Positions 1 through 39,297 of a stretch of DNA of 39,297 nt are shown one piece after another. The DNA lies in the IMG/VR virus record IMGVR_UViG_3300025154_000229, positions 1-39,297 of that record. One strand, given 5' to 3'. Within the stretch, counting starts at the first letter, position 1. Each line of letters opens with the position of its first letter. This stretch comes from a virus. The notes below the pieces were generated by a model. It was not told where the DNA came from and did no database searches. It was given only the letters and a program-made list of their open reading frames with translations. The translations under genes were made by a program, and so were the position numbers.

Positions 1-1412
1 TCTTTTTTTTCATTAAAGCAGAAAATCAAAAATACTATAAAGAAAAAAAAGATATAACAGACAAAAACGAAAATGTAATTAATGGTATATTAAAGAATAA
101 ATCCAAATTACGTAAAGAATTAATAGTGTCTGAATCAGATGTATTAAGAGATTTGCAAATAGAGAATATCTCGAACGAAAAAGAACGGGCTTATCAAAAA
201 GAACTTGAAAGTCTCAAAAGAAAATTTCAAGACGAAGTTGTTAAGTATAAAGATAACAATGCAATCAAATTAGAGTTGTTCAAAAAATATCAATCTGATT
301 TGGAAAAACTACAAGCTGGTTTAACATTAGACCCAACATCTGAAATAAGCGGCATAAAGACGTTCTTAGAAGCTTTTAACAGTCAGTTAAAAACTACTAA
401 TGAGGCGGCAACAAAAGGCAATGAAGATGAGTTAAACAAGCGTAAAGAGAACTTGGAAAACTCTATTCAGGATATGTCATTTAGCTATTCGTCGTATGTT
501 GACCAAATGAAACAATTAGACCAAGACCGTCTAAATTCTATGCGTGAAAGTTCATTGTCAACAATTGATTTAATAGCAAATCAAACAAAAGCATTAGTTA
601 ATTCATTAACGGAATCAATAACAGCTTATGAAAATTACGCTACTAATCAAATAAAATTAGACGCTGATATAGTCGCAAAAAAAGCAGAATTACGTAAGGC
701 AGAATTAGAAGGGGCGGTTAATGCAGCTGATATTAAAATAGAAGTTGACGAATTACAAAACAAAAGTGAACTTGAAAAATTAGCAATTTTTGGTGACATT
801 GTTGGCAAAACAAAAGGTATTTTTGAAGAGCAAACAGCGGCATATAAAGCAATGGCAATCATAGAAGCAACAATAGCAACTTATGTAGCAGCGACAAAAG
901 TATTAAGTACCATACCGTTTCCTTTTAACTTTGTAGCAGCAGGATTAATTACAGCTGCCGGACTTGCTAATATTGCAAAAATAATCGGTGCGGAATCGGG
1001 TGTTATCGGTATTAATAATTCATATAATAAAGCACCCGGACGTACTGACAAAATACCGATTATGGTTGCTAAAGGTGAATCAATTGTAAGTAAAAAAGGA
1101 ACTGACAAATACCGTTCTATTTTAGAGCAAATAAATTCAGGTACTTATAACTATCAAAGAATAGACGGTAACGCTGGTAAGGTCACGGGTGTTATAAGAG
1201 ATTTTTCAGGCACGTCAAAAGAAATGCAGTATCAATCTGAAATAATTAGTCTCAAGTCTGAAATAAGTAATCTTAACAGAGCTATAAATAATATGCAAAG
1301 TTCAAAAAATTCTCGGTTAGATTTGGAACTAACAAACACTTCATTGCTGAAAAACAAGCATATTGTTTTGGCGTCGAATAAATATAAAAGAAAGGAACTA
1401 AGCAGGTTATGA
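1..1412 (+). CDS. Tail tape measure protein, C-terminal part (cut by left edge)
   Basis: The frame is open from base 3 with no stop, so the gene begins outside the window; the GTG at 126 is only an internal codon. Seen: long charged, coiled-coil-like stretches, then an Ala/Ile-rich hydrophobic segment (about 842-990) with alternating Ala-Thr-Ile and Ala-Gly-Leu, followed by a Gly/Lys linker and a final coiled coil. A hydrophobic Ala/Gly segment near the C-terminus, ending in a motif like AAGLANIAKI, is typical of tape measure proteins that set tail length and enter the host envelope during DNA ejection. It overlaps the next tail gene by 4 bp. The functional call rests on composition, this segment and position before tail-tip genes. 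Confidence 0.85.
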   Translation, partial: FFFIKAENQKYYKEKKDITDKNENVINGILKNKSKLRKELIVSESDVLRDLQIENISNEKERAYQKELESLKRKFQDEVVKYKDNNAIKLELFKKYQSDLEKLQAGLTLDPTSEISGIKTFLEAFNSQLKTTNEAATKGNEDELNKRKENLENSIQDMSFSYSSYVDQMKQLDQDRLNSMRESSLSTIDLIANQTKALVNSLTESITAYENYATNQIKLDADIVAKKAELRKAELEGAVNAADIKIEVDELQNKSELEKLAIFGDIVGKTKGIFEEQTAAYKAMAIIEATIATYVAATKVLSTIPFPFNFVAAGLITAAGLANIAKIIGAESGVIGINNSYNKAPGRTDKIPIMVAKGESIVSKKGTDKYRSILEQINSGTYNYQRIDGNAGKVTGVIRDFSGTSKEMQYQSEIISLKSEISNLNRAINNMQSSKNSRLDLELTNTSLLKNKHIVLASNKYKRKELSRL

Positions 1413-1852
1413 TATATAATATAACATTATACGCAACTACGTCTGAAATCACACTACAAACTGACGGCTTATGTTTAGCAACCGAAGTAATAGCAGGTTC
1501 GCTCGCGTCAATGGACTTAGACTGTTATTATTTGAACTTTGAACAGCCTAAAATATCCGAAGTAATGGAATCAGTCGGCGGCATTTTAAAAGATGACGAT
1601 GTTTACAGTAAGCAATTCAATATAGTAACCGAGCGTTGGTTAATTGCAGATTTTGGAGCAAAAGAAAACAGTCTAATAAATGTTCTGAAAAATACGAATA
1701 AATATATTAAAGTAAATACATATTCTTTCGTACCTTTTGAAACGTCAAAAATGATGCCTATTGCTGTAATGAGTAAATCCGTTCCTGAATCCGTCGGCGG
1801 TTATAAATGGTTTGAATTGGAATTACAAAAGAATAATAAGGAATCAATTTAA
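1409..1852 (+). CDS. Putative minor tail protein
   Basis: A 147-residue protein of unknown family. It starts at an ATGA overlap with the tape measure gene and ends by sharing a base with the next tail gene, so it is translated as part of the tail operon. The sequence is mixed beta-type with an acidic middle (SVGGILKDDDVYSK) and no signal or membrane segment. Its place directly after the tape measure suggests a distal tail or baseplate component. That is inference from gene order only. Confidence 0.6.
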   Translation: MIYNITLYATTSEITLQTDGLCLATEVIAGSLASMDLDCYYLNFEQPKISEVMESVGGILKDDDVYSKQFNIVTERWLIADFGAKENSLINVLKNTNKYIKVNTYSFVPFETSKMMPIAVMSKSVPESVGGYKWFELELQKNNKESI

Positions 1853-3786
1853 TGGCACGTACGGGGGCTGACAGCGTTTACGTTTGGAATTGGACTGATA
1901 AGGACAGTAATCAATATTCTTTGCATTGTATTGCAAGTGATAACACGTCAACAATAGATGTAACAACCGCACCGGATGTTATAATGAATAGCAAATCATT
2001 GGACTTTTGTAATTATAAACGTGGTTTTGACGGATTACCTATCGGTATGGAAAAAACTCCGGTATTGGAATTGGAGTTAGATATTAGTTACGTCTCTGAT
2101 GTATTTAAAGCATTTTTAACAGACCCGTTTAGAAATTATACAACAAATTGGACTGCTAACAATTACATTCAGTTTACCGGTGGTGACTTGGACGGTTTTC
2201 GTTATAATTTTACTAATGCTATGTATATCGGCAATCAATGGTATTTATATTGTAATTCAAGTTTGGTATTTTGGGGTTTTCAAAAGACTGGTATAACAGG
2301 TAATTATGATAATAACAAAGTCTCAATTGAAATATATCATGGCAGTCGTGTTGTTATGGAAAACATTAATTTAGGCAATGCTGTTAATATGAAAGTTCTT
2401 GCAAAAACAACGGCAGCGAGCGGCAATTTAAAAGAGTCTCAATGTGCTGTGGATATGTTTTTTCGTAAATCTGATTATGCTTATACAAAAGATAATTTCT
2501 TATTCGGACACGTTGCACCAAGAGACAAATATTATTATTATATTAAACTAAATTATCTATTTGAGTTTATAAACAAAGTTTACGAGGGTATGGCATATTT
2601 ATTCACACGTCAATATAACATACAATCCAATTATGCAAGTCAACTGCCACTATTTGACAATACGACTTATTATAAGCAAAATTACGAATTTGATTTGGGA
2701 CGTGGAACTGTCTTAACAACTGCCGATATTTATATATTAGGATTTGTTGCGGATTTATCGTTATCAGTTGACAGAACATCGGTTAATATTTTATACGGTT
2801 TTTATGAAAATTTAGAGCAGTATAAAAACGTTTGGGACTTTTATGTTGCTTATGCTAAACAATCATTAGTAAGATGTAACGCCACCGCTTTTGGCTTAGA
2901 TTATGAAAAAGCGACGGAAGGGTATTATTGTAAATTAGATAATAAAGAACGTGAAAAATCTAAACTTGAAATTGATTTGGAATCTGAAATTTTAGACAAA
3001 ACCGAGTGTGCAAGTGTTGAAAAAATTGAATCTGATATTGATAAAATTGAGTTTATTTTGAATGGCAGCCGCTCGCAAAATGACGATAATTTAGTATTAA
3101 TTTTTAATACGCAACCTGCCGTTAGAAAAATAGAATGGACTAATGCGTATGGTACGAATGGTGACGCTTCTTATATGAATAGCTTTTTGTTGACTACCGT
3201 TGACGATAATTTAGTAGCTTACAGTTTTGCACCTAATTTCTTAAAATTATATTATTTTGAAAGACCTTTTGTAGAATCAGTTTATCTTACAACTGATGTT
3301 ATTCCTATCGGTGTTAATCATAATATTGATATTGATTTAGGTAACACAATTAATTCTGATGACTTCATTACAGAAATTACAGCAACAATTGATATGACAG
3401 GAACACCTAACTTAATGGTTGACTTCATTAAAGCCGCTCTAATCGTTTTACAACGTGCCTGTGGTGGTTCTATGTATCATTACAGCCGATGTTATTCAGA
3501 ACTGTTTAACGGTCGTATATTCAGCCAAATGGAACTATCTTGCGACTTCAATCTACCAACTGAAATTTATCTCAATACTGTATTGACAGCAACAACCGGA
3601 AATGCTATAATTTCATTTTATAAACCGTCTATATTTGAATATGATATATTAGCAAAAGAAAACGTTCCGGCAAATCCAAACGATAAATTTATGTTATTAG
3701 AACTTGAAATGGACTTAACAGCAAACAAGAAAAACAAATATAAAACAATTACAAATATAAAAATGCTGAGTACAAACTATGCTTGA
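1852..3786 (+). CDS. Putative tail-tip or baseplate protein
   Basis: 644 residues, rich in Tyr, Asn, Asp and Phe, with alternating beta-strand character and no membrane segment. No motif names a family. A charged, probably helical insert lies around residues 368-400 (many Glu/Lys/Asp). It sits between a small tail gene and the fibre gene, where siphoviruses commonly carry the distal tail or tail-associated lysin and baseplate hub proteins. I see no lysin catalytic motif. It overlaps the fibre gene by 8 bp. The structural role is inferred from size, composition and position. Confidence 0.65.
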   Translation: MARTGADSVYVWNWTDKDSNQYSLHCIASDNTSTIDVTTAPDVIMNSKSLDFCNYKRGFDGLPIGMEKTPVLELELDISYVSDVFKAFLTDPFRNYTTNWTANNYIQFTGGDLDGFRYNFTNAMYIGNQWYLYCNSSLVFWGFQKTGITGNYDNNKVSIEIYHGSRVVMENINLGNAVNMKVLAKTTAASGNLKESQCAVDMFFRKSDYAYTKDNFLFGHVAPRDKYYYYIKLNYLFEFINKVYEGMAYLFTRQYNIQSNYASQLPLFDNTTYYKQNYEFDLGRGTVLTTADIYILGFVADLSLSVDRTSVNILYGFYENLEQYKNVWDFYVAYAKQSLVRCNATAFGLDYEKATEGYYCKLDNKEREKSKLEIDLESEILDKTECASVEKIESDIDKIEFILNGSRSQNDDNLVLIFNTQPAVRKIEWTNAYGTNGDASYMNSFLLTTVDDNLVAYSFAPNFLKLYYFERPFVESVYLTTDVIPIGVNHNIDIDLGNTINSDDFITEITATIDMTGTPNLMVDFIKAALIVLQRACGGSMYHYSRCYSELFNGRIFSQMELSCDFNLPTEIYLNTVLTATTGNAIISFYKPSIFEYDILAKENVPANPNDKFMLLELEMDLTANKKNKYKTITNIKMLSTNYA

Positions 3787-5671
3787 AAAATTGCCAAATG
3801 ATAGTGTCGCGGCACGGCATTTAACACCGGATTTACGTAAAATCTTAAAAGGTTTGTCGGGCGGCGACACGTCAACATTAGTACAAAATGAAGTATTTTC
3901 TATTATGGAAATTGCCGTTTGCGGTGTTATTTCAACAACAAATATAACTCTTTCAGGCAGTCAAACAATTGACGGTTTTAGCTCTGATTTATACGAATTG
4001 ATTTGCGTTAACGGTCAGACCACACAAACGGAAAACGGTATTTATTTGCCACGTGCCGGAGCGTGGGAGCGTTGGGAAGGGGCAACAGCAGGTCAGTTAA
4101 TCAGAGTATTAAACGGTACGGTTAACGGTTTAACTTGGTGGAATAATGATAATAGCAGTTTAGACATTGGAACTACAAATATAACATATTCGTATTTGTT
4201 ATCAGAAGCGTCAATTGCAACATTAACAGACGTAAATTTAACAGGTCTTTCAAACGGTCAAATTTTATTATATGATTCAACATCTGGCAAATGGATTAAT
4301 TCAGATTATGCAGGTCTGCCGGCAGGGACGGTTGATAGTGCAATAATGAGTTATGATATAACAACTGGTTTATGGACTGAAAGAACAAAAATTCAAGCTC
4401 AAATGAACGCTTTAGGTACTACAGGCAATTATATTTATATACTACCAAATTCTGGCAATAATAGAATAACAGCATATTCAAGTACTAATAAAAGTGCAAT
4501 ATTATTAAATCCGGTTGTTGCAATAACTGCAAATTTAGAAGCCAATGCGACGGAAACTTTTTTAAGTTTAGATTCAAACGGCGGTACAGGTAAAAAAACT
4601 CAAATAATTGCAAAAGTTGCAAATCAGTATATTATTTTGAATCATGCTTCTGATAATTTCTTGGATATATATGCAGACGGTACGCTATCACGAACTTTAT
4701 ATAAAAGCGCTGCAAATTCATATTTGTCAATGAGAAGTTATCACGGCGGTGGTGCAACTGATATAATGATAAGTCATTATTGGAACGGAACTAACAGATT
4801 TTCAGTAAATCAAAGTGGGACTATTTTAAGCGACACACTAACCGCCTCAACTGTCTTAGTTGCTAATGCTTCAAAAGAAATAGTCAGTCTTGCAAATCCT
4901 GCGACTGACAAAATATTAGCTTTTGAATCTGGTGTTTTGGTGTGGGTAGATAAACCGAGTGGCGGCACTCCTCAAGTAAATTCTGACTGGGATGCTGTAA
5001 GCGGAGTTGAAGAGATATTAAATAAACCGACAATTCCTGCTGCACAAATTCAAAGTGATTATACGCAAACAGATATTGGAGCGGTTGACTATATAAAGAA
5101 TAAGCCGACTATACCAACCGATATAAGTGATTTGACAGATACAACATTATTAATACCTGAAAATCATGTTGGTTTTAATGTTGACGGTATCGGAGCATTC
5201 CAAATATATCAGAATTTAAATTCAGGTGCAACAACATTAGTAGATATGACTAATATGTATGTAACGTTACCTGCTGCAAAATACTATCAAATGAATGTGG
5301 TTTTGGTTTTGGAATTTGCTCATGTAGATTATGCCGACAATGTGGAATTTGAATTATGTGTTGTTGGTACTTCGACGGTAGTAAACTATGCTATATTCAG
5401 ACAAAACAGTTTTTCGTTTGGTGACTCTACAGGTCAAACTACTAATCAAATGGCAATAAATACTGCAAAAGCATTTATAAAAACAGGTGGAACTGACGGA
5501 TTTACAAACAGAGTATTAAGTGGAATAAGCGGAGTTGTTTACAGCGGTGCAAGTGGCGGAGTTCTAAAATTACAAGCAAGAGTTACCGGCTCTGGTGAAC
5601 CTGACGGCACTTTGATTATGAAAGTATTAGGTGGCTCGACAATCAACGCAATTGAAACAGCAATAAATTAG
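3779..5671 (+). CDS. Tail fibre / receptor-binding protein
   Basis: 630 residues. Near residues 49-90 is a module resembling the repeated fibre unit with TNITLSGSQTIDG followed by QTTQTENGIYLPRAGAW, widely seen in phage fibres. Around residues 397-450 are two spaced copies of a linker-like unit (SDWDAVSGVEEILNKPTI, then a shorter IKNKPTIP), another well-known collar/fibre motif. The last 160 residues form a Gly/Ser/Thr-rich beta domain that could be the receptor-binding tip. The fibre presumably binds a host surface glycan or protein. The next gene follows after 11 bp. Good confidence for a fibre, none for the receptor. Confidence 0.8.
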   Translation: MLEKLPNDSVAARHLTPDLRKILKGLSGGDTSTLVQNEVFSIMEIAVCGVISTTNITLSGSQTIDGFSSDLYELICVNGQTTQTENGIYLPRAGAWERWEGATAGQLIRVLNGTVNGLTWWNNDNSSLDIGTTNITYSYLLSEASIATLTDVNLTGLSNGQILLYDSTSGKWINSDYAGLPAGTVDSAIMSYDITTGLWTERTKIQAQMNALGTTGNYIYILPNSGNNRITAYSSTNKSAILLNPVVAITANLEANATETFLSLDSNGGTGKKTQIIAKVANQYIILNHASDNFLDIYADGTLSRTLYKSAANSYLSMRSYHGGGATDIMISHYWNGTNRFSVNQSGTILSDTLTASTVLVANASKEIVSLANPATDKILAFESGVLVWVDKPSGGTPQVNSDWDAVSGVEEILNKPTIPAAQIQSDYTQTDIGAVDYIKNKPTIPTDISDLTDTTLLIPENHVGFNVDGIGAFQIYQNLNSGATTLVDMTNMYVTLPAAKYYQMNVVLVLEFAHVDYADNVEFELCVVGTSTVVNYAIFRQNSFSFGDSTGQTTNQMAINTAKAFIKTGGTDGFTNRVLSGISGVVYSGASGGVLKLQARVTGSGEPDGTLIMKVLGGSTINAIETAIN

Positions 5672-5682
5672 GATAAACTATT

Positions 5683-6069
5683 ATGTCGAAAATAACGTTT
5701 AGTGAAATATTACAGTCAACTACATTAGAAAATCTAAACAAGTTGGCAGAGAATAAACCAAAAATATTTGAGGTATTGAAAATGGACGAGAAATATGGTA
5801 TAGCAGCAACCATTATCGTTTTAGATAACGGTTTTAAATTAATCCATGACGGATTAGACACGTTTAGTGACGGTTTGCAGATTACAGATGCAATGTTTGT
5901 TTTTAACTCGTTAGACGAATTTAAATCAATAATTTCTAACGCAAAAGATGTTAAATTAGAATTACAGGATTTGTCAATTGAAGAGATTAAAGAACTTTCG
6001 ATTAAATATGGTGCTAAAATCTTTGAAATCCTTATTGGAATCAAAAACAAGCCAAATAGCGGCAACTAA
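5683..6069 (+). CDS. Small protein of unknown function after tail fibre
   Basis: 128 residues, acidic, mostly helical at both ends, with no membrane segment or recognised motif. It follows the fibre gene by 11 bp in the late operon, and its 3' end overlaps the holin-like reading frame by 62 bp. It could be a fibre chaperone or lysis accessory protein; nothing in the sequence decides. Confidence 0.6.
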   Translation: MSKITFSEILQSTTLENLNKLAENKPKIFEVLKMDEKYGIAATIIVLDNGFKLIHDGLDTFSDGLQITDAMFVFNSLDEFKSIISNAKDVKLELQDLSIEEIKELSIKYGAKIFEILIGIKNKPNSGN

Positions 6070-6214
6070 AGCGTTAAGCGGTTTTTTGAGTCTATTTATG
6101 GTAACGGTAAATGATAAGTCAGTTGCAATTATACTGGCTGTCATTTACCTTGTTTTATCCTTCATGCAAGGTTATTTCACTAAAGACGATGTAAAGAAAA
6201 CAGAACAAATTTAA
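6008..6214 (+). CDS. Holin-like small membrane protein
   Basis: 68 residues from ATG 6008. A TTG at 5978 in the same frame is possible but lies deeper in the upstream gene. A basic N-terminus is followed by a hydrophobic segment (FLSLFMVTV), a short polar turn with Asp-Lys, a strong membrane segment (VAIILAVIYLVLSFMQGYF) and a charged tail. Size, one or two membrane spans and a charged C-terminus fit a phage holin, which would open the inner membrane so the endolysin at 26783 could reach peptidoglycan. The endolysin is far away, so the pairing is not supported by context. Confidence 0.5.
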   Translation: MVLKSLKSLLESKTSQIAATKALSGFLSLFMVTVNDKSVAIILAVIYLVLSFMQGYFTKDDVKKTEQI

Positions 6215-6226
6215 GGATTAAGAATT

Positions 6227-6526
6227 ATGGAAATTAAATTTTTTCGCAAATATTTAGAAGTTCCTTTAGAATGTGAAATTGAATCACAGGAACACGACAT
6301 AGAATTTTTCGAATGTGATATTATGTCAGAATCAGAAAATCGTATTTTGACATCTTACAATTTAAAAACATCTCAAATGACAGTAATCGACAATTTCAAA
6401 AACCAAATAGAATCAGCGGAAAAATGCCAAATTGATATTGACGGTGTTGTTAAGGAATATAACGTTTTAACATCGTATGTTGAACAACATGAAAATTATG
6501 CAATTTTAAGAATTAATCTGAATTAA
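6227..6526 (+). CDS. Unknown 99-residue protein
   Basis: Acidic protein (many Glu, Asp, Ile) with predicted beta-strand pattern and three Cys. No family recognised. It is the last gene before the terminator at 6572, so it closes the tail/lysis operon. Confidence 0.55.
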   Translation: MEIKFFRKYLEVPLECEIESQEHDIEFFECDIMSESENRILTSYNLKTSQMTVIDNFKNQIESAEKCQIDIDGVVKEYNVLTSYVEQHENYAILRINLN

Positions 6527-6571
6527 TTAGACCTTCCAAACAACTACAATAAATTCTAACTTTAAGCACAT

Positions 6572-6606
6572 AACCATTGAATCACCCAAATTTCAATGGT
6601 TTTTTA
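6572..6606 (+). terminator. Intrinsic terminator of the tail operon
   Basis: A perfect 10-bp inverted repeat, AACCATTGAA (6572-6581) and TTCAATGGTT (6592-6601), with a 10-nt loop, runs straight into a T-rich tract. It lies 46 bp after the stop of the last tail-operon gene and before the first early-type promoter. Confidence 0.85.
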
Positions 6607-6798
6607 TTGTTTAGACTAACCTAATAAATATTAAGGGTATATAAGTATCACTAATCAAATAAAAACGTTACTACGGTCGTTTATGTAAGTCATGCAGTCA
6701 TAGAGCGGAGTTACAGACATATAAATAAAAATATACTTAGTAAGTACGTACGTATATTTACGTATTTTTCAATTTATTTGCATAAATGATAAATATAA
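6607..6798 (+). promoter_or_regulatory. Upstream control region with dyads
   Basis: Part of a 358-bp gene-free stretch (6527-6884). It holds a perfect 13-bp dyad TACTTAGTAAGTA (6734-6746) fused to the palindrome TACGTACGTA (6745-6754), then ATTTACGTATTTTTCAAT (6756-6773). The last element recurs almost exactly at 9783-9801 in front of another promoter. These look like operator or activator sites for the promoter at 6799. No ORF of useful length was seen. Confidence 0.5.
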
Positions 6799-6830
6799 TT
6801 TGCATATATGGGAAATATGTTGTATTTTTA
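6799..6830 (+). promoter_or_regulatory. Bacteroidota-type promoter P1
   Basis: TTTG (6799-6802), 20 bp, TATTTTTA (6823-6830). It matches the -33/-7 layout TTTG/TAnnTTTG with the last base changed. The -33 box is extended as TTTGCAT, as at most other sites here. The predicted transcript starts about 50 bp before the ATG at 6885. Confidence 0.65.
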
Positions 6831-6884
6831 CAATGTGATTATTGACAATTTGAAATTATTTAAATATTTATTGGAGATTGAGAG

Positions 6885-7325
6885 ATGAGAACATTTGAAG
6901 AAATCGTAACCGAATTAACATCTTATCAGGATGTTACAAAAGCAGAAGCTGAGACAACATCTTTTGCAGATAGTTTTGTTAATTATTATTTGCCGAGTTG
7001 TTTGACAAAGGAAGAAAAAGCGACTTACAACATGACAGATATTTATTTATCAGTTGTGGAGGGTTTGAAAAACGAAGTTGAAAATGAGACTTCAAAAAAA
7101 GTTGATACTTCTAAAATGTCAGGCCAGGTTGACTTGAATTATCTTAATGATTATTTTGATGCCGAATGCTATGTAAATCGAAATGAACCAATTTACGACT
7201 ATGAAGAAAATCCGGTTTACCCTGTTATTTTTATGCGTGACGATATTGAAGAGTTTACAGGCTTTTTTCAATTTGAAAAAGATATTGTAAATCAGGATAT
7301 TTTAACACCCAAAGAACCTTGTTAA
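6885..7325 (+). CDS. Unknown acidic protein, first gene of operon
   Basis: 146 residues, strongly acidic, with no membrane segment and no recognised domain. ATG 6885 is preceded by TTGGAGATTGAGAG, a leader motif shared with other promoter-proximal genes. As the first gene behind P1 it may be made early, and small acidic early proteins are often host-takeover or anti-defence factors. That is a guess from position and charge only. Confidence 0.6.
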   Translation: MRTFEEIVTELTSYQDVTKAEAETTSFADSFVNYYLPSCLTKEEKATYNMTDIYLSVVEGLKNEVENETSKKVDTSKMSGQVDLNYLNDYFDAECYVNRNEPIYDYEENPVYPVIFMRDDIEEFTGFFQFEKDIVNQDILTPKEPC

Positions 7326-7380
7326 TAAACTAATTTAAAACAACTATCCTGAGCAAGATGTAAAAAGGCTCGGAGTTGAA

Positions 7381-7593
7381 ATGAAACTATTATTTAACTG
7401 TGGAACGGTTCAAAATTTTGACAGATTTCAGAACTGTATTGCTATTTCTGATTTTTACGGTGAGTTTGACGATACAAGTTTATACGCAAGTTTTGAAGTT
7501 GAAAGTCAATTAGACGCCGACGTCTTAGAATTAGAACTTCAAAAGATAATTAACGAAAATGATATTAACGGATATTTTGAGGTTGAGGATTAA
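7381..7593 (+). CDS. Unknown 70-residue protein
   Basis: Small acidic protein with no recognised motif. The 55-bp gap before it holds an imperfect hairpin (about 7348-7374, GAGC/GCTC core) that might affect its translation. It is followed after one base by the next gene. Confidence 0.5.
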   Translation: MKLLFNCGTVQNFDRFQNCIAISDFYGEFDDTSLYASFEVESQLDADVLELELQKIINENDINGYFEVED

Positions 7594-7594
7594 C

Positions 7595-7804
7595 GTGCGA
7601 GACTTTGAACACATGAAAGAATCCGATGTAAAAGATAGGTTATGCAAAGTTGGTGCTTATTATTCTTACATCAGACCAGACGGAACGGAAAAAATATCGT
7701 TTTGCAAGAACATGAAAGATATGTTAATTAATGTTCAAATTTATTTTCCGAGTGCAACAATTGAGGATATTAAATGTTTAGGATTAAATAAGGTGACGGA
7801 ATGA
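7595..7804 (+). CDS. Unknown 69-residue protein, GTG start
   Basis: The frame can be extended to an ATG at 7559, but that lies 35 bp inside the upstream gene. The GTG at 7595 follows the upstream stop by one base and has a GAGG-rich stretch before it, so I chose it. An ATG at 7613 is also possible. The protein is basic-acidic mixed with no known domain. It ends by overlapping the next gene 4 bp (ATGA). Confidence 0.5.
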   Translation: MRDFEHMKESDVKDRLCKVGAYYSYIRPDGTEKISFCKNMKDMLINVQIYFPSATIEDIKCLGLNKVTE

Positions 7805-8031
7805 GGTTGAACATAGAGAAACAAGAGAAATTAGAACCCGTACGAATGGAATATGCAAAGAATCAGATTAAGTCATTAGGATTAGAAATTGAGTACGAAA
7901 CAAGCAACGTTATACATTTTTTATACAATAAAAATAGAATTATATTATATCCTTATTCAGGGTGGCATTCAGGTAAGGGTATAAATGCCGGACGTGGAAT
8001 TGATAATTTATTAAAACAATTAAAAAGGTGA
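7801..8031 (+). CDS. Small conserved-looking phage protein
   Basis: 76 residues. The pattern of an N-terminal helix, then LYPYSGWHSGKGI and GRGIDNLLKQLK, resembles small proteins I associate with gut Bacteroidota phages, all without known function. The C-terminal GWxSGKxI...GRGIxNLLxQLK block is the most characteristic part. It starts at an ATGA overlap. Confidence 0.6.
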   Translation: MRLNIEKQEKLEPVRMEYAKNQIKSLGLEIEYETSNVIHFLYNKNRIILYPYSGWHSGKGINAGRGIDNLLKQLKR

Positions 8032-8034
8032 CTT

Positions 8035-8172
8035 ATGAATGAATTAACGTTTTGGTTTATGTTTGTGATGGCAGCAGGGTTTACAGGCGCTTTTGTTTAC
8101 AGTATATTTTATTGGTTGTATAAAGCGGTTTTTGGTGAAAAAGTAATTATTAATGATAGGAGTAATTTATGA
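8035..8172 (+). CDS. Small membrane protein, 45 residues
   Basis: ATG 8035 lies 3 bp after the previous stop and TGA 8170-8172 overlaps the next ATG as ATGA, so the ORF fits the operon exactly. Nearly the whole protein is a membrane helix (WFMFVMAAGFTGAFVYSIFYWLY), followed by a short charged tail. Function unknown. Confidence 0.55.
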   Translation: MNELTFWFMFVMAAGFTGAFVYSIFYWLYKAVFGEKVIINDRSNL

Positions 8173-8675
8173 AAACGTTTACAAAAGAAGAGTTAGCAAA
8201 AATATTAGACGACCACGCAAAATGGTTAAATGATATAGACGGAGGGATAAGGGCTAACCTTAGTTACGCCGACCTTCGTTATGCCGACCTTAGTTCCGCC
8301 GACCTTAGTTACGCCGACCTTCGTTATGCCGACCTTAGTTCCGCCGACCTTAGTTATGCCGACCTTCGTTATGCCGACCTTCGTTATGCCGACCTTCGTT
8401 ATGCCGACCTTAGTTCCGCTAACCTTAGTTCCGCTAACCTTAGTTCCGCTAACCTTAGTTCTGCTAACCTTAGTAAACGCTACATACAAATTTCTTGTAT
8501 CGGCTCCGCAAAGAGAATGACGACGTATTGTTTTGATGATGATGTGATTTGGTGCGGTTGTTTTAAAGGAACTTTAGACGAATTTGAAAAACAAGTAAAC
8601 GAAACACATGAAAACGAAGAACAATATCTAAAAGAATATTTGGGTTTTATCAATTATCTTAGGAGTTTGAAATGA
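8169..8675 (+). CDS. Pentapeptide-repeat protein
   Basis: 168 residues. Residues 28-102 are 15 consecutive pentapeptides of type (Y/S)A(D/N)L(S/R), the signature of the right-handed quadrilateral beta-helix. The N-terminus (MKTFTKEELAKILDDHAKWL) is the capping segment often seen in phage members. The C-terminal 65 residues are non-repetitive with four Cys, among them a CGC, and end in a helix. Some family members mimic DNA and protect or inhibit gyrase; others have unknown roles. The 15-bp DNA units are almost identical, so the array expanded recently. ATGA overlap upstream. Confidence 0.85.
   Translation: MKTFTKEELAKILDDHAKWLNDIDGGIRANLSYADLRYADLSSADLSYADLRYADLSSADLSYADLRYADLRYADLRYADLSSANLSSANLSSANLSSANLSKRYIQISCIGSAKRMTTYCFDDDVIWCGCFKGTLDEFEKQVNETHENEEQYLKEYLGFINYLRSLK
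8250..8474 (+). repeat. 15-bp tandem coding repeat (15 units)
   Basis: Fifteen in-frame 15-bp units in the forms GCCGACCTTAGTTAC, GCCGACCTTCGTTAT and GCTAACCTTAGTTCC. They occur in blocks (the order YADLR-YADLS-SADLS recurs), and the last four units are near identical. The low divergence at third positions points to slippage or unequal recombination. Confidence 0.9.
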
Positions 8676-8908
8676 GAAAATTGTATTTACATATTAAACG
8701 TATCATATACGAATACCGAATTATTTTATATAATATAATAGTATTTTTCTCTGTAATATATAAGGTATTTTCATTAATGGAAAAAGGTGAATTTGTATTA
8801 AATGAGTTTGAAAATTCATTATTAATAAAACAAGAAAAAATGATTATTAAACTAAGCAACTTAGCTAAGAAATTAGAAATTATCAATAATGAGTTAGGCG
8901 TGAAATGA
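8672..8908 (+). CDS. Small membrane-anchored protein
   Basis: 78 residues: a basic N-terminus, one hydrophobic span (IILYNIIVFFSVIYKVF), then an amphipathic, coiled-coil-like helix rich in Glu, Lys, Leu and Asn. The layout suggests a type II membrane anchor with a helical domain. Starts at ATGA. Function unknown. Confidence 0.5.
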   Translation: MRKLYLHIKRIIYEYRIILYNIIVFFSVIYKVFSLMEKGEFVLNEFENSLLIKQEKMIIKLSNLAKKLEIINNELGVK

Positions 8909-9138
8909 TTAACCTTTCAAAACAAGACCAGGACAAATACTCAATAAACGAGTTTTCAAAAAGTCAGTCAATGAATTATTTGACCAACAGGATTTTAAAG
9001 CAGTTACCGGAAACGGTACGTTCAACTAAATTTTTCAGTCATGGAATTACGCAAGTAAATCCGTTCGTATCTGAAATAGCAAAACGAGAAACGGCTAAAT
9101 ATTTAGCAGAGCAAATTTACAACAATGGTTCTTTATAA
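8905..9138 (+). CDS. Unknown 77-residue protein
   Basis: Polar, helical, no membrane segment, no recognised motif. ATGA overlap with the previous gene. Confidence 0.5.
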   Translation: MINLSKQDQDKYSINEFSKSQSMNYLTNRILKQLPETVRSTKFFSHGITQVNPFVSEIAKRETAKYLAEQIYNNGSL

Positions 9139-9155
9139 ACAAATAGGATTAAAAT

Positions 9156-9386
9156 ATGATTACGATTCAGGATATAGCAAAATTAAAAGATTCAAAGACC
9201 GTGCCGGTTCACATTATTGCACGTGGAATGGGTTTAACTCCGCAGGGGTTGAGAGTGAAAATAAAGAATAATTCACAGCCGAACGTTGACCAGCTGACTA
9301 CTTTGAAATTAGCTTTAAAGAATTTTAAAGCTAAAAAACAAAACGAATTTGAAACCTTGTTAAACGAATTGGAGTGGAATGACTGA
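9156..9386 (+). CDS. Small helix-turn-helix-like protein
   Basis: 76 residues. Residues 16-40 (VPVHIIARGMGLTPQGLRVKIK) fit a helix-turn-helix, with Gly-Leu-Thr at the turn and a basic recognition helix, followed by a helix resembling the third helix of Cro/CI-type domains. It could be a small DNA-binding regulator acting on the phage operators. No second domain. Ends overlapping the YopX-like gene by one base. Confidence 0.5.
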   Translation: MITIQDIAKLKDSKTVPVHIIARGMGLTPQGLRVKIKNNSQPNVDQLTTLKLALKNFKAKKQNEFETLLNELEWND

Positions 9387-9778
9387 TGAGCCGACTAATA
9401 AAATTTCGAGCGTGGCATAAAGAAAAAAACATTATGCTTTCGTTAAACGATAGTGTATTTTCGGATAACAAAATATGGTATTTGAACACTTTGGAGTGTG
9501 ATGCCGTATTTGATGTTATGCAATTTACTGGTTTAAAAGACAAAAACAGACGTGAAATATATGAAGGCGACATAGTAAAAAGAGAGTCAGTTAATCGTAG
9601 TGCAGGTGGTGACGGCATTTATTTTGTAAAATGGAATGATGGTTATTCTATGTTAGGTATATGTGATAAATACGGATTTCCGACAGATTATCATAATAGA
9701 TTTTATAAAATTATTCCAAAGAAAATTGAAGTAATCGGGAATATTTATGAAAACCCCGAACTACTTAGAACCGACTAA
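9386..9778 (+). CDS. YopX-family protein
   Basis: 130 residues. It starts with KFRAWHKEK, has a central QFTGLKDKNRREIYEGDIVK and ends with EVIGNIYENPELL. This is the full pattern of the YopX domain, common in phages and prophages of Firmicutes and Bacteroidota. The biochemical role of the family is not established. It is the last gene before promoter P2. Confidence 0.85.
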   Translation: MSRLIKFRAWHKEKNIMLSLNDSVFSDNKIWYLNTLECDAVFDVMQFTGLKDKNRREIYEGDIVKRESVNRSAGGDGIYFVKWNDGYSMLGICDKYGFPTDYHNRFYKIIPKKIEVIGNIYENPELLRTD

Positions 9779-9815
9779 GTAAATTTACGTATTTTATCAA
9801 TAATGCAAAATAATA

Positions 9816-9847
9816 TTTGCATGAATGGAAAATAGTCCGTATATTTG
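9816..9847 (+). promoter_or_regulatory. Bacteroidota-type promoter P2
   Basis: TTTG (9816-9819), 20 bp, TATATTTG (9840-9847): an exact match to the -33/-7 consensus. An upstream element ATTTACGTATTTTATCAAT (9783-9801) is nearly identical to one before P1. The start of transcription predicted here excludes the TTG codon at 9845 as a start for the next gene. Confidence 0.75.
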
Positions 9848-9895
9848 AATAAGTTATTTGAGACAGTTTTTAAAAACATTTTTGGAGATAGTGAG

Positions 9896-10138
9896 ATGAA
9901 AGAGTTAAAAATCGGTAGAAGAGTTATTGAGATAAAAGAAGGTGATTATATTTTAGACAATAAAGTGTGCTACCAGCTTATAAGCGGAGATGGTCGCTCG
10001 TTTTTTCACGTCGGTTTTGAACGTAATCCTTGCGTTACAATTCCAAAGACTACAATGAAAACTATTGATTTGACAAAACTTGTTAAAAAGCAACGCAAAT
10101 ATTCAGCGTCTCAAATATACGACGTTTATATATTTTAA
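9896..10138 (+). CDS. Unknown 80-residue protein
   Basis: I placed the start at ATG 9896 because it has TTGGAGATAGTGAG in front and because the in-frame TTG at 9845 lies inside promoter P2. The protein is basic (ends in a Lys/Arg-rich region and YIF) with beta-strand character. Family not recognised. Confidence 0.55.
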   Translation: MKELKIGRRVIEIKEGDYILDNKVCYQLISGDGRSFFHVGFERNPCVTIPKTTMKTIDLTKLVKKQRKYSASQIYDVYIF

Positions 10139-10144
10139 CAAAAA

Positions 10145-10165
10145 ACGCCCTGAAGGTCAGAGCGT
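10145..10165 (+). promoter_or_regulatory. Compact hairpin in intergenic RNA
   Basis: ACGC-C-CTGA-AGG-TCAG-A-GCGT: 8 bp with one mismatch and a 3-nt loop, 7 bp after a stop codon. No T-tract follows directly, so it is not a clear terminator. It may be an RNA-processing or stability element between this gene and 10210. Confidence 0.4.
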
Positions 10166-10209
10166 CGGAGATAGATGAGTTTTTACAATGCAAAAGTAAG
10201 GAATTTAAA

Positions 10210-10635
10210 ATGAAATACCAAGATTTATTTTCAAACGTACAAAATCACTTTCATTGTCAAGTGAATATCGAACTTGAAAAAGTCGGCAGTTTTGCAGAAT
10301 TTAAGACAGCAAATGATTTATATTTAGATTCAGATAATCTAAATGAGTGGATAAGTGATATTGCAAACAAAGACGGCATTGAGTACGAACCAACAATTTG
10401 GCATGAAACACAAAAAGAAAATAAACAAGAAATACACGATACTTTGGAGCTGGTTAATGATTTACTTGCTTTATTAGTTGGTAAAATGTCGCAAAAATAT
10501 ACAGACAATTATAATAATCATACTTACCATGATAATTGTTTTGTGGCAGAATGTGAATTGTGTGAATTTGATTCTGATTCTAATGATTCAGACCTTAAAA
10601 GTTTAGTGAGTGATTACAGAAATTCGAGATTTTAA
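10210..10635 (+). CDS. Unknown acidic protein upstream of recombinase
   Basis: 141 residues, acidic, with a C-terminal Asp/Ser-rich segment and a Cys/His set (HTYHDNCFVAECELCEF) that could bind a metal. No family recognised. It lies 21 bp before the Sak4-like gene, so it may be a recombination or replication accessory factor. Confidence 0.5.
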   Translation: MKYQDLFSNVQNHFHCQVNIELEKVGSFAEFKTANDLYLDSDNLNEWISDIANKDGIEYEPTIWHETQKENKQEIHDTLELVNDLLALLVGKMSQKYTDNYNNHTYHDNCFVAECELCEFDSDSNDSDLKSLVSDYRNSRF

Positions 10636-10656
10636 TAATAATTTTAGGAGTTAGAA

Positions 10657-11565
10657 ATGAGTATTTTCAATGTAGTATCAAAAGACGAAAGTCTAAAAGT
10701 CAACAACGTAAATATATTAATTTACGGTGAGCCAAGTGCCGGGAAAACAAGCACTGCCAACACATCAGCGAACTGTTTGACATTAGATTTTGATAAGGGT
10801 TCACACCGTTCGGCATTTCGTAAAGATGTTTTTGTAGTGGAATCATGGAAACAAATTACGGAAAATCAGAATGAATTTAATAAGCTCTGCCAAAATTATG
10901 ATACTATCGTTATTGACACGGCGGATTCAATGTTGGAATTTATGGGAGTTTATGCAATTGCAAAAAACAGCAAATTAGCTTTTAATAAATTGCAATGGTA
11001 CGGAGCTATAAAAGATATGTTTAGTCAATTTGTCGGTATGTTAAAAACAATGCAAAAAGACATCATATTCATAGCACACGTTAAGGAAAAAGACGAGGGT
11101 GATTATAGAGTAAAAAGACCTGCAATTATGGGCGGTTCGTATGACAAAGTTTTGCAGGTATGCGACTTTGTTGGTTTTGCAAGTTTCAAGGGTGACAAAA
11201 GAACTTTAAATTTCAATCCGTCTGAATATCATGTTGGTAAAAACTCTGCAAAATTGCCATTATTTGAAGTGCCGGACTTTGCAGAAAATCCGTTATGGTT
11301 CGATTTACGAATAGCAGAAATGAAAAACAGCTTAAACGAAATGAATGAAGAGCAAAGACAGGCAATAGAAACGTTAGAAACGTTCAACATTAAGATTTTA
11401 GATTGTTATGACATAGAAACTATGAATAACTTACTAAAAGAGTTCAAAGAGCTTAAAAAGGGCTTAAAACCACAAATTTGGGTTAACTATGAAAAACGAG
11501 CAAAGGATTTAGGATTAGAGTATAAAAAAGCGACTGACAGTTTTCAACTAATAAGTAACAAATAG
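10657..11565 (+). CDS. Sak4-like/AAA_24 phage ATPase (recombination)
   Basis: 302 residues of RecA-fold type. Walker A is GEPSAGKTS at residues 24-32 and Walker B TIVIDT at 83-88. Further sensor-like sequence IIFIAHVKEK and a C-terminal helical region follow. This is the pattern of the phage nucleotide-binding protein family that includes Sak4, a Rad51/RecA-related annealing or strand-exchange protein. The next gene is a PD-(D/E)XK exonuclease, and an SSB lies at 31812, the usual partners of Sak4 in phage recombination. Alternative: a packaging or replication ATPase of the same fold. Confidence 0.8.
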   Translation: MSIFNVVSKDESLKVNNVNILIYGEPSAGKTSTANTSANCLTLDFDKGSHRSAFRKDVFVVESWKQITENQNEFNKLCQNYDTIVIDTADSMLEFMGVYAIAKNSKLAFNKLQWYGAIKDMFSQFVGMLKTMQKDIIFIAHVKEKDEGDYRVKRPAIMGGSYDKVLQVCDFVGFASFKGDKRTLNFNPSEYHVGKNSAKLPLFEVPDFAENPLWFDLRIAEMKNSLNEMNEEQRQAIETLETFNIKILDCYDIETMNNLLKEFKELKKGLKPQIWVNYEKRAKDLGLEYKKATDSFQLISNK

Positions 11566-11567
11566 TT

Positions 11568-12197
11568 ATGAAAATATCAGTTTCAACATTAGACAGTTTC
11601 CAATATTATTTAGATAATGATAAAAGTCAAGACGACTTTATTCAGGAACTAATTACGAGACGTGAAAGCCGTCCAATGAATATTGGAATAGCTTTTGAAA
11701 ATATATTACAACAACCGGAAAATTATTTCTTATATACTCATTATGAATATAAAGGAATCCGATTTGAGACAGAGCAAATAAATGCTTGTTTAGACTATAT
11801 AAACAGCTTTAAAGCGACGTGGCAGGTTAAAATGACAAAAGAGTATGATACTGATTACGGTCTTGTTACATTGTCAGGTAAAACGGATATTTTGCACGGT
11901 CTTATTATTGAGGATATAAAAACAACTGCTAACTATTCGTATGATAAATATGCAAATAGTTGGCAATGGCGGTGTTATTTAGATATGTTTGATATTGACA
12001 ATTTCGTTTATTATATTGCCGAAATTAAAGACGGTGACGAAATGGTATTTATCAAAGATACTCATATTATCAAATTATCAGGATACGACAATATGAATAA
12101 TGACATCAGAACTATTCTAAATAAATTTGTGCAATTTATTTTAGATAATAATTTAGGTAAATATTTTGGTTATGACAGTAATATTATAATGGTGTGA
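11568..12197 (+). CDS. PD-(D/E)XK exonuclease (Cas4/RecB/lambda-exo type)
   Basis: 209 residues. The nuclease core is visible: IAFEN near residue 41-45, LSGKTD with Asp107, then LIIEDIKTT with Asp116 and Lys118, then SWQWRCYLDMF, the QxxxY helix. This ordering matches RecB-family and phage recombination exonucleases that resect DNA ends for a single-strand annealing partner. It begins 2 bp after the Sak4-like gene, which supports an exonuclease/annealase pair. Confidence 0.85.
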   Translation: MKISVSTLDSFQYYLDNDKSQDDFIQELITRRESRPMNIGIAFENILQQPENYFLYTHYEYKGIRFETEQINACLDYINSFKATWQVKMTKEYDTDYGLVTLSGKTDILHGLIIEDIKTTANYSYDKYANSWQWRCYLDMFDIDNFVYYIAEIKDGDEMVFIKDTHIIKLSGYDNMNNDIRTILNKFVQFILDNNLGKYFGYDSNIIMV

Positions 12198-12199
12198 AA

Positions 12200-12430
12200 A
12201 TGAAAAATAAAACGGACTTAGGAAATATTGAAACGGCTTTAAATGTGTTGTTTAAAATATTAAAAAACGACCATATTTTGAGACGCAAATATGATGTTGA
12301 AGTTGTCAACATCGCTGACAAAATTATTATAAAAACAAGGTATGAAGATGACGACATATGTACGCCGTTTCTTGAATTATCTATAAATATAGACAATGAA
12401 TTATGTTGCACAATTCCTTATTTAGGCTAA
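12200..12430 (+). CDS. Unknown 76-residue protein
   Basis: The start may be ATG 12200 or a GTG two codons earlier that overlaps the previous stop. Small protein with a helical N-terminus and a beta C-terminus. No family recognised. It lies between two nucleases. Confidence 0.5.
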   Translation: MKNKTDLGNIETALNVLFKILKNDHILRRKYDVEVVNIADKIIIKTRYEDDDICTPFLELSINIDNELCCTIPYLG

Positions 12431-12432
12431 TT

Positions 12433-12825
12433 ATGAAAATAACCGCTGCCGTGTTTCAGAAAAAATATGTTAAAAAGTCAGAACATACGATACAAAATGA
12501 CATCTGCAATTATGCTATAATGAAAAATTACGTTGTAATCCGATTCAATTCAGGTGCAATTATGACAGAAACAAAACGGTTTATTGCCTTTTATTGGATT
12601 AAAAACTTGTTACGTAAATATCAAAATTCAGGTTTCCCAGATGTCGTATTATTTAAAGGTCAGCAGTATATTTTGATTGAAGTTAAGAAAAAAGGCGGTA
12701 AGTTATCAGATTCACAGAAACGATTTATTGAGTTATGCAATTCTAAGAATGTAACTGTTCATGTTGTTGACAGTCTGGATGAAGTAATTGGAATAATTGA
12801 TACGTATAATGATATTTTTGCGTAA
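12433..12825 (+). CDS. VRR-NUC domain nuclease
   Basis: 130 residues from ATG 12433; the frame extends to 12403 but that overlaps the upstream gene. It has the VRR-NUC pattern: an early Glu in SEHTIQNDICNYA, RFNSGA, GFPDV with the catalytic Asp, and LIEVKKKGGKLS with Glu and Lys, then Gln in DSQKRF. Stand-alone phage VRR-NUC proteins act on branched DNA (Holliday-junction-like). It completes a recombination/nuclease set with the two genes before it. Confidence 0.85.
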   Translation: MKITAAVFQKKYVKKSEHTIQNDICNYAIMKNYVVIRFNSGAIMTETKRFIAFYWIKNLLRKYQNSGFPDVVLFKGQQYILIEVKKKGGKLSDSQKRFIELCNSKNVTVHVVDSLDEVIGIIDTYNDIFA

Positions 12826-12855
12826 ATAAAATATTTTCAGAAATACAAAATAAAG

Positions 12856-12887
12856 TTTGCATATAAAGAAATAATTGTTTACTTTTG
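12856..12887 (+). promoter_or_regulatory. Bacteroidota-type promoter P3
   Basis: TTTG (12856-12859), 20 bp, TACTTTTG (12880-12887): exact consensus. It drives the structured leader that ends in a terminator at 13057. Confidence 0.75.
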
Positions 12888-12893
12888 TAAAGT

Positions 12894-13057
12894 TAGAAAT
12901 GAGTTTGTAGAATAATTGTTATAACACGCAAGGCAACTGCGTAAAAGCCTGACAGCCGGAGAGTAAGGACGGCAAGAGTTAGCCACCAACTAACAAACGA
13001 GTATAATTTACAATAATAAGCCTTGCCATTATTTGCATAGTTCAGCAGGGCTTTTTT
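12894..13057 (+). ncRNA. Structured RNA leader or sRNA with attenuator
   Basis: A 164-nt gene-free stretch between promoter P3 and a terminator. By hand folding: an outer helix TTGTA/TACAA and TTATAAC/GTATAA encloses three hairpins. These are ACGCA/TGCGT (12926-12940), GCCG/CGGC (about 12955-12973) and GTTAG/CTAAC (about 12978-12994). The first hairpin loop AGGC can pair with GCCT just downstream, an H-type pseudoknot. GCAAGGC (12928-12934) is also perfectly complementary to GCCTTGC (13020-13026), the 5' arm of the terminator. That gives a possible antiterminator switch in front of the gene at 13072. It could equally be a free small RNA. The family is not recognised. Confidence 0.55.
13018..13057 (+). 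terminator. Intrinsic terminator / attenuator
   Basis: AAGCCTTGC (13018-13026) pairs with GCAGGGCTT (13045-13053), 9 bp with one G-U pair, followed by a run of T to 13057. Only 15 bp separate it from the next ATG, so it lies within the operon leader. Confidence 0.75.
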
Positions 13058-13071
13058 AAAAGGGGTATGAG

Positions 13072-13470
13072 ATGTTAAAATTAAAAGCGCTGAGTGTATC
13101 GGAATTTATTAAGTTAGACGACGAAAAGCAATATGAATATTTAGAGAATCTTTGTAAGATTATAAATATAAAGCAATATGGCGGTATATATTTTGGCAAT
13201 GCAAAAGTATTAATTTACAACGATTTTCTTTCACAGCCCTTTCAGCCTGAAATGATAACAAGGTTGTTTAAAGGGTTTAGCAAAGTTTACAACGATGATA
13301 GACAGGTTTACAGAATCAGAAATTTAAGGATTAATTTTGGTTATAAAGAATATGAAACAGTACATCTTTCAGGCATTTCAAAAGCAGGTAACTTTATGAA
13401 GGTAAGAGATTTACATGACTTCATAAATGATTGTGACAGAGCTAAGATAGATTTATTTTGGAATTTTTAA
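13072..13470 (+). CDS. Unknown 132-residue protein behind RNA leader
   Basis: Mixed alpha/beta, rich in Tyr, Phe and Lys, no motif recognised. It is the first gene after the P3 attenuator and has AAGGGG 5 bp before its upstream ATGAG, a stronger ribosome site than usual here. It would be the direct target of any regulation by the leader. Confidence 0.55.
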   Translation: MLKLKALSVSEFIKLDDEKQYEYLENLCKIINIKQYGGIYFGNAKVLIYNDFLSQPFQPEMITRLFKGFSKVYNDDRQVYRIRNLRINFGYKEYETVHLSGISKAGNFMKVRDLHDFINDCDRAKIDLFWNF

Positions 13471-13482
13471 AGGTGGTGACGG

Positions 13483-13821
13483 ATGACACGAGACGAAAGA
13501 GCTATTAAAATAGCAGAATTAGATGGTTGGGAGTTTAATGAAAGTGAATTGTATTGGGAAAAAGGCGGTGATTACTTCTACGATAATGACCACTACCCGG
13601 ATGACGATTCTATTACAATTAACGATTATTACAAAAGTTACAACGGTCTGATGCCGATTTGGTTAAGACATAGAGAACTGATATACATTTGTGTTGAACA
13701 CATTGAAGTTTACACATACAGACACCATGTTGGAGAGTTTTATTTTATAGACGAAACTTTCATAGACGCTTTGCAAGATGCACTGATTTTAGTATTAATA
13801 AACGAAAAGGAATTGAAATGA
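13483..13821 (+). CDS. Phage ABA-sandwich-like small protein
   Basis: 112 residues, acidic and aromatic. The start RAIKIAELDGWEFNESELYWEK and a later YYKSYNGLMPIW resemble the phage ABA sandwich domain pattern (cell-like GW...W followed by a Tyr-rich segment and a W). Those proteins have no known function. Overlaps the next gene by ATGA. Confidence 0.5.
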   Translation: MTRDERAIKIAELDGWEFNESELYWEKGGDYFYDNDHYPDDDSITINDYYKSYNGLMPIWLRHRELIYICVEHIEVYTYRHHVGEFYFIDETFIDALQDALILVLINEKELK

Positions 13822-14012
13822 AAAATCAAAAAACGAAAGTCAATTTTGACAGCATGAAAGAAAGCGGGAACATATTTTCCGGCAAGTGTCCTTTTTGTGA
13901 CAGTCAGGATTCATTTACTATCAACACGAAAAAAGAAAATTTCGACTGTTTTAAGTGTAACCGAAACGGATTTATTTCAGAATTGGAATTATTGGTAAAT
14001 AAAAAAGGATAA
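13818..14012 (+). CDS. Stand-alone primase-type zinc ribbon
   Basis: 64 residues with CPFC (Cys24, Cys27) and CFKC (Cys44, Cys47) separated by a SFTIN..KENFDCF segment, then NRNGFISELELL. This is the DnaG zinc-binding domain pattern (CPFH..SF.V...FKCFGC..GGD) with all four ligands Cys. No TOPRIM or other primase catalytic domain follows; the next gene is a helicase one base later. It may recognise single-stranded template and work with a host primase, or be a regulator. The domain call is firm, the role unknown. Confidence 0.75.
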   Translation: MKNQKTKVNFDSMKESGNIFSGKCPFCDSQDSFTINTKKENFDCFKCNRNGFISELELLVNKKG

Positions 14013-15386
14013 ATGAGAATGGAGTATGAAGAGTTTTTACAAAAGAAATCACATTCAATAAATAACTTTGGATTTGAGGCTAAATACAATCCTGAATATT
14101 TATTTGATTTTCAAAGTTTTATTGTAAAAAAAGGAATAAAAAAGGGCAGATATGCAATATTTGCAGATACCGGATTAGGTAAAACGGCAATTGAGTTGGT
14201 TATTGCAGAGAATATAGTAAGAGAAACAAATAAAAAAGTTTTAATTATAACGCCTATTGCCGTTGCATATCAGTTTTTACTTGAAGCCGAAAAAATTGGT
14301 GTTGATGATGTTACTCATTCTAAAGTTGGCGAATTAAAAAGCAAAATTATTGTTACTAATTACGAACGGCTGCATTATTACAATCCTAATGATTTTGTTT
14401 GTGTGATTTGTGATGAGTCAAGTATTTTAAAAAACGACCAAGGCGTTATCAGAAGTCAGGTAACAAGTTTTATGAAGCGTCACGATTATAGATTTTTAGC
14501 AACTGCCACACCGTCACCTAATGATTTTATAGAATTAGGAACGTCAAGTGAAGCATTAGGAAATTTAGGTTATATGGATATGCTAAAAATATATTTTGGC
14601 AATAATGAAAATAATATCAGACCTCAGGAAATTGCAAATAAGTGGTATTTAAAACCGCACGCTATTGACGCTTTTTTTAACTGGGTGTCATCATGGAGTA
14701 TTGTTGTACGTAAGCCGTCTGATTTAGGCTTTGACGATACAAACTACAAACTTCCCAATTTAATAAAGAACCATCATTCGGTTAAAAATGAGTGCAATTG
14801 GTTAGTAAACGGTCAAACAACTTTATACGGAACTATTGCACAAACAATGACAGACGTAAAAGAAGAGCAAAAACAGACAATTAAGCAAAGATGTGAATTA
14901 GCTTATGAGTTAAGCAGTCAGCACGAAGTTTCTGTTTATTGGTGTAATTTTAACAAAGAAGGTGACTTGCTAAAACAATTAGATAAAGACGCTTATCAGA
15001 TTCAGGGCGGTATGGACATTGACAAAAAAGAAGAGTTGTTAGAAAACTTTTTTAAAGGCAATATAAACAAATTGATTACTAAGCCAAAAATGACAGCATA
15101 CGGCTTAAACTGGCAAAGATGTAACCATACAACATATTTTCCCACGTGGAGCTATGAACAATATTATCAGGCAATAAGAAGATTTTGGCGGTTTGGTCAG
15201 AAAAAAGACGTTATTGTTGACTTAATATATTCCGACGGTCAAAAGCGTGTTTTAGACGCTTTGGAATTAAAATCACAAAAAGCAGATGAGTTGTTTGAAA
15301 AACTAAACAAAAATACTAATGAAGTAATTAATTTTAAAAAACTAAGTTTCGATAAACAAATTGTTTTACCAAGTTTTATAGGATAA
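14013..15386 (+). CDS. SNF2/superfamily 2 DNA helicase
   Basis: 457 residues. Motif I DTGLGKT at 52-58, motif Ia LIITPIAVAYQF, motif II CDESS at 133-137, motif III TATPSPND at 164-171, and a C-terminal motif VI QAIRRFWRFGQ. The RxGQ form and TATPSPND indicate an SNF2-like ATPase, often found in phages next to a DNA methyltransferase, as here 4 bp downstream. It should translocate on double-stranded DNA. It could act in replication, DNA repair or modification. The start is ATG 14013 or 14019. Confidence 0.85.
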   Translation: MRMEYEEFLQKKSHSINNFGFEAKYNPEYLFDFQSFIVKKGIKKGRYAIFADTGLGKTAIELVIAENIVRETNKKVLIITPIAVAYQFLLEAEKIGVDDVTHSKVGELKSKIIVTNYERLHYYNPNDFVCVICDESSILKNDQGVIRSQVTSFMKRHDYRFLATATPSPNDFIELGTSSEALGNLGYMDMLKIYFGNNENNIRPQEIANKWYLKPHAIDAFFNWVSSWSIVVRKPSDLGFDDTNYKLPNLIKNHHSVKNECNWLVNGQTTLYGTIAQTMTDVKEEQKQTIKQRCELAYELSSQHEVSVYWCNFNKEGDLLKQLDKDAYQIQGGMDIDKKEELLENFFKGNINKLITKPKMTAYGLNWQRCNHTTYFPTWSYEQYYQAIRRFWRFGQKKDVIVDLIYSDGQKRVLDALELKSQKADELFEKLNKNTNEVINFKKLSFDKQIVLPSFIG

Positions 15387-15389
15387 GAG

Positions 15390-16400
15390 ATGAGTGTAAT
15401 TAATCAAATTATAACAGACAATTACAGTATATATCACAGTGATTGTATGTATGTACTGCCACAAATACCGGATAAAAGTATTGATTTATCAATTTACAGT
15501 CCGCCGTTTGCAGGATTGTATCAATATTCAAGTTCTGAAAACGATTTTAGTAATTGTGAATCGAAAGAACAGTTTTTGAATCAGTATGAATATTTGATAA
15601 AAGAAATTGCAAGACTGACAAAACCGGGACGTATAACGGCTGTTCATTGCCAAGACATTTTAACAAATACAACAACTCACACGCTTTGGGATTTACCACA
15701 CGAAATAATCCGATTACATGAAGCAAACGGTTTCCATTATAAGAATCGTATTACGATATGGAAAGAACCTTTAGAAGTTCGTAACCGTACAATGGCAAAA
15801 TCTTTAATGCACAAAATGGTTGTTGAAGACTCTTCAAAGTGTTTTACAGCAATACCAGACTATATTTTAATATTCACAAAAGCAGGCGAAAACAAAATTC
15901 CGGTAACACACGAAACGGGTTTAAAATGGTACGCAGGTGATACTCCGATGTTAGCACCAATGATTAAAAAATACGGTACGTTCGAGGATATGGTTAAAAA
16001 ATATCGTAATTGGAAAGACCACAAAACAAATAAATTAGCCCATGTAATTTGGCAACGTTATGCCTCAAGTGTTTGGGATGACATTAGAAGTAACAATGTT
16101 TTACCTTATAAAGAATCACGCGAGGAAGACGACGAAAAACACGTACACCCCTTACAATTAGATGTTATTGAACGTTTAGTAGAATTATACTCAAATCCTA
16201 ATGAAGTTATTTTAACGCCGTTTATGGGTGTCGGTTCTGAAGTTTACGGTTCTGTTATTAACGGACGTAAAGCAATTGGAATAGAGTTAAAAGAATCTTA
16301 TTACAAACAAGCAATAATGAATTTAAAAGACGCTAAGCTAAGAAGTGATAATGTTGACAATATTCAGTTATTTGACAATATAGAATCGGAGGCAATATAA
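15390..16400 (+). CDS. Site-specific DNA methyltransferase, beta class
   Basis: 336 residues. The catalytic motif IV SPPF is at residues 37-40 and the SAM-binding motif I, FMGVGSEV, comes near the C-terminus followed by AIGIELKESYY. This IV-before-I order defines the beta class of amino-methyltransferases (N4-cytosine or N6-adenine). SPPF/SPPY is common in N4-cytosine enzymes, but the target cannot be read from sequence. No restriction endonuclease is adjacent, so it is an orphan enzyme, probably protecting phage DNA or modifying it together with the helicase next door. Confidence 0.88.
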   Translation: MSVINQIITDNYSIYHSDCMYVLPQIPDKSIDLSIYSPPFAGLYQYSSSENDFSNCESKEQFLNQYEYLIKEIARLTKPGRITAVHCQDILTNTTTHTLWDLPHEIIRLHEANGFHYKNRITIWKEPLEVRNRTMAKSLMHKMVVEDSSKCFTAIPDYILIFTKAGENKIPVTHETGLKWYAGDTPMLAPMIKKYGTFEDMVKKYRNWKDHKTNKLAHVIWQRYASSVWDDIRSNNVLPYKESREEDDEKHVHPLQLDVIERLVELYSNPNEVILTPFMGVGSEVYGSVINGRKAIGIELKESYYKQAIMNLKDAKLRSDNVDNIQLFDNIESEAI

Positions 16401-16591
16401 TGTATTATTTCATGTTTTTAACGCTCACAGCGTGTTGTATTATTTGTGTTGGTACTTTGATATACTTTTGGAGTTTTAATCCAATGTTAGACTTAATATT
16501 CGGCATTTTGAGTATTCTAAGCGGTTCAATGGCATTTTGGTATTTTGATAATAGAGATTCTAATAACAATAAAAATTATTATAATTCTTAA
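16400..16591 (+). CDS. Small two-span membrane protein
   Basis: 63 residues with two hydrophobic spans (LTLTACCIICVGTLIYFW and MLDLIFGILSILSGSMAFWYF) joined by a short turn and an Asn-rich tail. It shares one base with the methyltransferase gene (TAATG). Function unknown. Confidence 0.55.
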   Translation: MYYFMFLTLTACCIICVGTLIYFWSFNPMLDLIFGILSILSGSMAFWYFDNRDSNNNKNYYNS

Positions 16592-16598
16592 AATAACA

Positions 16599-16630
16599 TT
16601 TGTTTATTTGATATTTTATTTGTATATTTG
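16599..16630 (+). promoter_or_regulatory. Bacteroidota-type promoter P4
   Basis: TTTG (16599-16602), 20 bp, TATATTTG (16623-16630): exact consensus, directly in front of the folded leader of the replication operon. Confidence 0.75.
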
Positions 16631-16634
16631 TAAT

Positions 16635-16728
16635 GCGTAATTGACTGATAGTATAAAATGTATTTGTAAAAGACCCTTTAGGATATTTACTGTCAGTCAC
16701 AGAAATTACGCAACCTAAAGGGTTTTTT
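16635..16728 (+). ncRNA. Pseudoknotted leader or sRNA ending in terminator
   Basis: Begins 5 bp after P4. GCGTAATT (16635-16642) and GACTGATAGTA (16643-16653) pair with AATTACGC (16704-16711) and TACTGTCAGTC (16688-16698): 19 bp, with one G-U and a 5-nt bulge. The apical loop carries ACCCTTTAGG (16673-16682). This is perfectly complementary to CCTAAAGGGT (16714-16723), which runs into TTTTTT. The terminator stem therefore interleaves with the long helix as a pseudoknot, or competes with it. It lies 24 bp before the replication organiser gene. Leader attenuation or a free small RNA are both possible. Confidence 0.6.
16673..16728 (+). terminator. Intrinsic terminator/attenuator of replication operon
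   Basis: Stem ACCCTTTAGG/CCTAAAGGGT, 10 perfect bp, followed by six T and another T-rich stretch. The loop contains the 3' half of the upstream long helix, so folding order may decide whether termination occurs. Confidence 0.65.
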
Positions 16729-16751
16729 ATTTTTATATTGGAATATGCTAA

Positions 16752-17645
16752 ATGGCACGTGATTATTTTAAACATAAACTTAACACACGAAACGACCCTA
16801 AGCTAATTAAAGTCCAATTGAAACTTGGAAATGCAGGGCGGTTATTATACTGGGATTTAATAGAAATCCACTATGAGCAAAACAGTAAATTAAATATTTG
16901 TGACATTCCATTATATGCTTATCAGTTAAGAGTTGACGAAACTTTAATCCGAGAAATAATATCAAAAGAATATAATTTGTTTGAATCAGATAAAAATTAC
17001 TTTTGGTCACCGTCGGCATATAAAGCAATAAATGAGTTAAATGAAACGATTGATAAATTGAAAAATGCAGGTAAAAAAAGTGGCAAAACGAGACGTGAAA
17101 AAGCAGAAAATAAACCTGAAATTATAGACGAAATTTTAGACAAACCTTTAGACCTGCCTTCAAACGAAAACGAACCAACCTTTGAACCTGAATTGAACCT
17201 ACCTTCAATAAAAATTGAACCAACCCCTGAACAATTAGATTATATTAACTATATTAATAAGATAAACAAGACTAATAATATTACATTAGATAATATAAAC
17301 GATGTTAATTTTATGTTTGAAGTATTTTGGAATTTATATGACAAGAAAATATCAAAAGATAAGTGTTGTGCAAAATTTAAAAAATTATCAAAAAAAGATA
17401 TGACAAAAATATTTGAAACTCTGCCTGAATATATTGAAGTGACAAAAGACAATAAAAAGTTTAGGAAACAACCCGAAACTTATCTAAACAACAAATCATG
17501 GAATGACGAAATAATAAATTACAACAACGCAACAACTAATGGCAACGGAAAACAACATTATACAGCAGAATCAGTAAACAAATCAGATTATTTAAACTCT
17601 GCTAAAGAAGCAGAATTATTAGGAATTAAAGTATATGGAAACTAA
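16752..17645 (+). CDS. Replication organiser with DUF4373-type N-terminus
   Basis: 297 residues. The N-terminus (MARDYFKHKLNTRNDPKLIK, then LGNAGRLLYWDLIEIHYEQ) matches the Lin1244/Lin1753-like (DUF4373) domain, a winged-helix domain found at the start of phage replication initiators. A low-complexity Glu/Pro/Asn linker (about 115-170) follows, then a C-terminal helical domain with FWNLYDKKISKDKCCAKFKKL and a conserved-looking KSWNDE, as in DnaD/phage-O type proteins. The gene after it is a DnaC-like loader, the normal pairing for origin recognition and helicase loading. The phage origin may be in or near this gene, as is common. Confidence 0.75.
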   Translation: MARDYFKHKLNTRNDPKLIKVQLKLGNAGRLLYWDLIEIHYEQNSKLNICDIPLYAYQLRVDETLIREIISKEYNLFESDKNYFWSPSAYKAINELNETIDKLKNAGKKSGKTRREKAENKPEIIDEILDKPLDLPSNENEPTFEPELNLPSIKIEPTPEQLDYINYINKINKTNNITLDNINDVNFMFEVFWNLYDKKISKDKCCAKFKKLSKKDMTKIFETLPEYIEVTKDNKKFRKQPETYLNNKSWNDEIINYNNATTNGNGKQHYTAESVNKSDYLNSAKEAELLGIKVYGN

Positions 17646-18402
17646 TGGAACAAATAACGTGACTGCTCCGGTATTAAGTATGGCAGAGCAAACAAAAATA
17701 TGGCGGTTAGAGGCTGAGGCATACAAACAAAAAGAATATCAAAAAGAGTTTGAACATTACACACAATTTCTTGATTATAATTTAGATACTATTGTCAGCA
17801 GGAAAAAATGTAATTATGTTGAAAATGAGTATAACGAGTTAAATCAAAAAACTTTTGAAGATATTAAGAAATATTTTTTTAATTACAAAAAAGATAGTGT
17901 TCTTAATACTAAAAAAGGATTGTGTTTGTATGGCGACTTCGGAACCGGCAAAACAACAATAATGAAAATATTTGACGACGCTTTAAGGGAAGTTGACCAC
18001 TATGTTGAACAAAAATACGAATATATAAAGCAACGTAAAAAATATTTTATAACTGTTAGCACTAACAAAATTTTGTCTGACTTTTTGCGTGAAGGGCAGG
18101 ATTCAATTGATAATTTGACATGGCGGGTAACTGCCGACCGTTTTTATAACGAGATACAAAACTTATGTATTGACGATTTGGCAGACGTTAAACCGGTAAA
18201 ATATTATGGTAACGAAATAAATCTTTTTGACAGCTTAATATTAGACAGATACGAAATATTTAAAGAACGTGGCAAAATAACTCATATAACAACCAACCTG
18301 ACACCTAAAGAAATATTTGAATCGGTTAATTTCAGAGTGTCTGACAGAATGAAAGAAATGTTTAACTTTGTACAAATAAACGGGAAATCACTAAGACAAT
18401 GA
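17635..18402 (+). CDS. DnaC-like helicase loader ATPase
   Basis: 255 residues. Walker A GDFGTGKTT at 100-108, Walker B LCIDDL at 177-182, a sensor-type ITHITTNL, and RVSDRMKEMF with a candidate arginine finger. This is the AAA+ fold of DnaC/IstB-type loaders. The helical N-terminal 90 residues would bind the replicative helicase, presumably the host DnaB since none is encoded here. It overlaps the organiser by 11 bp, so the two are translationally coupled. Confidence 0.88.
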   Translation: METNGTNNVTAPVLSMAEQTKIWRLEAEAYKQKEYQKEFEHYTQFLDYNLDTIVSRKKCNYVENEYNELNQKTFEDIKKYFFNYKKDSVLNTKKGLCLYGDFGTGKTTIMKIFDDALREVDHYVEQKYEYIKQRKKYFITVSTNKILSDFLREGQDSIDNLTWRVTADRFYNEIQNLCIDDLADVKPVKYYGNEINLFDSLILDRYEIFKERGKITHITTNLTPKEIFESVNFRVSDRMKEMFNFVQINGKSLRQ

Positions 18403-18578
18403 CAGTTGACAATTGTATATTTCAGAGCAAACAAAGATTTATGATAATATTGTCTGAATCCGAGATGTTAGAATTACAGAATATTTTATCTTATATGATT
18501 TACAAAAAAGACAGCAATATTACAAAAAGTCATTTGTATAAAATTAAAAAATCACTTTATGAATCAGTTAGGAGTTAA
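18399..18578 (+). CDS. Unknown 59-residue protein
   Basis: Starts at ATGA overlapping the loader stop and ends 2 bp before the next ATG, so it fits the operon. Sequence is helical and basic toward the C-terminus (SHLYKIKKSLYES). No family recognised. Confidence 0.5.
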   Translation: MTVDNCIFQSKQRFMIILSESEMLELQNILSYMIYKKDSNITKSHLYKIKKSLYESVRS

Positions 18579-18580
18579 AA

Positions 18581-18919
18581 ATGGGCTTAGATTTAAAATT
18601 ATTAGTAGCATACGACAAAAGTTATATTGTTGACGGTCTTGTTGACACTATCAGATTAACAAGAGACGTGGACATTATAAATCCGTTATATGAATTGTGT
18701 GAAACGAGCGGAGTAAAAATAAAAGATACTCTGTCAATTGGTATAAAAAACACTTCAATCAAATATGATAATTACGGGGGTGCAATAAAATATCTGTTTA
18801 GTCAAGATGTTAAACCAATGTTTAAAACATATAAACCAACACATTGGAGAAACAAAGCAATAAAAAGATATATATTAGCTATGCCATCTAATGTCAAAAT
18901 ATATTTGTTATGGGGCTAA
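18581..18919 (+). CDS. Unknown 112-residue protein
   Basis: Basic C-terminal half (KTYKPTHWRNKAIKRYIL), no membrane segment. It resembles small phage proteins beginning MGLDLKLLV.YD, whose function is unknown to me. GGAG precedes the ATG. Confidence 0.5.
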   Translation: MGLDLKLLVAYDKSYIVDGLVDTIRLTRDVDIINPLYELCETSGVKIKDTLSIGIKNTSIKYDNYGGAIKYLFSQDVKPMFKTYKPTHWRNKAIKRYILAMPSNVKIYLLWG

Positions 18920-18945
18920 TATGCAAACAATACAAAACAAATACT

Positions 18946-19365
18946 ATGAAAATTATTGAAATTACACGCGAAATAGCAATTGCCTTTTTATTGCCAAAAC
19001 ATTATTCAGGCAGAAAACCTCAAATCACAAAAGCGTTTGGTTATTATGAAAATAATATATTAGTGGCTGTTTGCACTTTTGGTAAACCCGCCAGTAACAA
19101 TTTATGTTATTCTGTTTGCGGTTTGGAATATAGCAAAAACGTTTATGAGTTAAACAGACTTTGCAGAGTAGAAAATATTAATATTCAGTTATCTCAATTT
19201 GTTGCAAAATGCCTTAAATTAGTTTCAAGTGAAAATTGGATTGTAGTTTCTTATTCAGATACGGCAATGAATCATAACGGATATATATACCAAGCGTGTA
19301 ACTTTATTTATACCGGAGCTACAAAAGAACGGACAGACCCGTTTATTGATGGTAACAAATTTTAA
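18946..19365 (+). CDS. Mom-like GNAT acyltransferase candidate
   Basis: 139 residues from ATG 18946 (an in-frame ATG at 18910 overlaps the upstream gene). Recognisable blocks: KHYSGRKPQI, LVAVCTFGKPASNNL, VYELNRLCRVENI, LSQFVAKCLKL, then SYSDTAMNHNGYIYQACNF and YTGATKERTD. This pattern matches a phage family related to Mu Mom, a GNAT-fold enzyme that modifies adenine in phage DNA to resist restriction. GNAT fold and Mom relation come from pattern memory; the DNA-modifying activity is inferred. A phage DNA methyltransferase and an apparent lack of GATC sites make anti-restriction plausible. Confidence 0.65.
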   Translation: MKIIEITREIAIAFLLPKHYSGRKPQITKAFGYYENNILVAVCTFGKPASNNLCYSVCGLEYSKNVYELNRLCRVENINIQLSQFVAKCLKLVSSENWIVVSYSDTAMNHNGYIYQACNFIYTGATKERTDPFIDGNKF

Positions 19366-19378
19366 TTTAGGTGACTTT

Positions 19379-19630
19379 ATGACTAAAAAAGAATCTATAT
19401 TGAAATACCTGAAATCAGTCGAAAGTGCAAGTTTGACAGATATAATCAAAAATGCAGATGTGTATTATTATCACAACGCTAAAAAATATGTTGGTGAAAT
19501 ACTTGCAAGACTGGTTAAAAACGGCACGGTTAACAGGATTAAAAAAGGTGTTTACGAAATTAATAAAACAGGCATGAAACAAAAAAGCAAAATTACAGAA
19601 TGTGACACTAATCAATTAAGTCTATTATGA
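19379..19630 (+). CDS. Winged-helix protein with C-terminal QLSLL
   Basis: 83 residues from ATG 19379, with TTTAGGTGA upstream; an extension to 19346 overlaps the previous gene. ESILKYLKSVESASLTDI, then VGEILARLVKNGTVNRIKKGVYEI, is a winged helix (helices followed by a Lys/Gly beta wing). The last residues are QLSLL, close to the bacterial sliding-clamp-binding motif QL(S/D)LF, at the extreme C-terminus where such motifs work. It may tether a DNA-binding domain to the host clamp. Confidence 0.6.
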   Translation: MTKKESILKYLKSVESASLTDIIKNADVYYYHNAKKYVGEILARLVKNGTVNRIKKGVYEINKTGMKQKSKITECDTNQLSLL

Positions 19631-19749
19631 AAACGTTATACTATATAAATTTGACGTGTTGCAACGTCGCTACGAATAAATTATACTCAATTCTATATGA
19701 AACTATGTTTAACAATCAAAAATTCAATGACGAGCTTAAAAAGGGGTAA
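19627..19749 (+). CDS. Small ORF, 40 residues
   Basis: ATGA overlap with the winged-helix gene and a stop one base before the MazG start make it part of the operon. Sequence MKTLYYINLTCCNVATNKLY with two adjacent Cys; no family recognised. Confidence 0.4.
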   Translation: MKTLYYINLTCCNVATNKLYSILYETMFNNQKFNDELKKG

Positions 19750-19750
19750 A

Positions 19751-20038
19751 ATGAAAATAGTAACTTACTTTGATATTAATCAAAAAGCACTTGAAAAATG
19801 GGGAAACGAACTTCAAATCGGAATGGTTATTGAAGAGTGTTTAGAACTTGCGACGGTATTGCATAAATTAAGACGTACTGACAAAGACCCTGAATTATTG
19901 ACAGAAAACATTATAGACGAAATAGCAGACGTAACAATTATGATACATCAGGCTCGTATGATGTTTGGAGCGGAAAAAGTTGACAAAAAAATAGCATTTA
20001 AAATGGAAAGATTAAAAACAAAATTAGGAATTGAATAA
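19751..20038 (+). CDS. MazG-like nucleotide pyrophosphohydrolase
   Basis: 95 residues from ATG 19751, preceded by AAAAGGGG; the longer frame to 19697 overlaps the small ORF. The MazG/all-alpha NTP-PPase signature is visible: VIEECLEL (EExxE) followed by IIDEIADVTIMIHQ (ExxD). These enzymes hydrolyse (d)NTPs or alarmone-type nucleotides. Phage copies are thought to adjust nucleotide pools or ppGpp during infection. It is the last gene before promoter P5. Confidence 0.8.
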   Translation: MKIVTYFDINQKALEKWGNELQIGMVIEECLELATVLHKLRRTDKDPELLTENIIDEIADVTIMIHQARMMFGAEKVDKKIAFKMERLKTKLGIE

Positions 20039-20054
20039 TTAAAATAAAAATTAA

Positions 20055-20085
20055 TTTGCAAATCAAAAAAATATAGTTATTTTTA
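20055..20085 (+). promoter_or_regulatory. Bacteroidota-type promoter P5
   Basis: TTTG (20055-20058), 19 bp, TATTTTTA (20078-20085). Same variant -7 box as P1. The expected transcript start is only a few bases before the ATG at 20097, which favours the GTG at 20118 as start of the HNH gene. Confidence 0.6.
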
Positions 20086-20117
20086 AATAAAAGTTTATGC
20101 AAAATTGGAGATTTGAT

Positions 20118-20480
20118 GTGAAAAAAGAACTGCGAGAATCAGTATATAAAAAGTTCGCCGGTCATTGTGCTTACTGCGGTTGCGAGATAACTGTTAAAAC
20201 AATGCAAATAGACCATATCATACCTCAAAGATTATACGGATTTGGTGACAAATCAAAAATACCAAATTATGATGTTAATGATTATGAAAATTTAAATCCT
20301 TCCCGCCGTCAATGTAATTTTTATAAAGGTGCTGAAAATTTGCAAAATTTTAGGAATATGGTTTTTACCATTGCTGACAGATTATCAAATATTTTCATAT
20401 TTAAATTAGCTCTGAAATATGGAATTATAGAAATAAAAAATCCTGCCAACAAATTTTATTTTGAAAAGGAATTAACATGA
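20118..20480 (+). CDS. HNH endonuclease
   Basis: Chosen start GTG 20118, seven bases after GGAG; an ATG at 20097 is the alternative. The protein has CAYCGCEI (first zinc Cys pair), IDHIIPQRLYG (the HNH His), then NLNPSRRQCNFYKG with Asn and Cys, which is the complete HNH pattern with structural zinc. Such genes are either homing or free-standing nickases, or take part in packaging and host DNA breakdown. It heads a cassette with glycosyltransferases. Confidence 0.85.
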   Translation: MKKELRESVYKKFAGHCAYCGCEITVKTMQIDHIIPQRLYGFGDKSKIPNYDVNDYENLNPSRRQCNFYKGAENLQNFRNMVFTIADRLSNIFIFKLALKYGIIEIKNPANKFYFEKELT

Positions 20481-20863
20481 AAACACTTGCTGAAAAATAC
20501 GAAAAAATCGTAAAAAAATACGAAAAAAAGTTCTGCCGAAAACACGGTTTTGAACTCGGTTACTGGATAGGTGGTGACGTCGGCGAAATGTATGAAACGG
20601 CGGATATGTATTTTAAATTCCATGAAATGAAATACGATATTGATACAGAACAACCTGAAAATTATTTATTGGAATGGTACGAAAATGATTTATTGCAAAC
20701 AAAAAAAGTCAACTACAAATCATATTGTCTCGGTCTCAGACCTGCACACATAATTGAGGCAGAACGTAAAGCAAGTTTAGAAAAATCTCAAAAAGATTTG
20801 TATAAAGTGACCGAAATATTTAATAGTGCAATGGAAAATGAAGTTAATAAGGCAAAACAATGA
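20477..20863 (+). CDS. Unknown protein in glycosyltransferase cassette
   Basis: 128 residues with a basic N-terminal helix (AEKYEKIVKKYEKKFCRKHG), then FELGYWIGGDVGEMYETADMYF, which resembles small proteins of Bacteroidota phages with the pattern YEKK...YWxxxDxG...YDI. Function unknown. ATGA overlaps at both ends. Confidence 0.55.
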   Translation: MKTLAEKYEKIVKKYEKKFCRKHGFELGYWIGGDVGEMYETADMYFKFHEMKYDIDTEQPENYLLEWYENDLLQTKKVNYKSYCLGLRPAHIIEAERKASLEKSQKDLYKVTEIFNSAMENEVNKAKQ

Positions 20864-21594
20864 AAAAAGCAATATTCACAATAGTAAAAAATGAAAAATT
20901 CTTTATAAAACTCTGGTATGAATATTATAGTCAACACTTCAATCCGTCGGATATTTATATTTTAAATCACGATTCAAATGACAGCAGTTTAGATGTTATA
21001 AAATATACTGGTTGCAATATAATTGACGTTCACAACGAAACAACTTTCGACCATAATTGGTTATTACAGACAGTTAAAGATTTTCAAGTTGAATTACTAA
21101 AAAAATACGATACAGTTGTTTTTACAGAATCCGATGAGTTTATAGTGCCGTTAAACGTGTCATTAAGCGACTATGTAAACACTTTTGACGGTGAATATGT
21201 TACTTGTATGGGTATTGAGTTGTTACACGGCGGCATGGATTACAGCCCTGAAAAATCAGTATTGGAGCAAAAAACGAATTATCGGTTAAATCCTGAATTT
21301 ATGAATAAGACTTTAATAACAAAAAGACCGTTAAATTATACACACGGTTTTCATAAATTAATTGATATGCCTGACAAAATTGACGAAAATTTGTTATTAA
21401 TTCACTTACATTATTTTGATTACAACGTGTTTATTAACCGCTCGTATGACAGAATGAAAATGAGTGCAACGTTTGAAAAAGGTGATTTAGGTTATCAAAA
21501 TAAATATACCGATATTTCAGCGTATTTATTAGATTTCAACCAACATCAGTCAAAAGCAGAAACAAGTAATTTAAATATTCCAAAGGTGTTTTAA
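20860..21594 (+). CDS. Glycosyltransferase family 2-like
   Basis: 244 residues. N-terminus KKAIFTIVKNEKFFIKLWYEYY, then IYILNHDSNDSSLDV and VVFTESDEFIVP, is the GT-A (Glyco_tranf_2_4-like) layout: beta strand, nucleotide-sugar site, and an acidic SDE in place of DxD. A C-terminal HLHYFDYNVFINR and basic helices follow. It transfers a sugar from a nucleotide-sugar donor. The acceptor might be phage DNA, a virion protein or host surface glycan. It shares a base with the next gene. Confidence 0.75.
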   Translation: MKKAIFTIVKNEKFFIKLWYEYYSQHFNPSDIYILNHDSNDSSLDVIKYTGCNIIDVHNETTFDHNWLLQTVKDFQVELLKKYDTVVFTESDEFIVPLNVSLSDYVNTFDGEYVTCMGIELLHGGMDYSPEKSVLEQKTNYRLNPEFMNKTLITKRPLNYTHGFHKLIDMPDKIDENLLLIHLHYFDYNVFINRSYDRMKMSATFEKGDLGYQNKYTDISAYLLDFNQHQSKAETSNLNIPKVF

Positions 21595-21980
21595 TGGAAA
21601 AAGAAATTGAGTACAAAGGTATGAAAGCGGTTATATGGAATACAGTTGGTAACGAATACAATCCGACAAAATGGTATATTTCTTATAATGAAGACGACTT
21701 TTATAATGAAAGACAATACTTTTATACATCTCGATATGAGCAAACGGCAATACCGGCAAAAGGTTTATTAGAGATAATTGAAAATGATTTTAGATTAGGT
21801 GTTGACAAATTTTATAACGAAATAGAATCAGTAAACAAAGACACATTATTAGAATTGATTAACAAATACGCTTTAATTAATGTCGGTTCATATGATGACA
21901 GGTATGATTATATTGAAAAAATGTTTTTTAACCCTATCTTAAAAAAATACAATGAAAATTTGTTAGCAGGTAAAAAATGA
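21594..21980 (+). CDS. Unknown 128-residue protein
   Basis: Acidic and aromatic, with a C-terminal helical region (GSYDDRYDYIEKMFFNPILKK). No family recognised. Coupled by TAATG upstream and ATGA downstream within the glycosyltransferase cassette. Confidence 0.5.
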   Translation: MEKEIEYKGMKAVIWNTVGNEYNPTKWYISYNEDDFYNERQYFYTSRYEQTAIPAKGLLEIIENDFRLGVDKFYNEIESVNKDTLLELINKYALINVGSYDDRYDYIEKMFFNPILKKYNENLLAGKK

Positions 21981-22288
21981 CAGCAATATTCTTTAATGAT
22001 AACAACGAAAATAAACCACTTGGTAAAATAATAGACGGTGAGCACGAATATTATGTACTCCCATATCCAATAATAGACGGCATAGAAATAGAACAAAATA
22101 AGGTTATTGACTTAACAGGATTTAAAATTACAAAATACCCAACAACATCATATTGCAATATGTCATTTGACGAACTAATAGATTTATACAAAAAAACATT
22201 AGACGAAAACAGCAAATTGACAGAACAGGCAGAAAGACAACTAGAAATTATCAATAAAATACATTTCTTGGAGCAAATTTATGAATAG
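21977..22288 (+). CDS. Unknown 103-residue protein
   Basis: A beta-type N-terminal half and a C-terminal coiled-coil-like helix (about residues 69-100, Glu/Lys/Leu-rich). Overlaps the methyltransferase gene by 8 bp. Function unknown. Confidence 0.5.
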   Translation: MTAIFFNDNNENKPLGKIIDGEHEYYVLPYPIIDGIEIEQNKVIDLTGFKITKYPTTSYCNMSFDELIDLYKKTLDENSKLTEQAERQLEIINKIHFLEQIYE

Positions 22289-22916
22289 TCTTAATAACAA
22301 AATTTACGAAAACTTGGAATTATTGCCATTAGATTTACAAGGGTGGAACGGCAATTCAAATGTTTTTATGGAATTGATACAAGAAACAAGACCTGAAATT
22401 ATTGTTGAAATAGGAACGTGGAAAGGTCAGAGTGCAATTAATATGGCAAATTGTTGTAAGTCATTAGGTTTGCAAACTAAGATATATTGTATTGATACAT
22501 GGTTAGGAGCTTTGGAATTTTGGCACGGTTTGAATGAAACACCTGAAAGAGATTTGATGTTAAAAAATGGTTATCCACAAATTTATTATCAATTTCTAAG
22601 TAACGTTGTTCATTCCAATTGTCAGGATATGATTATTCCGGTGCCGTTACCGTCAATTTTAGGTATTAAGTTGCTTAACAAATTAGGTATAAAAGCAGGA
22701 TTAATCTATATTGATGGTTCACATGAGTACGAGGATGTTGTTTTAGATATTGCGGTTTCTAATGATTTAATATCAAAAACCAAAGCCGTTATTTTTGGTG
22801 ACGATTATAGAACATTTAGGGGAGTTTTAATAGCAGTAAATAAAATTCAATATATGGCAAACAAAACATTAGAAATCAGAGAAAACAATTTTTGGATTTT
22901 AAGGAATGAAGATTAA
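22281..22916 (+). CDS. Class I SAM-dependent methyltransferase (Methyltransf_24-like)
   Basis: 211 residues. IIVEIGTWKGQSAINMA is motif I with the SAM-binding Gly loop, IYCIDTWLG is motif II with its acidic residue, and LIYIDGSHEYEDVVLDI and IFGDDYRTFRGV follow. IDGSHxYExV is the hallmark of the Methyltransf_24/cephalosporin-hydroxylase-like family, often metal-dependent O-methyltransferases. Flanking glycosyltransferases suggest it decorates a sugar or glycan. Confidence 0.8.
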   Translation: MNSLNNKIYENLELLPLDLQGWNGNSNVFMELIQETRPEIIVEIGTWKGQSAINMANCCKSLGLQTKIYCIDTWLGALEFWHGLNETPERDLMLKNGYPQIYYQFLSNVVHSNCQDMIIPVPLPSILGIKLLNKLGIKAGLIYIDGSHEYEDVVLDIAVSNDLISKTKAVIFGDDYRTFRGVLIAVNKIQYMANKTLEIRENNFWILRNED

Positions 22917-23335
22917 TGAGCATGATATACAAAAACGAACCACACGTTAACAAAAGAATTGTTATTGAAGACCTGAAAAATATTGACGAAAGCAAAATAG
23001 CGTTTTACCATTTTTTTAATAACATATATGATTTTTGCGAGTTAAACAATTGTTTACATAAAGTAGAAATATCAAAAAACCATATATGCGAAAAAATGTC
23101 ATTGTTATATGAGGGAGTGCAAGTTGAAGACGAATTTGGCAATTGTTTTTATGAAATTAGGGAATACCATGAAATAATTATAAAAGACACTGGCGAATAT
23201 AACGTAAACTTAGATATATTTAAGCAGATATTAGAAAATAATGTTTTAATGGAAATAACTAAAAACGAAGTAGTATTTACATGGGATATTGGGAAAGAGA
23301 AATCGTTAATTATGGAGCGGAATTATAATGACTAA
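22916..23335 (+). CDS. Unknown 139-residue protein
   Basis: Shares a base with the upstream methyltransferase and overlaps the tandem glycosyltransferase by 8 bp. Contains a repeated FYEIREYHEIIIKD beta region and four Cys. No family recognised. Confidence 0.5.
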   Translation: MSMIYKNEPHVNKRIVIEDLKNIDESKIAFYHFFNNIYDFCELNNCLHKVEISKNHICEKMSLLYEGVQVEDEFGNCFYEIREYHEIIIKDTGEYNVNLDIFKQILENNVLMEITKNEVVFTWDIGKEKSLIMERNYND

Positions 23336-24902
23336 AGTCTCAATTATAATGGCATTATTCAATAAATCCGAGCTAACAAAGAATTGTTTAGAATCAGTAT
23401 ATAAACACACTAACAAAAAGCAATTTGAATTAATATTAATTGATAACGGCAGTACTGATAATACTCTTGAAGTTGTTAACGAGTTTATGAGTAAATATAA
23501 AAATATATATTTAATACAAAACGAGAAAAACGTTGGTTATGCAATTGCTAATAATCAGGGTGTTAAACGAGCAAATACAGAGTATATATTATTGCTAAAT
23601 AACGATACCGTCGTAACAAAAGGCTGGTTAAACGAGCTGTTAAAAGTCATTACTCAAAATGAATATATTGCAGGTGTTGGCAGTCAATTGTTATTTGAAA
23701 ACGGATTGATACAACACGCGGGAGTTATAACGATTTATAACGAAAGAACAAACGTTTTAATAGCAACACACAAATATTACAACAACGATTCAAAATCTGA
23801 GCGTGTTAATATTCAGAATGATTTTCAGGTCTTAACAGCAGCTTGTTTACTTTTGAGACGTGACTTATTTAACCGTGTTGACGGATTTGACGAACGTTAT
23901 TACAACGGCAATGAAGATGTAGATTTGTGTTTTAAAATCGGTGAACTTGGGTATAAATTCACATACGTACCGACATCAAAAGTTTATCATTTTGAACATT
24001 CAAGCGGTGATGAGCGGTTTGTTAAATCAAAAGAAAACGTCGAATTAATGCAGGAAAAATGGTTAGGTAAAATACAGCCGGATTACGTTATACAAAAAGA
24101 TAAATCGGTATTGGAATTAATCACTACTTCAATTGTAATTCCTTGTTTTAACAACCTGAAATATACAAAAGAATGTATTGAATCAATTTACAAACATACA
24201 GACAAAAGATTTAAATTGATTATTATTGATAATAACAGCAGGGACGGCACTAAAGAATATTTGGCAGAGTTAAAAACTAACAACAATAACGTTACAATCA
24301 TAACAAATACTGAAAATTTAGGATATACAAAAGCAGTAAATCAAGGTATGAAGTTAGCAACCGGAAACGTTGTATTATTAAATAACGATATTATAGTTGC
24401 CAAGAATTGGTTAGGCGGTCTTTTAAGGCATTTAAACGGCTCTGATAACGTCGGAATAGTGTCAGGTATGACTAACTATGCAAGTGGTGTTCAAATGTTG
24501 CACGGTACGACTTATAATGATTATTCAGGTATGTTGCAATTTGCTAATGAATTATCTGTGAAAAACAAAAATAAACATTTTGATTTTCCACGTGTAATTT
24601 TTATGTGTGTGTTAATATCAAGAAATGTAATTAATACAGTTGGTTATTTAGACGAAATATTCAGTCCGGGCAACTTTGAAGACGATGATTATTGCCGACG
24701 TTCACAATTATCAGGATTTAAAACTCGTATCGCCTTAGATGTGTTTACACATCATTTTGGCTCTAAGTCATTTAAAGCAAATGACGGTTACAATGAATTA
24801 TTGAAAACAAACGAGGCTAAATTTATTAGCAAGTGGGGCGGGAATCCTAACCAAATATGGAATAAGGAATTAACAGAATTTATAAATAATAATAGGGGAT
24901 AG
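23328..24902 (+). CDS. Tandem two-domain family 2 glycosyltransferase
   Basis: 524 residues with two GT-A domains. Domain 1 starts KVSIIMALFNKSELTKNC and has LIDNGSTDNT and LLLNNDTVV (residues 88-96). Domain 2 starts near residue 266 with TSIVIPCFNNLKYTKECI and repeats IIDNNSRDGT and LLNNDIIV. Both carry the NND acidic motif, so both may be active, each adding a sugar, or one may position the acceptor. Such bifunctional enzymes usually build polymers or disaccharides. Substrate unknown. Confidence 0.85.
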   Translation: MTKVSIIMALFNKSELTKNCLESVYKHTNKKQFELILIDNGSTDNTLEVVNEFMSKYKNIYLIQNEKNVGYAIANNQGVKRANTEYILLLNNDTVVTKGWLNELLKVITQNEYIAGVGSQLLFENGLIQHAGVITIYNERTNVLIATHKYYNNDSKSERVNIQNDFQVLTAACLLLRRDLFNRVDGFDERYYNGNEDVDLCFKIGELGYKFTYVPTSKVYHFEHSSGDERFVKSKENVELMQEKWLGKIQPDYVIQKDKSVLELITTSIVIPCFNNLKYTKECIESIYKHTDKRFKLIIIDNNSRDGTKEYLAELKTNNNNVTIITNTENLGYTKAVNQGMKLATGNVVLLNNDIIVAKNWLGGLLRHLNGSDNVGIVSGMTNYASGVQMLHGTTYNDYSGMLQFANELSVKNKNKHFDFPRVIFMCVLISRNVINTVGYLDEIFSPGNFEDDDYCRRSQLSGFKTRIALDVFTHHFGSKSFKANDGYNELLKTNEAKFISKWGGNPNQIWNKELTEFINNNRG

Positions 24903-24904
24903 TT

Positions 24905-25885
24905 ATGAAAGAGATTTTAGAGAAAATTGACAATGTTATACAAGACCTTGCCACCATGAATAGTCGTTTATATAACGGCAGTTTTGAGCAGTTATCAAAT
25001 ATGAGATTATACTTAATACGTATAAAATCAGACCTTGAAGCACAAATCAAAAAGCAGTCAGAATCAGAGCGGAAAACAGTTATTACAATTATTGACGACA
25101 CGTGCCAAAAGAAGTCTGATGCAGACAGTAACAAGATAATAGATTGGTTTACAACATTGCCGTTAACAACTACTTACGGTTCTATGCCAAGTGCAGGTAC
25201 TATTAGATTTAACCAGTTAATAAAAGAATTACAAGAAAAACTAAGACCAACATCAAAACCTGCCAAAACTCCAAAACTATCAATTGCCGAACGAATTGAA
25301 CAAATACGAAAAACAGGTGAAAAACCAACAACGGGCGGTTATAATGAAAGTGAATTAAGAAGTATGAGTGAAATATTTGAGATAAAAGACCATGACGTTA
25401 TCCGAGAAAATCACAAACTTGTTATTGATAAAAAAACAGGATATTTCATTGTAATATTAAAAACTAATGAATATTATTTACCTTTGTCATTAGAAAATAT
25501 TTTCAAAGACCATATAGGTGAAAATTTAATTGATTTTTGCCGTCTCCCTACACGTCGTGAAAAAGCTATTTTCTATGAATTTTATCCTGAGTATCGGAAT
25601 GAAGTAAAAGAACCTGAAAAAGTAGTCAAGATATATGATTTAAAAGAGTATGAGATAACAATTGACAATTTTGAACTTTACAAAGGACTGTATTTGTTTT
25701 TAAGTGCGTTTGGCGGCATAACTGTTAAATTAGTTAAAATGAAAAACAATAATTTGTGGTTAAAACCAGCACACACAACTAAAAAAGAATCAATTACAAT
25801 ACTTACAAAAGACATATTCCAATGTTGTCGTTATGCGACAGAATTAGAAATAGCAGAGTACAAAGAAAACGAGGTAAAAAAATGA
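24905..25885 (+). CDS. Unknown 326-residue protein
   Basis: Residues 1-60 form a helical, coiled-coil-like start; a Lys/Pro/Thr-rich linker lies near residues 118-150; the C-terminal two thirds are mixed alpha/beta with many Lys/Glu. No catalytic motif recognised. It follows the glycosyltransferase by 2 bp and may belong to the same operon. Ends with ATGA. Confidence 0.55.
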   Translation: MKEILEKIDNVIQDLATMNSRLYNGSFEQLSNMRLYLIRIKSDLEAQIKKQSESERKTVITIIDDTCQKKSDADSNKIIDWFTTLPLTTTYGSMPSAGTIRFNQLIKELQEKLRPTSKPAKTPKLSIAERIEQIRKTGEKPTTGGYNESELRSMSEIFEIKDHDVIRENHKLVIDKKTGYFIVILKTNEYYLPLSLENIFKDHIGENLIDFCRLPTRREKAIFYEFYPEYRNEVKEPEKVVKIYDLKEYEITIDNFELYKGLYLFLSAFGGITVKLVKMKNNNLWLKPAHTTKKESITILTKDIFQCCRYATELEIAEYKENEVKK

Positions 25886-26055
25886 CCGAAAAATTAGAGC
25901 AACTAAAAGACGAAGTTAAATCGGCGGCAAAAGAATTAAACGATTATTGCCTTGAAAATAAGTACGAATTGACATTAAAACCGTCATTAGTAGTAAATCC
26001 AAAAAACACTTTTGATACTCAGCTAAAAATTTATATAAGTAAGGAATTGAAATGA
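25882..26055 (+). CDS. Unknown 57-residue protein
   Basis: ATG 25882 overlaps the previous stop (ATGA); an upstream in-frame start at 25822 is inside that gene. A helical, charged N-terminus is followed by a short beta part. No family recognised. ATGA downstream. Confidence 0.45.
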   Translation: MTEKLEQLKDEVKSAAKELNDYCLENKYELTLKPSLVVNPKNTFDTQLKIYISKELK

Positions 26056-26339
26056 CTAACTCCGAACTAATAACAATAATCTCAAATCTGTTAGACGTGC
26101 CTGAATCAGATATGAAATCACAGAGCCGAAAAAGTCATATAGTTGAGGCACGGCATTTGGCAATGTATTTTATCAAATGTTTAAATAATACCACAATGGT
26201 TAATATCGGTAAATTGTTAAACCGAGACCATACGACTGTAAGTTATGCAATTGAAAGGGTATTTAACACTGCAAACAAACACAATCCTAAATTTAACAAG
26301 AAGTTTATTTTAATTAATAATGAGATAGGTGAAAAATGA
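26052..26339 (+). CDS. Stand-alone DnaA domain IV-like protein
   Basis: 95 residues. SQSRKSHIVEARHLAMYFIK (23-42) corresponds to the basic loop and helix of DnaA domain IV. NIGKLLNRDHTTVSYAIERV (51-70) matches the DnaA signature (IGxxFGGRDHTTVxHA). The AAA+ ATPase domains of DnaA are absent, so it can bind DNA but not drive origin opening alone. It may compete with host DnaA for DnaA boxes or mark phage sites. One perfect DnaA box (TTATCCACA, 22571-22579) is within the window, but inside a gene. Confidence 0.82.
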   Translation: MTNSELITIISNLLDVPESDMKSQSRKSHIVEARHLAMYFIKCLNNTTMVNIGKLLNRDHTTVSYAIERVFNTANKHNPKFNKKFILINNEIGEK

Positions 26340-26542
26340 GTTGTAAACAAATAACACAATTACAGGCATTAGATTATGAATTAAAATCTCATGTATGGTT
26401 AGGTAAAATATCAAATAAATATTTGCAAAATATAATAGGTTTTTATTTTGGACGTAAAGTTCAAAGGAAATATCGTAATTATTTGTATAATAATCAAATG
26501 GAAAAAGAAACAAACGAAATATTACAAAGTATAACAAATTAG
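26336..26542 (+). CDS. Unknown basic 68-residue protein
   Basis: Basic, aromatic middle (FYFGRKVQRKYRNYLYN) and helical ends. ATGA overlap with the DnaA-like gene, so the two may be co-translated. Function unknown. Confidence 0.5.
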   Translation: MSCKQITQLQALDYELKSHVWLGKISNKYLQNIIGFYFGRKVQRKYRNYLYNNQMEKETNEILQSITN

Positions 26543-26549
26543 GTGTAAA

Positions 26550-26786
26550 ATGACACTATCAGAATCCAAAGACTTAAAAGGCTTATGCTTTCAAACGTCA
26601 CCACTTGAATATTATAAGATTATTGAAATTATTAAATCAGTAATATTCTGCCAACGGTATAAAAAAGCAGAGTTTTTATTTGACGTGTTTACAAATATGT
26701 CCGGCGACGTGTTGTTACCATTATCGTTAAACGAATTTTCAGATGTAAACGTTTTGCAAGAAAATGAAATAAGAGAAAAAATATGA
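26550..26786 (+). CDS. Unknown 78-residue protein
   Basis: Mixed helical sequence with no recognised motif; overlaps the endolysin by ATGA. Confidence 0.5.
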   Translation: MTLSESKDLKGLCFQTSPLEYYKIIEIIKSVIFCQRYKKAEFLFDVFTNMSGDVLLPLSLNEFSDVNVLQENEIREKI

Positions 26787-27250
26787 GTAAAATAGTAGAA
26801 ATTGCACGGTTAGAAATTGGAACTGTCGAAAGTCCAAAGAACTCAAATAAAACAAAATACGGTGTTTGGTTCGGATATAATGGCGTTCCTTGGTGTGCGG
26901 AGTTTGTTTCTTGGTGTTATTATCATGCTGGTTATCCTTTAGAGCCTATCGGGTTTAAAAAAGGTTTTGCAGGATGTCAAACGGCAGTTGCACATTTTAA
27001 AAAGACTAATCAAATAACTAAGAATCCACAGCCGGGAGACATTGTATTTTTTGACTGGAACGGTGACGGACGTTATGACCATACCGGAATATTTGAAAGG
27101 TCGTCAATTAATAACAAATCCTTTTATTCAATTGAAGGCAATACATCATTATCAAATAACAGTAACGGTGGTGAAGTTATGTTAAGAACACGCTCGTATA
27201 AAAATTGTATATTCGTACACACTAAAATATTAAATGAAGGTAACTTTTGA
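26783..27250 (+). CDS. CHAP-domain endolysin
   Basis: 155 residues, essentially one CHAP domain. Cys38 lies in GVPWCAEFVSWC, His100 in YDHTGIF, and Glu118/Asn120 in SIEGNT, the expected Cys-His-Glu/Asn arrangement. PQPGDIVFFDWNGDG precedes the His as usual. CHAP enzymes cleave peptidoglycan as amidases or endopeptidases. No signal peptide, so export needs a holin (candidate at 6008). It sits before the ParB/terminase genes. Confidence 0.88.
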   Translation: MSKIVEIARLEIGTVESPKNSNKTKYGVWFGYNGVPWCAEFVSWCYYHAGYPLEPIGFKKGFAGCQTAVAHFKKTNQITKNPQPGDIVFFDWNGDGRYDHTGIFERSSINNKSFYSIEGNTSLSNNSNGGEVMLRTRSYKNCIFVHTKILNEGNF

Positions 27251-27813
27251 AAACAGAATCAGTAAACATTAACAAACTAAAACTTAATCCTGCAAATCCA
27301 AGAACGTTTACAGAATACAATATAAATGACATGGTTAAAAGTCTTATATGTTTTCCTGAAATGTATAAGATACGTCCAATGGCAATTGCTGACAACGTTC
27401 CAATTGGTGGCAATTTACGTTTAAAAGCGTTCAAACAAATTCTAACAATGAAGTTAGACGACATTGGAATTTTAATTGCCGACAAATCCAAAGACAAATC
27501 CAAAGAACGAGTAGAATTTCTAATTGATTATTGGAGTGAATTTCAGACTAAAAAACAAGTTGAAATTGTAAACGCAAATGATTTGACGCCGGAGCAAAGA
27601 CGTGAATTTATTATAAGAGATAATATTTCGTTAGGCAGTTTCGATTATGATATGTTGGCAAATAGTTGGGAGGTCTCAGACTTAAAAGAGTGGGGTGTTC
27701 AATTGCCGGTGTGGGGAGATACGATTGAAGACTTGGATTCATTTTTTGAAAACAATAACGAAACCAATGATAAGAAACCTAAATTATGTCCTCACTGTGG
27801 TAAGGAATTATGA
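27247..27813 (+). CDS. ParB-like nuclease-domain protein with C-terminal zinc motif
   Basis: 188 residues starting at TTG 27247, which overlaps the endolysin stop (TTGA); no in-frame ATG lies nearby. The N-terminus SVNINKLKLNPANPR, then DNVPIGGNLRLKAF, is the ParB/Srx core (NPR and GGxxRxxA). Later LTPEQRREFIIRDNISLGSFDYD is typical of phage ParB-like proteins near terminases. The end CPHCGKEL looks like half a zinc ribbon. Such phage proteins often sit before terminase and may act as nuclease or DNA-binding packaging factors. Confidence 0.8.
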   Translation: MKTESVNINKLKLNPANPRTFTEYNINDMVKSLICFPEMYKIRPMAIADNVPIGGNLRLKAFKQILTMKLDDIGILIADKSKDKSKERVEFLIDYWSEFQTKKQVEIVNANDLTPEQRREFIIRDNISLGSFDYDMLANSWEVSDLKEWGVQLPVWGDTIEDLDSFFENNNETNDKKPKLCPHCGKEL

Positions 27814-27908
27814 TGTTGTATATTGCAGGAGGTTTAAGTGGCAATTTTTACAATGAAAGTACGAAAATTGAGTTTATGAAGTATTTGCATAAAGACTCGG
27901 AGGCATAA
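27810..27908 (+). CDS. Small ORF, 32 residues, possible remnant
   Basis: ATGA overlap upstream and one base before the next ATG. The start MMLYIAGGLSGNFYNES resembles the N-terminus of nucleotide-handling folds (LYIAGxxxG), but the protein stops after 32 residues. It may be a short true gene or what is left of a larger one. Confidence 0.4.
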   Translation: MMLYIAGGLSGNFYNESTKIEFMKYLHKDSEA

Positions 27909-27909
27909 C

Positions 27910-28308
27910 ATGGCATACGACGTAATGGAATTGGAGAAAAAAGCAATTGAGGCAGCAACAAATTACAACTGCTTATTTACAGACGATATTATAGCACATT
28001 TGGGAATATCTCGGCAAACATTTTATAATCATAATCTTGACAAATTAGACAATCTTAAAGCAATTATTGAAAACAATAAATATAAAATCAAAAATTTATT
28101 ACGCACAAAATGGGCAGAATCCGATAACGCAACAACTCAAATAGTTTTGTATAAATTGTGTGCAACCGATGAAGAGTTGAAATTGCTTAATCCTAACCAA
28201 CGTAATGAAAATATTAATTTAAATCTCAATGTTGACGGTGACATAAAATCTATGTCAGAATCGGAGCGGTTAGACGAAATTGAAAGGATAAGGAAATTAT
28301 TGAACTGA
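27910..28308 (+). CDS. Terminase small subunit (putative)
   Basis: 132 residues. The N-terminal HTH (CLFTDDIIAHLGISRQTFYNH) is followed by a helical stretch, then a C-terminal region (DGDIKSMSESERLDEIERIRKLL) suited to contact the large subunit. Position directly before TerL and size support the call. It would bind the packaging site. Confidence 0.75.
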   Translation: MAYDVMELEKKAIEAATNYNCLFTDDIIAHLGISRQTFYNHNLDKLDNLKAIIENNKYKIKNLLRTKWAESDNATTQIVLYKLCATDEELKLLNPNQRNENINLNLNVDGDIKSMSESERLDEIERIRKLLN

Positions 28309-28325
28309 CAGATACGGTAAGCATA

Positions 28326-29669
28326 TTGACAGATATTTACACGTCATTTAAAAAATTAGCTTTTGATGACGTGTCTTATTTTTTACCGTACGCAAATAAA
28401 GAACTTGAAATACCTGCTCATTTAAAACCAATACCGGACGTAATCAATTCAATCATAAAAGGCAATATCGAAAGAGTATCATTTTCCGTACCGCCACAGC
28501 ATGGCAAATCATTAATGTTGTTGTATGGTATATGTTTGTATCTAATGAAAAATCCGACGAAATACGTTGCTTATATCGGTTACGCTCAGCAGTTCGCACA
28601 GTCACAGACACGCAAAAGCATAGTATTATTTAATAAATTTGGTATTGTTAGTGCCGTCAACACGCAACGTGAATACATTAATATAGCAGGTGGCGGTTTA
28701 TTGACTTCAAGTATCGGCGGTGTTTTGACAGGTTATCCGATTGACTGGTTAATTATAGATGACCCTATTTCGGGACCGGCTCAGGCACATTCAAAAGTTT
28801 ACCGTGAGGCACTTTGGGACTGGTTTAATGAAGTAGCAAATCCGAGAATCAGACCGACGACATCATTAACCGTAGTACACACACGTTGGCATTTAGACGA
28901 CTTAATAGGGCGGTTAATAAAGACTAACTACAAAATGCAACATATTAGGATACCTGCTTTATTAAACGGATTAGATGTTGTTGGTAAGCCCGTAGAACAT
29001 ACCCAAGAACTTGACGCTCCGTTATGGAATAAATTTGGTTATGACTTTTATAATGATATTAGACGTTCAAATCCTTATACGTTTTATGCCTTATATCAGG
29101 GCTTACCAATTTCAAAAGGCAACACGGTATTCAAAGATGTTTGTTATTATAGTAAGCTCCCTGAAAATTACAGAGTACAAATAGGAACGGATTTTGCTTA
29201 CACAGAATCGTCAAAAGCGGATTACAGCGTAATCGTAATTATGTATTACTCAGACGGAAAATATTATGTTGTTGACGTTATACGTTATCAAAAAGAAATT
29301 GATTACACTTATAAAATTATTACAGATGTTTACGCAAAATACAAAACCCGTATTGCAATAGAATCGAATGGAACTCAAAAATCCGTAGCAGATACTATTG
29401 AAAAGATGGTTGACAGGGGCAAAATAAAGCGGTGTAATCCGACATTAGATAAATTTGCACGTTCGCAAGCATTTAGTTCGTCATGGAATTTAGGTGACGT
29501 GTTACTGCCAGACCCGTCAATATATCCTAATAACTGGTTAAATGAGTATATTGAAGAGGTGTCAAATTTTACAGGTGTAAAGGATTTACACGATGACCAA
29601 GTGGACGCTTCCGTCAATGCTTTTGAAAATTCAGAGCAAAGCGTCGGAGCGTGGAAAATTGATAAATAA
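28326..29669 (+). CDS. terL: Terminase large subunit
   Basis: 447 residues from TTG 28326 (no ATG/GTG nearby; a CTG at 28305 is possible). Walker A-like PPQHGKS at 56-62, Walker B LIIDD at 142-146, then the TVVHTRWHLDDLIGRL coupling region. The RNase H-like nuclease shows IGTDFAYTESSKADYSV, an AIESNG strand and DDQVDASVNA at the end. This is the packaging motor that cuts and pumps phage DNA into the prohead through the portal at 29723. Confidence 0.93.
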   Translation: MTDIYTSFKKLAFDDVSYFLPYANKELEIPAHLKPIPDVINSIIKGNIERVSFSVPPQHGKSLMLLYGICLYLMKNPTKYVAYIGYAQQFAQSQTRKSIVLFNKFGIVSAVNTQREYINIAGGGLLTSSIGGVLTGYPIDWLIIDDPISGPAQAHSKVYREALWDWFNEVANPRIRPTTSLTVVHTRWHLDDLIGRLIKTNYKMQHIRIPALLNGLDVVGKPVEHTQELDAPLWNKFGYDFYNDIRRSNPYTFYALYQGLPISKGNTVFKDVCYYSKLPENYRVQIGTDFAYTESSKADYSVIVIMYYSDGKYYVVDVIRYQKEIDYTYKIITDVYAKYKTRIAIESNGTQKSVADTIEKMVDRGKIKRCNPTLDKFARSQAFSSSWNLGDVLLPDPSIYPNNWLNEYIEEVSNFTGVKDLHDDQVDASVNAFENSEQSVGAWKIDK

Positions 29670-29689
29670 AATATTGTAAGTTATTTTCG
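29658..29689 (+). promoter_or_regulatory. Candidate late-type promoter P6 before portal
   Basis: ATTG (29658-29661), 20 bp, TATTTTCG (29682-29689), 33 bp before the portal ATG. The box context GTTATTTTCGTTA...ACTAAA recurs as GTTACTTTCGTAA...ACTAAA at 36522 in front of the protease/capsid genes, but at no early operon. The -33 overlaps the end of terL. Confidence 0.5.
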
Positions 29690-29722
29690 TTAATGACTAA
29701 AATAAATATTTAAGGTAAAAAT

Positions 29723-31021
29723 ATGTCTTTTTTAAAAAACATTGCCAACAAAGCCCTGAAAACAGAATCAGTAAACGTTATGCTATTGCCGAGCGGTGGT
29801 GGTTCATTTTGGAATATTAACAGCTTAATCCACAATCCTAATAAAGTTGACATCTTTGCAGGGTGGGCGTTTATAGCTATGAATCATATTGCAACTGCCG
29901 TTAGTGCTACAAAATACTATGCAGAGCGTAAAGACAAAGACGGTTATACGACATTAACAGACGAAGACCATTGGTCGGCTTATCTATTGGAAAATCCAAA
30001 TCCAGAACAAGAGGATTTTGAGACTATCACAAAATTAACTGCTATGGACTTTTTAGAACATGGCAAAGCGTACCAACGTTCAATAATCGGTGAACGTATC
30101 AAAGTGCCTATTCAGTTGTTTGGAATACCGTCCGTAGCAATACGAAATAATTATGGCACCCGCACCGGCGACCCTATGATAATTGATTATACGTTACAAG
30201 CGGGCGGGGGTACAATAACAATACCGAAATCTGAAATGATTTACATTAAAGATTTAACAGCAAGAAGTTATGAAACCTCAACCGTTGACGGTCAGCCGTC
30301 TATGTTAAACGCTGCAATGGAAGCAATACTAAATGCAGGTGAACGGTTAGAGTTTAACAGACGGTTTTTAAGTCGTGATGGTAAAATGCCTTATATCGTT
30401 ACAACTGACCTAGAACTTGGCGACATTCAGGCGAACACGTTATTAAGTCGTATCCGAGAATCTATGGGCTCAATTTTCAGACCTGAAATCTTATTAGATA
30501 AGGGTATTAAAGTTGAATCGTTGGTGCAAGGCGGTAACGGTATAAACTCAATGGTTGAAATACCTAATCGTGAATTAGTAGAACATATATTAGCTTGTTT
30601 TAATAGCAATATAGCAGTTGTTACGGGTTTACACGCAAATAGAAATACTCAAATTTCAACAATGAATGAATATTATTATACAGCCGTTGAACCGATTAGT
30701 AAAAAAATATGCAAAGGACTTACAAGAAACTTTAAGCAATATGACGGAACAATCAGGATTAGTTTTGAGGCAAGACGTGAACAGGATGTAGACTTCATGT
30801 TACGTCAAAATGAATCCGATATTGCTAATGGTCTGAAAACACCTAATGAAGTATTAACCGAGCGTGGTTATCCGACATTTGAGGGCGGTGACATTAGAAT
30901 AATCAAATACGGTTTTCAAAAATTAGAATCAGTAACAAATCCACCTGAAATATTAGACGAAATTACAAGTGAAAGCTCGTATGCTGAAATATCAAAAGCA
31001 TTAAAAAAAAAACTTTTATGA
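29723..31021 (+). CDS. Portal protein
   Basis: 432 residues in the HK97-type portal pattern: FAGWAFIAMNHIATAVS near the start, YLLENPNPEQ, then FLEHGKAYQ, PKSEMIYIKD, and GNGINSMVEIPNRELVEHILACFN with AVEPISKKI near the end. It forms the dodecameric vertex ring through which TerL packages DNA. It overlaps the head morphogenesis gene by ATGA. Confidence 0.9.
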   Translation: MSFLKNIANKALKTESVNVMLLPSGGGSFWNINSLIHNPNKVDIFAGWAFIAMNHIATAVSATKYYAERKDKDGYTTLTDEDHWSAYLLENPNPEQEDFETITKLTAMDFLEHGKAYQRSIIGERIKVPIQLFGIPSVAIRNNYGTRTGDPMIIDYTLQAGGGTITIPKSEMIYIKDLTARSYETSTVDGQPSMLNAAMEAILNAGERLEFNRRFLSRDGKMPYIVTTDLELGDIQANTLLSRIRESMGSIFRPEILLDKGIKVESLVQGGNGINSMVEIPNRELVEHILACFNSNIAVVTGLHANRNTQISTMNEYYYTAVEPISKKICKGLTRNFKQYDGTIRISFEARREQDVDFMLRQNESDIANGLKTPNEVLTERGYPTFEGGDIRIIKYGFQKLESVTNPPEILDEITSESSYAEISKALKKKLL

Positions 31022-31812
31022 TTGACGAAATATCATACCAAGTATATTGGAAATCATTAGACAGCCATAATGAAAAATATGTGAAAAAAATACAATCAGA
31101 TGTAAGCAAAACGTTTTTTGATTTACAGACTGAAATATTATCGAATAACAATTTGGAAAAAGCAATTGACAGTTTATTGATACTGCAAAAAGGTATTGAG
31201 GCAGAATCAGGATTTAAATTGTTTGACATAAAAAGATGGACTCAAATATTAGTTAATAACACAAAAACCAACACACGTGCTTTAATTGAGGCTGTTATGA
31301 AACGTGCCGGACGTGAAATAAAAACTAATGTAGAGCCAACGGAATATGAGAAACAAATAGCAGAATCGTTTAAAAAGAATAACAAAAACCATGCAGAATC
31401 TATTAAGACAATTGACAGAGACTTAAAAAAAGAAGTTGAAAGAATTGTAGAACAAAACCCGTTAGCAACCAAAGACGAATTAAAAGAGTTATTCAAAGAA
31501 AAACTACAATACAAATTTAAAGAAGTTTTTACAGAATCTCGTTCAAATTTAATAGCACAAACAAGCTCGACATATACAAGCGGTCAGGGTCAAAAGATTG
31601 TATGGAATGACAACGGATATGACTTGACTTGGTTAACGCAACGTGACGGCGACGTAAGAGATAGTCATGTAGAAATGGACGGCAAGAGACCAGACGAAAA
31701 CGGTTGGTTTAACGTTAACGGTGACGTAATGCAAAGTCCGGGCGGTGGCTCAGACCCTGCCGAAAATTGTAATTGTAGATGCGTTGGTTTTCCTAAAAAG
31801 AGAGCTAACTAA
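31018..31812 (+). CDS. Head morphogenesis protein (Mu F / SPP1 gp7 type)
   Basis: 264 residues. The C-terminal domain has SNLIAQTSSTYTSGQGQK, LTWLTQRDGDVRDSHVEMDG, then QSPGGGSDPAENCNCRCVGF, the full Phage_Mu_F signature with its terminal Cys-rich motif. A long helical N-terminal part precedes it. These minor head proteins contact portal and capsid and affect DNA ejection. Shares a base with the SSB gene. Confidence 0.88.
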   Translation: MIDEISYQVYWKSLDSHNEKYVKKIQSDVSKTFFDLQTEILSNNNLEKAIDSLLILQKGIEAESGFKLFDIKRWTQILVNNTKTNTRALIEAVMKRAGREIKTNVEPTEYEKQIAESFKKNNKNHAESIKTIDRDLKKEVERIVEQNPLATKDELKELFKEKLQYKFKEVFTESRSNLIAQTSSTYTSGQGQKIVWNDNGYDLTWLTQRDGDVRDSHVEMDGKRPDENGWFNVNGDVMQSPGGGSDPAENCNCRCVGFPKKRAN

Positions 31813-32123
31813 TGATTAAAAGTCAGAATGAAACTAAACTAATTGGAACTGTAATAACCAATGCAGAAAAAATCAATTTCGATGACGGTCGGCGGTGTTT
31901 AGCATTTAAGCTATTAACTCAAATAGACGTAACGAATAAAGACGGTGACGTGCGGACATATAAAGAATACCACCCTATTTTATTATGGAATAGTTTAGCT
32001 GATGTCAATATGAATTTACAGCCTAATGACGTTGTATCTGTCACAGGTCGTAACCACTGGAAAAAAGTTGACGGTCTTGAATACTGTGAAATCATAGCAG
32101 ATAATTGTTATAAACTGAAATAG
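31812..32123 (+). CDS. ssb: Single-stranded DNA-binding protein (OB fold)
   Basis: 103 residues. KLIGTVITNAEKI, then FKLLTQIDVTNKDGDVRTYKEYHPILLWN, DVVSVTGRNHWKK and CEIIADNCYKL follow the SSB OB-fold strand pattern (LIGxVxxxPE, W at strand 4, GRLxxxxW). There is no acidic C-terminal tail, so it may not recruit host partners as cellular SSB does. It is placed in the head operon although it would work with the Sak4/exonuclease pair. Confidence 0.75.
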   Translation: MIKSQNETKLIGTVITNAEKINFDDGRRCLAFKLLTQIDVTNKDGDVRTYKEYHPILLWNSLADVNMNLQPNDVVSVTGRNHWKKVDGLEYCEIIADNCYKLK

Positions 32124-32131
32124 GAATTAAT

Positions 32132-32548
32132 ATGACAATGGAAGGAATAAAAGAACCCGCACCGCTCCGAGACAGAATGTATGAAACTGTATATTTTGAG
32201 GACGGCACTCAATACAAATTTGGCAATACGACAATACCTAAAATTTTAAATAGCAAAGGTAAACCAATTATGGGTATGACACCAGGATTAATAGACCCCA
32301 AAAAAGTAATTATAGTACCGCCGTTAATGGTTAATGAAAATAAATCCACACCACAAAAAGAAAATATTTATTATCTTACTACTCAAAAACTAATAGATAG
32401 ACGGCAAACGGCACTTGAAAATAATGATATGACTGAATTAATTAAAATATGTGAAGAAATAGAATCACGTTTAACAAAACAAAAAGCATCTTGTAAACTA
32501 ACATTAAAAGATAAATTGATTCAGTATTTAAGAACATTGACAAATTAA
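32132..32548 (+). CDS. Unknown 138-residue protein after SSB
   Basis: N-terminal beta part (YFEDGTQYKFGNTTIPK, PPLMVN), then a C-terminal helical region with Lys/Arg. No family recognised. Last gene before the RNA region; its stop overlaps a weak hairpin (TAAGG/CCTTA, about 32546-32562). Confidence 0.5.
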   Translation: MTMEGIKEPAPLRDRMYETVYFEDGTQYKFGNTTIPKILNSKGKPIMGMTPGLIDPKKVIIVPPLMVNENKSTPQKENIYYLTTQKLIDRRQTALENNDMTELIKICEEIESRLTKQKASCKLTLKDKLIQYLRTLTN

Positions 32549-32614
32549 GGATAAAAACCTTATAAAAATAAATCTTTAAAATAATAAAATAAATATCTCT
32601 AAATTAATTTTTAA

Positions 32615-32646
32615 TTTGCATATCTCAGAATTAATTATTATTTTTG
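32615..32646 (+). promoter_or_regulatory. Bacteroidota-type promoter P7 (RNA genes)
   Basis: TTTG (32615-32618), 20 bp, TATTTTTG (32639-32646): exact consensus. Two 12/13 matches of the dyad ATTAATTATTAAT overlap its boxes (32603-32615 and 32630-32642). It would transcribe the structured RNA, tRNA-His and the small-gene operon behind them. Confidence 0.7.
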
Positions 32647-32672
32647 TATTGTATTAATTTGTTCTTTGATTT

Positions 32673-32877
32673 GGCACGTGGCGGAATAGAGACGCTAATC
32701 AGATATATGAGAACTTGCTGGGTATTAAGGGCATAATCCCTAAACGTGCTGGCAAGACCGTAGCTGGGTGATGCAGAGATTGTATCAAAGCGGAGGGCGG
32801 CTATCTGGTAAGACGTAAAACGAGGCGTTGCTACACGCCTATCATATATCATTGCAGGAATCGAATACTGTCGTGCC
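32673..32877 (+). ncRNA. 205-nt structured RNA with tRNA-Leu-like 5' end
   Basis: A closing helix GGCACG (32673-32678) / CGTGCC (32872-32877) brackets the element. The first 24 nt, with GTGGCGGAAT and AGACGC, match the D-arm of bacterial tRNA-Leu except for a shorter D-loop. A T-loop-like ATCGAAT lies before the 3' acceptor strand. A 9-bp helix GATATATGA/TCATATATC (32702-32710, 32840-32848) sits where an anticodon stem would be. Inside are CTTGC/GCAAG, AGGG/CCCT, ACC-TAGC/GCTA-GGT, TGATGCA/TGTATCA (7 bp, 5-nt loop) and GGCGT/ACGCC. Options: a tRNA-Leu with a structured intron, a tmRNA-like molecule, or a new tRNA-like RNA. Known group I or tmRNA cores were not recognised. Confidence 0.5.
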
Positions 32878-32883
32878 TTTCAT

Positions 32884-32957
32884 GGTGTTATTGATGTAAC
32901 TGGTTAACATATACGGCTGTGACCCGTATTACATGAGTTCAAATCTCATATAACACC
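32884..32957 (+). tRNA. tRNA-His (anticodon GTG)
   Basis: Complete cloverleaf by hand. The acceptor stem is GTGTTAT/ATAACAC, with the extra G at -1 (32884) facing C73 (32957), the identity mark of tRNA-His. The D-stem is ATG/CAT with GG in the loop. The anticodon stem is TACGG/CCGTA with loop CTGTGAC giving GTG (32919-32921). The variable loop has 4 nt. The T-stem is ATGAG/CTCAT with loop TTCAAAT. CCA is not fully encoded. Confidence 0.92.
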
Positions 32958-32994
32958 CACAAATGAGTATGTTTTATTATTGGAGATTAGAGCT

Positions 32995-33039
32995 ATGGAA
33001 TGTATATTATGTCACAAAACGGATATATGGTATGAGTAG
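32995..33039 (+). CDS. Possible 14-codon leader peptide
   Basis: ATG 32995 follows TTGGAGATTAGAGCT, the leader motif also seen before the genes at 6885, 9896 and 20118. The ORF (MECILCHKTDIWYE) ends in TAG at 33037-33039, overlapping the next start ATG at 33032. It may be a leader peptide for translational coupling or only chance. Confidence 0.3.
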   Translation: MECILCHKTDIWYE

Positions 33040-33256
33040 ATTAGAATGTTTTTATTTAACCATGATAGTAAGCGTGTTTACATCGCTTGTAATCCTATTC
33101 AGTTACTATCATTTTTACGAAAGACCTTTGAGACACGTCGAAGTTTGGTACGCAACTACGGACACGGTAACAACTGAAAACGTTAAACTTCAGGATTCAC
33201 TACGCAAGAAAATACGTAAAATAGGTTTTGATGTTAAGGTGCGGGGTATGGAATGA
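33032..33256 (+). CDS. Membrane protein with periplasmic-type tail
   Basis: 74 residues from ATG 33032. The frame opens at ATG 32963, 5 bp after tRNA-His, but the strong ribosome site there belongs to the mini-ORF. One membrane span (LTMIVSVFTSLVILFSYYHFY), then a soluble Thr/Val/Lys part with KLQDSLRKKIRKIGFDV. Topology resembles small spanin-like or anchor proteins. No lipobox. Function unknown. Confidence 0.5.
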   Translation: MSRLECFYLTMIVSVFTSLVILFSYYHFYERPLRHVEVWYATTDTVTTENVKLQDSLRKKIRKIGFDVKVRGME

Positions 33257-33528
33257 AATCGACTAATGCAAATAAAATTTGGTTCCTGCAACGTGCAATA
33301 AAGGAATTAGAGATTAAAAAGTCTGGTATTGGAATGACTGACTTTAATTTACTAAAAAAGCAACAAAGAATCCAAATGAGAATAGAACGGTTAAAAGGCA
33401 ACTACAAAGAATCTAATAATTTTATATTAAGGTGGTATGCAAAAAGGCACGGTGTTGAGAGTTCACAAAATGCCGATATTGATGACAGTTTACGAGCTAT
33501 TTTCTTTATGTTAAAAGGTAAGTTGTGA
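33253..33528 (+). CDS. Unknown basic 91-residue protein
   Basis: Lys/Arg-rich and helical (LLKKQQRIQMRIERLKGNYKE), with a Trp-Tyr-Ala-Lys segment after it. Could bind nucleic acid. ATGA overlap upstream. Confidence 0.5.
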   Translation: MKSTNANKIWFLQRAIKELEIKKSGIGMTDFNLLKKQQRIQMRIERLKGNYKESNNFILRWYAKRHGVESSQNADIDDSLRAIFFMLKGKL

Positions 33529-33530
33529 CA

Positions 33531-33740
33531 ATGTTAGAAAAATTATTTACGTTCTTAGACATAGCAATTAAAGTAGCAATGATAATTGGTATTTATATTT
33601 ATGTCAAAGATTACAGCGAACGTCAAGAACTGCCACAAAAACCAACCGTAACAACATCGGTAAAATCTATTCAGGTATTTTACAACCGTGTTATTATTCA
33701 GGGCAAAGATACGACATATTATTTTGAGGTAACAAAATGA
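33531..33740 (+). CDS. Small membrane-anchored protein
   Basis: 69 residues from ATG 33531 (GTG 33525 overlaps the previous stop). One N-terminal membrane span (FLDIAIKVAMIIGIYIYV), then an extracytoplasmic-type beta tail ending TTYYFEVTK. Resembles the membrane-anchored tails of small phage proteins such as spanins, without proof. Confidence 0.5.
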   Translation: MLEKLFTFLDIAIKVAMIIGIYIYVKDYSERQELPQKPTVTTSVKSIQVFYNRVIIQGKDTTYYFEVTK

Positions 33741-33823
33741 TACAGCTAATTTTCATTAGTGCTTTAATTGTGATAATAGGATTTATGATATTTATGAATT
33801 ACTGGGAGCGTAAAAATGATTGA
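33737..33823 (+). CDS. 28-residue membrane peptide
   Basis: ATG 33737 overlaps the previous stop and the ORF overlaps the next gene by 8 bp. Almost only a membrane helix (IQLIFISALIVIIGFMIFM) with a WERKND tail. Its place between a membrane-tail protein and a soluble one fits a small lysis or envelope helper. Confidence 0.45.
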   Translation: MIQLIFISALIVIIGFMIFMNYWERKND

Positions 33824-34148
33824 CAAAGATAAGATTAGAGTGGGGTTGAAATTTTCATATTTGGAAGTTCCAAAATATGAAATAACTAAAATAGACAATG
33901 GTTTATTTTGGACAAATGATTTAAACAAATCGGATGTAACCGAGGACGGATTGTGGACGCTTAATGCTTTAACAGATAATAACAGTCCTGCCCTTATTAT
34001 TGAAGTACCGCCCGAAACTCCCGAGCAAAAAGGAATCCGTGAAATTGCTTATGCAGACAAAGTGATTGTTGACATTGAACAATTCGAGCTTGACAATATC
34101 GAATATCTCAGCAATAAGATTATAGAAAAAATTGACAGGATACGATAA
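33816..34148 (+). CDS. Unknown 110-residue protein
   Basis: Soluble, acidic, with a beta N-terminal half (RVGLKFSYLEVPKYEITKID) and a helical C-terminus. No family recognised. Shares one base with the next ORF (TAATG). Confidence 0.5.
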   Translation: MIDKDKIRVGLKFSYLEVPKYEITKIDNGLFWTNDLNKSDVTEDGLWTLNALTDNNSPALIIEVPPETPEQKGIREIAYADKVIVDIEQFELDNIEYLSNKIIEKIDRIR

Positions 34149-34246
34149 TGAAAAAAGATACTAAAGAATCAATATTCCAAGTCTCATGCTTAATCGGAAT
34201 TGTATTTGTCGTGGCAGTCGTGTTTTATTTATATTTAATTTATTGA
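34148..34246 (+). CDS. 32-residue membrane peptide
   Basis: Starts at TAATG overlap. A charged 9-residue N-terminus then one membrane span (CLIGIVFVVAVVFYLYLIY) ending at the stop. Function unknown. Confidence 0.45.
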   Translation: MKKDTKESIFQVSCLIGIVFVVAVVFYLYLIY

Positions 34247-34270
34247 CAAACAAAAAGCAAAAGGCAGATT

Positions 34271-34480
34271 ATGAGTGAAGTATTAGACATATTAGAAACA
34301 CATACAGAAATTCTCTTGAAACAAGTCAAGATATTAGAAAAACTAACATTGCTAATTGAGATATTGCAGGACAAAACACTATCATTGGAACAAAAAACGG
34401 CTTATATGCCTAATCCTAATCTGCCGTCAAAAGCATGGACGGAAATATATGAACAAACTAAAAAGGAATCAGGGTTATGA
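34271..34480 (+). CDS. Small coiled-coil protein
   Basis: 69 residues; residues 3-35 form a heptad-like Leu/Ile/Glu helix, then a Pro/Asn loop and a short helix. Such proteins often form small trimers or dimers. ATGA overlap downstream. Confidence 0.5.
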   Translation: MSEVLDILETHTEILLKQVKILEKLTLLIEILQDKTLSLEQKTAYMPNPNLPSKAWTEIYEQTKKESGL

Positions 34481-34722
34481 CTACAAAAGAACTAATTACA
34501 CGCTTTAAAGTGCCGTCAGACAGAATAGAATCATTTAAGGTTATATTATCTCAAATGAAACATAAAGATTTAACCTTGACGGCAGGTGTTGACTATACAA
34601 TGAATGGCGGAACTGTTAACTACTTAGATTCTGCTATTCCTAAAATCAAAGACAGAATTAAGAATTTTAAAAAACCAAAAACCGTATATATTTTAGACGG
34701 TGAACATCGGAGGGTGAAGTAA
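34477..34722 (+). CDS. Unknown 81-residue protein
   Basis: Basic (many Lys, Arg), with LITRFKVPSDRIESFKVILSQ at the start and a Lys-rich C-terminus. It could bind DNA or RNA. Shares a base with the next gene. Confidence 0.5.
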   Translation: MTTKELITRFKVPSDRIESFKVILSQMKHKDLTLTAGVDYTMNGGTVNYLDSAIPKIKDRIKNFKKPKTVYILDGEHRRVK

Positions 34723-34916
34723 TGCCAAAAGGATTAAAAATATATTACACAATATTATTAATAATAGGTATTGTTTGCTTTATTGCATTAATAGTTAATC
34801 AAAGTTTCAAATATTGCACATCATTTGACATTAACACCATGTTTGTTGGCGTTGGGATGTTGTGTGGCGTTATGGCATGGTTGCCGCCTGTTTACAACGC
34901 AATGAAAGAGAATTAA
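34722..34916 (+). CDS. Two-span membrane protein
   Basis: 64 residues with two spans (IYYTILLIIGIVCFIALIV and MFVGVGMLCGVMAWLPPVY) separated by a polar loop. It is adjacent to a second two-span protein of the same length, so they may form a pair. Function unknown. Confidence 0.5.
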   Translation: MPKGLKIYYTILLIIGIVCFIALIVNQSFKYCTSFDINTMFVGVGMLCGVMAWLPPVYNAMKEN

Positions 34917-35111
34917 ATGAAAATTGACTTAAAAGCAGTAATCATTTATATCTCATTATTTATACTTGTAACCGTTTACATCGGTGCCGTTCTTGGTATT
35001 GTTGTATCAATTATCTTTGATATGAATAACAATATTTATCCTATTTGGCAATTGATTACATTGTCAGGTTTATTGAGTTTTGGAATTATAATTTATCAAA
35101 TATTTAAATAA
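34917..35111 (+). CDS. Two-span membrane protein
   Basis: 64 residues with two spans (VIIYISLFILVTVYIGAVLG and LITLSGLLSFGIIIYQIF). It begins directly after the previous stop and ends 17 bp before a terminator, closing this operon. A holin role for this pair is possible but unproven. Confidence 0.5.
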   Translation: MKIDLKAVIIYISLFILVTVYIGAVLGIVVSIIFDMNNNIYPIWQLITLSGLLSFGIIIYQIFK

Positions 35112-35128
35112 TTTAATGTTACACAAAT

Positions 35129-35150
35129 AGCCTAACTCGGTTAGGCTTTT
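35129..35150 (+). terminator. Intrinsic terminator
   Basis: Perfect 8-bp stem AGCCTAAC (35129-35136) / GTTAGGCT (35140-35147) with loop TCG and a T-tract. It ends the small membrane-protein operon. Confidence 0.85.
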
Positions 35151-35165
35151 AATTGAAAGTAAACA

Positions 35166-35375
35166 ATGAAATATCAAATATACAAAGAATATGATATAAC
35201 AGAAAATAAATTCAGATATTGGTTATATGAGTATAATACAAAAGGTAGCGGTATACCGATTGTTTTAGGATACGAAAATACTGAATTAAAAGCCAAAAGA
35301 CAATTGGATAAATATATAGAAAAGTCAAAAGAATCAGGAGTGGTTTATGAAGTTATTATTAAAAAACAGAATTAA
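35166..35375 (+). CDS. Unknown 69-residue protein
   Basis: Basic and aromatic with a beta N-terminal part (YRYWLYEYNTKG-like) and a C-terminal helix. The gene lies 15 bp after the terminator, so it depends on read-through or an unseen promoter. Confidence 0.5.
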   Translation: MKYQIYKEYDITENKFRYWLYEYNTKGSGIPIVLGYENTELKAKRQLDKYIEKSKESGVVYEVIIKKQN

Positions 35376-35409
35376 GCATTTTGCTTAGAATAAATAAAGG
35401 AGTATTGAG

Positions 35410-35862
35410 ATGACTAAAGAAACATTTGCAAGTATGATTGACTGCCGTGACCGCAGGACAGGTATAGCAAAAGACGAAGAGCTATTAGCTAAGAATGAAG
35501 GGTTTATAGTTGTCTATGGTGAATCAGACGACTTAATGGAGTTTAGGGGTGTTATTGATGACGAAATTGGAGCGTACAACGGTACGACTGCAATTATACT
35601 AAAAACTAATAACGGTTACAAAGTATTGTCTGAATCCTCAATAGAAGAGATTAACGAACCGCTAAGAGATTATGATTTGGATTTGATAAGTGGATTAGAA
35701 ATTGAATCAAAATTTGATGACGACGGTTATACTTGGACTATGAATGTAGCACATGGAATGCCCGTTGCTTATTTTGATATTTTAGAAGACGGTGAAAAAT
35801 TCTGCAAAGGAATAGTTATTAGTGTTGACGACGTTAAAAATTATTTGGCAGAGTTAAAATAA
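35410..35862 (+). CDS. Conserved-looking phage protein of unknown function
   Basis: 150 residues, acidic. GFIVVYGESDDLMEFRGVIDDEIGAYNG resembles a motif widely seen in phage proteins from gut bacteria. The C-terminal WTMNVAHGMPVAYFDILEDGEKFCKGIV continues it. No activity is known to me. It is the last gene before the large gap. Confidence 0.6.
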   Translation: MTKETFASMIDCRDRRTGIAKDEELLAKNEGFIVVYGESDDLMEFRGVIDDEIGAYNGTTAIILKTNNGYKVLSESSIEEINEPLRDYDLDLISGLEIESKFDDDGYTWTMNVAHGMPVAYFDILEDGEKFCKGIVISVDDVKNYLAELK

Positions 35863-35911
35863 ATCCTTACTTTTGACTGTCATGATTAATCCTAATAAGT
35901 TGAAAAAATAT

Positions 35912-35946
35912 AGCTCTGATAAAATAAAATTTATTGGAGCTTTTTT
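35912..35946 (+). terminator. Intrinsic terminator
   Basis: AGCTC (35912-35916) pairs with GAGCT (35937-35941) and ATAAA with TTTAT inside, with TG/TG mismatches, then TTTTT. It stops transcription from the left before the repeat-rich gap. Confidence 0.7.
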
Positions 35947-36012
35947 AATTTATGTTACGTTTACAGAAAATAAAAGAAAACGGAAAGGAAATCGAAAAAG
36001 AAATATTCGTAA

Positions 36013-36332
36013 ATTAATTATTAATCTTAACTAAAATTACACTTCAAAAAGATAAAAATAATTATTAATTTAACACTATCTAAATTACTAAAATTCATAA
36101 AACTTACACATTTGAAATAACTTTTTAAGATTAATTATTAATGTAACAAATACCGTACCAAAATTAATTATTAATTTATTTTGTATCACAAAGTGTGTTT
36201 TGGATATTATGTAAACTTGACTTTTTGATGTCTGAAAATCCGCACTACGACACGCTCAACGGGGTACGCTTTAATAAACGTTCACTACGACGTTTTTATT
36301 GACGTGTCTATATATTAACATTAATTATTAAT
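36013..36332. repeat. Cluster of five 13-bp dyads ATTAATTATTAAT
   Basis: Copies at 36013, 36057 (one mismatch), 36130, 36163 and 36320; each is two ATTAAT half-sites around a central T. Three are followed by TAAC (nTAAC), and most are preceded by AA. Two further near-copies (12/13) are at 32603 and 32630 around promoter P7. Spacing start-to-start is 44, 73, 33 and 157 bp. The pattern suggests binding sites, iterons or operators rather than random AT sequence. Confidence 0.7.
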
Positions 36333-36499
36333 TTGATTTATATAACTTGTAATAAAATATAATAGTTAAGAAATTATTTTTTTTGTCTTAACGTCGCTTA
36401 TAAACGATTTTGACTGTTTTTTGAGTTTTTCGTATATAGAAATTATTTTCAGAATAAATAAAAAATATTATCAAAATATGTAAATATTACATAATTTCA

Positions 36500-36531
36500 T
36501 TAGGATTTAAAATAAATATTTGTTACTTTCG
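36500..36531 (+). promoter_or_regulatory. Candidate late-type promoter P8 before protease/capsid
   Basis: TTAG (36500-36503), 20 bp, TACTTTCG (36524-36531). The -7 context GTTACTTTCGTAA...TTACTAAA matches P6 (GTTATTTTCGTTA...ACTAAA). The overlapping inverted repeats GTTAC-GTAAC-GGTTAC may bind a regulator. Confidence 0.5.
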
Positions 36532-36591
36532 TAACGGTTACTAAATTGATGCACAAAAAATTATTGATGCTTTTTAATCAAAAAGGTTAAA

Positions 36592-37470
36592 ATGTCTATT
36601 CAATATTTTGGTTGCGAACTTGTAAAAGATAAATCCTTCAATGATAATGAAGGGAACGAACGCTTCAGATTTAAGATTACTTCCGATAAAATTGACAGAA
36701 TCGGTGATAAAATAATTCCAAACGGTATTGACATTTCAGACTATTTACAAAATAATATAGTTCTGTATAACCATGATTATGAAACTATTATAGGTAACTC
36801 TATAATCTCAATGTCTGAAAATGGTAAGGAAATGTATGCAGACGCTTATTTTGATGAAGAGTCAGACATATCAAAAAGAGTAAAAAGACAAATACAAAAG
36901 GGCACTTTAAAGGCGGCGTCAATTGGTTTACGTGTTCTTGAAACAACGCAAAGAGAACCAACTGTATCGGAACAGGCTTTAATAAATGCCGTGCCGTGGG
37001 TTAAAAAAGTAACCGATATTACAAAATCACAATTAATAGAATGGTCAGTTGTAACAATACCAATGAATCCAGACGCTATGTTAACCAGAGCTATTCAAAA
37101 AGGTATTGATACAATTGATATTGATTTAATGAAAAAATCATTTATCGGAGATGTTAAAATGGAAAATGAAAACACCATAATTGAAAAAGCAGGTGCGACG
37201 TTATCAAAGACTAATATGTCAGACCTAACCGAAGCCGCAAGACTAATCAATAAAGTCTTAGACTCTGCTATGAAAGAGCCTGACGAAAACGTGCCACAAG
37301 ACGAAAAATCACTTGAATCAGATGTAGCAAAAATAGCAGAGCTAACAAATCAGATTACAGAAATGGAAACTGAAAAAGTTATGTTGAACAAAAAAATCAA
37401 TGAATTAGAACTCAATGTCAAAAATATGGAAAAAGATTTACAATTTACTAATTTACTAAAGGGGATTTAA
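36592..37470 (+). CDS. Prohead protease with C-terminal scaffold-like coiled coil
   Basis: 292 residues. The S78 prohead protease fold is visible: IVLYNHDY with His61, KGTLKAASIGLRV with Ser110, and SQLIEWSVVTIPMNPDA with Glu150. After residue 180 the chain becomes acidic and then a long coiled coil (about 240-285), as in fused protease/scaffold proteins. It would shape and mature the HK97-fold capsid. One base separates it from the capsid gene. Confidence 0.88.
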   Translation: MSIQYFGCELVKDKSFNDNEGNERFRFKITSDKIDRIGDKIIPNGIDISDYLQNNIVLYNHDYETIIGNSIISMSENGKEMYADAYFDEESDISKRVKRQIQKGTLKAASIGLRVLETTQREPTVSEQALINAVPWVKKVTDITKSQLIEWSVVTIPMNPDAMLTRAIQKGIDTIDIDLMKKSFIGDVKMENENTIIEKAGATLSKTNMSDLTEAARLINKVLDSAMKEPDENVPQDEKSLESDVAKIAELTNQITEMETEKVMLNKKINELELNVKNMEKDLQFTNLLKGI

Positions 37471-37471
37471 A

Positions 37472-38755
37472 ATGCCTGATAATGTAGAACCAACAAAAGC
37501 AGCAGAGCCGGAAACTATGATAACTTTGTCAGAATCACAATTAAGTGAAATGAAAAAGTCAATTCAGGATAAAGTAACGGCAGAACTAACACCCGTGATT
37601 AAATCACAGATTGAATTAGGTTACGTGAAAGAACGGAATAACGATAACGTAATGCCGCCTTATATCTCTTCAAAAGAAGAGTTGCAAGGCACGTCCGACG
37701 GATTAGAGAAAATGATAGCGAACTCGGTTATTGCCGCTTTCGCCGCTAAAGAAGGTGACCGTGAGGGATATACTTTCAAAGGTATAAAAGGCAATATAAG
37801 AGAAACCGCCGATAAGCTGTTTGCTAATGACGTAATGCTTAGTAAAGCAATTATGAGTACAAGCTCCGGTGCAGACGGTGGGGTGTTAATTACACCACAG
37901 ACTGCCGACTTTATAATTCCATTTTTGCATAATCAGCCGTCATTTTTTAATGATATACCTGACTATCCGATGCTAGGCGGTTCGTTAACTATTCCTAAAG
38001 AGTTATCCGCTCCGTTATTGTCTTGGAACGGTGATACCGAAGCAGGGACAGTTTCAACAATAACTTACGGTGACATTAAATTAAACTCAAAAAGAGTAGA
38101 TATAATCGTACCAGTATCAAATCAATTGTTACGTTATACTTCGCCGTTTAGAGTACAAACAGAAATTGAAAAAGCTATGAGACGTGCAATGATACCGGGC
38201 TTAGAATCAGCAATCTTAACAGGCGACGGTACTCAGAATCATATCTTAGGTATTTACAACACAATACCGGCGGCTAATAAAATCAATTCGGCAGGTACGA
38301 CAGACGCTAATATCATAGACGATTTAGGTCGTTTACGAGAATTAGTTGAACAATATAACATTTCAGTTGACGGCGGTGCTTATGTAATGTCAAGCCGTTC
38401 TCGTAATCGTTATATGAGAACACGCACCGATTTAGGTGTTCCTATTTTTGCAGGTATGCCAAACACGTTAGATGGTTACAAAGTTTATACTACCAATACG
38501 GTAAAGAACATTTATAACGGTGCTTTGGAAACAGGAACGTCATCAAGGATATATTTCTTTGACCCGACAACTATGATAAAAGGCGTTTCAAGAAATATGA
38601 CACTTGAAGTACACCCTTACGGTACGTATGTTGACGCTACCAGAGCGACAATTTCAGGTTTGCAACGCGACTTAACAATCATTACACTACGATTTGAAAT
38701 GGATTTTGCAATGCCTTACATTCAAGCTGCTGCGGTACTTGAAGCGGTTGCGTAA
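37472..38755 (+). CDS. Major capsid protein (HK97 fold)
   Basis: 427 residues. Residues 1-130 are a helical, charged delta-like region probably cleaved by the protease. Then SSGADGGVLITPQTADFI, the PMLGGSLTIPKELSAP region, VDIIVPVSNQLLRY, AILTGDGTQNHILGIYN, VMSSRSRNRYM and the FEMDFAMPY end follow the HK97 capsid layout. It is the bulk shell protein. Confidence 0.92.
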   Translation: MPDNVEPTKAAEPETMITLSESQLSEMKKSIQDKVTAELTPVIKSQIELGYVKERNNDNVMPPYISSKEELQGTSDGLEKMIANSVIAAFAAKEGDREGYTFKGIKGNIRETADKLFANDVMLSKAIMSTSSGADGGVLITPQTADFIIPFLHNQPSFFNDIPDYPMLGGSLTIPKELSAPLLSWNGDTEAGTVSTITYGDIKLNSKRVDIIVPVSNQLLRYTSPFRVQTEIEKAMRRAMIPGLESAILTGDGTQNHILGIYNTIPAANKINSAGTTDANIIDDLGRLRELVEQYNISVDGGAYVMSSRSRNRYMRTRTDLGVPIFAGMPNTLDGYKVYTTNTVKNIYNGALETGTSSRIYFFDPTTMIKGVSRNMTLEVHPYGTYVDATRATISGLQRDLTIITLRFEMDFAMPYIQAAAVLEAVA

Positions 38756-38778
38756 CTAATAATTTAAAGGAAAATAAA

Positions 38779-39219
38779 ATGAATTATACAATGAATAATG
38801 TTGGTTATCCGCTCGGCGACCAGAATCTCGGCTTAGCGTCGTATTTAGCAACTGATGTCGCCTCATCTGAATTTGTCAGTCAGGCAATAAACACGGCTAA
38901 CGTGGATTCTATTTTAGTAGTAGTTCCGATTGTTGCGACTTTGGCAAGCGACAACACAATTGCGACTGTAATTACTTATCAGGAATCTGCTGACAATTCA
39001 AGTTGGGATACCGCAGTTGCTTACAAAACGCTTGCAACTGTTTTAACAGGTATTGCAGCAGGGACGGAGCAGTACGCAACTGACAGAGTAGAATTGGACA
39101 CTATGGGTAAAAAGAAATACGTCCGTGTTAATGTAACACCGGATTTTTCAGCACTTGGTACTGATACTGCTATTCTCGGTGCTGTTGTTGTTTATCCTAA
39201 AAAATACAACGACGTATAA
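38779..39219 (+). CDS. Capsid accessory/decoration-like protein
   Basis: 146 residues, low in charge, with repeated beta strands and ESADNSSWDTA, then KKYVRVNVTPDFSA..TDTAILGAVVVY, a pattern I associate with small virion proteins coded directly after the capsid gene. Position and beta-rich make-up support a head decoration or structural protein. Confidence 0.65.
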   Translation: MNYTMNNVGYPLGDQNLGLASYLATDVASSEFVSQAINTANVDSILVVVPIVATLASDNTIATVITYQESADNSSWDTAVAYKTLATVLTGIAAGTEQYATDRVELDTMGKKKYVRVNVTPDFSALGTDTAILGAVVVYPKKYNDV

Positions 39220-39297
39220 TGATTAAGATGTTAAAATCATATAAGAGCTATGGAGTCGGTGAAATTGTCACCGGCTCTAATGCTTTTGAAAAAATCT
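39219..39297 (+). CDS. Start of a further head gene (cut by right edge)
   Basis: ATG 39219 overlaps the previous stop (TAATG) and the frame stays open to the edge: MIKMLKSYKSYGVGEIVTGS and on. Only 26 codons are visible. Its place suggests a head or head-tail connector gene. Confidence 0.5.
   Translation, partial: MIKMLKSYKSYGVGEIVTGSNAFEKI

Follow-up and report, generated by a model that had tools for sequence, protein, structure and literature searches.

A structured phage RNA with a tRNA-like shell and a conserved junction, best explained as belonging to a widespread and so far undescribed family of non-coding RNAs

The window, meaning the whole stretch of 39,297 bases analysed here, is a phage record whose head genes (terminase, portal, protease and capsid) are of the HK97 type. 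Between a hypothetical gene that ends at 32548 and an ordinary tRNA-His lies the element under study, whose parts are collected in the table below. An earlier note had described this segment from its letters as a structured RNA, and most of the details hold. The ends pair as an acceptor-like stem, the 5' end carries a D arm like that of tRNA-Leu, a perfect 9-bp helix takes the place of the anticodon stem, and further helices are evident inside the arms of that helix. The neighbouring tRNA-His is genuine and called by ARAGORN, at a distance of 7 nt and not the 6 nt given before. Two further statements did not survive: the 'exact promoter' said to precede the RNA is unsupported, no sigma-70-type promoter being found upstream on the plus strand, and an alternative pairing of GGCACG with CGTGCT is not conserved among relatives and was rejected because CCTAAACGNGC is near-constant there even though the acceptor strands differ or are absent. 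The predicted fold energy is -66 kcal/mol against -55.9 in shuffles (z -2.3), and the conserved fold with compensatory changes in relatives is far more telling than this energy.

Features of the element and its tRNA neighbour in the window, with the evidence for each
Feature	Position	Strand	Basis
Whole element: tRNA-like shell, three-way-junction core, type A payload	32673..32877	+	Core found by a covariance model built without the window
Acceptor stem, 5' strand GGCACG	32673..32678	+	Pairs with 32872-32877; covaries over 53 relatives, 0/2000 swaps as good
D-arm-like hairpin GCG-GAATAGAGA-CGC (stem 32681-83 / 32693-95), like tRNA-Leu	32681..32695	+	Hairpin at the same place in 51/51 parsable relatives
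UAAUCAG, linking D hairpin to P1	32696..32702	+	Conserved in closed and permuted array forms
P1, 5' strand GATATATGA, in anticodon-stem position	32702..32710	+	P1 covariation (53 relatives); inner 3 pairs 100% paired in 14 type A members
P3, 5' strand CTTGCTGG, closes payload	32714..32721	+	Pairs with 32805-32812; z=7.5; double changes; array form, 0/5000 swaps as good
P4 hairpin ATT...AAT	32724..32737	+	Relatives: ACU/AGU, AUC/GAU, ACA/UGU, AUU/AAU; register by hand
Conserved C-CCTAAACG	32738..32746	+	32738-32740 predicted to pair with 32793/32795/32796; RNAalifold columns 41-81, four pair types
P5 hairpin CTGGC/GCTGG (32749-53 / 32763-67)	32749..32767	+	98.6% of cells paired in 14 members; double changes at two pairs
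Pseudoknot, 5' strand, P5-loop CCG	32758..32760	+	Pairs with CGG 32798-32800; double changes at all three pairs
Variable hairpin GATGC/GTATC	32770..32786	+	Window sequence only; unlike-sequence hairpins at the equivalent place in relatives, by eye
Pseudoknot, 3' strand	32798..32800	+	Double changes at all three pairs
P3, 3' strand CTGGTAAG	32805..32812	+	Covariation; double changes
Conserved junction strand GTAAAACG	32815..32822	+	Near-invariant in relatives
P2 hairpin AGGCG-TTGCTACA-CGCCT	32823..32840	+	Stem near-invariant; loop-payload pairing suggested in two other payload classes
P1, 3' strand TCATATATC	32842..32850	+	Covariation over 53 relatives; inner 3 pairs 100% paired in 14 type A members
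T-arm-like hairpin GCAGG-AATCGAAT-ACTGT	32854..32871	+	Sequence; T-arm-like hairpin in 47/53 relatives vs 34% of shuffles
Acceptor stem, 3' strand CGTGCC	32872..32877	+	Acceptor covariation
tRNA-His (GTG), ordinary	32885..32958	+	7 nt 3' of the element; ARAGORN, Rfam

The element is no tRNA or tmRNA. It lacks the cloverleaf with an anticodon arm, and the tRNA-His is the sole call in the window both by ARAGORN (tRNA/tmRNA mode) and by Rfam. Within 32673-32877 no Rfam 15 family matches at gathering level; at E<=5 only a 13-bit chance match to a human lncRNA family appears, and the tmRNA models RF00023 and RF04321 give none. The third acceptor pair is C32675-G32875 and not the G-U of alanine identity, the payload classes described below are unrelated and structured, and no conserved reading frame for a tag could be seen by eye. 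No Rfam model for group I or other self-splicing introns matches, and the element is probably no intron. Similarly, the models for ROOL and GOLLD give no match. In the other members the Rfam matches are tRNAs inside or beside the RNA, a permuted tmRNA around one copy, and neighbours, while the elements themselves belong to no family. The earlier reading, a structured RNA that starts like tRNA-Leu and is neither an ordinary tRNA nor a group I intron or tmRNA, is thus supported by ARAGORN and all Rfam 15 models. Neither of the findings that the earlier note had named as speaking against it, a lack of covariation or a match to a known intron or tmRNA model, was made, and the covariation is strong. 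A description of this RNA was found neither in Rfam 15 nor in the searchable papers on tRNA-like, permuted and structured phage RNAs, a scope that leaves out subscription papers and most preprints, so that an earlier description is possible.

Relatives are found in many phages. A sensitive blastn search of phage records matched short segments of strong conservation; the phages concerned are unrelated and infect Listeria, Arthrobacter, Aeromonas, Pseudomonas, Acinetobacter and E. coli. Hafnia phages are among the further relatives. The most conserved piece, GTAAAACGAGGCG-loop-CGCCTAYC, served as a search pattern and was present in at least 120 stretches of IMG/VR but in only 7 of a collection with one genome per bacterial species (Enterococcus, Shouchella twice, Dyadobacter, Gordonibacillus, Rhodanobacter and a Clostridiaceae MAG), which indicates that the RNA is chiefly viral. 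Phage CUS-3 has its copy between Q and S, and of 5426 complete E. coli genomes 116-119 contain this version at close to full length, where the matches listed carry no annotated feature; a larger count of 726 genomes is inflated by the flanks, the element itself being present in 119 of 5426. In E. coli K-12, the regions examined of the prophages DLP12 and Qin lack it. Together these copies place the RNA in phages and prophages of Proteobacteria, Firmicutes, Actinobacteria and Bacteroidota, and as unannotated prophage sequence in some complete E. coli genomes.

Covariation was measured in 53 closed-form copies, less than 75% alike and picked by motif rather than by pairing, by comparing the partner strands within one molecule with strands exchanged between molecules. 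In these copies the order of parts is acceptor strand, D-like hairpin, UAAUCAG, P1, GAGAA, P3, payload, P3', GUAAAACG, P2 hairpin, P1', T-like hairpin and acceptor strand. P1 (z=17.1), the acceptor stem (z=11.4) and P3 (z=7.5) all covary, with 0/2000 swaps as good for each. Both the acceptor pairing and the T hairpin are kept in relatives, the test by which the shell was judged tRNA-like, and the lengths of the acceptor and T stems most commonly sum to 12-13 bp in this set, near the 12 bp of tRNA; CCA is encoded in just 3 of the 51 parsed copies. The results show a constant core in which P1, P2 and P3 meet in a three-way junction with near-invariant joining strands. Its inner helices (P3, P5 and the pseudoknot), as determined by comparison, differ from those of the minimum-energy fold, whose helix CTTGCTGG/GCTGGCAAG was replaced by P3 because actinophage members retain only the P3 pairing.

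Fourteen members share the payload of the window, termed type A (CCTAAACG...GGTGATG...), and were aligned with the variable hairpin excluded. In this alignment 91% of the proposed pairs are standard, against 75% in shuffles and at most 45% with the partner strand slid, and double changes in P1, P3, P5 and the pseudoknot occupy 49 cells against 17 in shuffles. With registers set by hand for one-base shifts, pairing reaches 99-100%, a figure that the hand placement itself favours. Furthermore, a covariance model built from 13 relatives, the window excluded, gives the core at 32700-32852 a score of 81.4 bits (E=1.3e-23), its sole match in the 39,297 bases. Applied to ten other phage records, the same model finds a single copy in each; two of the ten (L003 and L018) are among the sequences it was built from.

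The comparisons also show that the design is modular, with a tRNA-like shell, a conserved junction core and an exchangeable payload. At least five unrelated payload classes occur, some of them tRNA-like cloverleaves, and the payloads frequently contain a pseudoknot or are shaped like a tRNA. The arrangement of the parts varies as well. At 14 phage loci, mostly in or beside tRNA arrays, the RNA is circularly permuted and reads P3', P2, P1', hairpin, UAAUCAG, P1 and P3; in this array form P1 and P3 again covary, with 0/5000 swaps as good. Actinophage members have the core and no tRNA-like shell. Conversely, shells with unrelated inserts were found in Leuconostoc phage Ln-9, Bacillus phage KLEB27-1, Acinetobacter phage AB3, Pseudomonas phage phi1 and Klebsiella phage BUCT_49532, and these shell-only copies suggest a wider class of tRNA-shaped phage RNAs. 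At the loci L160, L161, L162, L158 and L159 the same shell sequences surround short unrelated inserts and the core is absent; for two of these RNAs (L161 and L162) single-sequence folds were no better than shuffles.

A contact between the P2 loop and the payload is suggestive in two payload classes. In nine RNAs with tRNA-like payloads the bases that open the P2 loop could form pairs with the anticodon loop (CAGAA/UUCUG, UCA/UGA and UCAC/GUGG are examples), with 63 of 50000 swaps as good. In nine Listeria-type payloads the loop is predicted to pair at a fixed place (CCAG/CUGG, CCCG/CGGG, CCGG/CCGG, CCAA/UUGG and CUGAU/AUCAG), with 40 of 50000 swaps as good. We grade both pairings as suggestive because the segments were picked by hand and eye and the sets are small. 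When the P2 loop is compared with the whole payload in all classes together the signal is weak (z=2.0), and within the payload class of the window no partner for its own P2 loop could be fixed.

A tRNA lies within 300 nt outside 14 of the 53 closed-form copies, and an ARAGORN tRNA overlaps the element in 13 of 53, by a rough boundary that takes in the tRNA-His of the window 7 nt downstream. The neighbouring protein genes vary between phages (terminase, holin, HNH, Rha and capsid), which suggests that the RNA has no fixed protein partner. In Achromobacter phage JWDelta the element is housed in a permuted tmRNA: the acceptor piece with its CCA lies on one side, the coding piece begins on the other, and the element fills the intervening segment. 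This permuted tmRNA (L152:1292-1676, KF787094.1) matches RF04321 with 95.8 bits, is not among the annotated features shown, and has the tag ANDDYIRLAA as read from the coding piece.

Among known RNAs, tmRNA is the nearest in plan. It shares a tRNA-like shell, a long helix for the anticodon stem and an internal pseudoknot with the new RNA, permuted forms exist in both, and one copy lies in a phage permuted tmRNA gene. In contrast, the new RNA has a D hairpin, a core without sequence match, no conserved tag frame and C-G as third acceptor pair, and the likeness fails on the sequence model, the tag and the G-U acceptor pair. Part of the membership also resembles tRNA-Leu, in the D-arm sequence GGCGGAATAG(A)GACGC and the T/acceptor stack, but without the anticodon arm or the long variable arm of that tRNA. 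Stable RNA C of phage T4 (species 1), a late RNA detected by Northern blot and of unknown function (PMC9697503), is a 139-nt phage RNA that likewise adjoins a tRNA cluster. In its predicted fold (L164:909-1047, minus strand; z=-4.6) the T arm is canonical and the anticodon arm is replaced by a long hairpin. The core motif AAAACGAGGCG is absent from T4 RNA C and RNA D, however, and the new RNA was not assigned to the RNA C family. For the loop contact, the CrPV intergenic IRES pseudoknot I and the T-box specifier are known cases in which an RNA loop pairs with a real or imitated anticodon; unlike in these, both pairing sides here would lie within one phage RNA, and the likeness, drawn on the loop contact, is a tentative lead.

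Based on these results, the best explanation of the element is that it belongs to a widespread and so far undescribed family of phage non-coding RNAs, and the wide conservation of a structured RNA points to an important function. As to what that function is, we tentatively favor, with somewhat less than even confidence, a stable, tRNA-processed phage RNA that would mimic tRNA and tie up factors that act on tRNA or in translation, possibly serving as bait. The tRNA-like shell, together with the tRNA or tmRNA setting, leads us to infer that host tRNA maturation (RNase P and 3' trimming) may act through the shell or the adjoining tRNAs to set the ends of the RNA and make it stable. With less assurance, a kissing interaction may tie the P2 loop to the payload; with a tRNA-like cloverleaf as payload the kiss would be a codon-anticodon-like contact, and the molecule would then imitate a tRNA caught by its anticodon. 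More speculatively, the RNA could act in trans as a tRNA or translation mimic that occupies host tRNA-handling factors, the most plausible use being bait for tRNA-targeting defence enzymes and, after that, a ribosome ligand. The many payloads on a constant scaffold suggest an arms race. Since actinophage forms dispense with the shell, the core would be the part that does the work, with the shell as a chassis that can be left out, and a shell that imitates tRNA cannot account for the function in full.

An alternative, fairly unlikely in our judgement, is that the RNA binds the ribosome or the tmRNA/EF-Tu pathway and regulates translation during infection in a tmRNA-like or IRES-like manner, rather than baiting defence enzymes. 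The tmRNA-like layout, the codon-anticodon-like loop contact and the copy inside a phage tmRNA gene are consistent with such a regulator, yet the payloads differ, the tag frame is not conserved, the Rfam tmRNA models do not match, and tmRNA has G-U where the third acceptor pair here is C-G. It is improbable that the element is a structural or assembly RNA forming a homo-oligomer or storage particle. It shares with ROOL and GOLLD a complex structure and the setting of phage tRNA islands, and these structured phage RNAs are of unknown function, often lie near such islands, and in the case of GOLLD may hold tRNAs in their linkers (PMC12286853); at about 200 nt, however, it is far smaller than either and has no Rfam match to their families.

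Less probable again is a self-processing ribozyme or degenerate intron within a tRNA or tmRNA gene. The insertion falls where tRNA introns sit, the junction is near-invariant, circular permutation is known from ribozymes, and copies lie between tRNAs and in a tmRNA intervening segment, all of which would suit this explanation; excision would leave a tRNA without an anticodon arm, though, actinophage copies have no flanking tRNA-like exons, and no intron or ribozyme model matches. The least probable of these alternatives is a cis-acting transcript element, such as a processing spacer, leader or insulator of tRNA arrays or late operons. The RNA does often lie in tRNA-gene gaps or between Q and lysis genes, but its positions and downstream genes vary widely, and an elaborate conserved core with an exchangeable payload exceeds the needs of a spacer.

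Returning to the tRNA-mimic reading, a more general form of it, which we regard as unlikely, is an RNA chassis shared among phages, whose constant junction would use a codon-anticodon-like kiss to hold a tRNA-like bait that can be exchanged, with a tRNA-shaped shell around it or alongside, and which would thereby occupy host enzymes that recognise tRNA, or ribosomes. If true, this kiss-and-bait chassis would be a new class of modular anti-host RNA machine. The combination of tRNA shape, a setting in tRNA or tmRNA genes and exchangeable parts makes the old question of the stable phage RNAs (T4 RNA C, ROOL and GOLLD) testable on one short RNA.

Several copies have unusual RNA neighbours. In the arrays, the tRNA directly upstream of the permuted core often has an abnormal or enlarged anticodon arm (L008:1894-1974, L017, L038, L039, L052 and L100), and in phage D6 such a tRNA is annotated as 'tRNA-OTHER'. 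In Rhodococcus phage REQ2 (L155:1034-1330) a core copy is followed by two tRNA-like sequences with odd D and anticodon regions. Stenotrophomonas virus Jojan60 has, beside a core copy and four tRNAs, an 83-nt 'mini-tmRNA' (L156:1084-1166, ON045087.1) that matches the Rfam tmRNA model with 61.8 bits, both ends of the model included; CCA is present, the acceptor has a G-U pair, and there is no room for a tag frame. Finally, Listeria phage B025 carries a match to the Rfam mcrA sRNA (RF03010, 78 bits; L002:1776-1826) just downstream of its copy of the RNA.
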